From the NCBI RefSeq assembly GCF_013307435.2, contig NZ_CP102845.1, positions 1,674,001 through 1,738,000 of the forward strand: a stretch of 64,000 bases of DNA, written 5' to 3'. This document shows positions 1 to 64,000 of this stretch, piece after piece. The stretch's first letter is position 1. The number at the start of each line of letters is the position of its first letter. The DNA comes from Microvirga terrae (GTDB taxonomy: Bacteria; Pseudomonadota; Alphaproteobacteria; Rhizobiales; Beijerinckiaceae). The notes under the pieces are model-generated. The model did not search any database. It was not told the origin of the DNA and saw nothing but the letters and a program-made list of their open reading frames with translations. The translations under genes were made by a program, and so were the position numbers.

Positions 1-1786
1 GGCTTCCGGATCGAAGGACGATCCGGGCGGGCCCGGCCGCTTGAAGTAGGTCGTCGCTCATGGCGATATCGGCCTGATGCGTGGCTGCCACTTCCATCAG
101 GCGGCTCGCGACATTGACCGTGTCGCCCGTTGCCGTGATGTGCTGATGGCTGTCCCCGCCGAGACGTGACGCGATGATACCGCCATGATGGGCCCCGATC
201 TTGAAGCCGATGCGCGTTGCGATCGGCTCCGGCAAGGACGCGAGCCAGATCTCCATGCGCGCGCAAAGCGCAAGGCAGGCCGCCAGAGCATTGCCGGCGT
301 CGTGGGGCGAGGGGTCCAGCAGCCCGAACAGGATCATGGCGCCATCTCCCATGAAGGATGCGACGATCCCGTGATGAGCAACCGCTTCCTCATCGACAAG
401 GGTGTGGAAGCTTCGAAGGACTTCCCGGGTTTCGTCGATGGAGATCATTTCGGTCATGCCCGTGAAGCCCGACAGGTCGATGAAGATCACCGCCGCCTCC
501 TGGCGGATCGGCTGCATGAGGAAAGCCGGATCCTTCGTCAGCCGCTCGGTCAGGCTCGGAGGCTGAAATCTCTGCAGGGTTTTGCTCTGCGCGCTCAGAC
601 GATCTGCCCGGCGCCGGTCGAGCCAGAGCTGCGCTGCGCCAAAGAGCGTGACCGCCGGTACGGCAGCCAGGAGAGGCAGAGACGTACTGAGCCATATCCC
701 GCGTGTGAAGGCCACGACGGTGACGCCGATCCACCCGAGGGCACTACTGGCGATCAGTGCAAATGCCCAGGCGCTGCGCTGCCAGGAGAGCAGGAGAACG
801 AACAGGACAGGAAGGATCACCGCCACGGCGGCATCGACGGTTCGCACGCTCCTTTCCCTGACCAGGCCGTCGCCTTCCGTCAGATGAGCGATCGCCGTGG
901 CCAGAACCTCGACGCCCGGAAGCACCGGGTCGAAGGGGGTCGAGAAGGTGTCGCCGCCGCCCGTGACCGTCGCGCCGATCACGACGGTTCTGCCGCCAAT
1001 GGCGTCCTCCGCGAGGGTGCCGTTCAGAACCTGGGCGGCGCTGACCGTGCGGATGGTTCCGCCCGGGCCGTAAAAGCGGAGCGGCAGAGCGTATCCTGTC
1101 TCGGTTCGGGTCGATGCGCCGCCGAGCTCGACGCTCTCCGGACCCAGAACCGGATCCTGCTTCACGGCCATGGAGGCGGCCCGCAGCGGAAAGGACGGCA
1201 CGATCCGGTCGCCCGATTGAAGCAGAAGCGGGACATGGCGCGGAACACCTGAAGCGTCGATCGCGATGTTGACCACACCGAGGGCCGCCGCACCTGTCAG
1301 GGATCCGAGCGGCAGGAGCAGGCTCTCCGCCTCCGGAAGGAGGGTGTCCAGGCTGCGATCGCTCACAATGCGCGAACGGTTCTCCCCCGGCTTGAAAACA
1401 CCCGCGGCGGCCACAACGCTCGGCGATTTCCGCAGCGCCTCCGCGAGCGCAAGATCGCCCTGCGGCGGACCGGGGTCGATGAACAGAATGTCGAGCGCGA
1501 TGACATTGGGCTTCATGAGCGCCAGCGATGAAACCAGCTGCGCCATGGTGGCTCTCGGCAGCGGATAGGACCCAGTCGTCTGGATCGTCTGGTCGTCGAT
1601 GGCCACGATGGTAATCGCGTCTGGAGCAGGACGTGGCCCCTGAATCAGGAATCGAAGATCCGCAAGCGGCGCTTCCACGCGGTCGAGGAGATCGGAGCCG
1701 CCTCGCCAATGCGGCAGGGCAAGGCCGGCGCCCCAAAGCCCAGCCAGGGCCGCGGCGATCAGGGTCGAGGCATGGCGCCGCCCCAT
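1..1786 (-). CDS. CHASE2-domain adenylate/guanylate cyclase (3' end outside window)
   Basis: Membrane-bound class III nucleotidyl cyclase with an extracytoplasmic CHASE2 sensor; about 595 codons are visible and the C-terminus runs off the left edge. Reading from the ATG at 1786: an N-terminal membrane segment, a CHASE2 domain (about residues 30-300, with APDAITIVAIDDQTI and NVIALDILFID), three closely spaced membrane helices (about 315-382), then the cyclase domain (about 425-590). That domain carries both metal-binding aspartates (FIDLSGFTG, FMGDGAMILFG) and the late Asn/Arg pair (GDTVNVASRL), so it should be active. It starts 7 nt after the stop of the FecR-like gene, so the two probably form one operon. 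The known CHASE2-cyclase architecture supports cAMP signalling in response to a periplasmic cue; the ligand is unknown. Confidence 0.88.
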   Translation of the reverse strand, partial: MGRRHASTLIAAALAGLWGAGLALPHWRGGSDLLDRVEAPLADLRFLIQGPRPAPDAITIVAIDDQTIQTTGSYPLPRATMAQLVSSLALMKPNVIALDILFIDPGPPQGDLALAEALRKSPSVVAAAGVFKPGENRSRIVSDRSLDTLLPEAESLLLPLGSLTGAAALGVVNIAIDASGVPRHVPLLLQSGDRIVPSFPLRAASMAVKQDPVLGPESVELGGASTRTETGYALPLRFYGPGGTIRTVSAAQVLNGTLAEDAIGGRTVVIGATVTGGGDTFSTPFDPVLPGVEVLATAIAHLTEGDGLVRERSVRTVDAAVAVILPVLFVLLLSWQRSAWAFALIASSALGWIGVTVVAFTRGIWLSTSLPLLAAVPAVTLFGAAQLWLDRRRADRLSAQSKTLQRFQPPSLTERLTKDPAFLMQPIRQEAAVIFIDLSGFTGMTEMISIDETREVLRSFHTLVDEEAVAHHGIVASFMGDGAMILFGLLDPSPHDAGNALAACLALCARMEIWLASLPEPIATRIGFKIGAHHGGIIASRLGGDSHQHITATGDTVNVASRLMEVAATHQADIAMSDDLLQAAGPARIVLRSGS

Positions 1787-1793
1787 GAGGAGA

Positions 1794-2351
1794 TTATCGT
1801 CCGAAACGTGCCAGGAGGGCGGACGCGCGCGCGGCGGGCCATCGTCTGACGACAAGGGGCGCCGTCCCCACCTCCACGTCGACGCCTTCGCCGGGGCTGA
1901 GCGTGACGCTCCCGGGCCCGCCGCGCGTCCGCCGCACGGAGACACGGCCGGCCACCACGAAAACGGAGGTCCGGCCTCCCGCGACATCGACGGCCCATTG
2001 CGTGCCGCGCACGGCCGCGATGGCCTGCGGCGTCCGCACCTGGAAGCTCCGCCTTCCAGGTGTCGCGGGCGCGTCGACGAGAACCGCGCGACTTCTCAAA
2101 TCGATCGCATCCGGACGGGCGTCGCGGTTCTGGTCGACGAGACCGAAGTCGGCCCCCGCCTCCGCCTCGACCGTGAGGCCGTCATGGCAGCGCAGAACTT
2201 GCCGCGGCGGAGCTGCCGTCGCCTGCATGACGCATCCGATGCTCTGTGCGTCGGCACGCCCGATCCAGGCAAGACACAAGGCGAGACCGGGCAGAAGAAG
2301 CCGCGTGATAGCGGCACGCGGTGCGAAAGGACCGATCTGACACAATGCCAT
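1794..2351 (-). CDS. FecR-domain periplasmic protein
   Basis: 185-aa protein with an N-terminal signal-like segment (LLLPGLALCLAWIGRADA) followed by a FecR-type beta domain (RSFQVRTPQAIAAVRGTQW, SVFVVAGRVSVRR, VTLSPGEGVDVEVG). It lacks the N-terminal anti-sigma helices and the transmembrane arrangement of true FecR sigma regulators, so the domain is probably used as a periplasmic ligand or partner module. It lies directly upstream of the CHASE2 cyclase with a 7-nt gap. FecR-like proteins and CHASE2 cyclases are often neighbours in alphaproteobacteria, which suggests (inference) that this protein presents a signal to CHASE2. The ATG at 2351 is chosen because the signal peptide follows closely; no strong ribosome site is visible. 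Confidence 0.8.
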   Translation of the reverse strand: MALCQIGPFAPRAAITRLLLPGLALCLAWIGRADAQSIGCVMQATAAPPRQVLRCHDGLTVEAEAGADFGLVDQNRDARPDAIDLRSRAVLVDAPATPGRRSFQVRTPQAIAAVRGTQWAVDVAGGRTSVFVVAGRVSVRRTRGGPGSVTLSPGEGVDVEVGTAPLVVRRWPAARASALLARFGR

Positions 2352-2512
2352 GCTTCAATTCCGGCGCCGGCGATAGGCAGGTTCTTGCGGGGGGACGGTT
2401 CTCGCCGCATATACTATGGAGGCCAAGAGCGGGCCAGCGATGTGCTCGACAGCACGCCCCGATCCAGCCAATCCGCGCCGCTTCGAACGGACAACGCCAC
2501 GGCGATGTGGCG

Positions 2513-3286
2513 TCACAGCTTGCGTGCGACGAAGAAGAGGCGTGGGAAGCGCAGCAGGACCTTGCCATCGTGCTGGACGGGATAGGCTCGTGCGATCTCG
2601 GCCTGGTAGCGGCGCAGAAATTCGGGGCTTTCCTCGTCGGAAAGAGCTTCGAGATACGGCTTCAATCCGGTGCTTTTGAACCATTCGACGATGGCGTCGG
2701 GGCCGTCGAGCGGATGAACATAGATCGTCTGCCAGATGTCGACCGTGCATCCGGCCTGCTGTAGCCAGCCGTAATAATCGTCGAACGATCCGATGGTCTC
2801 CCGGGCTCTGGCAACCGGCGCGAGCCGGTCGGCCCACGGTGCTTCCTGCGCAACCCGGGTCATGAGACGGTGAGAGGACTCGTCCAGATTGTTCGGCATC
2901 TGAACGGCGAGACATCCGCCCTCCGTCAGGAACGAGATCAGGCGGTTCAGGAGCCGTGCGTGATCGGGAAGCCATTGGAGGACGGCATTGGCGAAGATCA
3001 GGTCGAAGCGCTCGTCCGGATGCCAGCTTGCGATATCGCGCTCCTCGAACTGCAGATCCGGCAAGCGCTGGCGCGCCTTGGCGAGCATGTCCGGTGAATT
3101 GTCGAGGCCGAGGATCCGCGCGCTCGGATAGCGCCTGGCGATCAGCTCCGTGCTGTTTCCCGGGCCGCAGCCGATGTCCACGCACTTCGCGGCGCCCTCC
3201 AGGGGAACACGTCCGAGGAGATCGACGGAGGGCCGGGTGCGCTCGTCCTCGAATTTCAGATATTGCCCAGCGTTCCAATCTGCCAA
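2513..3286 (-). CDS. tam: Trans-aconitate 2-methyltransferase
   Basis: SAM-dependent methyltransferase of about 257 aa, the usual Tam length. Motif I is [14 protein letters not shown], followed by the acidic residue in [11 protein letters not shown]; the N-terminal [18 protein letters not shown] and the internal [14 protein letters not shown] are Tam hallmarks. Known Tam enzymes methylate trans-aconitate, a spontaneous isomer of cis-aconitate that inhibits aconitase. The start is taken as TTG at 3286, because an AGGAGG lies 8 nt upstream and the product then begins just before ADWNAGQY; a longer open frame to 3328 lacks this support. It is on the same strand as the two cyclase genes, with 66 nt to the soluble cyclase stop. 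Confidence 0.9.
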
Positions 3287-3352
3287 CGGAAGGTCCTCCT
3301 CGCCGCTTCGCGCAAAGCCGCAGCGCATGACCTCGTTATCTACAGCAGAAGC

Positions 3353-4522
3353 TCAATCAAGAGGAGCGAAAACCTGCTGCGGGCGGTCGACGCCCCGCAG
3401 GCGGTGGCGGCCGAGATCGACGAGCGGCTGACCGAGCTCCCGGGCGAAGACCCGCGACATGAGCACTTGTCGATCGAGCTGCTTGGCCAGATCCAGGAGC
3501 CTGCTGGCGCGGTTCACGGCCGGGCCGATGACCGTGAAATCGAGCCGGTGAGACGCGCCCACATTGCCGTAGGCGACCTCGCCGAAATGCAGAGCGAGGC
3601 TATGCGTCAGCGGAGCACGGCTCGCAGATCCTCGGACGCCGTTTTCGATTTCCGTTCTCGAGCAGAACTCCTGGGCGGCCGCGAGGGCGCTTCGGCACGC
3701 GGAGGTGCCGTTCTGCTCCGGCGATGTCGGGAAGATCGCCAGGACGGAATCGCCGATGAACTTGAGAACCTCGCCGCCATGCGCTTCGACGACATCGCCG
3801 ATGATTCCGAACCAGAGGTTCAGATCGGCGAGCACGTCGGGGATCGGCGAGTGCTCGGACAAGGAGGTGAAGCCGCGCAGATCCGTGAACCAGATTGCGG
3901 CTTCGATGAATTCCACCGCGCCGCGATCGACCCGGCCCTCGATGATGCGCTGGCCAGTGCGAGGCCCGACATAGGTGTCGAGCAGGTCGATCGCGATCCG
4001 CCGCAGCACATGGCGCTCCAGGTAGGGGCTCAGCACCCTTGCGGCGTATCCCAGCTGGTCGATTTCGGATGGATCGAAGCCCCGGAGATCCCGTGTGGCG
4101 AAGGAGATGGCAGCGGTGCGGGTCTGATCCAAGAACGGCAATGGATACATGACGTAATCTGTCGCGCCCGACGCTCTCAGCTCCTCGAGCAGCGGCATCC
4201 GAGGGGCGGGCGCATCGAGCCTGCGGCGGAAGGGTGCACTCGTCTCATCCACGATGCGGGTCGGACTGTTGAGATAGGACGGCGATGTTGCTGCAGTGGC
4301 CCTGTCGGATTCCCGCACGGACACGCTCTCGTCCATCCACACATGCTGCCAGCCGCTGACCTCCGGATGCAGGACCTCCAGACCGAGGGATGCGCGCCAG
4401 ATCGGCACGCCTGCCCGGACGAGCTCACGGCAGAAGCCGGCGAACAAGTCCCTCACATTCTCGTGCGGCGCCCGCTCGATCAGCCAGCGCGAGATCCCGT
4501 CGATGCGCTCCGAAGCGTCCAT
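3353..4522 (-). CDS. Soluble class III adenylate/guanylate cyclase
   Basis: About 389-aa cytoplasmic cyclase without predicted membrane helices. The N-terminal 200 residues form a sensor-like region of unknown type (IDGISRWLIERAPHENVRDL...). The C-terminal cyclase domain has both metal-binding aspartates (WFTDLRGFTSLSE, FIGDSVLAIFP) and the Asn/Arg pair (FTVIGPAVNRASRLL). The ATG at 4522 is preferred because GAGG lies 5 nt upstream; in-frame ATGs at 4546 and 4591 are alternatives. It is the second class III cyclase within 4.5 kb but is not fused to the CHASE2 sensor, so the two probably answer different cues. It is divergent from the M20 peptidase at 4715. Confidence 0.86.
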   Translation of the reverse strand: MDASERIDGISRWLIERAPHENVRDLFAGFCRELVRAGVPIWRASLGLEVLHPEVSGWQHVWMDESVSVRESDRATAATSPSYLNSPTRIVDETSAPFRRRLDAPAPRMPLLEELRASGATDYVMYPLPFLDQTRTAAISFATRDLRGFDPSEIDQLGYAARVLSPYLERHVLRRIAIDLLDTYVGPRTGQRIIEGRVDRGAVEFIEAAIWFTDLRGFTSLSEHSPIPDVLADLNLWFGIIGDVVEAHGGEVLKFIGDSVLAIFPTSPEQNGTSACRSALAAAQEFCSRTEIENGVRGSASRAPLTHSLALHFGEVAYGNVGASHRLDFTVIGPAVNRASRLLDLAKQLDRQVLMSRVFARELGQPLVDLGRHRLRGVDRPQQVFAPLD

Positions 4523-4714
4523 GCGTGCCTCGCCATGATGCTCCATCTGACCATTCCGGAGACGATCTGGCAAACGCCTGGGAGCATCCATACCCTTGGG
4601 GCGAACGTGAGGATTCCCCTTTTACCGATCGGGCGGAGACGGTAGAACGGCACGGCCCGCCTGGAAATCCCGTTCCGGTGCCGCGTCGACGCGGCGAGCA
4701 AAGAGGACCTTCCC

Positions 4715-6103
4715 GTGACAGATCATCTTCCCGCCGTCCTCGATCGGATCGACACCGACCTCGACAAGAGCCTCGAGCGTCTCTTCGAGTTCATCCGCAT
4801 CCCCAGCATCTCGACGGATCCAGCCTACAAGGCGGAGTGCCGTCAGGCGGCGGAATGGCTCGCGGCCGAACTGCGGGACCTGGGCTTCGATGCCTCGGCG
4901 TGCATGACCCAGGGCCATCCCATGGTCGTCGGCCATCAGGTCGAGGCGGCCGGAGGGCCGCATGTGCTGTTCTACGGCCATTACGACGTGCAGCCTGTCG
5001 ATCCCATCGAGCTGTGGACCACGCCCCCCTTCGAGCCGACCCTCGTGGCGGCTCCCAACGGCGACACCTGGATCGTCGCGCGGGGAGCCTCCGACGACAA
5101 GGGCGCCCTGATGACCTTCATTGAGGCCTGCCGGGCCTGGAAAGCGGTCTCCGGCACATTGCCGATCCGCGTCTCGATCCTCCTGGAGGGAGAAGAGGAA
5201 TCCGGCAGCCCGAGCCTGAAGCCGTTCCTCGAAGCCCATCGCGAGGAACTGTCGGCGGATGTCGCTCTCGTCTGCGACACCGACATGTGGGACAACGACA
5301 CGCCCGCCGTCACCACTATGCTGCGCGGTCTGGTGGGCGAAGAGATCGAGATCACCTGCGCGAGCCGGGATCTCCATTCCGGCATGTTCGGCTCGGCTGC
5401 GCGCAATCCGATCCATGTGCTGGCCGAGATCCTCGCCACGCTGCGCGACGGCGAGGGCCGGATCACGCTGCAGGGCTTCTATGACGGCGTGCAGGAACTC
5501 CCCGATGCCGTGAAGGAGCAGTGGGGCCGTCTGCCGTTCGATGAGGCAGGCTTCCTTGGTCAGGTAGGACTGAGCATTCCTGCAGGCGAGCGGGGACGCA
5601 GCGTCCTGGAGCAGATCTGGGCCCGGCCGACCTGCGAGGTCAATGGGATCGTCGGCGGCTATACGGGCGAGGGCTTCAAGACGGTCATTCCGTCGACGGC
5701 TTCGGCCAAGGTGTCCTTCCGGCTCGTGACGGGTCAGGATCCCGCCAAGGTTCGCGAGGCCTTCCGTGCGCACGTGCGCGCCCGGGTTCCGGGGGATTGC
5801 TCCGTGACGTTCAAGGAGCACGGCGGCAGCCCGGCGTTGAGCCTGCCGCTCGACGGCCCCTGGCTCAAGCCGACCCTTGATGCGCTCACGGAGGAATGGG
5901 GCCGCGAGGCGGCGCTGGCCGGCACGGGCGGGTCCATTCCGATCGTCGGCGACTTCAAGCGGATGCTCAACATGGATGCGCTCATGGTGGGCTTCGCGCG
6001 CTTCGACAACCGCGTGCACTCGCCGAACGAGAAATACGATCTGTCGAGCTTCCATCATGGCATCCGCTCATGGGCTCGGATTCTGGCCGCATTCGCGCGC
6101 TAG
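4715..6103 (+). CDS. M20-family metallopeptidase (dipeptidase-like)
   Basis: 462-aa cytoplasmic M20/M25/M40 hydrolase. The di-metal ligands are visible: His in LFYGHYDVQP, bridging Asp in GASDDKGAL, the catalytic Glu pair in LEGEEESGSPSL, Asp in VCDTDMWD, and the late His in NRVHSPNEKYD. The lid/dimerisation domain lies between (DLHSGMFGSAARNP). The family hydrolyses dipeptides or N-acyl amino acids; the exact substrate cannot be read. The start is GTG at 4715 with GAGG 8 nt upstream. A paralogue of similar length sits at 45313-46710. No co-transcribed neighbour is evident; the next plus-strand gene is 184 nt away. Confidence 0.9.
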   Translation: MTDHLPAVLDRIDTDLDKSLERLFEFIRIPSISTDPAYKAECRQAAEWLAAELRDLGFDASACMTQGHPMVVGHQVEAAGGPHVLFYGHYDVQPVDPIELWTTPPFEPTLVAAPNGDTWIVARGASDDKGALMTFIEACRAWKAVSGTLPIRVSILLEGEEESGSPSLKPFLEAHREELSADVALVCDTDMWDNDTPAVTTMLRGLVGEEIEITCASRDLHSGMFGSAARNPIHVLAEILATLRDGEGRITLQGFYDGVQELPDAVKEQWGRLPFDEAGFLGQVGLSIPAGERGRSVLEQIWARPTCEVNGIVGGYTGEGFKTVIPSTASAKVSFRLVTGQDPAKVREAFRAHVRARVPGDCSVTFKEHGGSPALSLPLDGPWLKPTLDALTEEWGREAALAGTGGSIPIVGDFKRMLNMDALMVGFARFDNRVHSPNEKYDLSSFHHGIRSWARILAAFAR

Positions 6104-6287
6104 TCATGCGTGACTGGCTTGCCGCATTCGGATCGGAGCCGCGAGGTTTCCGGTCTCGATCCGGGGCGACAGGCGGATTGTTCGGGCGTATACTCAAAGC
6201 ATAGGTTACGGTTACGCGTGACCCTCCGGATGCCGCACGCACGGCCGTGATCTCAACTGCCAAGGTTTCAGCCCTGGAGGAGCGATT

Positions 6288-7112
6288 ATGGCCAATTTCC
6301 ACATTGTTGCCGGAGCAAGCGAGGTTCCGGCACATCCGGTCGTCAGAAAGATCACGCCTGCCGATTTGAAGGAAGCGCTGGCGAAGGGGTTCGATGATTT
6401 CTGGGCCATGCCGTCACACTTGGTGTTTCTCGGGCTGATCTATCCTGTCGTCGGCGTTTGCCTTGCCGCGCTCACCTTCAGCAACAATGCGCTGCCGCTC
6501 CTCTATCCCTTGGCCTCGGGCTTCGCGCTGATCGGACCCATTGCCGGCATCGGTCTCTATGAGATCAGCCGCAGGCGGGAACTCGGCTTGTCGACCTCCT
6601 GGCAGGATGCGTTCAATGTTCTGAAGTCACCCTCGATCCCGTCGATCATCGCGCTCGGCATCCTGTTGCTGGTGATCTTCCTGACATGGCTGACGACGGC
6701 GCGCCTCCTCTATCAATCGATCTTCGGCTACGAGGTGCCGGCCTCCTTCGCGCAGCTCATCAGTCAGGTCCTCACCACATCCGAGGGCATGCGCTTGATC
6801 GTCCTGGGCAACATCGCCGGCTTCGTCTTCGCAGTGGCCGTGCTCAGCATCAGCGTGATTTCGTTCCCGCTCCTCCTCGATCGGGACGTCGGCGCTGCCG
6901 TTGCCGTCTACACGTCGGTCAAGGCGGTGGTGATGAACCCGCTCACCATGGCCTTATGGGGTCTCATCGTGGCGGCCGCGCTCCTCATCGGGTCGATCCC
7001 GCTCTTCGTCGGGCTCGCCATCGTGATGCCGGTGCTCGGCCATGCGACGTGGCACCTCTACCGCCGGGTCGTGGAGCCGCCGCATCCTGACGATGCCCAT
7101 CCGGTGAGGTGA
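6288..7112 (+). CDS. DUF2189-family integral membrane protein
   Basis: 274-aa inner-membrane protein with about six hydrophobic helices (for example FLGLIYPVVGVCLAAL, SIIALGILLLVIFLTWL, LWGLIVAAALLIGS). The length and the opening KITPADLKEALAKGFDDFWAMPSH match the DUF2189 family, for which no function is established. A GGAGGAG ribosome site lies just upstream of the ATG. It stands alone: the upstream peptidase is 184 nt away and the oxidase operon converges from the other side across a hairpin. Confidence 0.82.
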   Translation: MANFHIVAGASEVPAHPVVRKITPADLKEALAKGFDDFWAMPSHLVFLGLIYPVVGVCLAALTFSNNALPLLYPLASGFALIGPIAGIGLYEISRRRELGLSTSWQDAFNVLKSPSIPSIIALGILLLVIFLTWLTTARLLYQSIFGYEVPASFAQLISQVLTTSEGMRLIVLGNIAGFVFAVAVLSISVISFPLLLDRDVGAAVAVYTSVKAVVMNPLTMALWGLIVAAALLIGSIPLFVGLAIVMPVLGHATWHLYRRVVEPPHPDDAHPVR

Positions 7113-7135
7113 GGGGCCTTCATGAGAAGGAACCC

Positions 7136-7165
7136 GAGGGCGGCCCACATTATCAGGCCGCCCTC
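7136..7165. terminator. Bidirectional hairpin between convergent genes
   Basis: A perfect 10-bp inverted repeat (GAGGGCGGCC / GGCCGCCCTC) around a 10-nt loop sits in the 60-nt gap between the DUF2189 gene and the convergent oxidase operon. There is no T-run, so intrinsic termination is likely but not certain. Confidence 0.65.
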
Positions 7166-7172
7166 GCGCTGC

Positions 7173-7508
7173 TCATGAGCCCGATCCGAAGAATGCGATT
7201 CTGGACAGGAGCGTATAATCGGATTCGAGGACCATGATGGCCACGAACACCAGGACGGCGCTGATCGGCACCAGGATGGCGTAGACCAGGGACAGCCGCT
7301 CCCATGCCATATGCATGAAGACAGCGACGATCAGCCCCGCCTTCAGCAGCATGAACAGGATGATGAGGGAATACCTGAGCAGCCCCTGGAGCTGGAAGTA
7401 GTCCACGAAATAGGAGCAGGCGCTCAGGATGAACAGCCAGGCCCAGACCACCAGGTAGAGCTTGATCGGATGCTGCTGTCCCTGCGCATGGGTTGCTGAA
7501 TGTGCCAT
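7173..7508 (-). CDS. Cytochrome c oxidase subunit IV-family protein
   Basis: 111-aa protein with three membrane helices (LYLVVWAWLFILSACSYF, LIILFMLLKAGLIVAVFMHM, LVYAILVPISAVLVFVAIMV). The LLKAGLIVAVFMHM segment is characteristic of small bacterial subunit IV/CyoD-like polypeptides. It is the last gene of the oxidase operon, 9 nt after subunit III. Such subunits are not catalytic and are thought to stabilise the oxidase core. Confidence 0.85.
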   Translation of the reverse strand: MAHSATHAQGQQHPIKLYLVVWAWLFILSACSYFVDYFQLQGLLRYSLIILFMLLKAGLIVAVFMHMAWERLSLVYAILVPISAVLVFVAIMVLESDYTLLSRIAFFGSGS

Positions 7509-7517
7509 CGGGTGTTC

Positions 7518-8240
7518 TCACCAGAGATAGAAAAACGCGAAGATGAAGACCCAGACCAGATCGACGAAGTGCCAGTAGAGCCCCATGATCTCGACGGACT
7601 CGTAGCGACCCTTCCGGCTGGTGAAGAAGCCCCTCCGCTCATGATCGTAATCGCCGCGCCAGACCTTCCGGGCGATGACGAGGAGGAACAGCACGCCGAA
7701 GCTCACATGCGTGCCATGGAAGCCGGTGATCATGAAGAACGACGAGCCGAACTGGGCGGCGCCCCACGGGTTGCCCCAGGGGCGGACGCCTTCATGGATC
7801 AGTTTCGTCCATTCGAAAGCCTGCATGCCGACGAAGGTCGCGCCGAGCAGAGCCGTGACCAGCATCAGGACGGCCGTCTTCCTGCGATCACGGCGGTAGC
7901 CGAAGTTCACGGCCATCGCCATGGTGCCGCTGCTGCTGATCAGCACGAAGGTCATGATCGCAATCAGGATCAGGGGAAGGGACGTGCCTCCGATGGTCAG
8001 GGCGAAGACTTCGCTCGGATTGGGCCAGGGCACGGTCGTGGACATCCGGGCCGTCATGTAGGAGATCAGGAAGCAGCTGAAGACGAAGGTGTCGCTGAGA
8101 AGGAAGATCCACATCATGGCCTTGCCCCAGGACACGTTCCTGAAGGCCTGCCGGTCGGAGGAGAAGTCGGTCGCGATGCTGCGCAGCCCGGTCGCCTCGC
8201 TGTGGGTCGTCCTCAACTCCGTCAGAACCTGTTCCGCCAT
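7518..8240 (-). CDS. coxO: Heme-copper oxidase subunit III
   Basis: About 240-aa integral membrane subunit III with conserved elements: MMWIFLLSDTFVFSCFLISY, GTHVSFGVLFLLV, GLYWHFVDLVWVFIFAFFYLW. The Glu-Trp in AFEWTKLI corresponds to the conserved lipid/proton-uptake region of the family. The ATG at 8240 is chosen because it gives a normal-length subunit starting MAEQVLTELR with a G-rich ribosome site; a longer frame to 8351 overlaps the upstream gene. It follows a second subunit-III-like gene by 14 nt. The symbol is by analogy with Bradyrhizobium coxMNOP; the order of the two III-type genes may differ, so the letter is tentative. Confidence 0.86.
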   Translation of the reverse strand: MAEQVLTELRTTHSEATGLRSIATDFSSDRQAFRNVSWGKAMMWIFLLSDTFVFSCFLISYMTARMSTTVPWPNPSEVFALTIGGTSLPLILIAIMTFVLISSSGTMAMAVNFGYRRDRRKTAVLMLVTALLGATFVGMQAFEWTKLIHEGVRPWGNPWGAAQFGSSFFMITGFHGTHVSFGVLFLLVIARKVWRGDYDHERRGFFTSRKGRYESVEIMGLYWHFVDLVWVFIFAFFYLW

Positions 8241-8254
8241 GTGCAGAACCCCCC

Positions 8255-8953
8255 TCAGGTCAGCAATTGCCGACAGATGTCCACAAAGTCTCCCGCCCAG
8301 CCGGTCATCACGCTCAGGAAGACGAGCCAGGCGAGGAACAGGAAATGCCAATAGGTGGCGCAGAGCTCCACGGACAGCCGAAGTGAGCTGTCGGCCGTCT
8401 CACGCCATGACCTTTCGATGGTCCTGCCCAGTGCGACCAATCCGCCGAGCAGATGAAGACCGTGGACGCCGGTCAGGACATAGAAGAAGGCATTGGCCGG
8501 ATTTCCCGCAAGAAGGTAGCCTTCGCCGGTCAGCTGCCGCCAGGCCAGGAGTTGGCCCGAGAGAAACGCCAGGGCCGAAATGCCGGCTGCCAAGAGGCCG
8601 ATCCTGAGGCCGGCCAAATCATCCCGTCGGGCAGACGTCCCGGCCCCATGCAGGGCAAGGCTGCTCAAGGCGAGCATCGCTGTGTTGAGCCACAGGATTC
8701 TCGGGATCGGTACATTGCGCCAATCCGGCAGTTGCATGCGCATCGCATAGGCGCTGATGAACAACGCGAACAGGGAGCCGATGACCGCCAGGAAGATGCC
8801 GAGCCCGATCTTGGACGGCGGGGTCGGATCCGCTTCCGGCAGGGCGCCGGTCACTTCCTGCTCCAGCCAGGGTTTCGAGGCCAGGCCTTGGCGTGCGAGC
8901 CACCAGGCGGCAATGACGGCGAGCACGCTCAGGAACAGCAGGATGCTAGCCAT
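8255..8953 (-). CDS. Second subunit III-like cytochrome oxidase protein
   Basis: About 232-aa membrane protein related to subunit III but diverged: an N-terminal helix (ILLFLSVLAVIAAWWLA), then helices including LGIFLAVIGSLFALFISAYAM and ending with the family signature CATYWHFLFLAWLVFLSVM. The HGLHLLGGL segment matches the conserved GxHxxHV-type stretch of subunit III. The ATG at 8953 overlaps the subunit I stop by 8 nt, indicating translational coupling. Two subunit-III genes in one operon is the layout described for alternative oxidases such as coxMNOP in Bradyrhizobium. Confidence 0.83.
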   Translation of the reverse strand: MASILLFLSVLAVIAAWWLARQGLASKPWLEQEVTGALPEADPTPPSKIGLGIFLAVIGSLFALFISAYAMRMQLPDWRNVPIPRILWLNTAMLALSSLALHGAGTSARRDDLAGLRIGLLAAGISALAFLSGQLLAWRQLTGEGYLLAGNPANAFFYVLTGVHGLHLLGGLVALGRTIERSWRETADSSLRLSVELCATYWHFLFLAWLVFLSVMTGWAGDFVDICRQLLT

Positions 8954-10727
8954 GGGGCGATTCCGGCGCAGTCCGCGTGATCCCGGGCTGGTTCTGCGGC
9001 AGGAAATCCTGATCGGCACCCGGGACGCTGTAATCGTAGGCCCAGCGATACACGACGGGCAGGTCCTTGCCCCAGTTGCCGTGGGGCGGCGGGGTCTCGG
9101 GCGTCTGCCATTCCAGCGTGGTGGCCCGCCAGGGATTGCCGCCGGACGGCCGCCCGTGGCGCAGGCTCCAAAACAGGTTGAACACGAAAACCAGCTGGGT
9201 CGCTCCGACGATCAGGGCCACGATGGTGATGAAGGCATTGAGGGTATGCGCCGATGGCGGGACGAAGGCCATGTCGCCCAACTCGTAGTACCGGCGCGGG
9301 ATGCCCATCAGGCCGAGATAGTGCATGGGAAAGAAGATCGCATAGGCTCCCAGAAACGTGACCCAGAAGTGGATCTTGCCGAGGGTGTCGTTCAGCATGC
9401 GGCCGGTCACCTTGGGGTACCAGTGGTAGATCGCCCCGAAGATCACCAGGATGGGGGCCACGCCCATGACCATGTGGAAATGCGCGACCACGAACATCGT
9501 GTCGGAGAGGGGAACGTCGACCACCACGTTGCCGAGAAACAGGCCCGTGAGCCCTCCGTTCACGAAGGTGACGATGAACGCGAGAGCGAACAGCATCGGG
9601 ACGGTCAGGTGGATATTGCCACGCCAGAGCGTGAGGATCCAGTTGTAGACCTTGATCGCCGTGGGCACGGCGATGATCAGGGTCGTGGTGGCGAAGAAGA
9701 ACCCGAAATAGGGATTCATGCCGCTCACATACATGTGGTGGGCCCAGACCACGAAGCTCAAGGCCCCGATGGCCAGCAGCGCCCAGACCATCATGCGGTA
9801 GCCGAAGATGTTGCGCCGCGCATGGGTGCTGATCAGGTCCGACACGATGCCGAAGGCCGGTAGGGCGACGATGTAGACCTCGGGATGTCCGAAGAACCAG
9901 AACAGGTGCTGGAAGAGCAGGGGGGAGCCACCGTTGCGTTCCAGAGGCTGCCCCATCTCGACGATGGCCGGCATGAAGAAGCTGGTCCCGAAGATCCTGT
10001 CGAAGAGCATCATCACGGCGCCGACGAACAGGGCCGGGAAGGCGAGCAGCGCCATGAAGCTCGCGGTGAAGATCCCCCAGACCGTGAGGGGCATGCGCAT
10101 CAGGGTCATGCCACGTGCGCGCGCCTGAAGAACCGTCACCACGTAATTCAACCCGCCCATGGTGAATCCGATGATGAAGATCATCAGGGAGGCGAGCATC
10201 ATGATGATGCCCCATTCCTGCCCGCCGGGGGTGCCGGAGAGGATGGCCTGCGGGGGATAGAGCGTCCATCCGGCCCCGGTCGGGCCGCCGGGCGCGAAAA
10301 AGCTCGCGACGAGAACCAGAACGGCGAGCAGATAGATCCAGAAGCTCAGCATGTTGACATAGGGAAAGACCATATCGCGCGCGCCGACCATCAGGGGGAT
10401 GAGGTAGTTGCCGAAGCCGCCCAGGAACAAGGCCGTGAGCACATAGACCACCATCATCATGCCGTGCATGGTGATGAACTGGTAATAGGCGTTGGCATCG
10501 ATGAAGGTGAAGACGCCGGGAAATCCGAGCTGCAACCGCATCAGCCACGACAGCACGAGTGCGATCAGCCCGACAGAGAGTGCGACGAACGAATACTGAA
10601 TGGCGATGACCTTCGCATCCTGACTGAAGACGTACTTCGTCACCCAGGTATGGGGATGATAGAGTTCGACATCTTCGACATCTGCCGGGGCGACGACTCC
10701 GGCAGGACCAAGTGGCACGTCGACCAT
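8946..10727 (-). CDS. ctaD: Cytochrome c oxidase subunit I (aa3-type)
   Basis: 593-aa catalytic subunit. Metal ligands are all present: low-spin heme His88 and His418, CuB ligands His281, His330 and His331, high-spin heme His416, and Tyr285 positioned for the His-Tyr crosslink. Glu283 in HPEVYI and Asp118 in GARDMVFP indicate a D channel, and Lys359 in TAIKVYNW a K channel, so it is an A1-type proton pump rather than a quinol or cbb3 oxidase. It lies 60 nt after subunit II and overlaps the next gene. No assembly gene (ctaB, ctaG) is in the window. It reduces O2 at the inner membrane using cytochrome c. Confidence 0.95.
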   Translation of the reverse strand: MVDVPLGPAGVVAPADVEDVELYHPHTWVTKYVFSQDAKVIAIQYSFVALSVGLIALVLSWLMRLQLGFPGVFTFIDANAYYQFITMHGMMMVVYVLTALFLGGFGNYLIPLMVGARDMVFPYVNMLSFWIYLLAVLVLVASFFAPGGPTGAGWTLYPPQAILSGTPGGQEWGIIMMLASLMIFIIGFTMGGLNYVVTVLQARARGMTLMRMPLTVWGIFTASFMALLAFPALFVGAVMMLFDRIFGTSFFMPAIVEMGQPLERNGGSPLLFQHLFWFFGHPEVYIVALPAFGIVSDLISTHARRNIFGYRMMVWALLAIGALSFVVWAHHMYVSGMNPYFGFFFATTTLIIAVPTAIKVYNWILTLWRGNIHLTVPMLFALAFIVTFVNGGLTGLFLGNVVVDVPLSDTMFVVAHFHMVMGVAPILVIFGAIYHWYPKVTGRMLNDTLGKIHFWVTFLGAYAIFFPMHYLGLMGIPRRYYELGDMAFVPPSAHTLNAFITIVALIVGATQLVFVFNLFWSLRHGRPSGGNPWRATTLEWQTPETPPPHGNWGKDLPVVYRWAYDYSVPGADQDFLPQNQPGITRTAPESPHG

Positions 10728-10787
10728 CGGCAGGCTCTCCTCGATCAGTTCCGTTCCTTCTCTCCGTGACGAGGCGGGACCGCCTCT

Positions 10788-11594
10788 TCAGTTGGACGCA
10801 GGAGCAAGGCGCGCGAAACTGCGCGATGCCTGATCCTGCAACCATGCCTGATAGTCGCTTGCTTCCTGAACGATCACCTTCCCGCGCATCTGCGGGTGTC
10901 CGACACCGCAGAGTTCCGCACAAAGGATTTCGTATTCCCCGGTTCGCGTTGGCGTGAACCAGATGTAGGAGATCTGACCGGGCACCAGATCCATCTTCGC
11001 GCGAAACTCCGGCACATAGAAGTTATGGAGAACATCGGCGGAGCGAAGAAGCGCCTTGACCGGCTTGCCCACCGGCAGATGCAACTCGCCGCCTTCGATG
11101 ACGACGTCGTCATGCGATTTGGGGTCTTCCTTGTTCAGCCCCAGCGGATTGTCCGGGCTGATAAGGCGCGTGTCCGAGGTGGCAAGGCGGCCATCCGCAC
11201 CTGGCAGACGGAAGCTCCATTGCCATTGCTGTCCGAAGACCTCGATGTCGGTTGCGTCATCCGGAACGGTGATGAACTGCCTCCAGACGAACAGGCCCGG
11301 CGCCAGCATGGCGGCCACGCCAAGTCCGGTCACAACGGTCAGCCACCATTCGAGGCGCTTGTTCTCGGGCTCATAATGCGCCTGCCGGCCGCTCTGGTGG
11401 CGAAACCGATAGATGCAATAGGCCATGAACAGGACAACGGCGACGAAGACCGCTCCGGTGATCCAGAAGGTGATGATGATCGTGTTGTCGATATAGCGCC
11501 AGTTCGAAGCGATCGGGGTCCACCACCAGGGGCTGACGAGGTGGAATACAACCGAACCGATGGCCACCAGAACCAATATGAGCGCTACAGCCAT
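10788..11594 (-). CDS. ctaC: Cytochrome c oxidase subunit II (CuA subunit)
   Basis: 268-aa membrane-anchored subunit II. An N-terminal hydrophobic segment and two helices (NTIIITFWITGAVFVAVVLF; LEWWLTVVTGLGVAAMLAPG) are followed by the periplasmic cupredoxin domain. CuA ligands are visible: His190 (HNFYVPEF), Cys225 and Cys229 (CAELCGVGH), His233 and Met236. GQQWQWSFRLPG is the aromatic electron-entry region. No C-terminal cytochrome c domain is fused. It is first in the operon, so the promoter lies in the long gap upstream. Confidence 0.94.
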   Translation of the reverse strand: MAVALILVLVAIGSVVFHLVSPWWWTPIASNWRYIDNTIIITFWITGAVFVAVVLFMAYCIYRFRHQSGRQAHYEPENKRLEWWLTVVTGLGVAAMLAPGLFVWRQFITVPDDATDIEVFGQQWQWSFRLPGADGRLATSDTRLISPDNPLGLNKEDPKSHDDVVIEGGELHLPVGKPVKALLRSADVLHNFYVPEFRAKMDLVPGQISYIWFTPTRTGEYEILCAELCGVGHPQMRGKVIVQEASDYQAWLQDQASRSFARLAPASN

Positions 11595-12200
11595 TCTTCA
11601 CCCATCCTTGCCGCGAGAGGCCTCGGATCTGAAGCAGAAGGCAATAACTCTTGTACGCCTTTACAATGATTTTGGCTGGAAAACTCTACAGGAGAATTCA
11701 ACCAAAACAAAACTGTAAGCAAACCTGGCACCAAGACGGTCGCTCTACATCGGAGCAACTTGATCTTAGCCACGCGCCTGTTTCTAAAAATTACACCCGG
11801 TGGTCCGGTTGGTCAATGAGGCTTGGCTATCAGTTCCCAGTAGAGGTTAGATGAGCACGAATTTTCCGAAGGGCACCGGCAAGTTCTCATTTTCGCCACA
11901 TTCGGCGAGGTCGCGCGATCATCACTCCAATTGGCTTCCGATCTGAGTAGAATGTTATTGAATGGCCGGGCCCAAGCCGATTTGAGCCTGCGCGGCGACG
12001 GGAGAGGGTGGCTTCTACTGAAAGTATATTTTCCTCAGCAGCTCCTGTGACCTTTCCTCAACTATCATTCCAAAATCGGAACGTCAGGGTTTTGCCGTTG
12101 AGGAAACTGTGATTAGGTGCCTCCCGGTCAACTAAGCAGATCGGGGCCGGACGCCGAGTTGGGCGCGATGGGCTGAAGGACCGGGAGACGTTGATCCGAG
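11595..12200. other. 606-nt intergenic region between divergent cox and tam operons
   Basis: No convincing coding frame is seen on either strand. The stretch 11640-11880 is visibly more A/T-rich than its surroundings, as expected for two divergent promoters (cox leftward, tamA rightward). I could not place -35/-10 boxes with confidence, and no clear hairpin or long inverted repeat stands out. Confidence 0.5.
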
Positions 12201-14195
12201 TTGGCCAGGGAGATCGTGCCTCAATTGCGGTGGCTGAGTAACAAGCGACGGATCGTGGTCCCTGTTCTCGTAGGCGTTCTGTTCAGTAGCCTGCCGATCG
12301 CGCCTGCCTTCGCTCTTGATCTCTTCGGGTGGCTTCGCGGGACGAGCGATGCGCCGCCCCCGCCGAGCCAGCAGGCTCTGCCTTACTCACTCGATATCGT
12401 CGTCGGCGGCGACAATAGCGACCTGAAGCAGACTCTGAAGGACGCCTCGACCCTCCAAAGCCTGCAATCGGATCCCCCGCCCGACGCCGCCGCGCTGGTT
12501 AGCCGTGCCGAGGCCGATCTGCCCCGTCTCATCGATGCGCTCTGGGGGGCGGGCTACTACAATGCCCGCGTCACCATCAACGTGGCCGGGGTACCGCTGA
12601 TGCTGCAGGCCTCCCGGTCGGATGCCGCGACCCGGGCGGCCTCGGGCTACCTCGCGCGCGCGCTCGTGCCCATTCACATCATCGCGGATCCGGGGCCGCA
12701 ATTTGCCCTGAGGGATTTCGCCATCGTGGATGCACGGACGGGGCGTCCCTTCCCACCCGGCGAGCTTCCGCCCAGGATCGTTCAACTCAAGCCGGGCGAT
12801 CCGGCGCGTTCCGCCGACATCGTCGCGGCAGAAGCGCGGATCGTTGACCATTTCCGGGCCCAGTCGCGTCCCTTCGCCAAGATCCAGCGGCAGGATCCCG
12901 TCGTGATCCATCCGGCCGCGGCCATGGATGTGACCCTCGCGGTCGAGCCCGGCCCCCGCGCCGGGATCGGGGAGATTTCGATCAGCGGAGCGGAGAACGT
13001 CGATCCGGCGGTGGTGCGCTCCTTCATCTACACGGAGCCGGGCGATCCGTATTCGCCCGCAGAACTCACGTCCATGCGCAAATCGATCTCCCAGATCGAA
13101 GCCCTGTCGTCCGTGCGGATCCGCGAGGGCACGGCCCTCGACGCCTATGGCAACCTGCCTCTCTTCGTGGAGCTGACCGAACGCCCGTTGCGGGTCATCG
13201 GCGCATCGGTTCAGTATTCGACGACGGACGGACCGGCGGTCCGAGCCTACTGGGCACATCGCAACCTGTTCGGCGGCGCCGAGCGGCTGCGGCTCGAGGG
13301 CAGCATCTTCTATCTCACCGAGGATGGGGGCGATCCCAACCGGAACCAGGATTTCACCTGGGACAACCTCGGAGGACGGTTCCGCGCGAGCTTCCTCAAG
13401 CCCGCCCTCTGGGGAACCCGCAACGACTGGCTGGTGGACGGCCTTGTCGAAAGGGACAGGACGGAGGGCTATACGAGCCGCCTCGCGAATGCGAGCACCG
13501 GCATCCGCCACCGCTTCAGCGACACCTTCTCGATCCAGGGCGGCATTGAGTACGAGAAGGGGCAGGCGACCGACATCCTCGGTCAGATCGACTACACCCT
13601 GGTCGGCCTTCCATTGTCTCTCAGCTACGACTCGACCGACAACCTCCTCAATCCCACCAAGGGCGTGCGGGTGCTCGCCTCGGTCGCCCCTTACCCGGAA
13701 TTCCTGGGCTCCACGGTCCCAATCACGATCGCGCGAGGATCGGCCTCGGCTTACTTCTCCCTTGATGAGGAAGCTCGTTACATCCTCGCCGGCCGGATCG
13801 GTCTGGGCTCGATCGTCGGCGCGGATCTCGACGAGATCCCGGCCAATCGGCGCTTCTATGCCGGCGGCGGCGGTTCGGTGCGTGGCTACCGTTACCGGAC
13901 GCTCGGCCCGACCTACCTCGGAGAGCCGATCGGTGGCCGGAGCCTGCTCGAAGCCTCGCTGGAAGCCCGCATCAAGATCACCAACACCATCGGCATCGTT
14001 CCCTTCGTGGACGCCGGCACCGCCTTCGAGTCGAGCTTCCCGGATTTCGACGAGACCATCCGTGTCGGGGCAGGCCTGGGCCTGCGCTATTATACGGCCA
14101 TCGGCCCCATCCGCCTGGATGTCGCAATCCCGGTCAATCCGGGACCCGGCGATCCGTCCTACGCCATTTATGTCGGAATCGGACAGGCCTTCTGA
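12201..14195 (+). CDS. tamA: TamA, Omp85-family outer-membrane assembly protein
   Basis: 664-aa outer-membrane protein. A signal peptide (VVPVLVGVLFSSLPIAPAFA) is followed by POTRA-like repeats (about residues 60-330) and a 16-strand barrel region (about 330-664). The conserved loop-6 motif of Omp85 proteins is present (GGSVRGYRYRTLGP), as is a terminal barrel signature ending in aromatic Phe (YAIYVGIGQAF). The downstream tamB gene overlaps by one base, so they form a TAM complex that inserts autotransporter-type and other proteins in the outer membrane. The TTG at 12201 gives the longest frame; a GTG at 12216 is an equally plausible start. Confidence 0.9.
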   Translation: MAREIVPQLRWLSNKRRIVVPVLVGVLFSSLPIAPAFALDLFGWLRGTSDAPPPPSQQALPYSLDIVVGGDNSDLKQTLKDASTLQSLQSDPPPDAAALVSRAEADLPRLIDALWGAGYYNARVTINVAGVPLMLQASRSDAATRAASGYLARALVPIHIIADPGPQFALRDFAIVDARTGRPFPPGELPPRIVQLKPGDPARSADIVAAEARIVDHFRAQSRPFAKIQRQDPVVIHPAAAMDVTLAVEPGPRAGIGEISISGAENVDPAVVRSFIYTEPGDPYSPAELTSMRKSISQIEALSSVRIREGTALDAYGNLPLFVELTERPLRVIGASVQYSTTDGPAVRAYWAHRNLFGGAERLRLEGSIFYLTEDGGDPNRNQDFTWDNLGGRFRASFLKPALWGTRNDWLVDGLVERDRTEGYTSRLANASTGIRHRFSDTFSIQGGIEYEKGQATDILGQIDYTLVGLPLSLSYDSTDNLLNPTKGVRVLASVAPYPEFLGSTVPITIARGSASAYFSLDEEARYILAGRIGLGSIVGADLDEIPANRRFYAGGGGSVRGYRYRTLGPTYLGEPIGGRSLLEASLEARIKITNTIGIVPFVDAGTAFESSFPDFDETIRVGAGLGLRYYTAIGPIRLDVAIPVNPGPGDPSYAIYVGIGQAF

Positions 14196-17100
14196 TGATC
14201 AAGCCAATCCGCTCCATCGCCCTCCTGTCGATCATCGCCTTACTGGCAGCTGCAGCCTTCTGGCTGGTCGGAGGCCGTCCCAGTCAGGCGCAGAGCGATC
14301 AGGGCGTTCTGGCCAACCTGATTTCACGTCTCCTGTCGACGCCGACGACTCGGGTCACCATCGGCAGCATCGAGGGCGCGCTCTCATCGAACGCGGTCAT
14401 CCGGGACGTGCGCATCGCCGATCGGGACGGCGTGTGGCTGAACCTCGATCGTGCGCGTCTCGTCTGGAGCCGTACGGCGCTTCTGACCGGACGCCTTCAG
14501 GTCGACGAACTCATCATGGATCGTCTCCAAATTGCGCGCAGGCCACTGCCTGCGGAGGAGGACGCTCCCGTTTCCGACGAGCCGATCCTGCCCGACCTGC
14601 CGGTCCGGGTGATCGTGGATCGGTTCGCCCTGCAGGAACTCGCCCTTGGCCAGCCGGTGCTCGGCACGCAGGCGCGGCTCTCGGCGGCAGGCTCCGCCCA
14701 ACTCGGGAATCCCTCCGAGGGACTCGACCTGACCTTCGAGGCGCAGCGCCTCGATGCCCCCGGACGGCTGTCGATCGATCTCACCTACGTGCCGCAGACG
14801 AACCGGTTGGCTCTCAACCTCACGCACCAGGAACCGGCTGGCGGTATCGCCGCCCGGTTGATGGATCTGCCCGGGCTTCCGCCCGTCGATCTGAAGCTCG
14901 CCGGCCAGGGGCCCTTGAGCGACTTCGCCGCCCGGCTGGATTTCTCCGCCGGACCGACGATCGGCGCCGCCGGGACCGCGACCGTCAAACGGGCGAATGC
15001 GGCTTACGACGCGAACCTGGATCTCGCGGCCCGCATCGAGGGTTTGCTGCCGGCGCCGGCCGCTCCGGTCTTCAGCGGGACCACCCAGCTCGTCGGCAGC
15101 GTGACGGTCGGCGATGATGGCAGCGTGAGGTTCCAGCCGATCCGCATTACGTCGAATGTCGCCCGATTCGAGATGACCGGGACGGTCAGTTCCGGCCAGG
15201 TTCTCGATCTGACCCTCAACGCGCGTGCCCTGCCGACCGACGGCGCGAAAACGCGCGCCGGAGAGGCGGAAATCGCCCGACTCAACTTCGACGGCACCGT
15301 GCAGGGATCCTTGACGGCGCCCCGCATCAACGGCTCGCTCGAGGCCGCCGAGATCCGGCTGCCGGACGGGGCGCTGGATACGCTGACGGCCCGTATTGCG
15401 ATGAATCCGGTGGAAGGCGTCTCGCCGCCTGAGCGGTTCTCTTTCGCTATCGATGCCAATGCGGCGGGGATCCGGCCGGCCGACCGGGCGCTCGCCCGCG
15501 CGGTGGGGCCTACGCTCTCGATCACCTCGCGCGGTTCCTTCGGTCTGGACGGGGTTGCCAATGTCGAGACGGCCCGGATCGAAACCTCCACGGCGCAGGC
15601 CGGATTCACGGGGCGGGTGGGGAGTACCGTTCTCGACGGCACGGTCGATGCCCGCCTTCCGGCTCTGGCTTCCTTCTCAGGCCTCGCAGGCCGGCCGCTG
15701 CAGGGGTCGGCCACCCTGACGGCGCAGCTGTCGGGCAATCCGCGTCGATACGATATGGCGGCTGTCATCGATGCCCGGCTGCACGAACTCTCGACGGGGA
15801 TGCCGGCTGTCGATGGCCTTCTCGGACGGACGGTCACGGCGGCGGGCACGGTGCGGCGCATTCCCAACGGCTTCGGTTTCGAGAATTTCCGGCTCGACGG
15901 GGCACATCTCGATGCCAGGATCGACGGGCGCGCCACCCAGTCGGCGGCCGATCTCGGCCTGGACGTGACCATCGACGAGCTCAGGCGTGTGGATCCACGG
16001 ATCACCGCCGGCCGGGCCAGCATCATGGCTCGTCTCGGGGGCTCCCTTGAGCGGCCAGACGTGAAAGGGGTCGCAACACTCACCGACGTACGGGCTCTCA
16101 ATCGATCTGTTCCGAACCTCGGCGTCAGCCTCGATGCCAAAGATGTGACGGGCGCACTGGACGCGGCGCTCACGCTGGATGGGCAGGTGGATGGAAAGCC
16201 CGCAACCGGTTCTCTGCATCTCGCAAGGCCCGCGGCGGGCGGATGGCTCCTGGACCGGCTCGATATCGACATCGGCTCGGTGGCGCTGAACGGAAATCTC
16301 AGCCTGGGCGCCGACAATCTGGCACAGGGTGACATCAAGCTGTCCGGCAGCAACTTCGACGATCTCTCGCCGCTCGTGCTCACCAAGCTCGATGGCGCAC
16401 TGGATGCCGCTGTTTCACTCAGCGTCAGCAACGGCGGTCAGAACGTTCAGGTGACCGCGCGTGGCGCGCGCTTTGCCGTGGCGGACGTGTTGGTGAGGGA
16501 CGTCGACGCCAGGCTCACCCTCCAGGATCTCTATCGCCGTCCGATGATCGACGGCACGGTTTCGGCCGAGGCTCTGACGGCCGGCGGACAGACCTACCGA
16601 ACCGTACGCTTTGTGGCTGCCGGTACGCCTCAGTCCTCGCAGTTCACCGCATCGGCTGTCGGCCAAGGGTTCGATCTCGATGCACAGGGTCGCGTCGTAC
16701 CCGGTGACGCGACACGGATCGAGCTTGCGAGCTTCAGCGCCCGTCGGGGTGGCAGGCGCCTGGCTCTGGCGCAGCCGGCGGCCATCACGTTGCAGAACGG
16801 TGCCGTCACCCTGTCCAACCTGGTGATCGCGACGGATCAGGGACGGGTCACCGTGAACGGCACGGTGGCCGACAGGCTGGATCTGACGGTCGACATCCGC
16901 AGCCTGCCGCTTCAGGTCGCCGACATCGTGGTCCCCAATCTCGGCCTCGCCGGCACGGTCAACGGCAATGCGTCCATTGGTGGGACGGTGGCAAGTCCTA
17001 CCGGAACCTACCGGGTCACCGTATCGGGTCTCGCCACGGCCGAGACGCGTCGGGCCGGCCTGCCGGCGCTCACCATCGACGCGCAGGGGCGGCTGGCCGA

Positions 17101-18496
17101 CCAGCGCGCTGGTCTCGACGCGAGGATCGCCATCGGCCGCGGCGGAACCTTGCAGGTCTCGGGCAGCGTTCCCTTGAGCCCTGCCGACGAGCTTGCTCTG
17201 AGGGTTGCCGGGCGCACCGATCTCGCCATAGCCAACTCCTTTCTGTCCGCATCCGGTCAGCGTCTGACAGGAGCCGCCAATCTCGACCTGTCAATTGCCG
17301 GCACGTTCTCGAACCCGCGAATCGAGGGCAGCGTGACGCTCGCCAATGGCAGCTTCGTCGACTCCCTGCAGGGGATCCAGCTCAACGGCATCGCCGGACG
17401 GTTCGTCGCCCGCGGGCAGGTGCTCTCCATCGAGAACCTCACGGCCCAGACGCCCGCCGGCGGGTCCCTGGCGGCCCGCGGCCAGGTGACCATCGATCCT
17501 GCCGCGGGGCTGCCCGGCGAGATTCGCATCACGGGAACCCGGGCCCAGCTCGTCTCGAACGAGACCGTAGAGGCGAGCGCCGACCTTGACCTGACGCTTT
17601 CGGGGCCGCTCCTGAGCCGACCGCGGGCTGCGGGACGGATCAACATCATCACCATGAACGTCTCTGTGCCGGACCGGCTGCCCACTACCCTGCGGCCGCT
17701 GCCCGGCACCCGGCATGTGCGGCCGACCCCGACCGCCGCGGCGCGGCTCGCCCTCGCCAAGCGGCGGCAATCCGCTTCCGCGCGCGGCACCCCGTTCCGG
17801 GCGGAGCTCGACCTGACGCTGACTGCGCAGAACCGCATCTTCGTGCGCGGCCGCGGCATCAATGCCGAACTCGGCGGCGACCTGCGGCTCCAGGGCACGA
17901 CCCAGGATCCGATCGCTATCGGGGCCTTCGAACTCCGCCGCGGCCGCTTCGACCTTCTGGGCCAGAGGCTCGATTTCACGCGCGGGCGGCTGGACTTCAC
18001 CGGCGATCTCACGCCGTCGCTCGACTTCCTGGCCGAGACCCAGGCGGGCGACGTCACCGCGCGCATCGGCGTCACGGGCCCGGCCTCGAGCCCCGAATTC
18101 ACGTTCAGCTCGGAGCCCGACCTGCCGCAAGACGAGGTTCTCTCGCGCATCCTGTTCCAGAGGCCGTCGGGAGGGCTTTCGGCCGGACAGGCCCTGCAGC
18201 TCGCCCAGGCGGTCGCGCAGCTCTCCGGCGGGTCCGGCAACGACGCGTTCGAGCAGCTGCGCCGGTCCCTCGGGGTCGACAGCCTTGACATCACCGTCGG
18301 GGCCGGCGGCGGTCCGGGCGTGGGTGTCTCGCGCTACATCAGCGACAACGTGCGGGTCGGCGTCAGGGCGGGCGCGCAGCCGGATGAGAGCGGCGTGACG
18401 GTCGATATCGACCTGACGCGGCGCCTGAAGGCGCAGGGCGAGATCAACGCCGAGGGCGGCAGCTCCGTGGGTCTGGGCTTCGAGATGGAGTACTAG
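14195..18496 (+). CDS. tamB: TamB, translocation/assembly module subunit
   Basis: 1433-aa protein with an N-terminal membrane anchor (IALLSIIALLAAAAFWLV), a very long repetitive beta-rich periplasmic body (AsmA/DUF490-like, giving a lipid-binding groove in known homologues), and the conserved C-terminal DUF490 block (IGAFELRRGRFDLLGQRL; PDLPQDEVLSRILFQRPSGG; SRYISDNVRVGV). The final residues are the strand that contacts TamA. The ATG overlaps the tamA stop (TGATG), so the pair is translationally coupled. Length is in the range for alphaproteobacterial TamB. No frameshift is seen. Confidence 0.93.
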   Translation: MIKPIRSIALLSIIALLAAAAFWLVGGRPSQAQSDQGVLANLISRLLSTPTTRVTIGSIEGALSSNAVIRDVRIADRDGVWLNLDRARLVWSRTALLTGRLQVDELIMDRLQIARRPLPAEEDAPVSDEPILPDLPVRVIVDRFALQELALGQPVLGTQARLSAAGSAQLGNPSEGLDLTFEAQRLDAPGRLSIDLTYVPQTNRLALNLTHQEPAGGIAARLMDLPGLPPVDLKLAGQGPLSDFAARLDFSAGPTIGAAGTATVKRANAAYDANLDLAARIEGLLPAPAAPVFSGTTQLVGSVTVGDDGSVRFQPIRITSNVARFEMTGTVSSGQVLDLTLNARALPTDGAKTRAGEAEIARLNFDGTVQGSLTAPRINGSLEAAEIRLPDGALDTLTARIAMNPVEGVSPPERFSFAIDANAAGIRPADRALARAVGPTLSITSRGSFGLDGVANVETARIETSTAQAGFTGRVGSTVLDGTVDARLPALASFSGLAGRPLQGSATLTAQLSGNPRRYDMAAVIDARLHELSTGMPAVDGLLGRTVTAAGTVRRIPNGFGFENFRLDGAHLDARIDGRATQSAADLGLDVTIDELRRVDPRITAGRASIMARLGGSLERPDVKGVATLTDVRALNRSVPNLGVSLDAKDVTGALDAALTLDGQVDGKPATGSLHLARPAAGGWLLDRLDIDIGSVALNGNLSLGADNLAQGDIKLSGSNFDDLSPLVLTKLDGALDAAVSLSVSNGGQNVQVTARGARFAVADVLVRDVDARLTLQDLYRRPMIDGTVSAEALTAGGQTYRTVRFVAAGTPQSSQFTASAVGQGFDLDAQGRVVPGDATRIELASFSARRGGRRLALAQPAAITLQNGAVTLSNLVIATDQGRVTVNGTVADRLDLTVDIRSLPLQVADIVVPNLGLAGTVNGNASIGGTVASPTGTYRVTVSGLATAETRRAGLPALTIDAQGRLADQRAGLDARIAIGRGGTLQVSGSVPLSPADELALRVAGRTDLAIANSFLSASGQRLTGAANLDLSIAGTFSNPRIEGSVTLANGSFVDSLQGIQLNGIAGRFVARGQVLSIENLTAQTPAGGSLAARGQVTIDPAAGLPGEIRITGTRAQLVSNETVEASADLDLTLSGPLLSRPRAAGRINIITMNVSVPDRLPTTLRPLPGTRHVRPTPTAAARLALAKRRQSASARGTPFRAELDLTLTAQNRIFVRGRGINAELGGDLRLQGTTQDPIAIGAFELRRGRFDLLGQRLDFTRGRLDFTGDLTPSLDFLAETQAGDVTARIGVTGPASSPEFTFSSEPDLPQDEVLSRILFQRPSGGLSAGQALQLAQAVAQLSGGSGNDAFEQLRRSLGVDSLDITVGAGGGPGVGVSRYISDNVRVGVRAGAQPDESGVTVDIDLTRRLKAQGEINAEGGSSVGLGFEMEY

Positions 18497-18503
18497 GCGG
18501 CAG

Positions 18504-18525
18504 GGAGGCGCCTCAGGGCGCCTCC
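18504..18525. terminator. Bidirectional hairpin after tamB
   Basis: A perfect 9-bp inverted repeat (GGAGGCGCC / GGCGCCTCC) with a 4-nt loop lies 8 nt after the tamB stop and just before the stop of the convergent binding-protein gene. No T-run follows, so it is a probable rather than certain terminator. Confidence 0.65.
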
Positions 18526-18533
18526 ATACCCGA

Positions 18534-19535
18534 TCAGTCGACCTTGGCGCCCGAGGCTTTCACGACCTTGGCCCATTTCTCGTGCTCGGTCCTCACATAG
18601 GCCATGAGCTCGTCCGGGCTCATCGTCCGGATCTCGCCGCCGAGATCCGCGAAGCGCTTCTGAAGCTCGGGGGTCTCGAGAGCCTTGCGCACCTCCTGAT
18701 TCAGCCTGGATGTGATCTCGGGCGGCGTGCCCTTCGGGGCGAACAGGGCGAACCAGCTCGAGGCCTCGAAGCCGGGCAGGCCCGCCTCGGCCAGGGTCGG
18801 CTTGTCCGGGATGGCTGGAGACCGCTTCGACGAGGTGACCGCCAGCGCCCGCAGGTTGCCGCCGCGGACCTGCTCGATGGACGAGGGCAGGTTGTCGAAC
18901 ATCACATCCACCTGGCCGCCGATCAGGTCGTTCACCGCCGGGCCGCTGCCGCGATAGGGAACGTGGGGCATCTCGACCCCGGTCATCTGCTTGAAGAGCT
19001 CGCCCGACAGATGGATCGAGGTGCCGTTGCCCGAGGACGCCATGGTCAGCTTGCGCGGCGCCGCCTTGGCCTCGGCGATGAATTCCTGGACATTTGTCGC
19101 CTTCACGGTCTTGGGGCTGACCACCATCAGGTTCGGCACGCCGGCCACGTAGGCGACGGGTGCGAAATCGTTGAGCGCATCGTAGGGCATCTTGGCGTAG
19201 AGGCTCGGATTGATGGCGTGGGTGCCCACCGTTCCCATCACGAGGGTGTAGCCGTCGGGATCGGCCTTGGCGACCGCATCGGTCCCGATGTTTCCGCCGG
19301 CGCCGCCCCGGTTTTCGATGACGAATTGTTGCCCCAGGGATTGGGACAGCTTTTCACCCACGAGCCGGGCGAAGATGTCCGTCGTGCCGCCGGGCGTGAA
19401 CGGCACGATCAGACGCACGGGCCGGGACGGATAGGCGGCCGGCTGGGCGAGCACGGCGCCGGAAGCCAGACAGACTGAGGCACTCAGAGCAAGGCCGAGC
19501 AGGGCCCGGCGCGTGGGGCTGGAGAGGATTGGCAT
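18534..19535 (-). CDS. Tripartite tricarboxylate transporter (TctC/Bug) substrate-binding protein
   Basis: About 333-aa periplasmic binding protein. Signal peptide LLGLALSASVCLASGAVLAQ is followed by the Bug-family start YPSRPVRLIVPFTPGGTTDI, the phosphate-type loop ENRGGAGGNIG, and GTVGTHAINPSLY, VPYRGSGPAVNDLIGGQVD. Known family members bind carboxylates such as citrate, nicotinate or aromatic acids. No TctA or TctB membrane subunit is nearby, so it is an orphan receptor. The start ATG at 19535 has GGGAG upstream. It follows the FCD-type regulator on the same strand by 124 nt, so it may be controlled by it. Confidence 0.9.
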   Translation of the reverse strand: MPILSSPTRRALLGLALSASVCLASGAVLAQPAAYPSRPVRLIVPFTPGGTTDIFARLVGEKLSQSLGQQFVIENRGGAGGNIGTDAVAKADPDGYTLVMGTVGTHAINPSLYAKMPYDALNDFAPVAYVAGVPNLMVVSPKTVKATNVQEFIAEAKAAPRKLTMASSGNGTSIHLSGELFKQMTGVEMPHVPYRGSGPAVNDLIGGQVDVMFDNLPSSIEQVRGGNLRALAVTSSKRSPAIPDKPTLAEAGLPGFEASSWFALFAPKGTPPEITSRLNQEVRKALETPELQKRFADLGGEIRTMSPDELMAYVRTEHEKWAKVVKASGAKVD

Positions 19536-19659
19536 TGCGGCTCCCTGGACGATCGATGTCGTTGGCCGCGCCGACGTGCCGGAGCGGCAACCATCATGAG
19601 AGCGCAAGGTCCCGAGAGAGGCAACGGCTTTCGCGCCGCCTCGCGATGGCGCCGAGGGC

Positions 19660-20340
19660 TCAGGAGCTGAAGAGTTCCGGGTTCTCCGCCTCGACCCGGG
19701 GCAGGGCGCGAAGGATCTCGGTAAGATGCCGGCGCATAGCCTCGGCCGCGGCATCCTCATCGCGGCTGTCGATGGCCGTCATGATGGCGCGGTGCTGGTC
19801 GATCAGGGGCAGCATGGCCTCCGGGCTCGGCAGCGTCAGCTGGCACACCCGGTCCATATGGGCCTTGATGTCCTGAACAGCCTCCCAGGCCAGCGGGCAG
19901 CCGGCGCCCTCAGCCAGGGCGATGTGGAACAGCTCGTCGTAGCGCTGGAAGGCATCGTGGTCGTTCCGCCGGGCCGCCTGCTCCTGCATTTCGAGAAGAT
20001 TCTCGATCCGCTCGCGGCTCTGCGGGTCGAAGGACGAGCAGGCGCGGCGCACGACCGCCGTCTCAATCGCCTCCCGGACGAACCGGGCCTCCATCATCTT
20101 GCGCACCGAGATCTTTACGACCGTAGTGCCGCGCTGCGGCTGGATCTCCACCAGCCGGGTCCGCGCCAGGCCAATCAGCGCCTCCCGCACCGGCTGGCGC
20201 GACACCCCGTGCCGCTCCGCGATGTCCTGCTCGGAGAGGCGGCTTCCGGGGGGAAGCTCCAGGGCGATGATCAGGCGGCGCAACTCGCTCTCGATGCGCT
20301 GGGCGGCTGAGCCCTGGCCGACAGGAAAAGGCGTGTTCAC
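19660..20340 (-). CDS. GntR-family (FCD subfamily) transcriptional regulator
   Basis: 226-aa regulator. The N-terminal winged helix-turn-helix (about residues 15-75) is typical GntR (LIIALELPPGSRLSEQDIAE, GVSRQPVREALIGL). The C-terminal FCD effector domain (about 90-215) shows the metal/ligand pattern (RYDELFHIALAEGAG, DQHRAIMTAIDSRDEDAA). FCD regulators commonly sense hexuronates, gluconate or other carboxylic acids. It starts at GTG 20340 and is divergent from the TRAP-kdu operon across a 190-nt gap, so it most likely controls that operon (inference); the orphan TctC gene downstream may also belong to its regulon. Confidence 0.9.
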   Translation of the reverse strand: MNTPFPVGQGSAAQRIESELRRLIIALELPPGSRLSEQDIAERHGVSRQPVREALIGLARTRLVEIQPQRGTTVVKISVRKMMEARFVREAIETAVVRRACSSFDPQSRERIENLLEMQEQAARRNDHDAFQRYDELFHIALAEGAGCPLAWEAVQDIKAHMDRVCQLTLPSPEAMLPLIDQHRAIMTAIDSRDEDAAAEAMRRHLTEILRALPRVEAENPELFSS

Positions 20341-20530
20341 GGCACTCTCATTCTTTTGGCGGGTTGCGTAACATATAAGTGCATACTACCATACAATCGT
20401 CGACCAGGTAAGCCGCGGCAAGCAGCGACTGGTCCCGTTCCGATGGGTGCCATGGCCCGGGGGCGCAGGACAAGCCGGCCGAAGGCTTGGTTCGAACCAA
20501 TAAAGCATACGAGGAAGCCTAAGGAGGAAG
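20341..20530. promoter_or_regulatory. Divergent regulatory region: FCD regulator / TRAP-kdu operon
   Basis: 190-nt gap between divergently transcribed genes. An A/T-rich core at 20370-20400 contains a CATAC direct repeat (CATACTACCATAC, 20382-20394) and a plausible -10 hexamer TACAAT (20392-20397). The site is a candidate binding position for the adjacent GntR/FCD regulator, but I see no clean palindrome, so the operator assignment is inferred from location. Confidence 0.4.
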
Positions 20531-21514
20531 ATGATGTTCACCAGGAGAACTCTCGCTGCGACCGCCCTTGGCGTGTGGGCGGCATTCATGAGCGGCGCGG
20601 CCGGCGCCCAGACGACCCTTCGCTCGGCCGACATCCACCCGGACGGATATCCCACAGTCGAAGCTGTCAAATATTTCGGCTCCCTGCTCGAGAAGAAGAC
20701 CAACGGCCGGTACAAGGTGCAGGTGTTCCACTCCGCGCAGCTGGGCCAGGAGAAGGATACGATCGAGCAGACCCGCTTCGGTGTGATCGACCTGAACCGG
20801 ATCAACATGGGTCCGTTCAACAACCTCATTCCCGAGACGCTGGTCCCGTCGCTGCCCTTCATCTTCCGGTCGGTCGACCATATGCGCAAGACCATGGACG
20901 GTCCCGTAGGCGATCAGATCCTAAAGGCCTTCGAGCCCCATGGGCTGGTGGCGCTGGCCTTCTATGATTCGGGCGCCCGGTCGTTCTACAATTCCAAGCG
21001 CGTCATCAACACGCCGGCCGATCTCAAGGGCATGAAGGTGCGCGTGATCCAGTCGGATCTCTTCCTCGACATGGTGAACGCGCTCGGTGCGAACGCGACT
21101 CCGATGCCTCCAGGCGAGGTCTATTCGGCGCTCCAGACCGGCGTCGTGGACGGAGCCGAGAACAACTGGCCGAGCTACGATTCCTTCCGTCACTTCGAGG
21201 TGGCGAAGTTCTACTCGCTCACCGAGCATTCCATGTCGCCGGAGGTGCTGGTGATGTCGAAGAAGAGCTTCGACAAGCTCTCGCCGGACGACCAGAAGGC
21301 GGTGCGCGAGACGGCGAAGGAATCCGTCGTGAAGATGCGCGAGCTCTGGGAAGCACGCGAGAAGGAGGCCGAGAAGAAGATCCGGGCGAGCGGCAGCCAG
21401 ATCAACAACGTCGACAAGCAGCCCTTCATCGACGCCATGAAGCCCGTCTATGAGAAATACGCCAAGGACGCGAAGGTGAAGGAGCTCGTCTCCCGCATCC
21501 AGGCGATGAACTGA
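20531..21514 (+). CDS. dctP: TRAP transporter solute-binding protein (DctP family)
   Basis: 327-aa periplasmic receptor. Signal peptide LAATALGVWAAFMSGAAGAQ; TRAP signature segments are visible (KYFGSLLEKKTNGRYKVQVF, SAQLGQEKDTIEQTRFGVID, FYNSKRVINTPADLKGMKVR with the conserved substrate-carboxylate-binding Arg, and EVYSALQTGVVDGAENNWP). The binding Arg means the ligand is an organic acid. AAGGAGGAAG precedes tandem ATGs at 20531 and 20534; spacing favours the second. As first gene of the TRAP-kdu operon, it probably binds unsaturated or other uronates (inference). Confidence 0.93.
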   Translation: MMFTRRTLAATALGVWAAFMSGAAGAQTTLRSADIHPDGYPTVEAVKYFGSLLEKKTNGRYKVQVFHSAQLGQEKDTIEQTRFGVIDLNRINMGPFNNLIPETLVPSLPFIFRSVDHMRKTMDGPVGDQILKAFEPHGLVALAFYDSGARSFYNSKRVINTPADLKGMKVRVIQSDLFLDMVNALGANATPMPPGEVYSALQTGVVDGAENNWPSYDSFRHFEVAKFYSLTEHSMSPEVLVMSKKSFDKLSPDDQKAVRETAKESVVKMRELWEAREKEAEKKIRASGSQINNVDKQPFIDAMKPVYEKYAKDAKVKELVSRIQAMN

Positions 21515-21550
21515 GCGGACCTGCACGTCCGCTCCCTCGGACCGGCTGGC

Positions 21551-21660
21551 GCAGCGTGCGGAAAAGTGGATCCGGTTTTCCGCATAGAACGATGTGCCAG
21601 CCAAGAATGAGCATCGGTTGGATCCCGAAAGTGCAAGTCCACTCTTGGGTCCGATGCTCA
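21551..21660. repeat. Compound palindromic intergenic element between dctP and dctQ
   Basis: Two hairpins fill the 182-nt gap between the receptor and the small permease gene. The first has 8-bp arms GCGGAAAA/TTTTCCGC (21558-21583, 10-nt loop). The second has 9-bp arms GAGCATCGG/CCGATGCTC (21609-21617 and 21651-21659), with further internal pairing. The composition and form resemble the short dispersed palindromic repeats common between genes in Hyphomicrobiales; I see no second copy in this window. It may adjust the ratio of receptor to permease by stabilising the dctP transcript end. Confidence 0.6.
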
Positions 21661-21696
21661 AGCCGGTCCGTCCCTGTCCCCTGGAGATCTTTACCG

Positions 21697-22236
21697 ATGC
21701 GCGCTGAACTTGCCGCGCTGTCCCGCGTCCTCGCCGTCGTCAATCGGGCGGCGCTCTGGATATCCGGGATCGGCCTCATCCTCATGACCGCCTTCGTCGC
21801 CTGGCAGGTGTTCGGACGTTACGTGCTGAACGAATCGCCGAGCTGGACGGAGCCCGCCTCCCTGCTCCTCATGAGCTGGTTCATCCTGCTCGGCTCCGCG
21901 GTGGGCGTGCGCGAGGGCAACCATCTCGGCTTCGAGATCGCGCTGCACTATGCCCCCCATGGCCTGCGCCAGATCATGCTCGCCGTCACCGAAGTGCTGG
22001 TGATGTTCTTCGGCGGCGCCATGGCGTGGTACGGCACGATGCTGGCGGTCGAGACCTGGTCGGCGCTGATGCCGGGCCTGCCGATCCCGCAGGGGTTCGA
22101 TTACGTCCCTCTCGCCGTAGGCGGCGTTCTGATCGCGCTCTTTTCCCTGGAAAAGCTCGTGCGCCTGCTTCTCGTCGGCGAGGATGTCCCGATGGTGCGC
22201 GTGGACGAGCCGCATCTCGTTGCCGTGAAGGATTGA
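21697..22236 (+). CDS. dctQ: TRAP transporter small permease (DctQ family)
   Basis: About 179-aa inner-membrane protein with four helices (AALWISGIGLILMTAFVAWQ, ASLLLMSWFILLGSAVGV, QIMLAVTEVLVMFFGGAMAW, FDYVPLAVGGVLIALFSL). The WQVFGRYVLNESPSWTEP segment and GVREGNHLGFE are DctQ hallmarks. The ATG at 21697 with GGAG upstream gives the usual family length; a longer frame back to 21556 runs through the palindromic repeat and is rejected. It is 4 nt from the large permease. Confidence 0.92.
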   Translation: MRAELAALSRVLAVVNRAALWISGIGLILMTAFVAWQVFGRYVLNESPSWTEPASLLLMSWFILLGSAVGVREGNHLGFEIALHYAPHGLRQIMLAVTEVLVMFFGGAMAWYGTMLAVETWSALMPGLPIPQGFDYVPLAVGGVLIALFSLEKLVRLLLVGEDVPMVRVDEPHLVAVKD

Positions 22237-22240
22237 AGTC

Positions 22241-23521
22241 ATGGAGATCTGGGTTCTCTTCGGCGTCTTCACGCTCCTGCTCGTCATCGGAACGCCGGTC
22301 GCGTTCTGCCTCGGCATCGCGTCGCTGGCTACCGTGCTCTACATGCAGCTGCCGCCGGTCGTGGTGTTCCAGCAGCTCAATTCCGGCATGAACGCCTTCG
22401 CCATGATGGCGATCCCGTTCTTCATCTATGCGGGGGATCTGATGATGCGCGGCGGCATCGCGGATCGCCTGATCCGTCTGGCAGCCGGCTTCGTCGGCCA
22501 CCTGCGGGGCGGTCTCGGGCAGGTGAACGTGGTGGCCTCGACCCTGTTCGGCGGCATCTCGGGCTCCGCCATCGCGGATGCCTCCGCCATCGGCGGCATC
22601 ATGATCCCGCAGATGGAAAAGCGCGGTTACGCGAAGGATTACAGCGTCAACGTGACGGTGAACTCCGCCATCATCGCGCTGCTCATCCCGCCGTCGCACA
22701 ACATGATCATCTATTCGATCGCGGCCGGGGGAACGATCTCGGTGGCGGATCTGTTCACGGCGGGTGTCCTGCCGGGTCTTCTTCTGGCCGCCGCCCTGAT
22801 GATCACCGCCTATGTGGTGGCCGTCCGCCGCGGCTATCCGGCCGATCCGTTCCCCGGCTTCCGGATGCTGGCCTATTTCCTGGTCTCCGCCGTGCCGGGT
22901 ATCCTGCTGATCTTCATCATCTTCGGAGGCGTCCGCTCTGGCGTCTTCACGGCGGCGGAGAGTTCGTGCATCGCTGTCGTCTATGCGCTGCTCGTCACGC
23001 TCTTTGTCTACCGCGAGATGAACTGGGAGAGCTTCGTCGAGGCGACGCTCGGGGCCGTGCGCACCACCGCCATGGTGCTGCTCGTCATCGGGACGGCGAG
23101 CGCCTTCGGCTGGCTCATGGCCTTCCTGCAGGTGCCGCAGGCGACGATCGAGCTGATGCGGACCGTGTCCGACAATCCGATCGTCGTGCTCCTGCTCATC
23201 AACGTGATCCTGCTGGTGCTCGGCACCTTCATGGACATGGCCCCGATGATCATCATCTGCACGCCGATCTTCCTTCCCGTGATCAAGGCCTTCGGCATCG
23301 ATCCGGTGCATTTCGGCGTGATCCTGATCCTCAATGCCGGCATCGGTCTCAATACGCCGCCGGTGGGCTCGGTGCTCTTCGTCGGTTGCGCGGTCGGCAA
23401 GATCACCATCGGCGAGGCCATGAAGACGATCTGGCCCTTCCTGGGCGCGAGCGTCTTCGTCCTGCTGCTCGTCACCTACATTCCGGGCCTGTCGCTCTGG
23501 CTCCCGGCCCTGTTCCGCTGA
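22241..23521 (+). CDS. dctM: TRAP transporter large permease (DctM family)
   Basis: 426-aa inner-membrane subunit with about twelve helices. DctM signatures are seen: NAFAMMAIPFFIYAGDLMMR, LFGGISGSAIADASAIGGIM, NSAIIALLIPPSHNMIIYSI, GTFMDMAPMIIICTPIFLPV and NAGIGLNTPPVGSVLFVGCA. With DctP and DctQ it forms a sodium-driven secondary importer. The start at 22241 lies 4 nt after the dctQ stop; KduI follows after 23 nt, so transport and catabolism are one operon. Confidence 0.94.
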   Translation: MEIWVLFGVFTLLLVIGTPVAFCLGIASLATVLYMQLPPVVVFQQLNSGMNAFAMMAIPFFIYAGDLMMRGGIADRLIRLAAGFVGHLRGGLGQVNVVASTLFGGISGSAIADASAIGGIMIPQMEKRGYAKDYSVNVTVNSAIIALLIPPSHNMIIYSIAAGGTISVADLFTAGVLPGLLLAAALMITAYVVAVRRGYPADPFPGFRMLAYFLVSAVPGILLIFIIFGGVRSGVFTAAESSCIAVVYALLVTLFVYREMNWESFVEATLGAVRTTAMVLLVIGTASAFGWLMAFLQVPQATIELMRTVSDNPIVVLLLINVILLVLGTFMDMAPMIIICTPIFLPVIKAFGIDPVHFGVILILNAGIGLNTPPVGSVLFVGCAVGKITIGEAMKTIWPFLGASVFVLLLVTYIPGLSLWLPALFR

Positions 23522-23544
23522 TCCCACGTATTCACGAGGTAACG

Positions 23545-24381
23545 ATGACCATCGAAATTCGGCAGGTATGCCACCCCGAGGCCGTGCGCCATTTCAGCTC
23601 GGCCGAGCTGCGCCGCCATTTCCTGATCGAGACGCTGTTCGTTCCCGGCGCGGTGAAACTGACCTACAGTCATATCGACCGGCTCGTGGTCGGTGGTGCG
23701 ACCCCCACCGCCGGGGCGATCCGGCTGGAATCGCACAAGCAGATCGGCTCGCCGAACTTCCTGGACCGGCGTGAGCTCGGAATCGTCAACCTCGGCGGCG
23801 CGGGGCGCGTTCATACCGATGGAGAGATTCACGATCTTGCTCCGCGCGATGCGCTCTATGTCGCCATGGGCACGAAGGATGTCGTCTTCGAGAGCCTCGA
23901 CGAGGCTACGCCAGCGAAGTTCTACCTCGTCAGCACGCCCGCCCATGCGCGCTTCGAGACGGTGAAGATCGGCCTCGACCGGGCCCGCCGGGTCGATCTG
24001 GGCGATGCCGCGAACGGCAATGTCCGGACGATCTTCCAGATGATCCACCCGGAGGTGTGCCGCTCGGCCCAACTCGTCCTCGGCATGACCCAGCTGAAGC
24101 CCGGCAGCATGTGGAACACCATGCCGGCGCATCTGCACGACCGCCGCTCGGAGGTTTATGTCTATTTCGACATGCAGCCCGACACGCGCGTGTTCCACTT
24201 CATGGGCGAGCCCGACGAGACGAAGCATCTCGTGGTCGCCAACGAGCAGGCGATCCTGTCTCCCGGCTGGTCGATCCATTCCGGCGTCGGCACCAGCAAC
24301 TACACCTTCGTGTGGGCCATGGGCGGCGACAACCAGGACTTCACCGATATGGATATGGTGCCCATGGAGTCGCTGCGGTGA
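23545..24381 (+). CDS. kduI: 5-dehydro-4-deoxy-D-glucuronate isomerase
   Basis: 278-aa cytoplasmic cupin enzyme, normal KduI length. It converts 5-keto-4-deoxyuronate (from unsaturated uronates) to 3-deoxy-D-glycero-2,5-hexodiulosonate. Family sequence blocks are clear: HPEAVRHFSSAELRRHFLIE, SHIDRLVVGGATPT, REGIVNLGG-type GIVNLGGAGRVHTDG, and the metal-site segment MPAHLHDRRSEVYVYFDM with two His and a Glu. GAGGT precedes the ATG. It overlaps kduD by 4 nt. Confidence 0.95.
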   Translation: MTIEIRQVCHPEAVRHFSSAELRRHFLIETLFVPGAVKLTYSHIDRLVVGGATPTAGAIRLESHKQIGSPNFLDRRELGIVNLGGAGRVHTDGEIHDLAPRDALYVAMGTKDVVFESLDEATPAKFYLVSTPAHARFETVKIGLDRARRVDLGDAANGNVRTIFQMIHPEVCRSAQLVLGMTQLKPGSMWNTMPAHLHDRRSEVYVYFDMQPDTRVFHFMGEPDETKHLVVANEQAILSPGWSIHSGVGTSNYTFVWAMGGDNQDFTDMDMVPMESLR

Positions 24382-25136
24382 CGGCCTCGTTCGATCTGAC
24401 CGGCAAGACGGCGATCGTGACCGGGGCCAATACCGGCCTGGGCCAGGCCATTGCCGTTGCCCTGGCGCAGGCCGGCGCCTCCCTCGTGGCCGTCGGCCGC
24501 TCCGCCATGGACGAGACCGAGCGCCTGTGCCGCGAGGCCGGCGCGGGCTTCCATGCCGTCCAGGCGGACCTGTCGAGCCTGGAGCCCATCGAACGGATCG
24601 TCGCCGAAGCGGTCTCGGTGACCGGACGGATCGACGTCCTCGTCAACAATGCCGGCATCATCCGCCGGGCGGATGCCATCGGGTTCACGGAGAAGGACTG
24701 GGATGATGTGATGAACGTCAATCTCAAATCGACCTTCTTCCTGTCGCAGGCGGTCGCCCGAACCATGCTGGCGGATGGGCACGGCGGCAAGATCATCAAC
24801 ATCGCGTCGCTGCTGTCATTCCAGGGCGGCATCCGCATCCCGTCCTATACGGCGAGCAAGAGCGGTCTGGCCGGACTCACGCGGCTCCTCGCCTGCGAAT
24901 GGGCCGCGAAGGGCATCAACGTGAATGCCATCGCGCCGGGCTATTTCGTCACCAACAACACCGAGGCGCTCCGCGGCGATCCGAAGCGAAGCGCCGACAT
25001 TCTCGCGCGGATCCCGGCCGGACGGTGGGGGGATCCGACGGACCTCGCCGGCGCCGCTGTCTTCCTGGCATCGCCCGCGGCAAACTACGTCCACGGCATC
25101 GTCCTGCCGGTGGACGGCGGCTGGCTGGCACGCTGA
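24378..25136 (+). CDS. kduD: 2-dehydro-3-deoxy-D-gluconate 5-dehydrogenase
   Basis: 252-aa short-chain dehydrogenase. The NAD motif is TGANTGLGQAIAVAL, the active site is NNAGI, Ser in NIASLLSFQGG, and YTASKSG. RIPSYTASKSGLAGLTRLLA and GYFVTNNTEALRGD are typical of KduD. It reduces the KduI product to 2-keto-3-deoxygluconate. The GTG start at 24378 overlaps the kduI stop (GTGA). KdgK and KdgA for the next steps are not in the window. Confidence 0.93.
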   Translation: MTASFDLTGKTAIVTGANTGLGQAIAVALAQAGASLVAVGRSAMDETERLCREAGAGFHAVQADLSSLEPIERIVAEAVSVTGRIDVLVNNAGIIRRADAIGFTEKDWDDVMNVNLKSTFFLSQAVARTMLADGHGGKIINIASLLSFQGGIRIPSYTASKSGLAGLTRLLACEWAAKGINVNAIAPGYFVTNNTEALRGDPKRSADILARIPAGRWGDPTDLAGAAVFLASPAANYVHGIVLPVDGGWLAR

Positions 25137-25153
25137 CCCATTCTGGAGGAACC

Positions 25154-25492
25154 ATGAACCGTATCAACGAACCTTTCGCCTTCGACAGCACCATCGACTG
25201 GGAGCCCGCAGGCGAAGGCATCCGCCGCAAGGTCCTCACGTACAATGCGGAGGTCATGATGGTGCGCGTGGCCTTCCAGGCCGGGGCCGTGGGCACGCCC
25301 CACTCGCATCCGCACATCCAGTGCAGCCTCGTCGAGGCGGGCGTCTTCGACGTGACCATCGCGGGCCGGACCGAGCGGCTGAAGCAGGGCGACAGCTTCC
25401 TCGTGCCGCCGAACGCGATCCACGGGGCGGTGTCCATCGAGGCCGGCGTGCTGCTCGACGTCTTCACCCCTATGCGCGAGGATTTTGTCTAG
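25154..25492 (+). CDS. kdgF: KdgF-like cupin (unsaturated uronate ring-opening)
   Basis: 112-aa single-domain cupin. Metal-binding cupin motifs are visible: GTPHSHPHIQCSLVEAG (His, His, then Gln) and PPNAIHGAVSIEAG. Known KdgF proteins convert 4,5-unsaturated galacturonate or mannuronate monomers to the linear 5-keto form, the KduI substrate. Its place last in the TRAP-kduI-kduD operon, 17 nt after kduD, supports the assignment. A terminator follows. Confidence 0.88.
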   Translation: MNRINEPFAFDSTIDWEPAGEGIRRKVLTYNAEVMMVRVAFQAGAVGTPHSHPHIQCSLVEAGVFDVTIAGRTERLKQGDSFLVPPNAIHGAVSIEAGVLLDVFTPMREDFV

Positions 25493-25526
25493 CCGGCCCC
25501 GAAGCCTGCGCTTCCTGGTCACGTCT

Positions 25527-25554
25527 CAAGCCGCAACAAACATGTTGCGGCTTG
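25527..25554 (+). terminator. Rho-independent terminator of the TRAP-kdu operon
   Basis: Perfect 11-bp inverted repeat (CAAGCCGCAAC / GTTGCGGCTTG) with a 6-nt loop, starting 35 nt after the kdgF stop and running into TTTTGCTTTG. This is the best intrinsic terminator in the window. Confidence 0.88.
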
Positions 25555-25765
25555 TTTTGCTTTGGGCTCTATGCAAGGCCCGAAATCATTAACTGCCGCA
25601 GCGTCAATCTAGGCGTAGAGGCCAGAAAACATGCCGAGACGTTCAGGTCGGGGCGTGATGATGCCGATTGGCCCGGACGACGGTGACGTCTCCCGGATCC
25701 ACAAGTTCGCCCTATCCTAATACAACATTACGATTAACCGAACTGGCACAAAATTGTCTCGGGGC
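25555..25765. other. Intergenic region before the poly-HAMP kinase
   Basis: Non-coding, with an A/T-rich patch around 25715-25755. I see no supported small gene; the only short open frame lacks a ribosome site and codon bias. The part from 25766 holds a probable promoter, listed separately. Confidence 0.5.
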
Positions 25766-25790
25766 GGAACTCTCGCGCTTGAAAAGCGTT
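25766..25790 (+). promoter_or_regulatory. EcfG-type (general stress) promoter candidate
   Basis: GGAAC at 25766-25770 and CGTT at 25787-25790, separated by 16 nt, match the consensus recognised by EcfG, the alphaproteobacterial general-stress sigma factor. It lies about 107 nt upstream of the poly-HAMP kinase ATG in the right orientation. Confidence 0.6.
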
Positions 25791-25897
25791 AAACGGGGTC
25801 GAATTCCATCCGAAGACGAACACAATAGCTTTGGGACGTCGGCACATGGGGATCCAGGTTGAGGGTTTGAGCCTGGAACAGCGTAACGGGGGGCCTT

Positions 25898-31743
<5,846 letters not shown>

Positions 31744-31747
<4 letters not shown>

Positions 31748-33852
31748 CGGAAGACGTAAGGCGAGGGGAGTCGGGTCTGGAACCGGACGATTTTCATCTC
31801 GTGTCGGCGCGTCCTCTTTCGGATCCGATACCGGCCAAAATTCTGGTTGTCGATGACGACCCCCGCAATCTGATCGCCGTCGAGGAGGTGCTCCGTTCTC
31901 CAGGCGTCGAGATCGTCACCGCCGATTCGGGTGAAGGAGCCCTGCGGCATGTGCTGAAGGACGACTTCGCCGTCATCCTTCTCGACATTCAGATGCCGCG
32001 TCTCGATGGATACGAGGTTGCGAGCCTGATCAGGAACCGGCCGCGTTCGTCGCGGGTGCCGATCTTGTTCCTGACGGCCTTCAACAAGGACGACATGCAC
32101 GTCTTCAAGGGATACTCGGCAGGGGCGGTTGACTATGTCTTCAAGCCCATCGAGCCCCTGATCCTGAAGTCCAAGGTCGACATCTTCGTCGACCTTTACC
32201 GCAAGACCGAAGAGATCCGCCGGCAGGCCGAGCAGGAGCGGCGCCTGCTGATGGACAACCTTCATGTCCGCAGCGAAAAACTGAAGGCGGAACAGGCCCT
32301 GCGCCGGCGCGAAGAACATCAATCGATCGTCCTGCAGTCTCTGCCGATCGCGCTCTATACGGCTTCGGTCGAGGAGGATCACCGGCGTCTGCATTTCACC
32401 AACGAGAGCATCGAGCGCATCACCGGATTCGGTCCGGCGGCCTTCCTCGAGCGGCCCGACTTCTGGTCCTCCCGGATCAACCCGGAAGATCAGGAACGCG
32501 TCCTGATTCAGCTCAAGCGTCTAGGGGAAGAGGGAGCTGTCAATCTCGAGTACCGGTGGCGATGCGCCGATGGCGTCGAACGGTATTTTCTCGATCAGAC
32601 GGTGCTCATGCGAGATGAGGACGGACGACCGCGTGAGTTCTTCGGCATGTGGTTCGACATTACCGAAAGCAAGCAGATGGAGCAGAACCTGCTTCACGCC
32701 AGCAAGCTCGAGGCCGTCGGCCGTCTCACTGGCGGAATCGCGCATGACTTCAACAACATGCTGAGCGTCGTGATCGGCAATCTCGACCTGCTGAAGAAAT
32801 CCATTCAGGGCAACGAGAAGGCCGAGCGTCGGGTTCGCATGGCCCTGGAGAGCGCCCAGCATTGTGCGGATCTCACGTACAGGCTCCTGACCTTCTCGCG
32901 GCGTCAGGCGCTGCAGGTCTCGACGATCGACGTCACGAGCCTGATGCCGAGCCTTCTGGAACTGATGCGCAGAACGCTGGGCGAACATATCAATGCAAGC
33001 TTCCGTTCTGGCGACGGCATCTGGCCGATTCAGGTCGACCGTGCTCAGTTCGAGGCAGCCTTGCTGAACCTCGCGGTCAATGCGCGCGACGCCATGCCGG
33101 ACGGCGGCGATCTGACGATCAGCATCGAGAACCAGGCTGTGGAGGAGGGCAGACCCACGCCCGGCGGCGAGTTCGTCGTGATTTCGGTCAGTGATACGGG
33201 CATCGGCATGCCGCCCGAGGTGCTCGAGAAGGTCTTCGAGCCCTTCTTCACCACGAAGGAGAGCGGCAAGGGGACCGGCCTGGGCCTGAGCATGGTCTAT
33301 GGCTTCGTGCAGCAGTGCCATGGCCATGTGGAGATCGACAGCACGCCGAACGCCGGTACGACGATCCGCCTCTTCCTTCCCCGTTCTCATGAAGCTGCGG
33401 AAAGCGGGCCGGATCATCAACCAAGCATGGCTCATCCGTTCGGGGACGGGCGCACGGTGCTCGTGGTCGAGGACAACCCGGCAGTACGCCAGGTGGCGCA
33501 ATCCACCCTTCATTCCCTCGGCTTCAAGGTGCTCGAAGCCGAGACCGGCGACGAGGCCGCCCGGCTCCTGAAGGCGAAGACGGACATCAAGCTCGTCCTT
33601 TCCGACGTTCGGATGCCGGGAGAACTCAGCGGCATCGACTTGGCGCGGCTTATTCAGCGGGAGCAGCCCGAGATCCAGGTTCTCCTGACCACCGGCTACT
33701 TCGATGGCGACGACAAGCTCGAAGACCTCAATCTTCTCTACAAACCCTATCGGGCAACGGACCTCGCAGAAAAGATCCAGTCGCTGATGAAGACGCCGCA
33801 GAGCGTCGAGTTGGAGAACACGGCGATCCACCAGGCTGCAGCTGTCGCTTAG
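31744..33852 (+). CDS. REC-PAS-histidine kinase-REC hybrid sensor
   Basis: 702-aa cytoplasmic hybrid kinase. N-terminal receiver (about 32-150, Asp81 in VILLDIQMP), coiled linker, PAS domain (about 200-312, ending [10 protein letters not shown]), HisKA of the HDFNN subtype with His334 ([11 protein letters not shown]), HATPase ([35 protein letters not shown]), and a C-terminal receiver with Asp621 ([10 protein letters not shown]). The start overlaps the poly-HAMP kinase stop (ATGA), so both are made in fixed ratio. The N-terminal receiver could accept phosphate from the partner kinase (inference). No DNA-binding regulator is adjacent. Confidence 0.93.
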
Positions 33853-33969
33853 CTCGATTCAGACTAAGGTCGGGGGAGGAGTGTTGGCGTAGAAGATCAT
33901 GCCTTCGAGCCCCGGCGCTTGCCCGCCCTCAGTCGTGCCCAGGGATGTTCGGAAGTCTCAAGAATGCAC

Positions 33970-34200
33970 TCACGCCTCGGCGCTGAGGCTGTCCCGCCCC
34001 CCGCACCACGCCGTATAGAATTCGCCAGTCCGATCGAGAACGAACACGGTCGGACGGTTCGATATGGCCGACCAGCATGCGGACTCGACGGCGAATTTCA
34101 GGGCCTTCGCGCGAAAATGGAACGATCCAAGATCCCGTCCGAATTGAGAAACAGTCCAGCGATCATGCTTAAATGCAACGCAATACGCTCCGTGGGGCAT
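33970..34200 (-). CDS. Small protein, DUF2188-like pattern
   Basis: 76-aa protein with an excellent ribosome site (GGGAGG, 6 nt before the ATG). The layout HDRWTVSQFGRDLGSF ... ALKFAVESACWSA ... PTVFVLDRTGEFYTAW recalls DUF2188-type small proteins (a WxV segment, a helix, then a strand with a closing aromatic), but the match is by eye. Function unknown. It is alone between the kinase pair and a convergent-side SDR, transcribed towards the kinases. Confidence 0.68.
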   Translation of the reverse strand: MPHGAYCVAFKHDRWTVSQFGRDLGSFHFRAKALKFAVESACWSAISNRPTVFVLDRTGEFYTAWCGGRDSLSAEA

Positions 34201-34322
34201 GAAGCACCTCCCAAGTAGCTTTCCGGCAAATCACAGGTGACGTTGCTAACCACCCTGCGCCGAGATGGCAACCGCCAATGGCGATCTACGGCTCAAACGT
34301 TAACGCCAGGTTTCGGTGTCGT

Positions 34323-35099
34323 TCAGAGGGAGGCCGTCACACCGCCATCGACGTAGAGGATCTGCCCGTTGACGAAGTTGGCGGCATCGGATGCGAGGAA
34401 CACGGCCGCTCCGATGAGATCCTCCAGCTCTCCCCAGCGGCGGGACGGCGTACGGGCAATGAGCCAGTCGGAGAAGGCCTTGTCGTCGACCAGGGCCTGA
34501 TTGAGCTCCGTCTTGAAATAGCCCGGGCCGATGCCGTTGACCTGAAGGCCATGCTTGCCCCAGTCGATCGCCATGCCCTTCGTCAGCATCTTGACGGCGC
34601 CTTTCGTCGCCGCATAAGGGGCGATCGAGGGGCGGCCGAGTTCGCTCTGCACCGAGCAGATGTTGATGATCTTTCCCCGACCGCGCGGAATCATGCGCCT
34701 GGCAACCGCCTGGCTCACGTAGAAGACGCTGTCGACATTCGTCGTCATCAATTGGTGCCAAGCTTCCTCCGGGTAGTCCTCGAGCGGCCCGCGACGCTGC
34801 ATGCCCGCATTGTTGATCAGGATGTCGATGGGCCCGACGTCGACTTCAATTTCCTCGACGGCCGCCATCACGGCGGCCCTGTCCGTCACATCGAAGGCCA
34901 TCTCGAAAACCAGTGCGCCCTCGTCCCTAAGCTTCCGTGCCGCATCGGCGACTTTCTCGGGTCGGCGCCCGTTCAGAACGACCTGCGCTCCTGCTCGCCC
35001 GAGTCCGCTCGCGAGTGCGCAGCCGATCCCGGCGCTCGATCCGGTCACGAGGGCGATGCGACCTGACAGATCGAAGAGCTTCTCCATGTTCCTCATCAT
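34323..35099 (-). CDS. SDR oxidoreductase, gluconate 5-dehydrogenase-like
   Basis: About 258-aa short-chain dehydrogenase. Cofactor motif TGSSAGIGCALASGL, NNAGMQRR, catalytic Ser in NICSVQSELGRP, and YAATKGAVKMLTKGMA. LNGRRPEKVADAA at the adenosine-ribose position has an Arg-Arg pair, suggesting NADP preference. The sequence most resembles gluconate/5-keto-gluconate reductases (IdnO type). AGGGG lies 6 nt before the ATG at 35099; ATGs at 35096 and 35087 are alternatives. It is divergent from the erythronate dehydrogenase-like gene, so both may serve sugar-acid metabolism. Confidence 0.85.
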   Translation of the reverse strand: MMRNMEKLFDLSGRIALVTGSSAGIGCALASGLGRAGAQVVLNGRRPEKVADAARKLRDEGALVFEMAFDVTDRAAVMAAVEEIEVDVGPIDILINNAGMQRRGPLEDYPEEAWHQLMTTNVDSVFYVSQAVARRMIPRGRGKIINICSVQSELGRPSIAPYAATKGAVKMLTKGMAIDWGKHGLQVNGIGPGYFKTELNQALVDDKAFSDWLIARTPSRRWGELEDLIGAAVFLASDAANFVNGQILYVDGGVTASL

Positions 35100-35486
35100 C
35101 GTCGGCCCCTGGTTGGCCCCGTACGTTCGGCAGAGAAGAAGACCTGGGTCGACGGCGTGCAGCGTGCGCTTCGCGTTCACCATCGGGCCGGGTTCGATTC
35201 CGCCGCACCGATCGCATAAAGGCCCGAATCCGATCGTCGATCAAGACGTCGCGTGCAGGCTGAAAGGACGAGACGCGGGATGGGCAGCAGGCTCGGTGGA
35301 CAGGCTCCCGTACGTGCCGGCGTCCATGTACGCGGCACTGGACAAGGTTCGGCAAAAGTGACCTATTCTTCCTGAGCGAAACAGCGCCGCTGAATGGGTT
35401 TAATCTGCAGCGGCGGCGTCAACCCACATTTCCGACCTGGACGTCCATTGCGGTGACCGGGCATGACCTGAAAGGATTGCTGATCG
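35100..35486. other. 387-nt divergent intergenic region (SDR / denD)
   Basis: No supported gene. It should hold promoters for both flanking sugar-acid enzymes. A short 6-bp inverted repeat (GTGCCG / CGGCAC, near 35315-35340) is the only symmetry I noticed and is too weak to call an operator. Confidence 0.4.
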
Positions 35487-36467
35487 ATGCGGATCCTCAT
35501 TCTCGGAGCGGCCGGCATGGTCGGCCGCAAGCTTACGGAACGCCTGGTGAAGGATGGCCGGCTGGGGCGAGAGGCAATCACGCGTCTCGACCTCCACGAT
35601 GTGGTCGAGCCCGAGCGCCCCGATGCTCCCTTTGCGGTCGAGACGATGACGTCGGATTTCTCCATGCCGGGAGAGGCGGAGAAGCTCGTTGCCGGCCGCC
35701 CCGACGTAATTTTTCATCTCGCGGCCATCGTGTCCGGCGAGGCCGAGGCCGATTTCGACAAGGGATACCGGATCAATCTGGACGGCACCCGCTACCTGTT
35801 CGACGCGGTGCGGGTCGTCGGAGGCGGGTACAAGCCGCGGCTTGTCTTTACCTCCTCCATTGCGGTTTTCGGCGCCCCGTTCCCGGATGCGATCGGGGAC
35901 GAGTTCTTCCTGACGCCGCTGACGAGCTACGGCGCGCAGAAGGCGATCGGCGAGTTGCTGCTGGCCGACTACACGCGACGCGGGTTCTTCGACGGCGTCG
36001 GAATACGGCTTCCCACGATCTGCGTACGCCCCGGCAAGCCCAATAAGGCCGCTTCAGGTTTCTTTTCGGGCATCATCCGCGAGCCGCTCAACGGTCAGGA
36101 GGCGATCCTGCCGGTCTCGACGGATGTCCGGCATGCCCATGCCTCGCCCCGGTCGGCCGTCAATTTCCTCATCCATGCGGCGAGCATGGACACCTCAAAG
36201 ATCGGCCCTCGCCGCAGCCTGACCATGCCGAGCGTGTCGGTGACCGTGGGCGAGCAGATCGATGCGCTCCGGCGGGTCGCGGGCGACGAAGCCGTCGCCA
36301 GGATCCGTCACGATCCCGATCCCGCCATCATCCGGATCGTCGAAGGATGGCCCCGTCACTTCGATGCCCGCCGCGCGGAGAGCCTCGGCTTCCGGGCCGA
36401 GTCCAGCTTCGACGAAATCATTTCCATCTACATCGAGGATGAGCTTGGGGGCGTCAAGCCGAGGTGA
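35487..36467 (+). CDS. denD: D-erythronate dehydrogenase-like NAD-dependent epimerase/dehydratase
   Basis: 326-aa extended SDR. N-terminal Rossmann motif MRILILGAAGMVGRKL, then FHLAAIVSGEAEADFDKGY, catalytic region FTSSIAVFGAPFPDAI and YGAQKAIGELLLADYTRRGF, and TICVRPGKPNKAASGFFSGI, which are typical of DenD. Known DenD oxidises D-erythronate at C2 as the first step of erythronate catabolism. The usual partners (OtnK kinase, OtnC aldolase, OtnI isomerase) are not adjacent. It is divergent from an SDR. Confidence 0.85.
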   Translation: MRILILGAAGMVGRKLTERLVKDGRLGREAITRLDLHDVVEPERPDAPFAVETMTSDFSMPGEAEKLVAGRPDVIFHLAAIVSGEAEADFDKGYRINLDGTRYLFDAVRVVGGGYKPRLVFTSSIAVFGAPFPDAIGDEFFLTPLTSYGAQKAIGELLLADYTRRGFFDGVGIRLPTICVRPGKPNKAASGFFSGIIREPLNGQEAILPVSTDVRHAHASPRSAVNFLIHAASMDTSKIGPRRSLTMPSVSVTVGEQIDALRRVAGDEAVARIRHDPDPAIIRIVEGWPRHFDARRAESLGFRAESSFDEIISIYIEDELGGVKPR

Positions 36468-36512
36468 GCAGCAGTCCTGAGCGACCCGGGCGGCTGGTCC
36501 TCGCGACGGGCC

Positions 36513-36857
36513 TCAGCCCCTCGGGCGCTCCGGAAAGAACCATTGCCGGAAAGAAGCCCATTTCTGGATCGCCCAGAGGGTGAAGCGACCGACCGGCTTC
36601 TGCAGGAAGGGGATGTCATAGGCGATCAGCAGCAGGCCCAGGGGGAGCATCCAGAGACCGAGAAACGGCAGGATCGAAAAGATCCCGCCCAGGATGAGCA
36701 GGATGCCCGCGGGAATCCTCACCCAACGCGAATCCGGGTGACGGAGGCTGCGAAGGACGCGGGCAACCTTGCCCGGCACCTCCTGCTCCAGCCGCCTGAA
36801 TGCCCGCCTTAGAACGGCTCTTCCGCTTTCATGTTCCATGCTCTTCGAGACATCCAT
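36513..36857 (-). CDS. Small two-helix membrane protein, function unknown
   Basis: About 114-aa protein with a charged N-terminal half and two hydrophobic segments (WVRIPAGILLILGGIFSILPF; LWMLPLGLLLIAYDIPFL) ending in a basic, Trp-rich tail (WAIQKWASFRQWFFPERP). The arrangement is that of small inner-membrane proteins common in alphaproteobacteria. An in-frame TTG at 36875 and ATG at 36839 are alternative starts. Convergent with denD. Confidence 0.7.
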   Translation of the reverse strand: MDVSKSMEHESGRAVLRRAFRRLEQEVPGKVARVLRSLRHPDSRWVRIPAGILLILGGIFSILPFLGLWMLPLGLLLIAYDIPFLQKPVGRFTLWAIQKWASFRQWFFPERPRG

Positions 36858-37009
36858 CCGCGAGAGGAGTTCCAAGACGCACCGGCAGGATTGCCGGGCT
36901 CTTCCTCGAGCTCAGCTCTTCTGGGCCGCGGACCTTGAACGCGACCTGAATCGGCACCTGCCGTCCGGCGGGACGGGATGAAAAGAACTCCGCTCCTCCG
37001 GGATGCGCT

Positions 37010-37351
37010 TTAGATCTCGAGCCCCGAGAGCGCGTCGGCGACCGCCCGCGTGCCCTGTTCCCGAGCCCTCATGAGCCTGAGAGCCCGCTCTTTCTGTTCG
37101 AGACGGTAGAGATATGGGTCGAATTCGAGCGGAAGCGCAGTATCACCGAGGTAACGCGGCTTTTCCGTCCGCTCATAATAATCGGCTCTCAACATCTGGC
37201 CGAGATGTTCCTGTACCGCATGGGGAAGCGGCGGCACATTGTGCCGCGAGGGAAGCGTCCGCGAACCGGAAAGGGAGGATCCTGAATAATCTGCAATGTT
37301 ATCGAGCATCTCGAAGCCCCGCAAAACCGCTAAGGTTAACGCTTGGTTCAT
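37010..37351 (-). CDS. Hypothetical protein
   Basis: 113-aa soluble protein, no recognised domain. The N-terminus is helical (LTLAVLRGFEMLDNIA), the middle is Pro/Ser/Arg-rich, and the C-terminus is a charged helix (YLYRLEQKERALRLMRAREQ). No strong ribosome site is seen before the ATG at 37351. It is divergent from the globin-coupled receptor. The composition supports coding, but it may be lineage-specific. Confidence 0.5.
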   Translation of the reverse strand: MNQALTLAVLRGFEMLDNIADYSGSSLSGSRTLPSRHNVPPLPHAVQEHLGQMLRADYYERTEKPRYLGDTALPLEFDPYLYRLEQKERALRLMRAREQGTRAVADALSGLEI

Positions 37352-37480
37352 GGAATGGTTTCAGCGTGGATAGGTACAAACTGACGCAGATCACGGGTCA
37401 CTGCCCCGGGTTGGCAGTCAGCTTCGGCCAAGCATGGCACCTTAGAGATTTCCCCAATTGCCGAATCCTGAGGAAGTCCA

Positions 37481-38815
37481 TTGCAAAATGATTCATTGCT
37501 CGCTGAGCGGCTCGCGTTCATTGGAATCGATGGAAGGGTGTGCCACGATCTTCCCGTCATCTGGAAGGACATCTCGTCCGAACTGCCCCGGATCCTTGAG
37601 CTGTTCTATGCCCATATGCATCGGCAGCCGCACCTGTCGAAGATGATCGGAACCCAGCAATCCAGGCTCGTGTCCGCCCAGATGCAGCATTGGGGCCGGC
37701 TGTTCAGCGGCAGGTTCGATGCGGCCTATGTGGAGGGGATCCAGCGCATCGGGCTCATTCACAACAAGATCGGCCTGGAGCCCCGGTGGTACATCGGAGG
37801 CTATGCTTTCATCATGAACGAGCTGGTGAAGGCGCTGTCGAAAAAGCACCGCTTCAACGGAGCAGCGCTCGCGCGCAAGCTGGCGGTGGTGAACCAGGCG
37901 GTCATGCTCGACATGGATTTCGCGATTTCCGTGTATCAGGATGCTTTCGTCCAGGACCGCCAGAAGAAGGGCGAGGTTCTGTCGCAGGCCGTCGCCGACT
38001 TTTCGGACGCCGTGCAGGAGAGTCTCGATATCTCAGGCCAGGCAAGTGGTGCCTTGTCGGAGAGTGCGATGGTTTTGGACGAAGCAACCGGGAGCGCCAG
38101 CAGCCTAGCCGTTCAGGTTACGACAGCGGCCGAGCAGACGGCGTCGAACATGCAGTCGGGAGCCGCCGCAACGGAGCAGCTTGCGTCGTCCGTGCGTGAG
38201 ATCGGGCAGCAGGCGAGCCGCTCGGCCGACGTCGCGCGACATGCCCTGCAAAGCTCCCAACGTACGAAGGAATCCGTCAACGGATTGGCCGAGCAGGCAA
38301 GACAGATCGGAGATGTGGTCGACCTGATCGAGCGCATTGCGGCTCAGACCAATCTGCTCGCCCTGAACGCCACGATCGAGGCGGCCCGTGCGGGAGAGAT
38401 GGGCAAAGGCTTTGCGGTCGTCGCGCAGGAAGTCAAGACCCTTGCGAACCAAACCGCCAAAGCCACGACGGAGATCGGCTCCCGCATCGGCGCGATCCAG
38501 GAGGCGACGCAACGCAGCGTGGCCGATATCGATGACATCGGCCGCATCATGGAGGAACTGAGCGGTATCGCCACGGCCATCGCCGCCGCGGTCGAGGAAC
38601 AGGCCGCGGTAACCTCGGATATCGCGGTGAACGTCAGCCAGACCACCGATCATACGCATGCGGTCGTTCGCAGCATCGAGGCACTGACCGGATCGACGGC
38701 ATCTGCGGCAGCAGCGGCGCAGCACGTCTCAAGCGCGAAGCAGACTCTGGATCAGCAGCTTGGTCGCCTGAGGCAGGACATCGGTCGGTTCCTGGCGACG
38801 GCGAGGGCTGCCTGA
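37481..38815 (+). CDS. Globin-coupled methyl-accepting chemotaxis sensor
   Basis: 444-aa soluble chemoreceptor. Residues 1-165 form a protoglobin-type heme domain, with the probable proximal His94 in the signature [17 protein letters not shown]. It is followed by a helical signalling domain with the highly conserved hairpin tip ([40 protein letters not shown]). There is no transmembrane helix, as in HemAT aerotaxis sensors. Known homologues bind O2 and signal via CheA/CheW; neither is in the window. The start is TTG at 37481, supported by GAGGAAG 7 nt upstream. Confidence 0.92.
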
Positions 38816-38953
38816 GCACCGTGCGAGAGAAGGCGGTCGTGATCCGTCAGCCCGGCTTTGTCCGATAGCTTGGACACGTGGAGTGCTCCAGGAGAAGGGC
38901 GTCGGATCAAGCGGCGAGGCCTTTGCCCTGCCCCGCGCGGGAAGGTCTTCCGA

Positions 38954-39013
38954 CCCGCATTTGCGGCAGAATCGTGTCTTTTTGGGTACAGACACGAGTC
39001 CGCAAATCAGACA
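38954..39013 (-). other. Zinc-ribbon-like coding fragment
   Basis: On the minus strand this stretch encodes CLICGLVSVPKKTRFCRKCG, a four-cysteine zinc-ribbon pattern (CxxC, 12 residues, CxxC) followed by a basic tail. No start codon with a ribosome site precedes the first cysteine; extending upstream to an ATG requires overlap with the plus-strand ORF at 39077-39301. It may be a remnant, a chance match, or part of a short gene with an unusual start. Confidence 0.3.
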
Positions 39014-39076
39014 CCTTGCCGACAGTTGCAGCCGAAAGTGCTTTTCGGAGCAGTTGACGGAGCCGTAAGGGCTTCT

Positions 39077-39301
39077 GTGGGGGCACAGGTGGATCAGACG
39101 GACCAGGAAATCGAGCAGATCGCTCGGGCATTCTTCGTCGCTCGGCATGAAACCGGGGTTTGGGAAACTGCGTCGCGGGTTCTGAAGCACGAGTTTCGTC
39201 TTTATGCCCGGCACGCGCTGCGCACACTCGAAAAGAAGCAGGAGCAGATCTGGGTTGAAGCCCAGAGCGTGGCTGTTATGGAAACCCGCGAGGCGGCGTA
39301 A
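39077..39301 (+). CDS. Small helical protein, function unknown
   Basis: About 74-aa product from GTG 39077 (AAGGG five nt upstream) or 70 aa from GTG 39089. It is strongly helical and charged (TDQEIEQIARAFFVARHETG; ASRVLKHEFRLYARHALRTL; EKKQEQIWVEAQSVAV). No domain recognised. It overlaps a minus-strand frame containing a zinc-ribbon-like motif; both cannot easily be real over 39089-39301. Codon use favours the plus strand. Confidence 0.5.
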   Translation: MGAQVDQTDQEIEQIARAFFVARHETGVWETASRVLKHEFRLYARHALRTLEKKQEQIWVEAQSVAVMETREAA

Positions 39302-39474
39302 CGTACCCTCTGCCTTCACCACGTCGGGCACGTCGCGAAGTTGCACATCGTTGCCGGATCCTCTGCCTGGTGACGGGTTTTTCTGCGTCAAAAGGGGGAG
39401 GCCTGTTGAAGGCGCCGCGTTTCCTGCCATTTTGAAGGGTGCAGGTTCTCTGCCGGGAGCCTGAGGAGCAATTC

Positions 39475-40455
39475 ATGCAATCACCCGACGAATGGGAAAT
39501 CCCTCCTGAGTACCAGCCTGATCCGCGAACCCTCGACTATGATCTGAAGAATGCCCTGGCGGCCGTGGTTTCCCTTAGGGCGCGGGTGCCCGACGATGCC
39601 TTCACGGCGGAAACGCTCGGGACGGAGCGGGCCGGGCAGGGCGTCGTCATCCGGGATGACGGCTTGGTCGTCACCATCGGGTACCTGATTGCCGAGGCGG
39701 AAGAAGTCTGGCTCACGACCAACAAGGGCCGTGTCGTTCAGGCACATGTGCTCGCTTACGACTATGAAAGCGGCTTCGGATTGGTGCAGGCGCTCGAGCC
39801 CCTGGGCGTGCCGGTGCTGACCCTCGGGGATTCTCGACGTTTGCAGCCCGGTGACCAGGTCGTCGTCGGAGGCAGCGGGGGCCAGAGCCATTCGCTTGCC
39901 GCACAGGTTGTCGCGTGTCAGGAGTTCGCCGGTTACTGGGAATACCTGATCGATCCGGCCATCTTCACCGCGCCGGCCCACCCCAACTGGGGCGGAACGG
40001 CGTTGATCGGCCCGCGAGGGGACCTGATCGGCATCGGGTCTCTCCAGCTCCAGCACCAAGCTTCGGGCGGTACCGTCGTTCCTCTGAACATGAGCGTGCC
40101 CGTCGATCTCCTGAAGCCGATCTTGGACGAGCTCCTGACTCATGGGCGGACCAGAAACCAGCCAAGGCCGTGGCTCGGATTCTATGTCGCGGAGGCGGAG
40201 GACGATCAGATCATGATCATCGGGCTCGCCGGGGATGCCCCCGCACAGCGGGCGGGCCTGCGGGCTGGAGACCAGATCCATGCGGTTGCCGGTCAGCCGG
40301 TGACGTCGCTGGCCGAGTTCTATCGCGCCATCTGGGCTCTTGGCGCCGCCGGCGTCGATGTTCCCCTGACCCTTGAGCGGGAAGGAGACAGGTTCGATGT
40401 GACGGTACGATCTGCCGATCGGGGCCGCTTCATGAAGGGCCCTCGTCTGCAGTAG
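39475..40455 (+). CDS. Trypsin-fold/PDZ protein lacking the catalytic triad (DegP-like pseudo-protease)
   Basis: 326-aa protein with the S1C (HtrA/Deg) layout: protease fold (about 25-215) and a C-terminal PDZ domain (about 230-320, GLAGDAPAQRAGLRAGDQIH). All three triad positions appear lost: Tyr70 sits where the His should be (VVTIGYLIAEA), Gly100 in place of Asp (YDYESGFGLV), and Trp172 in place of the nucleophile Ser (HPNWGGTALIG). Glycines around the oxyanion hole are kept, so the fold is under selection. There is no signal peptide, so it is probably cytoplasmic. AGGAG lies 6 nt before the ATG. The role may be peptide or partner binding. Confidence 0.85.
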   Translation: MQSPDEWEIPPEYQPDPRTLDYDLKNALAAVVSLRARVPDDAFTAETLGTERAGQGVVIRDDGLVVTIGYLIAEAEEVWLTTNKGRVVQAHVLAYDYESGFGLVQALEPLGVPVLTLGDSRRLQPGDQVVVGGSGGQSHSLAAQVVACQEFAGYWEYLIDPAIFTAPAHPNWGGTALIGPRGDLIGIGSLQLQHQASGGTVVPLNMSVPVDLLKPILDELLTHGRTRNQPRPWLGFYVAEAEDDQIMIIGLAGDAPAQRAGLRAGDQIHAVAGQPVTSLAEFYRAIWALGAAGVDVPLTLEREGDRFDVTVRSADRGRFMKGPRLQ

Positions 40456-40560
40456 CAATCCAAGGGCCGGCACAAGCGCCAAAGCAGTGCGGGCACCATT
40501 GCTTTCCGTCAACGCTCGTGCCGCCCCGACGAGCATCATCCCCGACGAGGAGGTTGCGAC

Positions 40561-41397
40561 ATGAGCCTCAGTGCAATCCTGCCAGGAGGCGAGACCGTTC
40601 CGGCCCTAGGGCAGGGAACGTGGCAGATGGCCGAGCGGGCGGGCAACCGCGCGGAGGAGGTCGAAGCGCTTCGCCTCGGCGTCGAACTCGGCATGACGCT
40701 GATCGATACGGCCGAAATGTATGGAGACGGAGCCGCGGAGGAACTCGTGGGCGAAGCCCTTGCCGACCAGCGCGATCGTCTCTTCCTGGTGAGCAAGGTC
40801 TATCCCCACAATGCTAGTCGTCAGGGCGTCGTCGAGGCGTGCGAGCGGAGCCTCAAGCGCCTGCGGACGGACCGGTTGGATCTCTACCTCCTGCATTGGC
40901 GCGGCGGCGTGCCGTTGGAGGAGACCGTAGCCGGCTTCGAGGAACTCCGGCGCTCCGGCAAAATCCGCCATTGGGGGGTCAGCAACTTCGATGTGGATGA
41001 CATGGAGGAGCTGTTTCAGGCACCCGGAGGGGCGACCTGTGCGACCAACCAAGTGCTCTATAACGTCACCCGGCGTGGACCAGAATTCGATCTCCTTCCA
41101 TGGATGGCCGAGCGCCGCATGCCGCTCATGGCCTACAGCCCGGTCGAACAGGGCAGGCTCCCCCGCGGGGGCGTGTTGCAGACAATCGGTCAGTCTTACG
41201 GCGCAAGCCCGTTCCAGGTCGCGTTGGCCTGGCTTCTGCAAAAGCCGAACTTGATCGCGATCCCCAAGGCCTCCCGTGCCGAGCATGTACAGGACAATCA
41301 TCGAGCGCTTGAGATTCGGCTCAGTCCGGAGGATCTTGCAGCGATCGATGGAGAATATTCTCCGCCCCGGCGCAAGCGCCCACTTGAGATGATCTAG
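40561..41397 (+). CDS. Aldo/keto reductase
   Basis: 278-aa NADPH-dependent TIM-barrel reductase. The catalytic tetrad is visible: Asp49 (LIDTAEMYG), Tyr54, Lys79 (FLVSKVYP) and His112 (LYLLHWRGG). GVSNFDVDDMEEL and the C-terminal IPKASRAEHVQDN (cofactor phosphate site) confirm the family. The sequence is close to the YeaE/2,5-diketo-gluconate-reductase-like group; the substrate is unknown. The next gene starts 36 nt downstream. Confidence 0.9.
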   Translation: MSLSAILPGGETVPALGQGTWQMAERAGNRAEEVEALRLGVELGMTLIDTAEMYGDGAAEELVGEALADQRDRLFLVSKVYPHNASRQGVVEACERSLKRLRTDRLDLYLLHWRGGVPLEETVAGFEELRRSGKIRHWGVSNFDVDDMEELFQAPGGATCATNQVLYNVTRRGPEFDLLPWMAERRMPLMAYSPVEQGRLPRGGVLQTIGQSYGASPFQVALAWLLQKPNLIAIPKASRAEHVQDNHRALEIRLSPEDLAAIDGEYSPPRRKRPLEMI

Positions 41398-41433
41398 CAG
41401 GTTGCCGAGAAACAAGAGGGATACCAGACGCTC

Positions 41434-42267
41434 ATGACCTTTACCCGAGCCGATGCACTCGACGTCGCGCATATCCTCAGGACGACGGCTCAGGCCGAGA
41501 TTCTGCCGCGGTTCCGCAACCTGTCTGCTGACGCCATCCGGACCAAGTCTTCGCAGCTCGACCTCGTGACGGATGCCGACGAGGCCGCCGAGCGCGTCAT
41601 CGAAGCCGAGCTCCTGCGCCGGTTCCCGGGAGCTCTGGTCATCGGCGAGGAGGGCGTGAGTCGCAACGCGAGCCTGCTCGACGGGCTCGGTGACGCTGAC
41701 CTCGCGTTCATTCTCGATCCCGTCGACGGCACGCTGAATTTCGCCTCCGGGCTGCCGCTCTTCGGTGTGATGGCCGCTGCGGTGATGAAGGGCGAGATCG
41801 TCGGCGGCGTGATCCTCGATCCGATCTCTGACGATTGGGCCATGGCGGTCCGCGGCGAAGGGGCGTGGATCCAGCGCCCGGACGGCAGCAGCAGCCCGCT
41901 TCAGGTTGCCGCACCGACGCCCCTGTCACAGATGGCGGGTAATGTCTCATGGCGTTATCTGCCCGAAGACCTCCGCCCTGTAGTGACGAGGAATCTGCCG
42001 AAGGTCGCGATGGCGGCCGATCTCCGCTGTGCGGCCCACACCTACCGCCAGACCGCGGCCGGCTACCTTCACTTCTCGTTCTCATCGAGCGTGATGCCGT
42101 GGGATCATGCAGCTGGATGGCTGATTCATCAGGAGGCTGGCGGCTACACGGCGCATTTCGACGGTTCGCCTTACCGTCCCGTGAATCGCAGCGGCGGTCT
42201 CATCAGCGCGCCGGACAGGGAAAGCTGGCAGGCCATTCGCGACGCGCTCCTGCCGCCTCAGGCCTGA
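41434..42267 (+). CDS. Inositol monophosphatase-family phosphatase
   Basis: 277-aa Mg-dependent phosphatase. Metal-binding motifs are in place: LDLVTDADEAAE, VIGEEGV, ILDPVDGTLNFASGLP and the C-terminal MPWDHAAGWLIHQEAGG. Members act on inositol phosphate, histidinol phosphate or PAP; the sequence does not decide. It ends convergently, overlapping the stop of the DauR-type regulator by 10 bp. Confidence 0.9.
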   Translation: MTFTRADALDVAHILRTTAQAEILPRFRNLSADAIRTKSSQLDLVTDADEAAERVIEAELLRRFPGALVIGEEGVSRNASLLDGLGDADLAFILDPVDGTLNFASGLPLFGVMAAAVMKGEIVGGVILDPISDDWAMAVRGEGAWIQRPDGSSSPLQVAAPTPLSQMAGNVSWRYLPEDLRPVVTRNLPKVAMAADLRCAAHTYRQTAAGYLHFSFSSSVMPWDHAAGWLIHQEAGGYTAHFDGSPYRPVNRSGGLISAPDRESWQAIRDALLPPQA

Positions 42268-42899
42268 TCCTTCTTGAGGTAGTTGTAGACCGTGGCACGG
42301 CCGAGACCGAGCACGCGGGAGATATAGGCCGCCGCGTTGCGCCCGCCGAACGCTCCGTCACCGGCCAGATCCGCGACGAGCTGCTGCTTCTGTGCGCGGC
42401 TCATCTCGGTGATGGTGAGACCGCGCGCGCGAGTCCAGGACTGGATGTACTCGTTGATCCGTTCATGCCAGTCCTCCTTGAATAGCGAGGCTGGCTTCTC
42501 GGGTGATTGCGGCACGGCGACGAGCGCATTCAGCGTCTGCATGACGGCATGGAAGTGCGAGACGTCCACATTGATGCACAGGATACCGATGGACTTCCCG
42601 TTCGTGCGCAGGACGGCGCTGACAGATTTGATGCGCCGGCCGTCCCAGTTCACTTTCTCATAGGGCCCAATGATGATGTCGGACGGTTTGAAGTCGATCT
42701 CGTGGAGAAGGGACGGCTCGCCGAGTTCCCGCTTGGAGAACGGGTTGGAGAGATGCACCACGGTCTCGGTCGCGAGATCGTGGAGCACGACTTCCGCGTA
42801 GGGCTGGAAGAGAAGGGCGATGGCGTCGCAGACCGGCGCATAGCTCGCCAGCTCAGGTGTGAGCGCCACTGCGTCGCTCGCCTTGCTCGCGCGGCTCAT
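42258..42899 (-). CDS. YheO/DauR-type transcriptional regulator (PAS + HTH)
   Basis: 213-aa regulator. The N-terminal PAS-like YheO domain (about 20-135: PVCDAIALLFQPYAEVVLHD, SVSAVLRTNGKSIGILCINV) is followed by a C-terminal helix-turn-helix of the DauR group (about 165-210: AAAYISRVLGLGRATVYNYL). DauR itself represses D-arginine catabolism in Pseudomonas; the ligand here is unknown. Its start overlaps the aminotransferase stop by 4 nt, and the pair faces a second aminotransferase operon across a palindrome, so it is the probable regulator of this cluster. Confidence 0.9.
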   Translation of the reverse strand: MSRASKASDAVALTPELASYAPVCDAIALLFQPYAEVVLHDLATETVVHLSNPFSKRELGEPSLLHEIDFKPSDIIIGPYEKVNWDGRRIKSVSAVLRTNGKSIGILCINVDVSHFHAVMQTLNALVAVPQSPEKPASLFKEDWHERINEYIQSWTRARGLTITEMSRAQKQQLVADLAGDGAFGGRNAAAYISRVLGLGRATVYNYLKKDQA

Positions 42900-44011
42900 C
42901 TGTTCTGTGCGCGCACGAAAGCCGCGAGCCTTTCCAAGCCGGCTTCCAGATGATGGGCGGGAGCTCCGATGCCGACCCGGATGTAGTGATCCATGCCATA
43001 GACGTCACCCGGCAGGAGCATGATGCCGCGCTCTTCGCGCAGGCGGTGCACCAACTCGGTCGAATTCATCGGCATGGCATAGCGGACGAAGGCCATTCCG
43101 CCGGCCTTGGGTGACACGAAGGAGAACAGGTCGTTGTTGTGATCGACCCAGCGCTGCAGCAGCGCGAGGTTCTCGCGCAGGATGCGCTTGCTGCGGGCGA
43201 GGATCTCCTGGCGCTTGGCGGGCTGCACGGCGATCTCCGCCACGAACTCGCTCACGGCGCCTGTCGTGATTGACGTGTAGTCTTTGCGCTGCCAGGACGC
43301 GTAGATCTCCTGAGCTGGTCCGACCAGCCAGCCGATGCGCAGGCCCGGAAGCGCCATGGCCTTCGACAATCCACTCGTGATAATCGCTTTCTCGTAGAGA
43401 TCCGCGAAGCTCGGAGGCTCGTCCTGGTCTAGCTCCGCGCCCTTGTAGACCTCGTCAGCGTGGAGGTAAATGCCGTGTTGGCGCGCGATCGCCACGAGGC
43501 CATCCATCGTCTCGCGGGACAGGACGGCCCCGGTCGGGTTGTTGGGATTGCAGATGGTCATCATCTTCGTGTGGCTGGAAATCGCCTTGCGGACGTCGTC
43601 GAGGTCCGGGGTCCAGCCGAGCTCCTCGCGAAGCAGGACCTCCTTGACGGTGACGCCGATGGCGCGGGCCCAACCCCAGATCTGCAGATAGTTCGGGACG
43701 AAGACCACGAGTTCGTCGCCGGGCTCCAGCACGGACATCACGAGGAGAAAATTCGCCTCTGCCGAGCCATTGGTGACGATCACGTGGTCCGGGTTGCGGT
43801 TTGGATGGAGATTGGCGATCGCCCGCCGCAGCTCCACGCGGCCGTTCGTCCAGCCATAGCCCAGTTCCACGTCGAGCACCTGGGCCTGCTGCTCCGGGGT
43901 CAAAAGTTCGCGCAGCGAATAAGGAAGTACGCCGCTGTCGGACAGGTTGTACTCAACCGTGTTCTCATAGAGCGACTGGATGCGCTCGAGCGTGAACTCT
44001 TCGATCTTCAT
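42896..44011 (-). CDS. Class I/II PLP-dependent aminotransferase (copy 1)
   Basis: About 371-aa fold-type I aminotransferase. PLP-lysine segment TSGLSKAMALPGLRIGW, cofactor Asn in CNPNNPTGAVLS, Asp-Tyr in HADEVYKGAEL, and substrate-carboxylate Arg near YIRVGIGAP. GYGWTNGRVELRRAIA is the start of the large domain. The ATG at 44011 has GGGGA upstream; ATG 44017 is an alternative. It is a paralogue of the gene at 44188 (shared LYENxVExNL opening) but divergently transcribed. The amino donor is unknown. Confidence 0.9.
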   Translation of the reverse strand: MKIEEFTLERIQSLYENTVEYNLSDSGVLPYSLRELLTPEQQAQVLDVELGYGWTNGRVELRRAIANLHPNRNPDHVIVTNGSAEANFLLVMSVLEPGDELVVFVPNYLQIWGWARAIGVTVKEVLLREELGWTPDLDDVRKAISSHTKMMTICNPNNPTGAVLSRETMDGLVAIARQHGIYLHADEVYKGAELDQDEPPSFADLYEKAIITSGLSKAMALPGLRIGWLVGPAQEIYASWQRKDYTSITTGAVSEFVAEIAVQPAKRQEILARSKRILRENLALLQRWVDHNNDLFSFVSPKAGGMAFVRYAMPMNSTELVHRLREERGIMLLPGDVYGMDHYIRVGIGAPAHHLEAGLERLAAFVRAQNR

Positions 44012-44059
44012 GGCCATCCCCGCACTGCAAAGCAACGTACCGGGTCTGTAGCATCAGGC

Positions 44060-44081
44060 TTTTGGACTTCATAGTCCAAAA
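44060..44081. promoter_or_regulatory. Perfect palindrome between divergent aminotransferase operons
   Basis: TTTTGGAC (44060-44067) and its exact complement GTCCAAAA (44074-44081) flank a 6-nt spacer. A further TGGACTT half-site follows directly at 44082-44088. It lies in the 176-nt divergent gap and is the natural operator candidate for the DauR-type regulator. Confidence 0.65.
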
Positions 44082-44187
44082 TGGACTTGACTGTTTAATT
44101 GCTTGGCTGCCATGGTCCGGTCTCCCGAATGCGCGCCTGAGATCCGCTGCATCCGGAGTTTCTTCCTCATCCCGAATGGAGCCTTGA

Positions 44188-45300
44188 GTGCAGTTCGATA
44201 CCTTCCTGATGGAGCGGAACCAGACGCTGTACGAGAACGGTGTCGAGATCAATCTGACGGAAAGCGGGGTCCATCCCTGCACCATCGAGGAGATCTTGCC
44301 GGCCGATCACGCGCAGGCGCTGCTGCGCCAGCCGCTCGGCTACGGCTGGACGGACGGGAGGCCGGATCTCAGGGCCGCCATCGCCAACTGGTATCCGGGC
44401 GCCTCGGCGTCCAACGTTCTGGTGACCAACGGATCGTCGGAGGCGACGATGATCGCCCTGATGGCGCTGGTCGATCCAGGCGACAAGGTGCTCTTCGCGG
44501 TTCCCAACTTCATGCAGGTGGATGGACTCGGGCGGGCCCTGGGCATGTCCATCGAGCGCCTTCCCCTTCTCGCCGATCACGGCTGGCAGATCGATCCGGA
44601 AGGTCTGGGTGCCGCCATGGACGGCGTGAAGCTGATCTGCGTCACCAATCCCGGCAACCCGACCGGTGTGGTCCTGTCGTCCCGGAGCCGCGATGCGCTG
44701 CTGGCGGCCGCGCAGAAGGCGGGCGCGTGGCTGATGGTCGACGAGATCTATCGGGGCGGCGAGATCGACGGGGCGGAGACGGAGACATTCTACGGGGGCT
44801 ATTCCCGCGTCATCGTCACCAGCAGCCTGTCCAAGTCTTTCGCCTGTCCGGGCCTGCGTCTCGGCTGGATCGTCGGGCCGGAGGGCGTCGTCGAAGAGGC
44901 GGCCAAGCGGCAGGACTACACGACGATCGGCAGCGGGATCCTGAGCCAGATCCTGGGGGCGGCCGTTATGGAGCCAGGGAATCGCGAGCGCATCCTGGCG
45001 CGAGGGCGGACCCTCCTGCGCGCGAACGCCGACATCGTAGAGGGCTGGGTCGAGAAGCGGAACCGCTGGTCCTGGCAGCGTCCTGCGGCGGGCGGCATGG
45101 CGTTCCTGCACTACGATTTCGACATGCCGTCCGAAGAGTTGTCGAACAGGCTGCGGGAAGAGGAAAGCGTCTTCGTGGTGGCCGGGGCCTGGTTCGGAAT
45201 CGAGCGCCACATCCGTCTCAGCATCGGCGTAAAGACCGAGGATCTGGTCGAGGGGCTGGCTCGCCTCGACGCGTTTCTCGTCCGCCACGGTCTAGGGTAG
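44188..45300 (+). CDS. Class I/II PLP-dependent aminotransferase (copy 2)
   Basis: 370-aa fold-type I aminotransferase, paralogue of the divergent copy. PLP-lysine segment TSSLSKSFACPGLRLGW, TNPGNPTGVVLS, VDEIYRGGEI and HIRLSIGV. GTG start with GGAG 6 nt upstream; the coordinate is set by reading frame from the stop at 45300. It heads a four-gene operon (aminotransferase, M20 hydrolase, dehydratase, cyclodeaminase-fold enzyme), which suggests transamination is one step of a dedicated amino-acid pathway. Confidence 0.9.
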   Translation: MQFDTFLMERNQTLYENGVEINLTESGVHPCTIEEILPADHAQALLRQPLGYGWTDGRPDLRAAIANWYPGASASNVLVTNGSSEATMIALMALVDPGDKVLFAVPNFMQVDGLGRALGMSIERLPLLADHGWQIDPEGLGAAMDGVKLICVTNPGNPTGVVLSSRSRDALLAAAQKAGAWLMVDEIYRGGEIDGAETETFYGGYSRVIVTSSLSKSFACPGLRLGWIVGPEGVVEEAAKRQDYTTIGSGILSQILGAAVMEPGNRERILARGRTLLRANADIVEGWVEKRNRWSWQRPAAGGMAFLHYDFDMPSEELSNRLREEESVFVVAGAWFGIERHIRLSIGVKTEDLVEGLARLDAFLVRHGLG

Positions 45301-45312
45301 GGCCTACACGCG

Positions 45313-46710
45313 ATGCGGCGGAACGACCACTTGCTGCGAGCCGCGACGGATCTCCGCCGCCTCGTCGCTATTCCATCGGTGAGCGCGCGGGCTCAGAATC
45401 TGCCCGAATGCGCCGAGGCCGTGCGCGATCTCCTCGACGGCGCCGGCTTTCAGACCGAGATCCATCCCGGCGGGATCGGCCCCTTCGTAGTCGGCGAGAT
45501 CGGCGAGGGGCCTTTGTCCGTAATGGTTTACAACCACTACGACGTGCAGCCGGAGGATCCGCTGCCCTTGTGGGACAGCCCTCCGTTCGAGCTGAGCGAA
45601 CGCGGCGGGCGCTGGTACGGACGGGGTGTCGCCGACGACAAGGGCGAGTTCGTCAGCCGCCTCGAGGGCTGGCGCCTGTTCCGGGAACGGTATCCCGAGC
45701 CTTTGCCCTTCAAGCTCATCTGGCTGGTCGACGGCGAGGAGGAGATCGGCAGCCCGTCGCTCGAAGCATTCCTGAAGGCTCGCTTCCAGGACGAGAAGGT
45801 CGATGTCTGCTGGTGGGAATACGGCGAGATCGACTCGAGCGGCCGGCCCATCATCCTGTGCGGCTTCAAGGGCGTGATGGCCGTCGAGCTGCGCTGCCGG
45901 ACCGCGACGGCCGACCTGCATTCGAGCTTGGGCGTGATCTTCGACAACCCCCTTTGGCGGCTTGCCGCCGCGACCGCTTCCCTGCGCGACAATGCGGGCC
46001 GCGTTCTGATCGACGGGTTCTATGATGCGATCCGGCACCCCGCACAGGAGGAGCGGAGGCTCGCCGGCACGCCGCCGTTCTCGTTTCGCAGCCTCGTTCA
46101 GGCGACCGGCGGGCAGCGGGTTCTCCAGGGCATCGACGAGGAGAATTTCTACACGGCTTTGAATTTCTCCCCATGCATGAACGTCAATGGCTTTTCCGGC
46201 GGCTATACGGGCGAGGGAGCCAAGACGGTCGTGCCGGCGCAAGGCTTGGTCAAAGTCGACTTCCGCCTCGTTCCCGACCAGGATCCGCAGCAGATCGTGG
46301 GTCTTCTGCGCGCGCATCTCGACCGGCATGGCTTCGACGACGTCGAGCTCATCGTTCACGATGCCAACGTGAAGCCTATTCGATCGTCGACCAATCACTG
46401 GTTCATCCAAGACGCGAAGACAATCCTGGAGGAACACTTCGGGCAACCTGTCATCGTGCAGCCGAGTTCGCCGGCCTCCGGCACGGCTCATCCTTTTGTC
46501 GAGCAGCTCGGCGCGAGTATCGTCGGCATCGGCATCACCCATCATGGGGCGATGCTCCACTCGCCGAACGAGAACATCATCATCAGCCAGTTCGAAGCCA
46601 TGATCGAATGCTCTGCCGCGCTCTTCCAAACGATCGCCGAGCGAGCGGCGGGACAGAGGCCGATCCCTGCGGCGAGTTCCGTCGAGTCGTCGAATGAGGT
46701 GACGCCATGA
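45313..46710 (+). CDS. M20-family metallohydrolase
   Basis: 465-aa M20 hydrolase. Ligand segments: His in VYNHYDVQP, Asp in GVADDKGEFV, Glu pair in VDGEEEIGSPSL, and the late His in AMLHSPNENIII. The fourth ligand region reads WWEYGEIDSSG, where the 4715-6103 paralogue has CDTD, so substrate or metal use may differ. It starts 12 nt after aminotransferase 2 and overlaps the dehydratase gene by 4 nt. In this context it may release an amino acid from an N-acyl or dipeptide precursor. Confidence 0.9.
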   Translation: MRRNDHLLRAATDLRRLVAIPSVSARAQNLPECAEAVRDLLDGAGFQTEIHPGGIGPFVVGEIGEGPLSVMVYNHYDVQPEDPLPLWDSPPFELSERGGRWYGRGVADDKGEFVSRLEGWRLFRERYPEPLPFKLIWLVDGEEEIGSPSLEAFLKARFQDEKVDVCWWEYGEIDSSGRPIILCGFKGVMAVELRCRTATADLHSSLGVIFDNPLWRLAAATASLRDNAGRVLIDGFYDAIRHPAQEERRLAGTPPFSFRSLVQATGGQRVLQGIDEENFYTALNFSPCMNVNGFSGGYTGEGAKTVVPAQGLVKVDFRLVPDQDPQQIVGLLRAHLDRHGFDDVELIVHDANVKPIRSSTNHWFIQDAKTILEEHFGQPVIVQPSSPASGTAHPFVEQLGASIVGIGITHHGAMLHSPNENIIISQFEAMIECSAALFQTIAERAAGQRPIPAASSVESSNEVTP

Positions 46711-47669
46711 ACAGCATCGTTCTCGAAACCGCCGCGCGGTCGGTCCAGGCGCGCCGGCGCATCCGACCGCACATCTTCGAAACGCCTCTGCTGCCGTCCC
46801 GTCAGATCGGCCGCGAGACCGGATCCTCCGTGTACTTCAAGGCCGAGAACTTTCAGCTCACCGGATCCTTCAAGATTCGGGGTGCCGCGAGCAAGATGAC
46901 ATCGCTCGGACTCGACCGTGGCGTCATCACAGCCTCGTCCGGCAATCACGGCATCGCAACGGCGCAGGCGGCGAGTTCCATCGGGCAGGTCTTGACTGTC
47001 GTCCTGCCTGAGACGGTTTCGCAAGCGAAGCTCGAGCGGATCCGCTCCTTCAACGTCAATGTTATCCTGCATGGTGCCGAGAGCGGGCTGGCAGAACTGC
47101 ACGCCCAGCAGGAGGCAGCCTCCCACGGCCTGGTCTATGTCTCTCCCTATAACGATCCCGAGGTCGTGGCCGGGCAGGGCTCTATCGGACTGGAGCTCCT
47201 CGAGCAGGCTGACAGCATCGACAACGTCTTTGTCTCTATGGGAGGCGGAGGCCTGATCGGCGGCATCGGATCCGTGCTCAAGAGTTTCAGCCTGCGCACG
47301 CGGATCTTCGGCGTAGCGGCTCAGAACTCGGCGGCTCTCGCTGCGGCCATCGAGGCGGGACGTGTCGTCGAAACGGAGCATCTGGATACGCTTGCCGACG
47401 GCGTGGCCGGCGGTATGGACGAGGACAGCATCACGCTGCCGCTTGCGCTCTCCGTGATCGACGGAGTCGTGGCATGCACGGAAGCCGAGATCGCCGGAGC
47501 TCTTCGGGATCTGGCCTTCAAGGAGAACCAGATCGTCGAAGGCGCCGCGGCCCTTGCTCTTGCCGGGTTTCTCAAGGTTGCGGAGCGCTGCAGGGGGCAG
47601 ACCAACATCGTGGTTCTCTGCGGGGCCAATTTCGACCGCGAGAAGATCTTCTCCATTCTGAACGATTAG
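46707..47669 (+). CDS. PLP-dependent threonine/serine dehydratase-fold enzyme (EutB/BhcB-like)
   Basis: 320-aa fold-type II PLP enzyme. Schiff-base Lys56 in LTGSFKIRGA, substrate loop SSGNHGIA, and the glycine phosphate loop MGGGGLIGGI are intact. No C-terminal ACT domain, so it is catabolic rather than biosynthetic. The pairing with an ornithine-cyclodeaminase-fold gene is seen in hydroxyectoine utilisation (EutB/EutC) and in the beta-hydroxyaspartate cycle (BhcB dehydratase/BhcD iminosuccinate reductase). By analogy it probably dehydrates a beta-hydroxy amino acid to an imine; the substrate is not determined. Confidence 0.88.
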   Translation: MNSIVLETAARSVQARRRIRPHIFETPLLPSRQIGRETGSSVYFKAENFQLTGSFKIRGAASKMTSLGLDRGVITASSGNHGIATAQAASSIGQVLTVVLPETVSQAKLERIRSFNVNVILHGAESGLAELHAQQEAASHGLVYVSPYNDPEVVAGQGSIGLELLEQADSIDNVFVSMGGGGLIGGIGSVLKSFSLRTRIFGVAAQNSAALAAAIEAGRVVETEHLDTLADGVAGGMDEDSITLPLALSVIDGVVACTEAEIAGALRDLAFKENQIVEGAAALALAGFLKVAERCRGQTNIVVLCGANFDREKIFSILND

Positions 47670-47682
47670 AACTGGAAGCGCC

Positions 47683-48639
47683 ATGGCGCCTGCATCCCGC
47701 ATCACCTTTCTCGAGCTTCCGCAGATCGAAGAGCGCCTCAAGGGGCTCGATCTGGTTGCCCTGATGGAAGAAGCTTTCGCGGCCTTCTCGCGAGGCGAGG
47801 CGGTGGTGCCAGCGCCCGGTGAACTGCTTCTCGACGATCCGCCGGGCGAGGTGCACATCAAGTATGGGTATCTGACGTCAGGCGGCACTTACGTGATCAA
47901 GGTGGCCTCCGGGTTCTGGAACAATCCGGCGAAAGGCCTCAACAGCAGCGATGGTCTTCTCCTCATCTTCAGGAAAGAGACGGGAGAGCTCGCCGCGGTG
48001 CTCAACGATCGGGGACGTTTAACGGACCTGCGCACCGCCGCCGCCGGAGCGGTCGCGGCCAAACACCTGGCGCCCGCGAGAGTGGATGCCATCGGTGTAC
48101 TCGGTTGCGGCATTCAGGCCGAGCTGCAGGTGCAGGTGCTGCAAGCCGTTCGGCCCTGCCGCAACATTGTGATTTGGGGGCGAAACCCCAAGCATGCACT
48201 CGCTTATGCAGAGCGCATGCGGAGCAGGGATTTCTCTGTCGAGATTGCTCCATCTCCGTCAGAGGTAGCGTCCTGCTGCCGGCTGATCGTCACCGCAACC
48301 GCCAGTCCGTCACCGCTCCTGCGGTGGAGCGATTTGTATCCTGGGACCCACATCACGGCCATCGGCGCCGACAGCGCCGAAAAGCAGGAATTGGACGAAG
48401 CGATCATCCACAATGCCGACATCGTTGTAACGGACAGCAGGCGCCAGGCCGGGTCGCGGGGCGAGCTGGGACGGGCCTATGGCCCAGACGCGACTATGAG
48501 CAGAGTGCTGGAGATCGGCGAGATCATCATGGGCACGGCGCGGGGACGCGCGACGCCAGATCAGATTTCGGTTTCGACCTTCTCCGGATTGGCCGTTCAG
48601 GACATCGTGATGGCGTCGGCGGTTCTGCAGCAGCCCTAG
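47683..48639 (+). CDS. Ornithine cyclodeaminase/mu-crystallin-family enzyme (EutC/BhcD-like)
   Basis: 318-aa NAD(P)-dependent enzyme. N-terminal substrate region with VHIKYGYLTSGGTYVIKVAS, RLTDLRTAAAGAVAAKHLA, Rossmann motif IGVLGCGIQAELQVQVL, and ITAIGADSAEKQELDEAI. Family members act as cyclodeaminases, imine reductases or amino-acid dehydrogenases. Its position 13 nt after the dehydratase suggests it reduces the imine made there (inference, as for BhcD). It is the last gene of the operon; no terminator hairpin stands out. Confidence 0.88.
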   Translation: MAPASRITFLELPQIEERLKGLDLVALMEEAFAAFSRGEAVVPAPGELLLDDPPGEVHIKYGYLTSGGTYVIKVASGFWNNPAKGLNSSDGLLLIFRKETGELAAVLNDRGRLTDLRTAAAGAVAAKHLAPARVDAIGVLGCGIQAELQVQVLQAVRPCRNIVIWGRNPKHALAYAERMRSRDFSVEIAPSPSEVASCCRLIVTATASPSPLLRWSDLYPGTHITAIGADSAEKQELDEAIIHNADIVVTDSRRQAGSRGELGRAYGPDATMSRVLEIGEIIMGTARGRATPDQISVSTFSGLAVQDIVMASAVLQQP

Positions 48640-48655
48640 AGGCTGCGCGGACCGA

Positions 48656-49261
48656 TCAGCCGGTCAGTTCGATGCGGCCGATCAGGGCATCGATCTCGAT
48701 GATCTTCTTGAGCCGGCGCTTGCATTGCCTGTCGAGATACCAGGCTCTTCCGATGCTCAATCCTAGAAACGGCAGGGCCCAGACAATGCTGACCGCCTTC
48801 AGGAGAACCAAAGCAAGGAACGCAACAGAGAGGATCCAGGCCTCGATCCGCCCGAAGCCTTCCGTGAGTTCGTTCTTCACGAGCAGGTGCTGCCGCTCGA
48901 TCAGAAGCTGACCTCGCGCTCGGTCGAGCCTGTCCCGTTGCGCCATGGACGGGAGGGCGCTGCGTAGGGTTTCGAGAGAGCCCTTGATCTGCGTCAGGTG
49001 CGGTGCTCGTTCCGCCGTTTCGTGCTCGCGTGCAACTGGCACGAAGGCTGCGGTGATGCGGCGATAGAAGGCCACGAGCGCGGGCGGGTGATTGTCCTGC
49101 TCGGTCTGGACCCCGTCGGGAGGGAATCGGGCCGTGATGCGATTGCGGACGAAGGAGGTGAGCGAGGCGGCCTTTTCGTTCCGGGCCGTGCGTCCGAAGG
49201 AGTTCGCAACGTGTTCGGCGATAGCGGGTTCTACCGCAGCCCCGACTCTGTCCGTCGACAT
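48656..49261 (-). CDS. Hypothetical protein with C-terminal membrane hairpin
   Basis: About 201-aa protein: a soluble N-terminal region (about 1-130), then two adjacent hydrophobic segments (IEAWILSVAFLALVLLKAVS; IVWALPFLGLSIGRAWYL) and a basic helical tail (QCKRRLKKIIEIDALIGRIE). The ATG at 49261 has AAGGA at good spacing. No known domain recognised. Convergent with the amino-acid operon. Confidence 0.68.
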   Translation of the reverse strand: MSTDRVGAAVEPAIAEHVANSFGRTARNEKAASLTSFVRNRITARFPPDGVQTEQDNHPPALVAFYRRITAAFVPVAREHETAERAPHLTQIKGSLETLRSALPSMAQRDRLDRARGQLLIERQHLLVKNELTEGFGRIEAWILSVAFLALVLLKAVSIVWALPFLGLSIGRAWYLDRQCKRRLKKIIEIDALIGRIELTG

Positions 49262-49456
49262 CAACAGCTTCCTTCACGTCTGCGCCTGGGACAAGGATGC
49301 GCCGTGTCGTTGAGCCGATGGCTCAGGCCACTACACGTTCCCATTCCACTGCGGCTTTCCTCACCGTGAAGGAGTATGGTTAATGAACGGTTAAGCATGG
49401 CCCCGGTAACCGTGCGCCGGGGAGAGCCTGCGCCTCGCAGGGAGTTGCAGCCTGTA

Positions 49457-50035
49457 TCAGCGTTGTTCGTCCGAAAGCATGCCGGCGAGATCCTGCAAAA
49501 ACTTGATGGATGCGGGCGGGCGGCCCTCCTGTTCGGCGATCTTGATGATGTTGTTCAGGATGTGGGCGATTTCGCTCAGCTTGGCGACACGACCTGCCGA
49601 GAGAACGTGGAAAAAGGTCGAGAAGGCGACGGCGATGGCCTGATCGTGCTCTTCGAGGCGGCGGCACTGCTCCTTGAGCGCCTTGATGTCCCTTTCCTGA
49701 GCCGAAACGATCTCGACCAGGGTCAGCATCTGTTCGGCCAGGGTATCCACTGAAGCGTTCATATCGGATGGGCGTCCCAATTCTTCGATTCTGGTGAGAG
49801 GAAGCGGCTGAAAATCTGCGGCGACTTGGAGGCGGAGCGACTCGCCGACGGCGTGCAGCGCGGATGACAGGCGATCTGGTGCCTCCGATTGGGGGGCGAC
49901 GGTCGCGGATGGTGACGGACCAGGCACAGCCTCAGATTCATCCGCGGTGATCCTGGGCAGACCTGTCGCGCGGGTGAACCCGGACATCGCCTGTCGCACG
50001 AATCGACGCACCTTCACCTGAACATCGGCAATCAC
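49457..50035 (-). CDS. Hypothetical coiled-coil protein
   Basis: About 192-aa protein from GTG 50035 (the frame opens to 50137). The C-terminal half is a long helix or coiled coil (LAEQMLTLVEIVSAQERDIK, LKEQCRRLEEHDQAIAVAFS) followed by an amphipathic segment (IAHILNNIIKIAEQEG). No catalytic motif. It lies between an unknown membrane gene and serA, all on the minus strand, separated by more than 100 nt on each side. The start is uncertain. Confidence 0.6.
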   Translation of the reverse strand: MIADVQVKVRRFVRQAMSGFTRATGLPRITADESEAVPGPSPSATVAPQSEAPDRLSSALHAVGESLRLQVAADFQPLPLTRIEELGRPSDMNASVDTLAEQMLTLVEIVSAQERDIKALKEQCRRLEEHDQAIAVAFSTFFHVLSAGRVAKLSEIAHILNNIIKIAEQEGRPPASIKFLQDLAGMLSDEQR

Positions 50036-50149
50036 GATCCCACGTCTGCTCCCGCCAACCTGCACGCAGCCTCCTCGAGAGAAAGGCGCCTGACGGTACC
50101 ATGACTTCCGAGGAAATGCTTCAGGAAGCTCTCGCACGTGCGAGACAGG

Positions 50150-51397
50150 TTATCCTCTTGCGTAGAGAAGCCGCGCCCGAATGGTCCCGTCGAGTGCGCG
50201 AATCTCGTCCAAGGTTTCCCGGCTTTGCTCCGGCAATCCTTCCGCTTCGATCACGACATAGCCGATCTCGCCGTCGGTTTGCAGATGCTGGCCCGTGATG
50301 TTGAGGCCGCGCTGCGAGAAGGCGTTGTTGAGGCGGCCGAGGATGCCCGGCACGTTGCGATGCACATGGATGTAGCGCGTGCCGGCGGCGCGGGACGGAA
50401 GCTGGACCTGTGGGAAGTTGACGGCCCCGACCGTCGTTCCGACGTCCGAATATTCGACGAGTTTCTTCGCAACCTCGGCGCCGATCCGTTCCTGCGCTTC
50501 TTCCGTCGATCCACCGATGTGAGGTGTCAGAATAACGTTTGGGAGCCCCTGCAGGGGGGTCACGAACGGCTCCTTGTTGGAGGTGGGCTCGGCCGGAAAT
50601 ACGTCCACGGCCGCGCCGCGGAGGTGTCCGCTCCTCACAGCCTCCGCGAGGGCGTCGAGATCGACCACGGTGCCGCGACTGTTGTTGATCAGATAGGCGC
50701 CCTTCTTCATGGCGGCGATCTCGGCGCGCCCGATCATGCCGTGCGTGGCGGGCGTCTCCGGAACGTGAAGGCTCACCACATCGCTCTGGTTCAATAGGGC
50801 GTTCAGGCTATCGGCAGGTTCGGTGTTCCCGTGGCGCAGCTTGTCCGTCTGATCGAAGAAGATGACCCGCATTCCCATCGCCTCGGCCAAGTAGGACAAC
50901 TGGGAGCCGATGTTGCCGTAGCCCACGATGCCGAGCGTCTTGCCGCGGACCTCGTGGCTGTCGACCGCCGACTTGTCCCATTGCCCGGCATGAGCGGCGG
51001 TGGATTTGGGAAATGTGCGCCGCAGCAGCATGACGATTTCGCCGATCACCAGTTCGGCGACGCTTCGGGTATTGGAGAAGGGGGCGTTGAAGACGGGAAT
51101 GCCCGCATGGCGTGCGGCTTCCAGGTCGACCTGGTTCGTGCCGACGCTGAAGCAGCCGATAGCGATCAGCCGGTTCGCGGCTTCAAGGACCTTTCGCGTC
51201 AGCTGTGTTCTTGAGCGGATCCCGAGGAGATGGACACCCTGCAACGCTTCAATCAGGTGATCTTCGTCGAGAGCCGTCTTGAGATAGGTCAGGTTCGTGT
51301 AGCCGGCGCCTCTGATCAGCTCGACAGCGCTGTCGTTCACCCCCTCGAGCAAGAGAACGCGGATCTTGTCTTTCTGAAGAGAGAACATCTCGGACAT
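50150..51397 (-). CDS. serA: D-3-phosphoglycerate dehydrogenase
   Basis: 415-aa enzyme, the short E. coli-type SerA with one ACT domain. NAD motif GIVGYGNIGSQLSYLA; catalytic Arg in NNSRGTVVDLDAL, Glu in SNKEPFVTPL, His in LTPHIGGSTEEAQ; C-terminal ACT domain (HRNVPGILGRLNNAFSQRGL), which mediates serine feedback in the known enzyme. It catalyses the first step of serine synthesis. No other ser gene is nearby. A long non-coding leader precedes it. Confidence 0.95.
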   Translation of the reverse strand: MSEMFSLQKDKIRVLLLEGVNDSAVELIRGAGYTNLTYLKTALDEDHLIEALQGVHLLGIRSRTQLTRKVLEAANRLIAIGCFSVGTNQVDLEAARHAGIPVFNAPFSNTRSVAELVIGEIVMLLRRTFPKSTAAHAGQWDKSAVDSHEVRGKTLGIVGYGNIGSQLSYLAEAMGMRVIFFDQTDKLRHGNTEPADSLNALLNQSDVVSLHVPETPATHGMIGRAEIAAMKKGAYLINNSRGTVVDLDALAEAVRSGHLRGAAVDVFPAEPTSNKEPFVTPLQGLPNVILTPHIGGSTEEAQERIGAEVAKKLVEYSDVGTTVGAVNFPQVQLPSRAAGTRYIHVHRNVPGILGRLNNAFSQRGLNITGQHLQTDGEIGYVVIEAEGLPEQSRETLDEIRALDGTIRARLLYARG

Positions 51398-51595
51398 GTC
51401 AGCTCCAATTGGCCTTGCGCCGGCATGCCATACCCCGCCTCAGCGGTCGCGGAAATCCCCTTCCGTGCATTGAGCCCATGCCTGGCGGAGAGGCGCCTCG
51501 ACCGGAGGAGCCTCATACCTCCTATGCGCCGTCCTCCCAGAGTGGGCCTGGAGTATCATGACTCAATCCGGCTGCGGAGGCGGCCGGTCAAGGAG

Positions 51596-51631
51596 ACGGG
51601 AGCCGTTGCCGGATGTACGCACGGCTCCCGT
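51596..51631. repeat. Perfect 11-bp inverted repeat in serA leader region
   Basis: ACGGGAGCCGT and ACGGCTCCCGT flank a 14-nt loop, about 200 nt upstream of the serA start. It could be a transcription attenuator, a terminator or a protein site; no T-run follows on either strand. Confidence 0.55.
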
Positions 51632-51792
51632 TCCATTGTGGCACGGGTCTTGTCATTCTAATCCCGGTCGTCCCCGAACCTAGGCGTCCGCGCCGAAATT
51701 CCCTCGAAAATCCTGCGGTGCGCCGATGAGACGTCGTCCTCTCGGTGCATGCCTGGGTCCCATCCTGCTCAGCACCGATCCATTGCCGCGAA

Positions 51793-51820
51793 GCTGACCC
51801 ATCGGCTATCCTGGGTCAGC
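51793..51820. repeat. Perfect 9-bp inverted repeat
   Basis: GCTGACCCA and TGGGTCAGC flank a 10-nt loop in the same divergent gap, about 200 nt before the ligase-like gene. Role unknown. Confidence 0.5.
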
Positions 51821-52024
51821 GCCGTCAGGGTTCCGCTCCCCGGCAAGGGGCAGGTCACCATTGGGCGATCCAGCCGAACCGGGAACGTCGGGCCCTGTTT
51901 GAACTAGTAATGCTGTTGCGGATTGATTGCTGATGTGGCTGCTATTGGGAACGCCCGGGCACACGTTGCAGAATCCCCAAAGATCGAATTGTCAAATCGA
52001 AGTATCGAAATTAAGAGATCACGC

Positions 52025-53338
52025 ATGTTTGCTGAATATAGACCTGCCTATAAGCAAGAACATGCGGAAGACATGCTAAGTCTTGCGGGCATCGAAGAGC
52101 CCGAGACGAGGCAACTTACAGAAAAAAGCCGTCGCCTCAGCGTGCATCTCGACAACATTGGGCATGGTCTGATCGTCAGCCTGCCGGTGGCCATGGTGGT
52201 CGCCAACCGGTCGTCTCCCTTGCTTCTCACCTGCGCGGCTCTTTTTATTCTCGCCGCGCGATTGATCTCCGGAACTGCGGCTCCGCACCGTTTGGCCGTA
52301 CGGAGGCCTCGAACAGGTGTCCTCATCCTCGTCCTCTGCGGGGTCGCCTACCCACTGGTCACGCTCGGCTGGGCCATTAAACCGGCCGTGGGGCTGTTTT
52401 CCTGGGGCGAGGCTGTCCTTCCGGCCGTATCGAGTGCGATCCTGATCCTCAGCTGGCGCGCGGCGCCCCCGCCCCGGTGGATGGCCAAAGGCTTGGCGCT
52501 GGCACTGATGATCGCGGCAGCACTGATCGCCGCGGAGCTCCTGCTCAACTTCCCCTTGCGGCATATCCTCCGCGACCGCGTAGGGACCTTCATTCACAAC
52601 AGACCAACCGTGACTCTGTTTCTGCTGCTTGGGCCTGTGATCGCCCTGCTCGGGTTCCGAAAGCGGCGGACGCTTTGCCTTGTGCTGTTGCTGGCAACAG
52701 TTCCTACGATCGTCATCTCCGACAGCGAGGCCGCGAAGCTTGGCCTGCTGGCTGCAGTCGGGACTCTCGCGCTCAGCTACGCCCCCTTCGCCTGGGTGAG
52801 GCGATTCCTGACGGTCGCGCTTCTCTGCCTCATCTGGGTGCAGCCGTTTTTCGGCGGTACCGTTGCCAGATCCGTGCCCGACAGCATGGTCGAGGCGACC
52901 AAGGGGGCCCACACGCGGGAGCGCATCGAACTCTGGCAGGCCTTCAGCGACGTCGCTCGCCGGTATCCCGTCTTCGGAACAGGCTTCGCATCATCGCCGC
53001 ATTTGGGCAATCATCCAATCGCCGCTGAAATCAATCCTGCTTATCGTGAGATGCTGAAAGTCGGCCATCCCCATAATGCTTTCCTCCAGGTGTGGGTCGA
53101 GCTGGGGGCGGTTGGCGCTCTCTTATTGAGCTTTCTCACCCTGTGGGTGATGCGGTGTCTTGCCACCGCGCCGGCCGATATCCGCCGTGTCGGACTGATG
53201 ACCCTCATGTCGGCGAGCGCGATCGCGCTGGTCAGCCACGGCGCATGGCAGGGCTGGTGGGTTTCCGCCGTGACTCTGGCGGCCGCACTCCTGACCCTTC
53301 GCTCGACATCCCGGAGGAACGCGCAAGGCCCCAAGTAA
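52025..53338 (+). CDS. O-antigen ligase/polymerase-like membrane protein
   Basis: About 437-aa inner-membrane protein with ten or more helices and a soluble loop (about 300-360) holding the family motifs: TRERIELWQAFSDVARRYPV, GTGFASSP, and GHPHNAFLQVWVELG with the conserved HxHN. These mark the Wzy_C/WaaL superfamily, which transfers or polymerises undecaprenyl-linked glycans at the periplasmic face. No glycosyltransferase cluster is adjacent, so its substrate is unclear. The ATG at 52025 is preferred; the frame stays open upstream but the extra residues look non-coding. Confidence 0.85.
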   Translation: MFAEYRPAYKQEHAEDMLSLAGIEEPETRQLTEKSRRLSVHLDNIGHGLIVSLPVAMVVANRSSPLLLTCAALFILAARLISGTAAPHRLAVRRPRTGVLILVLCGVAYPLVTLGWAIKPAVGLFSWGEAVLPAVSSAILILSWRAAPPPRWMAKGLALALMIAAALIAAELLLNFPLRHILRDRVGTFIHNRPTVTLFLLLGPVIALLGFRKRRTLCLVLLLATVPTIVISDSEAAKLGLLAAVGTLALSYAPFAWVRRFLTVALLCLIWVQPFFGGTVARSVPDSMVEATKGAHTRERIELWQAFSDVARRYPVFGTGFASSPHLGNHPIAAEINPAYREMLKVGHPHNAFLQVWVELGAVGALLLSFLTLWVMRCLATAPADIRRVGLMTLMSASAIALVSHGAWQGWWVSAVTLAAALLTLRSTSRRNAQGPK

Positions 53339-53468
53339 CAAGGCCCCAAGTAAATTGTCAGGCTTGGCCGGGATCCAAGCCGCCAGGGTGTGTGTTTGGC
53401 TTCAAACCGTTTTGATCGACCTCCCGAAGCGGCCGCTTTCACGGGGTGGCATGACGAGAGGGGGCCAA

Positions 53469-54236
53469 GTGCCGCGTATCATGACCTACAACGTGCACCG
53501 CTGCCTCGGGACGGACGGTCGTCTCTCGCCGGCACGGATTGCCGGTGTGATCGCGGCCTACGAGCCCGACGTGGTCGCGCTTCAGGAGCTGGATGTGGGG
53601 CGTGTCCGGACCGGCGGGATCGATCAGGCTCATGCGATCGCCCAGGCCCTTGGAATGCAGGTGCATTTCCACGCCAGCCTGAAGGCCCTCGAGGAGGAAT
53701 ACGGCAATGCGATCCTGACCCACAGACCCTCGCATCTGGTGAAGGCGGAGGCGCTGCCTGGCTGGGCGCGCAAGCCGGGGCTCGAGCCGCGGGGAGCCCT
53801 TTGGGCGGAGGTCCAGATCGGCGGCACCGGGGTCCAGGTGATCAACACCCATCTCGGCCTGCGCCGGCACGAGCGCCTTGCCCAGATCGAAGCCCTCCTG
53901 AGTCCCCGTTGGCTCGGGCATCAAGCCTGTCGGGAGCCGGTGATCCTGTTGGGCGACCTCAACGCGACGCCTCGCTCGCGGGCCTACCGGCGGCTCGCCT
54001 CGCAGCTCTGGGATGCCCAGGCCCGGCTTCCGAAGCCTAGGGCGACTTTCCCGTCCCGCCTGCCGTTCCTGCGCATCGACCATGTTTTCGTCAGCCGGTC
54101 AATCCGCGTCATGCGGGTCGAAACGGTGCGGACCCCGCTTGCCCGCATTGCTTCGGATCACCTGCCCCTCCTGGTCGAGTTCCAGGTGGCACATGGACAG
54201 GTCAACAAATCCAGCCTTGCCCATGCACAGGAATAG
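53469..54236 (+). CDS. Endonuclease/exonuclease/phosphatase-family protein (YbhP-like)
   Basis: About 255-aa EEP-fold protein. Catalytic motifs: TYNVHRC, VVALQELD (metal Glu), NTHLGLRRHERLAQ, LLGDLNATPRS, RIDHVFVS and SDHLPLLVEF. The start is GTG 53469, with GAGG 7 nt upstream; ATG 53451 is an alternative. EEP, YbhN-like and phospholipase-D genes together repeat the E. coli ybhP-ybhN-clsB grouping, which suggests a phospholipid role such as a lipid phosphodiesterase rather than DNA repair. Confidence 0.88.
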   Translation: MPRIMTYNVHRCLGTDGRLSPARIAGVIAAYEPDVVALQELDVGRVRTGGIDQAHAIAQALGMQVHFHASLKALEEEYGNAILTHRPSHLVKAEALPGWARKPGLEPRGALWAEVQIGGTGVQVINTHLGLRRHERLAQIEALLSPRWLGHQACREPVILLGDLNATPRSRAYRRLASQLWDAQARLPKPRATFPSRLPFLRIDHVFVSRSIRVMRVETVRTPLARIASDHLPLLVEFQVAHGQVNKSSLAHAQE

Positions 54237-54342
54237 TTCGAGGCAGGGCGGCTGCGGCGGATCGCCCGGCTCGCCACCGCGTTGGGTTCGATGGAGCTCG
54301 GCGGTTCTCCGTGGGCCGGATGGATGGAAGCAAGGAGCCTGG

Positions 54343-55287
54343 ATGCGGTACTGGAAATACGTGATTGCTGCGGCGGCCATCAGCCTGGCAGCCATTCTGC
54401 TCTACCGCACGCTCAGCCGCTACAGCCTGGACCAGCTGATCGCCGCTGTGGCAGCCGTTCCCGGTCCCAGGCTCCTGGGTGCTTTCGGCTTCGCTGCCGC
54501 GAGCTACCTGTCCCTGACATTCTTCGACTATCTGGCCCTGTATTACGTGAAGCGGCCGCTGCCTTATCCAAAGGCCGCCTTGGCCTCGTTCACGGCCCTG
54601 TCCCTCGGCCATAACATCGGCCTGGCCGCGTTGAGCAGCGGGGCAGTCCGCTATCGGTTCTATACCCACTGGGGCTTGAAGACTGCCGATGTCGCCAAGG
54701 TGATCGTGTTCTGCGGCGTCACGGTCGGGCTCGGTCTCCTGGTCCTTGGGGGCGGCGCGCTCCTGTTGCGCTCCGGGCTGGCGATGGAGATCACCGGCCT
54801 CTCGCGGCCTGTCGTCTTGGCGCTGGGCGCCGGCTGCCTTGCGCTGCCGGCCCTCTACCTGGGTCTGTCCGCCGTCGTCCGCACGCCCTTGAGGATCAGG
54901 CGGTGGACCCTCGAGATGCCGCCGCTCAAGCTTGCCATAGGGCAGGTCCTGGTCGGCTCCATCAACTTCGCCTTCGTGGCGGCCTGCCTCCACCAGGCGC
55001 TCGCGGCCGTTGCCGACGTGGCTTACCTCGGCGTGGCGTCCGTCTATGTGATCGCCAACGCCACGGCCCTCGTCAGCCATGTTCCCGGCGGCCTGGGGGT
55101 GATCGAAAGCGTGGTCATGTATCTGCTGCCGCAGAACGATCTGATCGGGCCGCTCCTGGTGTTCCGGTTCGTCTACTTTCTTGTGCCGTTGGTTCTGGGG
55201 ATCATCCTGTTTGCCGTGACGGAGCTGGTCTACCGCCGCCGCGCTGCAGCCTACTCGCCCGGTGCAGACATCGAAGCGAAGGCCTGA
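54343..55287 (+). CDS. YbhN-like/UPF0104 membrane protein
   Basis: 314-aa inner-membrane protein with about eight helices, related to the membrane domain of lysyl-phosphatidylglycerol synthases (SLGHNIGLAALSSGAVRYRF; VSHVPGGLGVIESVVMYLLP). It lacks the cytoplasmic aminoacyl-transfer domain of MprF, so it may be a lipid flippase or regulator. AAGGAG precedes the ATG. It follows the EEP gene and converges with the phospholipase-D gene, 3 nt apart. Confidence 0.87.
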   Translation: MRYWKYVIAAAAISLAAILLYRTLSRYSLDQLIAAVAAVPGPRLLGAFGFAAASYLSLTFFDYLALYYVKRPLPYPKAALASFTALSLGHNIGLAALSSGAVRYRFYTHWGLKTADVAKVIVFCGVTVGLGLLVLGGGALLLRSGLAMEITGLSRPVVLALGAGCLALPALYLGLSAVVRTPLRIRRWTLEMPPLKLAIGQVLVGSINFAFVAACLHQALAAVADVAYLGVASVYVIANATALVSHVPGGLGVIESVVMYLLPQNDLIGPLLVFRFVYFLVPLVLGIILFAVTELVYRRRAAAYSPGADIEAKA

Positions 55288-55290
55288 CGG

Positions 55291-56889
55291 CTACTCCTTG
55301 CGGCGGCGGAACAGGGACAGGGGCTCGAGAGGATCTAGGAGCCCCGTCCCGGCGGCCGGCACGTCGGGCCCGTCGTCCGACATCGCTCCGAACGCCCGAA
55401 GACCACGGGTGCCGGTGTTAAGCTGCTCGATGGCCGCGAGGGCGGACCCGTTCGCGCGGTCCACGGCTTTCATGAACATCTCCGGGCTGGTGTCCAGGTG
55501 CTCCGCCAGCAGACGGTCCCGCAATTGGACGATCGTCCGGCGCATCTCCTCGGTTATGGCTTCGATCGCCACGTCGCATTCGCTGTCGAGGCCGATCGAA
55601 CGGTTGTTGAGGTTCGAAGACCCGATGCGCAGAAACAGGTCGTCGACGATGATGAGTTTGGAATGGATCAGGACCTGGCATTCTCCACCCTGGTCGTTGG
55701 GAATGACAGGGAAATAGACCCGCAGGCGGTCATGATGGTCGCACTTGCGCAGGCGGCGGATCAACCGGTCCCGGTTGGTGCCCATGACCAGTTCCTCGGC
55801 CCACCCATGAGATTCGTGGGTCTGGATGACGACGATCTCGGGGCCGTCAGGATCGGCGAGGTGCCGCTCCAGAACGTCGCCTATGGCAGGCGCCGTCATG
55901 TACTGAGCTTCGATGTAGATCGTCTTGCGTGCCGCCGCGAGGGCATCCAGGGTCAGGGCGGCGGCCTCGTTGGCCGCGGGCTGCTCTCCCCAGGCCGGAT
56001 AGGTCCGGGCGACGGCAATCGGCACGTGGCGGAAATCGGGATCGAGGCTGGGCGGCCAGGGATCGGAGCCCGCGGCCGTGGGCGCCAGTCCTTCGCCAGT
56101 GGCGAATTTCCAGCGTCCGTAACCAACCTCGGCGATAGCCCGAGCCGCATCGCCGTCGAGGGCCATTTGGAGGTCATGGACGGGCTCGTAGATGGTCCCG
56201 TCATCCTTCAGCCGGATCGGATCGTTGCAGGCATGGCGATGGGTGTCCCACCGCTCGACGGTTAGATCCATGCCGCCGACGAAGGCCAGAGCGTCATCGA
56301 TGCAGACAATCTTCTGGTGATGGGCCGCATAGAGCGGATGGTGCGTATCGAGCTTGAGATGCAGGCGCGGATGGTTCTGCCAGTCGGCGCCGAAGATCAG
56401 CGGCCCGGGAGCGCCAGGCGCATGCACAACGGCAACGCTCCACACGAGGATCCTGACCTCGAGGTCGGGCTTCTCCTCGACAAGCGAGCGTAGCAGGGGG
56501 CCGAGCGGAGGCGATTCCTCGATACTCGCGTCCGGACGCAGCCGGATGCTGCCGTCGAAATCCCAGCCGATAATGAGGATCGAACGCCGGGCCCGGCGCA
56601 AGGCGGCTTCAAGATGCGCGAAATAGGGCGCTCCGTCGATCAGCACGCTGGCCCGGTCGGCCTGAGCCACGCGCCAGCAATTGTCGCCCGGGCGCAGGAT
56701 CGGTCCCACCGCCCCGCGTGCAGCCCCATGGCCTAGGTCGAGCGCCTGCGCTCCCGTTGATTCGTCCAAAAGTTGCACGTCAGCCACGTTCTCGAACGGA
56801 ATATTCTGCCAACTCAGGACTGAAGCCAAGGTTCCGGGCGGAGCCGGGCCAGGATTCGAGCACTGCCGCTGTGGATCGGGCGTGCACAT
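55291..56889 (-). CDS. Phospholipase D-family protein (cardiolipin synthase ClsB-like)
   Basis: About 532-aa protein with two HKD motifs: HHQKIVCIDDALAFVGG and HSKLIIVDDLFLRIGSSN, each giving HxKxxxxD. IGWDFDGSIRLRPDAS and YIEAQYMTAPAIGDVL flank them. No N-terminal membrane anchor, as in ClsB. The family exchanges phosphatidyl groups, making cardiolipin or hydrolysing phospholipids. The start at 56889 lies inside a GGGCCC palindrome region with no clear ribosome site, so a downstream start is possible. Divergent from dedA. Confidence 0.88.
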   Translation of the reverse strand: MCTPDPQRQCSNPGPAPPGTLASVLSWQNIPFENVADVQLLDESTGAQALDLGHGAARGAVGPILRPGDNCWRVAQADRASVLIDGAPYFAHLEAALRRARRSILIIGWDFDGSIRLRPDASIEESPPLGPLLRSLVEEKPDLEVRILVWSVAVVHAPGAPGPLIFGADWQNHPRLHLKLDTHHPLYAAHHQKIVCIDDALAFVGGMDLTVERWDTHRHACNDPIRLKDDGTIYEPVHDLQMALDGDAARAIAEVGYGRWKFATGEGLAPTAAGSDPWPPSLDPDFRHVPIAVARTYPAWGEQPAANEAAALTLDALAAARKTIYIEAQYMTAPAIGDVLERHLADPDGPEIVVIQTHESHGWAEELVMGTNRDRLIRRLRKCDHHDRLRVYFPVIPNDQGGECQVLIHSKLIIVDDLFLRIGSSNLNNRSIGLDSECDVAIEAITEEMRRTIVQLRDRLLAEHLDTSPEMFMKAVDRANGSALAAIEQLNTGTRGLRAFGAMSDDGPDVPAAGTGLLDPLEPLSLFRRRKE

Positions 56890-56906
56890 GGGCCCATATA
56901 GGGCCC
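56890..56906. repeat. GGGCCC-ATATA-GGGCCC palindrome
   Basis: Two GGGCCC blocks separated by ATATA, immediately before the phospholipase-D start and 31 nt before dedA. It lies in a 48-nt divergent gap and may be a protein-binding site or an RNA hairpin over the translation start. Confidence 0.45.
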
Positions 56907-56937
56907 GCAACTCTGCCTTAAGGGATGGTGAACCCCC

Positions 56938-57543
56938 GTGTTCGATTGGATTGTCAGCCTCGTCGATAAGGCCGGTTATATCGGCATCGCGGTTCTCATG
57001 CTGTTGGAGAACGTGTTTCCGCCGATCCCATCGGAGGTGATCATGCCCCTTGCGGGCTTTTCCGCAGCCAAGGGAACGCTCAGCTTCACCGGGGTCGTCG
57101 CCTCGGGGACGGCCGGGTCTCTTGCGGGCGCCTATTTCTGGTTTCTGATCGGGCGATGGATCGGTCCGAAGCGACTGAAGCGGTTCGCGGCGCGGCACGG
57201 ACGCTGGCTTACGATGCATCCCGACGAGGTGGAACAGGCCCGGGCCTTTTTCGCCCGTCATCAGGCCGTGGCGCTCTTCCTCGGCCGCCTGATTCCCACC
57301 ATCCGGTCGCTCATCTCCGTTCCGGCCGGCGTGAACTGCGTTCCGGTCTCGGCCTTCCTTTTGTGGAGCTCCATGGGCACGGCGCTCTGGACTTTCCTGC
57401 TGGCCGGTGCGGGCTATCTTCTGGAGAGCCAGTACGAGCGAGTCTCGGAATGGCTCAATCCGGTCTCGAATGTCGTCGTCGCCGGATTGGCGATCTGGTA
57501 CGGATACAGGGTCTTGCGCTTCAAGGCCCAGGAGGCTTCCTGA
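56938..57543 (+). CDS. DedA-family membrane protein
   Basis: 201-aa inner-membrane protein. DedA signatures: LENVFPPIPSEVIMPLAGF, FWFLIGRWIGPKRLKRFA, and FLGRLIPTIRSLISVPAGVN with the functionally important Arg residues. Members act as undecaprenyl-phosphate or phosphatidylethanolamine translocases and support membrane-potential homeostasis. The start is GTG at 56938. Neighbouring YbhN-like and PLD genes fit a lipid-handling locus. Confidence 0.92.
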   Translation: MFDWIVSLVDKAGYIGIAVLMLLENVFPPIPSEVIMPLAGFSAAKGTLSFTGVVASGTAGSLAGAYFWFLIGRWIGPKRLKRFAARHGRWLTMHPDEVEQARAFFARHQAVALFLGRLIPTIRSLISVPAGVNCVPVSAFLLWSSMGTALWTFLLAGAGYLLESQYERVSEWLNPVSNVVVAGLAIWYGYRVLRFKAQEAS

Positions 57544-57629
57544 TCGAGCCGCTGAAAACTTCCTCGACGATGGTTCGAGTGTAGGCAGACATTTGCCGCA
57601 GATTCGGTATGCAGCCGTTGCTATTCGCG

Positions 57630-57655
57630 GGAACCGCCTAATAATTTACACAGTT
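57630..57655 (+). promoter_or_regulatory. Weak EcfG-like promoter candidate upstream of DUF2934 gene
   Basis: GGAAC at 57630-57634 is followed after 17 nt by AGTT (57652-57655), one mismatch from the EcfG -10 CGTT. It is about 100 nt upstream of the DUF2934 gene. Listed as tentative. Confidence 0.3.
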
Positions 57656-57752
57656 CATATCCGATGGACGCGTAACCTTGTGACTGACCGGCGGGTCCGG
57701 TCGGTTCGGCGCGTCCTTGGGGCGAGGCACGGTATCAGGTTAAAGGGCAATC

Positions 57753-58091
57753 ATGGACAAGCGAACCGAAGAAAGAATCCGTGAGCGGGCATATGAGCTC
57801 TGGATGCGGCATGGGAGCATTCATGGCCGCGCGGACGAATATTGGTATCAGGCGGAACGGGAGGTTCTTGGCGAGGGCGAAGAGGGGGACGCCCTGCAGG
57901 CGCCGATCATCGATCCGGCACCCCTGGGCATGACGAGCATGACGGCGGACGAGGAGCTTTCGAGCCCAGTCGCCCCGAAAACCCGCAAGAGACGCAGCCC
58001 GGCCGCCGTTCCGGTCACGGAAGAGGCGGCAGAGGCCAATGAGATGCCCGTGGCAGCGCCGAAGCGTCGGCGCACGACCCGGGTATCCTGA
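57753..58091 (+). CDS. DUF2934 domain-containing protein
   Basis: 112-aa protein. The N-terminal DUF2934 helix pair is clear (RIRERAYELWMRHGSIHGRA, DEYWYQAEREVLGE). The rest is low-complexity, with a basic, Lys/Arg-rich C-terminus (TRKRRSPAA, KRRRTTRV) that could bind nucleic acid. Function unknown. A hairpin follows, and it lies directly before the glycogen operon but is separated by that hairpin. Confidence 0.85.
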   Translation: MDKRTEERIRERAYELWMRHGSIHGRADEYWYQAEREVLGEGEEGDALQAPIIDPAPLGMTSMTADEELSSPVAPKTRKRRSPAAVPVTEEAAEANEMPVAAPKRRRTTRVS

Positions 58092-58106
58092 AGCAATTCG
58101 TGATAC

Positions 58107-58135
58107 GAGCCTCCGACCCGTGCGGACGGAGGCTC
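58107..58135 (+). terminator. Hairpin after DUF2934 gene
   Basis: Perfect 9-bp inverted repeat (GAGCCTCCG / CGGAGGCTC), 11-nt loop, starting 15 nt after the stop. No T-run, but it probably isolates the gene from glgC. Confidence 0.65.
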
Positions 58136-58243
58136 AAGGGGCAAGAGCAAAACTGAATCCGGAATACATCAGCGAGAACTTGCGGCCGGGTTCAGCGTCT
58201 ACAGAGCGGGGCAGGTGGCTGCCTTTGATGTGAGGACCCGGTC

Positions 58244-59527
58244 TTGCCGAATTCCAGCGTATCCCACGCACCTCTCTCCCGCCATGCAATGGCGTATGTT
58301 CTCGCCGGCGGGCGCGGCAGTCGGTTGATGGAACTGACCGACATCCGCGCGAAGCCCGCTGTCTATTTCGGCGGCAACACACGGATCATCGACTTCGCCC
58401 TATCGAATGCTTTGAACTCCGGAATCAGGCGTATCGGGGTGGCGACGCAATACAAGGCGCACAGCCTCATCCGCCATCTCCAGCGGGGCTGGAACTATTT
58501 TCGTGCGGAGCGGAACGAGAGCTTCGACATTCTGCCCGCCAGCCAGCGTGTATCCGAGACAATGTGGTACGAGGGCACGGCCGATGCGGTGTATCAGAAC
58601 ATCGACATCATCTCGAGCATCGACCCCGAATACATCATCATTCTGGCAGGCGACCACGTCTACAAGATGGATTACGAGATCATGCTTCGGCAGCATGTGG
58701 ATTCGGGAGCCGATGTGACCGTCGGATGTCTCGAGGTGCCACGCATGGAAGCAGTCGGCTTCGGCGTGATGGCCATCGACGAGACCGACCGCATCATCTC
58801 GTTCCTCGAGAAGCCCGCCGATCCTCCGGGCATGCCGGACAAGCCCGACATGGCGCTGGCCAGCATGGGCATCTACGTTTTCAACACTCGGTTCCTCTTC
58901 GAGCAGTTGCGGCGCGATGCGGCAGTGCCAGGCTCGAACCGCGATTTCGGCAAGGACATCATCCCCTATCTGGTCGAGCACGGAAAGGCCGTGGCGCACC
59001 GCTTCACGACCTCGTGCGTTCGCTCGGGTGCGGAGGCCGGCGGCAGCAACGCTGAGGCCTATTGGCGCGACGTGGGTACGGTCGACGCCTATTGGGAGGC
59101 CAATATCGACCTGACTGCCATCGTTCCATCGCTCGATCTCTATGATCGAGATTGGCCGATCTCGACCTTCTCCGAGACATGGCCGCCAGCCAAATTCGTT
59201 CATGACGAGGAAGGCAGGCGCGGGCACGCGATCAACTCCCTGGTGTCGAGCGGCTGCATCGTGTCCGGTGCGTCCCTGCGCCGGTCGCTCGTCTTCACGG
59301 CCGTGCATCTGCATTCCCACGCCGATGTCGAGGGCGCAGTTCTGCTGCCCTATGTCGAAATCGGCCGCGGAGCGCGGTTGAGGAACGTGGTCGTCGACCG
59401 CGGCGTGCGCATCCCCGATGGACTGGTGGTCGGTGAAGATCCCGAACAGGATACGCAGCGGTTCCGCCGCACCGAAAAGGGCGTCTGCCTCATCACCAAG
59501 CCGATGATCGAGAGACTGGCCGGATGA
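58244..59527 (+). CDS. glgC: Glucose-1-phosphate adenylyltransferase (ADP-glucose pyrophosphorylase)
   Basis: 427-aa enzyme. Nucleotide-binding start [37 protein letters not shown], the catalytic region [16 protein letters not shown], the sugar-phosphate site [26 protein letters not shown], and a C-terminal left-handed beta-helix. It makes ADP-glucose for glycogen and is usually allosterically controlled. The TTG start is supported by GAGGA 7 nt upstream. It overlaps glgA by 4 nt. Confidence 0.96.
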
Positions 59528-61005
59528 AGCCTCTGAGCGTTCTGTCGGTCACGTCGGAGGTCTTTCCCATCATCAAGACAGGCGGCCTAGCTGATGTGGC
59601 CGGAGCCCTTCCGTCCGCTCTCGCACAAGAGGGCGTGACGGTCGTCACGCTCGTACCGGGCTATCCTGCGGTTCTGACGGCTCTCGAACGTCAAGAAGTC
59701 CTGCACCAATATCCCAGCTTCTTCGGCGGAACGGCCCGTCTCCTCTCCGGACGGGCGGGAGGCCTCGATCTCTTCGTCATCGATGCTCCTCATCTTTTCG
59801 AACGTCCGGGCTCTCCCTATCTCGCGCCGAACGGCCGCGACTGGCCGGACAATGCTCGGCGCTTCGCAGCACTCGGGCGGGCTGCGGCCGATATCGGCCA
59901 GGGGCTGACCCCGGGCTTCGTTCCCGAAGTGATTCACGCCCACGACTGGCAGGCGGGTCTCGTGCCGGTCTATCTGAGCCTCGGTGACAGCCCGCGCCCG
60001 GGCACGATCATCACCATTCACAACATCGCTTTCCAGGGCATTTTTCCGGCCGATCTCCTCTTCGAGCTCGGCCTGCCCGCCAGCGTGTTCACGGTGGACG
60101 GGGTCGAGTACTACGGACAGATCGGGTTCCTGAAGGCGGGCCTGCAGCTTGCGGACCGCATCACGACCGTGTCGCCGACCTATGCCAAGGAGATCCAGAC
60201 GCCCGAAGGCGGAATGGCGCTGGACGGATTACTGCGCGCCCGCTCGAATGTCGTTTCGGGCATTCTCAACGGCATCGACGACAAGGTATGGGATCCATCA
60301 GCAGACGCGCACCTAGCGCAATCCTACGACCGTGACAGCCTCGAAGCGCGAGCGGCCAACAAGAGAGCGTTGCAGGAGCGCCTGGGGCTGACACCCGACC
60401 CGGATGCCCTCTTGTTCGGCGTGGTCAGCCGGCTGTCGGAGCAGAAGGGGCTCGATCTCGTGCTCGCCGGTCTTTCGCGTCTGCTCGCGGACGGCGCGCA
60501 ATTGGCTCTGCTGGGCGCGGGAGACAAAGCTCTCGAAGACAGCTTTGATACGGCGCGTATCGTCTATCCCGGCCAAGTGGGTTGCTTCCTCGGCTATGAC
60601 GAGGCGCTGGCTCACCAGATCCAGGGAGGGAGCGACGCACTTCTCGTCCCATCGCGGTTCGAGCCCTGCGGCCTGACGCAGCTCTGCGCCATGCGCTACG
60701 GCAGCATCCCGATCGTCTCGCGGGTGGGAGGGCTGGCCGATACCATCATCGACGCGAACGAGATGGCCATCGCCACCGGGGCGGCAACGGGATTCCAGTT
60801 CGGGCCCGTCACACTCGGCGCGGCGCTCGATGCCTTCGACCGTGCAAAGCACCTGTGGCGCGACAAGGATGCTTGGCAGCGTCTGCAGGTGAACGGCATG
60901 GAGGCCGATGTGAGCTGGCATCGTCCGGCGAGGCAATACGCCGATCTCTATCGCTCTTGCGCCAGAGCGCCAGGAGGCGAGAAGGCCGCCACTCCGTACA
61001 GGTGA
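59524..61005 (+). CDS. glgA: Glycogen synthase (ADP-glucose)
   Basis: 493-aa GT5 glycosyltransferase. N-terminal ADP-glucose site [27 protein letters not shown], and the C-terminal catalytic segment [20 protein letters not shown] with the conserved Glu and Cys, then [11 protein letters not shown]. It extends alpha-1,4-glucan from ADP-glucose. It is coupled to glgC (ATGA overlap). Convergent with a GFA-family gene, 33 nt apart. Confidence 0.96.
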
Positions 61006-61038
61006 GTGGGGCCACGACGGAGCCGACGTGAGTGCGAC

Positions 61039-61431
61039 CTATTCCTCAAATCGGCTCGTGCCGTCGCGGTTGCGGTCGTATCGTTTCCTGAGCGGGAACA
61101 GCGGCAGCCAGGACTCGCGGCGGATGGTCCAGAGTTCGTAGGTTGGCATCAGTTGGTCGGGAGCATCCAGGGATCCCAGGTTCACTTCGATCTCGTCTGC
61201 GCTGCGCGCGAACACGGACGAGCCGCAACGGGGACAGAAATGCCGGCCGGCATAGTCCCCCGTCTCGCCGCAGATCGTCACCGCTTCCTGAGGGAATATC
61301 GCCGAAGCGTGGAAGAGGGCCCCATGATGCTTGCGGCAGTCGAGACAATGGCAGAGGCCGACACGATAGGGTCGCCCTGAGGCCACGATGCGGACGTTGC
61401 CGCACAGGCAACCGCCGGTGAAACGGTCCAT
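61039..61431 (-). CDS. GFA-family (glutathione-dependent formaldehyde-activating fold) protein
   Basis: 130-aa zinc protein. Cysteine motifs: GGCLCGNVRI, CHCLDCRKHHG and FCPRCGSSVF. The fold is that of S-(hydroxymethyl)glutathione synthase (Gfa), but most small members have no demonstrated activity. The ATG at 61431 has AGGAG upstream and gives the usual family length. It is inserted between the convergent glgCA and glgBX transcription units with no obvious role there. Confidence 0.88.
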   Translation of the reverse strand: MDRFTGGCLCGNVRIVASGRPYRVGLCHCLDCRKHHGALFHASAIFPQEAVTICGETGDYAGRHFCPRCGSSVFARSADEIEVNLGSLDAPDQLMPTYELWTIRRESWLPLFPLRKRYDRNRDGTSRFEE

Positions 61432-61597
61432 GCTGCGTCTCCTCCAGATCCAAGGAAGCGGCTTACGATGGACAGCGCTGCCCATCCTGGTCAAGTCACC
61501 TAAGCGATCCGGCACACCGCGTGGGCGCGAAAGGTCCGCCCGCGCTCTCCCGCGTCAGTGAACTCGGAGGCGGCCCGCCGCGCCCTCGATGCTCCGT

Positions 61598-63805
61598 TCA
61601 GGCGCTTTTCTTCTTCTCCGCCCTGCGCTGCCTTTCCGGCTTGAGTTGGAAGAGAAGCAGGGAATGAGCCGTCACGGTATATTCCTTCCCGAACCTGAAC
61701 TCGGTCGGCACCTCCAGGTCGGGCTGATTGGTATCGATGTGGCACATCCAGGCTTCCCCGCCGACCACCTCGGGCAGGGTGCACTTCACCACGTCATGGT
61801 GCGCGTTGAGGATCAGCAGCAGGGTCACGTCCGTGCCGCGCCGACGGATGCCGGTCGGCTGGGCGCGGCCATCGAGCAGGATGCTGATGCAGCGGGCGTT
61901 CGGATCCTGCCAATGGTCAGGCGTCATCTCGTCTCCGGCAGGCGTGAGCCAGGTCACGTCCTTGACGTCGAGCTCCTCGTTGTAGACGCCGGACAGGAAC
62001 CGTCCCCTACGCAGGATCGGCAGATCCTGGCGAAGCTGGATGAGTTTGCGGGTGAACTCGAGAAGCTCGATGCCGTCATCGTCGATTCCCTCCCAGTCGA
62101 TCCAGGAAATCTCGTTGTCTTGGGCATAGGCGTTGTTGTTGCCATGCTGAGTCCGGGCGAACTCGTCGCCGGCGAGCAGCAGGGGCGTTCCCTGCGAGAA
62201 GAGCAGGGTGGCGAGCATGTTGCGCATCTGGCGTAGCCGAAGCGTGCGGATCTTCGGGTCGTCCGTGGGACCCTCCGCGCCGTAGTTGAAGGACAGGTTG
62301 TGATCGTGACCGTCCTTGTTGTCCTCGCCGTTCGCCTCGTTGTGCTTGTCGTTATAGGAGACGAGATCGTTCAGCGTGAAACCGTCATGGGCGGTGATGA
62401 AATTGACGGAGGCCCACGGCCGGCGCCCGCGCTTGTTGAAGATGTCGGCCGATGCGGTGAGGCGGGAGGCCAGTTCCGGCAGCTTGCCTTCCTCCCCCTT
62501 CCAGTAGGCCCGCACCGTATCGCGATAGCGATCGTTCCATTCGGCCCATCCGGGCGAGAAGCGGCCGACCTGATAGCCGCCCGGCCCACAATCCCAGGGT
62601 TCCGCGATCAGTTTGACCTGGCTGAGCGCCGGATCCTGGCGGCAGGCGTCCAGGAAGCGTCCATCCTCGTCGAATCCGTGCGGCTCGCGGCCGAGAATGG
62701 TCGCAAGATCGAAGCGGAAGCCATCGATCTGCACCTCCTGGGCCCAGTAGCGAAGGCTGTCCGTAACCATCTGGAGCACGCGCGAATGGCTGAGATTGAC
62801 AGTGTTCCCGGTGCCGGTGTCATTGATGTAATAGCGCTTGTCCGGGGCCAGCCGGTAATAGGATGCGTTGTCGATCCCCTTGAAGGACAGGGTCGGCCCC
62901 AGCTCGTTGCCCTCGGCCGTATGGTTGTAGACCACATCCAGGATGACCTCGATGCCGGCATCGTGGAGATGGCTCACCATCTCCTTCACCTCGTTCACGA
63001 AAGGAGTGGCGAGGTAGCGTGGCTGCGGGGCGAAGAAGCCGATGGAATTGTAGCCCCAGTAGTTCCGCAATCCCTTCTCGATGAGATAGCTGTCATCAAC
63101 GAAAGCGTGGATGGGAAGGAGCTCGACGGCCGTGACCCCGAGATTCCTGATGTATTCGATCACCTCGTGCTGCATGAGGCCCGAGAAGGTGCCGCGCAGC
63201 TCTCGGGGCACGGCCGGGTGCTGCATGGTGAAGCCGCGCAGATGAGTCTCGTAGATGATCGTGCGTTCCCACGGAGTCTGAGGCCGGCGCATGCGTCCCC
63301 ATGTGAAGGCCGATTCCACGACCCGACATTTCGGCATGAAGCGCGCGCTGTCCCGTTTGTCGAACGACAGATCGGCATCCGGCGAGCCGATGGTGTAGCC
63401 GAACAGGGCCGGGTTCCAGACCAGATCGCCGACGAGCTGCCGGGCGTAGGGATCGAGCAGGAGTTTGTTCGGGTTGAAGCGGTGACCCTCCTTCGGATCG
63501 TAGGGACCGTAAACCCGGTAGCCATAGGTCGTCCCCGGCCGCGCATCCGGCAGGTATCCATGCCAGACCTCGTCCGTATATTCCGGCAGCTCGATCCGCT
63601 CGAGCTCGTTGCGCCCCTCCAGGTCGAACAGGCAGAGTTCCACCTTCGTGGCATTGGCGGAGAAGATGGCGAAGTTGACGCCCAATCCGTCCCAAGTCGC
63701 CCCGAGCGGGTAGGGCAGTCCCTCCCGCACGCGGGAAGTACGCCTCACGTTCGGAGCGACGATCTGAGCAGCCGGGAGCTCACGGGTATCGACTTTGTCG
63801 TTCAT
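61598..63805 (-). CDS. glgX: Glycogen debranching enzyme
   Basis: 735-aa GH13 isoamylase-type enzyme. An N-terminal CBM48 domain (YPLGATWDGLGVNFAIFSAN) precedes the barrel: VVYNHTAEG, nucleophile Asp in DGFRFDLATILGRE, acid/base Glu in LIAEPWDCGPGGY, and Asp in FITAHDGFTLND. GlgX removes short side chains left by glycogen phosphorylase. It follows glgB on the same strand after 90 nt. No phosphorylase gene is in the window. Confidence 0.95.
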   Translation of the reverse strand: MNDKVDTRELPAAQIVAPNVRRTSRVREGLPYPLGATWDGLGVNFAIFSANATKVELCLFDLEGRNELERIELPEYTDEVWHGYLPDARPGTTYGYRVYGPYDPKEGHRFNPNKLLLDPYARQLVGDLVWNPALFGYTIGSPDADLSFDKRDSARFMPKCRVVESAFTWGRMRRPQTPWERTIIYETHLRGFTMQHPAVPRELRGTFSGLMQHEVIEYIRNLGVTAVELLPIHAFVDDSYLIEKGLRNYWGYNSIGFFAPQPRYLATPFVNEVKEMVSHLHDAGIEVILDVVYNHTAEGNELGPTLSFKGIDNASYYRLAPDKRYYINDTGTGNTVNLSHSRVLQMVTDSLRYWAQEVQIDGFRFDLATILGREPHGFDEDGRFLDACRQDPALSQVKLIAEPWDCGPGGYQVGRFSPGWAEWNDRYRDTVRAYWKGEEGKLPELASRLTASADIFNKRGRRPWASVNFITAHDGFTLNDLVSYNDKHNEANGEDNKDGHDHNLSFNYGAEGPTDDPKIRTLRLRQMRNMLATLLFSQGTPLLLAGDEFARTQHGNNNAYAQDNEISWIDWEGIDDDGIELLEFTRKLIQLRQDLPILRRGRFLSGVYNEELDVKDVTWLTPAGDEMTPDHWQDPNARCISILLDGRAQPTGIRRRGTDVTLLLILNAHHDVVKCTLPEVVGGEAWMCHIDTNQPDLEVPTEFRFGKEYTVTAHSLLLFQLKPERQRRAEKKKSA

Positions 63806-63895
63806 CTGGAATCTCGGGAACCAAGCGGAGCAAAACGTTCACTTCGTCAACGCACGAAGCTTGGGGAAGTCCCACGCAAGCGGGACTATATGTTC

Positions 63896-64000
63896 GCGCC
63901 CGATCCATCCTGGTCGAGGACGAGAATGACCGTCGCGAGGGGCGGAATCGTGAGGGTCAGAGAGCAGGGCTGGCCATGGCTCGGCGTGCCCGCGGCCACG
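63896..64000 (-). CDS. glgB: 1,4-alpha-glucan branching enzyme, C-terminal fragment (5' part outside window)
   Basis: Only the last 34 codons are visible, to a TAG at 63896. The tail HGQPCSLTLTIPPLATVILVLD matches in character the C-terminal beta-domain of GlgB-type GH13 enzymes (SLxLTLPPLATVxL), though in parts. Its position just upstream of glgX on the same strand fits glgB. A trehalose-synthesis GH13 enzyme is a less likely alternative. Confidence 0.6.

Follow-up and report, generated by a model that had tools for sequence, protein, structure and literature searches.

Dehydratases paired with reductases of the OCD/mu-crystallin fold are known from EutB/EutC, of the hydroxyectoine route, and from BhcB/BhcD, of the beta-hydroxyaspartate cycle, which use the same logic of dehydration followed by reduction. 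An OCD-family enzyme also occurs in the dauBAR system of Pseudomonas, where DauB is an anabolic L-arginine dehydrogenase; this system includes a D-arginine dehydrogenase, and is not known to have a PALP-fold enzyme, M20 hydrolase or aminotransferase (AT) pair. Here we analyse a six-gene cluster in a 64,000-nucleotide stretch (the window) of the genome of the soil bacterium Microvirga terrae. The cluster is a real and recurrent variant of the EutB/EutC-type route, and apparently an undescribed one; we found no description of this operon in the literature surveyed (titles, abstract openings, and passages of PMC10367076, PMC8844928 and PMC11018352).

All six ORFs of the original prediction, at 42258–48639, exist and match the claimed families in Pfam, and the cluster is therefore real. 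A regulator and AT1 occupy the minus strand, divergent from AT2, an M20 hydrolase, a PALP-fold dehydratase (PALP) and an OCD-fold reductase (OCD) on the plus strand. PALP is present in 23 of the 48 Microvirga genomes, and all six genes are kept at 19 of the 24 loci in these 23 genomes (with PALP interrupted by a stop in one of the 19), indicating that the operon is not a product of chance. Five of the 24 loci contain AstE, an EutE/DoeB-like deacylase, between PALP and OCD. The window operon contains neither AstE nor a transporter, nor did Pfam detect in it any aldolase, and an AstE/AspA domain was found in the genome at a single, distant place (50.7 bits). Likewise, the best EutD match in this genome reaches 27.2 bits, versus a cut-off of 613, and no BhcD was retrieved at E<=1e-100. 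The proposed lack of EutD thus stands, while that of EutE is lineage-specific, because five Microvirga loci do have an EutE/DoeB-like deacylase. Apparent matches to a substrate-binding protein (SBP) inside AT1 were discarded as an antisense artefact, from an over-long ORF in locus L014.

PALP, a predicted fold-type II PLP dehydratase (46707–47669, plus strand; Pfam PALP, 238.6 bits), carries the motifs SFKIRGA and SSGNHG, and SFK(I/L/F)RGA and SSGNHG are present in all 20 PALP rows of its clade. Its best NCBIfam model is PRK06815 (NF005292), with 344.9 bits just under the cut-off of 371, versus 248.7 (cut-off 413) and 214.7 (413.35) for EutB and 204.9 (550) for the BhcB equivalog. OCD (47683–48639, plus strand; OCD_Mu_crystall, 187.5 bits) scores best with PRK06823 (NF005296; 316.1, cut-off 438), which it does not reach either, versus 223.1 (471.65) for EutC and 136 (500) for the BhcD equivalog. 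PRK06815 and PRK06823 have no function or pathway attached, and a literature search for them found no paper. In the trees, PALP falls outside the EutB clade, OCD belongs to a 24-row clade that is sister to EutC (98/92), and both are distant from BhcB/BhcD. Scores, and the phylogeny proposed as a check of this claim, thus agree that the pair is neither EutB/EutC nor BhcB/BhcD, and do not place it within the hydroxyectoine route. OCD contains WGR and GAD motifs; as counted by eye, WGR is present in 21 of the 24 rows of the clade, being WAR in L032 and L048 and WGP in the Caballeronia locus (L150), and we take the arginine of this turn to be of NADP type. The three other OCD genes of the genome score best with the P2C-reductase model.

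Beyond Microvirga, a core of regulator, PALP and OCD is found again in rhizobia, Sulfitobacter and Caballeronia. Of the 12 loci outside the genus where OCD accompanies a PALP-fold gene (in L049 an annotated threonine synthase, unmatched by the window PALP), 11 contain a homologue of the regulator, nine a polar-amino-acid ABC importer, eight a deacylase and five an AT. The Caballeronia locus brings together AT, AstE, SBP, regulator, PALP and OCD, the last two above the cut-offs of PRK06815 (501.9 versus 371) and PRK06823 (471.6 versus 438); its PALP-OCD pair had no DNA match in E. coli genomes. In Sinorhizobium meliloti RCAM1750 a related operon lies on a large plasmid, and in strain 1021 pSymA likewise carries the OCD gene.

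The deacylases of these relatives are of different kinds, AstE/DoeB-like, DoeB2-like M20D or ArgE, and the window has an M20-family metallohydrolase of the PRK06446 group in this slot (45313–46710, plus strand; Peptidase_M20, PF01546, 74.7 bits; M20_dimer, PF07687, 39.5 bits), which we propose to be a deacylase. No recognised deacylase was found in four of the 12 loci (L032, L066, L049 and L116, the last on an 8-kb contig), nor was one seen in L034. The best PDB match of the M20 protein is the metallo-carboxypeptidase Sso-CP2, and the metal-ligand motifs and the Glu in WWE(Y/F)GE are kept in all seven aligned rows (window and six relatives), while in the printed alignment the same position is an Asp in CN2 dipeptidase. 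We assume that Glu at this position marks deacylases and carboxypeptidases, and Asp aminopeptidases, so that the M20 enzyme would side with the former. The recurrence of a deacylase slot filled by differing enzymes suggests an N-blocked substrate, and the families involved (DoeB-, DoeB2- and ArgE-like, together with a Glu-type M20) favour an N-acyl, probably basic, hydroxy-amino acid over a dipeptide. Of the N-blocked or dipeptide-bound substrate originally proposed, we would thus favour the first option.

AT1 (42896–44011, minus strand) and its paralogue AT2 (44188–45300, plus strand, GTG start; 41% identity) are fold-type I PLP enzymes. The intergenic alignment places the start of AT1 at a conserved ATG at 44011, instead of the TTG at 44035; the ORF at 42896–44035 matches Aminotran_1_2 with 159.3 bits, and AT2 with 165.5 bits. 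Their nearest scored relatives are PRK07324 and the arginine-cyclising PLP enzymes GntC/VioD/OrfR, although AT1 (PRK07324 326.4, cut-off 476; GntC 255.9, cut-off 415; VioD 230.5, cut-off 390.9) and AT2 (GntC 235.8; VioD 203.7) remain below all these cut-offs. The active-site set of GntC, as given in the passages surveyed of PMC10367076, comprises E9, S25, N52, T84, K219, H250 and R346; by hand reading of printed alignments, AT1 and AT2 keep the N-terminal E, S25, K and the carboxylate R, but N52 is replaced by Tyr, T84 by Ala/Ser and H250 by Ile. The two proteins predicted to be transaminases thus belong in the PRK07324/GntC/VioD group, and their transaminase activity is putative, if probable. 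Using AT homologues as anchor, we retrieved 18 regions, two of them repeats (L146 and L149), from 17 of 398 genomes, mostly loci without PALP and OCD; since, in addition, only five of the 12 PALP-OCD loci contain an AT, the AT step is not obligatory.

The regulator (42258–42899, minus strand) shows YheO-like PAS and HTH_22 domains, both over cut-off (PF08348, PAS_6, 81.6 bits; PF13309, 60.9 bits), an architecture presumably shared with DauR regulators. It gave no match to NCBIfam models at E<=0.001, and the name DauR is that of the original prediction. Two operator-like sites precede the operon, between AT1 and AT2. Site 1 (44062–44079) is a perfect palindrome, TTGGACT-TCAT-AGTCCAA, conserved though not identical across 16 aligned Microvirga intergenic regions; site 2 (44082–44097), 19 bp from site 1, is the second-best motif hit in the window and overlaps a -35-like TTGACT at 44087–44092. 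Our search found no sigma-70 promoter within 43900–49000. Under held-out scanning, the best-scoring hit of the motif fell within the control zone of the module in 13 of 17 regulator-bearing loci, versus 0.32 expected, and all 13 well-scoring in-zone loci had a neighbouring motif at 18/19 bp, some of them weak. Such neighbours accompanied 23 of 175 hits in the offset control, versus 10.9 expected, a control that is impure because L135 and L034, which gave its two highest scores, both carry the regulator. Counts of the consensus gave no significant result: TNGACTNNNNAGTCNA, allowing one mismatch, occurs at 13 places in 461,451 bases, versus 14 for the reversed control, with the remaining two controls at 2 and 7, and a loose core pattern occurs genome-wide at two distinct places, versus three matches of a control pattern. 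The case for operators is thus based on position, held-out scoring and spacing, and the regulator is predicted to bind both palindromes.

Overall, we give about even chances to the window cluster serving to break down, under the control of its regulator, an N-acylated beta-hydroxy amino acid that is probably basic or diamino. The M20 enzyme would remove the N-acyl group; PALP would then eliminate water across C-alpha/C-beta, yielding an enamine/imine, which OCD, with NADPH, would reduce to the saturated L-amino acid, unless it acts on the 2-oxo acid and ammonia; finally, AT1 and/or AT2 would pass on the product by PLP chemistry, probably transamination. Step order, cofactor preference and substrate class are as predicted from sequence, and the PAS regulator, on its two palindromes 19 bp apart, would switch both arms. 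More tentatively, and as a generalization that may well fail, the cluster could exemplify an unnamed, widespread pathway that strips the beta-hydroxyl group from N-acylated basic amino acids, for instance compounds of hydroxyarginine or hydroxyornithine type from plants or microbes. In such PAS-regulated deacylase-PALP-OCD modules, a GntC-like enzyme, an importer and a ureohydrolase would be optional, an operator of tandem palindromes would be common to all, and the first enzyme would be exchanged freely.

A different, rather unlikely reading is the scavenging of D-amino acids or peptides, in which M20 would release amino acids from peptides, PALP would be a racemase, and OCD, under a DauR-type regulator, would be DauB-like. 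Besides the regulator architecture, this agrees with the SSGNHG serine, which is also present in serine racemases, with serine and aspartate racemases among the PDB matches, with the dipeptidase-like character of the M20 subgroup (PRK08201, 241.4 bits), and with a dipeptide-type ABC transporter adjoining the operon in one Microvirga locus (L008). However, Pfam detected no D-amino-acid dehydrogenase in the operon, the deacylases of the relatives are of DoeB and ArgE types, M20 has Glu and not the presumed aminopeptidase Asp, and the PALP serine is shared by Bhc-locus and L118 PALPs (Thr in those of ectoine operons).

Less probable still is a simple catabolism of the N-acetylornithine/arginine type, where the deacylase yields a diamino acid that OCD cyclodeaminates, PALP being an ordinary threonine/serine dehydratase. 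An ArgE above cut-off in L057 (379 versus 297.7), the kinship of the ATs with arginine-derived cyclases, and PRK08291, named cyclodeaminase, as the second-best OCD model (270.1, cut-off 408) are in its favour, as is the agmatinase-family ureohydrolase that L118 contains and L061 has next to it, although two loci do not suffice to argue for a guanidino substrate. OCD, however, groups with EutC-type proteins and reaches only 97.5 of 350 bits with the ornithine cyclodeaminase model NF005762, and this reading leaves the PALP-OCD linkage unexplained. Two arginase-family genes lie elsewhere in the genome of the window.

We also consider improbable, at around the one-in-ten level, that the cluster is a modified (hydroxy)ectoine route, entered at N-acetyl-3-hydroxy-diaminobutyrate and using an alternative deacylase. 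This reading fits the sister position of OCD to EutC, the three Microvirga AstE proteins scored (best with DoeB/EutE, 272–277 bits), the L118 and L034 PALPs, near EutB (391.2 and 400.6 of 413 bits), and the M20D of L060, with DoeB2 as second-best model (306.6, cut-off 550); but all these scores are under the ectoine cut-offs, the window PALP lies outside the EutB clade, the genome lacks EutD, and the operon has no EnuR-type regulator gene. Lastly, biosynthesis of a cyclic guanidino amino acid, suggested by the GntC and VioD scores of the ATs and by a Streptomyces plasmid pairing a GntC/VioD-type AT with OCD, a dioxygenase and an epimerase, is very improbable given the replaced GntC residues, the catabolic-looking importer, regulator and deacylase context of the relatives, and the result that none of the 20 scanned ORFs encodes a peptide synthetase.

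If the N-acyl hydroxy-amino acid reading is true, the EutB/EutC-type dehydrate-then-reduce pair would be a general tool for amino-acid de-hydroxylation, reused with differing deacylases for differing capped substrates, and a pathway could be assigned to two protein families that at present are called just threonine/serine dehydratase and ornithine cyclodeaminase. The operator-like repeats offer a handle on regulon and inducer, and the plasmid operon of S. meliloti makes legume-derived amino acids plausible substrates. Among described systems, the window resembles EutB/EutC in its fold-type II PLP dehydratase beside an OCD-fold protein, and the EutE-like deacylase of that route has a counterpart in some relatives, but it differs in the lack of EutD, in the type of regulator, and in the extra AT pair and M20. 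With BhcB/BhcD it shares the folds, at a distance in both trees; with dauBAR, the domain architecture of the regulator and an OCD-family enzyme.

All six open reading frames of the operon were recovered, by ORF reading and family searches, in the families that the original prediction had named: a regulator with YheO-like PAS and HTH_22 domains (42258-42899, minus strand) and a fold-type I PLP enzyme (AT1, 42896-44011, minus strand) diverge from a second fold-type I enzyme (AT2, 44188-45300), an M20 hydrolase (45313-46710), a fold-II PLP dehydratase (PALP, 46707-47669) and an OCD/mu-crystallin-fold reductase (OCD, 47683-48639), all on the plus strand. AT1 begins with a conserved ATG at 44011 rather than with the TTG at 44035, and AT2 with a GTG at 44188; the two are paralogues sharing 41% identity. 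The OCD protein retrieved 13 loci, 12 of them from Microvirga (73–83% identity) and the other a Lachnospiraceae match with 30% identity. PALP is present in 23 of 48 Microvirga genomes, the window's own included, making 24 loci because one genome has two. The arrangement regulator-AT1 / AT2-M20-PALP-OCD is kept in 19 of these loci, including L114, with a TAG within PALP; three (L108, L109, L111) add to the six genes an AstE/DoeB-like one, placed between PALP and OCD, and the remaining two (L112, L113) contain regulator / substrate-binding protein (SBP)-PALP-AstE-OCD, without window-type AT1 or AT2. The smallest unit seen here is therefore regulator, binding protein, deacylase, PALP and OCD. Three of the five Microvirga AstE proteins were scored against EutE/DoeB, reaching 272–277 bits (cut-off 402.7).

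Genome G718 carries both module types (L113 and L114); its chromosomal six-gene copy has the stop-interrupted PALP and its AstE-bearing copy is open. In Microvirga sesbaniae two catabolic modules are adjacent (L013:473-10939), one with an Agrobacterium tumefaciens-plasmid-like HTH/OCD/AT set plus a window-type M20 and the other with regulator/SBP-PALP-AstE-OCD, close to a plasmid RepC gene (12369-13577). In the window, a 202-aa ORF with no Pfam match (48656-49264, minus strand) adjoins the operon, as it does in 8 of 12 Microvirga loci examined (53–73% identity), and a globin-coupled sensor, in which Protoglobin is fused to the signalling domain of methyl-accepting chemotaxis proteins, is encoded at 37481-38815 (plus strand).

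Loci from other genera were gathered by similarity to PALP, OCD or AT, opening part of each match list, and a single reference set was applied to the 20 of them whose PALP or OCD resembles that of the module. OCD occurs with a PALP-fold gene in 12 of them (L032, L049, L051, L057, L060, L061, L066, L116, L118, L126, L128 and L150), two of which (L126, L128) belong to one genus; in L049 the annotation of the PALP-fold gene is threonine synthase, and the window PALP gave no match to it; in L118 this gene is EutB-like. A regulator homologue accompanies the pair in 11 of the 12, a polar-amino-acid ABC importer in nine, a recognised deacylase in eight and a GntC-like AT in five. Another five loci have PALP without OCD (L127, L129, L130 with M20D, L131, and L156 with AstE), and three have AT and OCD without PALP (L031, L046, L048). 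L050, L052 and L055 (each with AT and an OCD of another type), L053, L054, L056 and L058 were seen outside this screen.

Rhizobial plasmids L050 and L052 share a second recurrent cluster, with HTH regulator, OCD, GntC-like AT, M20, SBP and ABC importer and no PALP; its OCD is of a divergent type, lacking the WGR and GAD motifs in L050. A Streptomyces sp. NBC_01216 plasmid (L056) has a GntC-like AT and OCD near a 2OG-Fe dioxygenase, a DapF-like epimerase and a molybdopterin oxidoreductase, and looks like a biosynthetic relative. Sinorhizobium meliloti carries a related operon (L049, plasmid p_1 of RCAM1750; L059, pSymA of strain 1021; OCD 47% identical) with regulator, ABC importer and tandem operator-like sites. 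An excerpt of PMC8844928 gives the amino-acid SBP gene SMa0495 as an AbcR1/2 sRNA target; this may be the putative SBP gene of the related operon in strain 1021.

Alignment of the 20 PALP rows of the window clade revealed SFK(I/L/F)RGA and SSGNHG; beyond it, the motifs read STGNHG in L116 and L156 and AFKLRGA in L118. Lys, Arg and GAD/GSD positions are common to the module-clade OCD rows and EutC, and 21 of 24 rows have the turn WGR, which we take to be of NADP type, the exceptions being WAR in two rows, as in EutC, and WGP in L150. The metal-ligand motifs of M20 are intact, with Glu at the Asp/Glu switch, in all seven aligned rows. AT1 and AT2 retain the PLP lysine and carboxylate arginine as well as two residues common to arginine cyclases, the Glu and the first Ser; because GntC Asn52, Thr84 and His250 are missing, GntC-type cyclase activity is predicted for neither. 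For both, transamination is a default guess.

The deacylase slot is filled by M20 in the window operon, by AstE/DoeB-like proteins in L118 (283.9 bits), L150 and also L055, by M20D in L060 (general amidohydrolase model 323.6, cut-off 153.75; then DoeB2, 306.6 of 550) and by ArgE above cut-off in Sulfitobacter L057 (379 versus 297.7). Window-type M20 also occurs on rhizobial plasmids, adjoining an OCD of another type (L050, PRK06446 292.8 bits). Mainly because N-acyl-amino-acid hydrolases were recruited repeatedly, several of them named for N-acetyl-diamino acids, the substrate is probably N-acylated and basic; of the N-blocked or dipeptide-bound compound originally proposed, the varied deacylases favour the N-acyl part. 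An agmatinase-family ureohydrolase occurs in L118 (181.6 bits) and beside L061 (201.2; cut-off 174.3), two loci being insufficient as proof of a guanidino substrate.

Between AT1 and AT2 lies an operator-like repeat, TTGGACT-TCAT-AGTCCAA (44062-44079), and 19 bp further a weaker copy (44082-44097) that spans TTGACT (44087-44092). In each locus the best site was sought with a weight matrix whose training excluded the group under test. It fell within the control zone of the module in 13 of 17 loci that carry a regulator (0.32 expected; outside in L032, L051, L118 and L132) and in two of eight loci with no regulator seen (0.13 expected; L156, 17.4, and L116, only 5.4). The zones were set by hand once the annotation and the first motif matches were available, and the seven sites used for training were chosen from matches before operons. 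The in-zone match of L055 is weak (5.6). All 13 in-zone loci scoring at least 11, namely 12 of the 17 plus L156, and representing nine groups rather than 13 independent cases, show a spacing of 18 or 19 bp to the best-scoring neighbour inside 45 bp (neighbour scores −1.1 to 15.0); these offsets are mildly enriched in 35 control loci (23/175 versus 10.9 expected). Plain consensus counts of the pattern were not significant. The two highest-scoring controls turned out to carry a regulator: L135 (regulator and AT flanking site 9276, with a neighbour 19 bp on) and L034 (site 3701-3724 between divergent PALP and OCD genes), which also has regulator, AT and importer genes, with no deacylase seen. One more control with a regulator, L119, did not appear in the list of the best 12 controls. 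We infer that the regulator binds the repeats. A second site in L034 (11145-11168) precedes the next ORF past the regulator, an ORF that matches an inverse-autotransporter beta-domain.

The window PALP scored 344.9 with PRK06815 (cut-off 371), 248.7 with EutB and 204.9 with BhcB, and OCD 316.1 with PRK06823 (438), 270.1 with the PRK08291 'cyclodeaminase' (408), 223.1 with EutC and 136 with BhcD. In maximum-likelihood trees (37 PALP and 34 OCD rows), in which deep joins are uncertain because several branches are long, the window OCD falls in a clade of 24 rows (98/92) that is sister to EutC and distant from BhcD. The window PALP belongs to a clade of 20 rows (94/71), 18 of which form an inner clade (95/97); it stands apart from the Bhc-locus PALPs and from EutB, whose own grouping is with L118 (100/98). 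Ectoine references were three operons, L065 by annotation (its PALP, too short, left out) and L151 and L152 by likeness to it; Bhc references were L157-L159, with BhcD over cut-off and PALP taken as BhcB by neighbourhood alone. Both enzymes fall outside EutB/EutC and BhcB/BhcD, and the outcome that would have refuted the original prediction, placement of both in known clades with their partners elsewhere, did not arise. In the window's genome, EutD had a best match of only 27.2 bits, the AstE/AspA domain a single weak match and BhcD none at E ≤ 1e-100.

The best-supported account, to which we give roughly an even chance, is that deacylation would come first, then beta-dehydration and reduction of the imine, with the product passed on by PLP chemistry, under control of the PAS regulator. 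Among the papers listed by literature searches, no title or abstract opening describes this operon. Caballeronia L150 (AT, AstE, SBP, regulator, PALP, OCD) ties it to the uncharacterised PRK06815/PRK06823 pair, since its PALP and OCD exceed the respective cut-offs. We rate the window operon as a variant that would share the working logic of EutB/EutC, yet fails membership of that pair.
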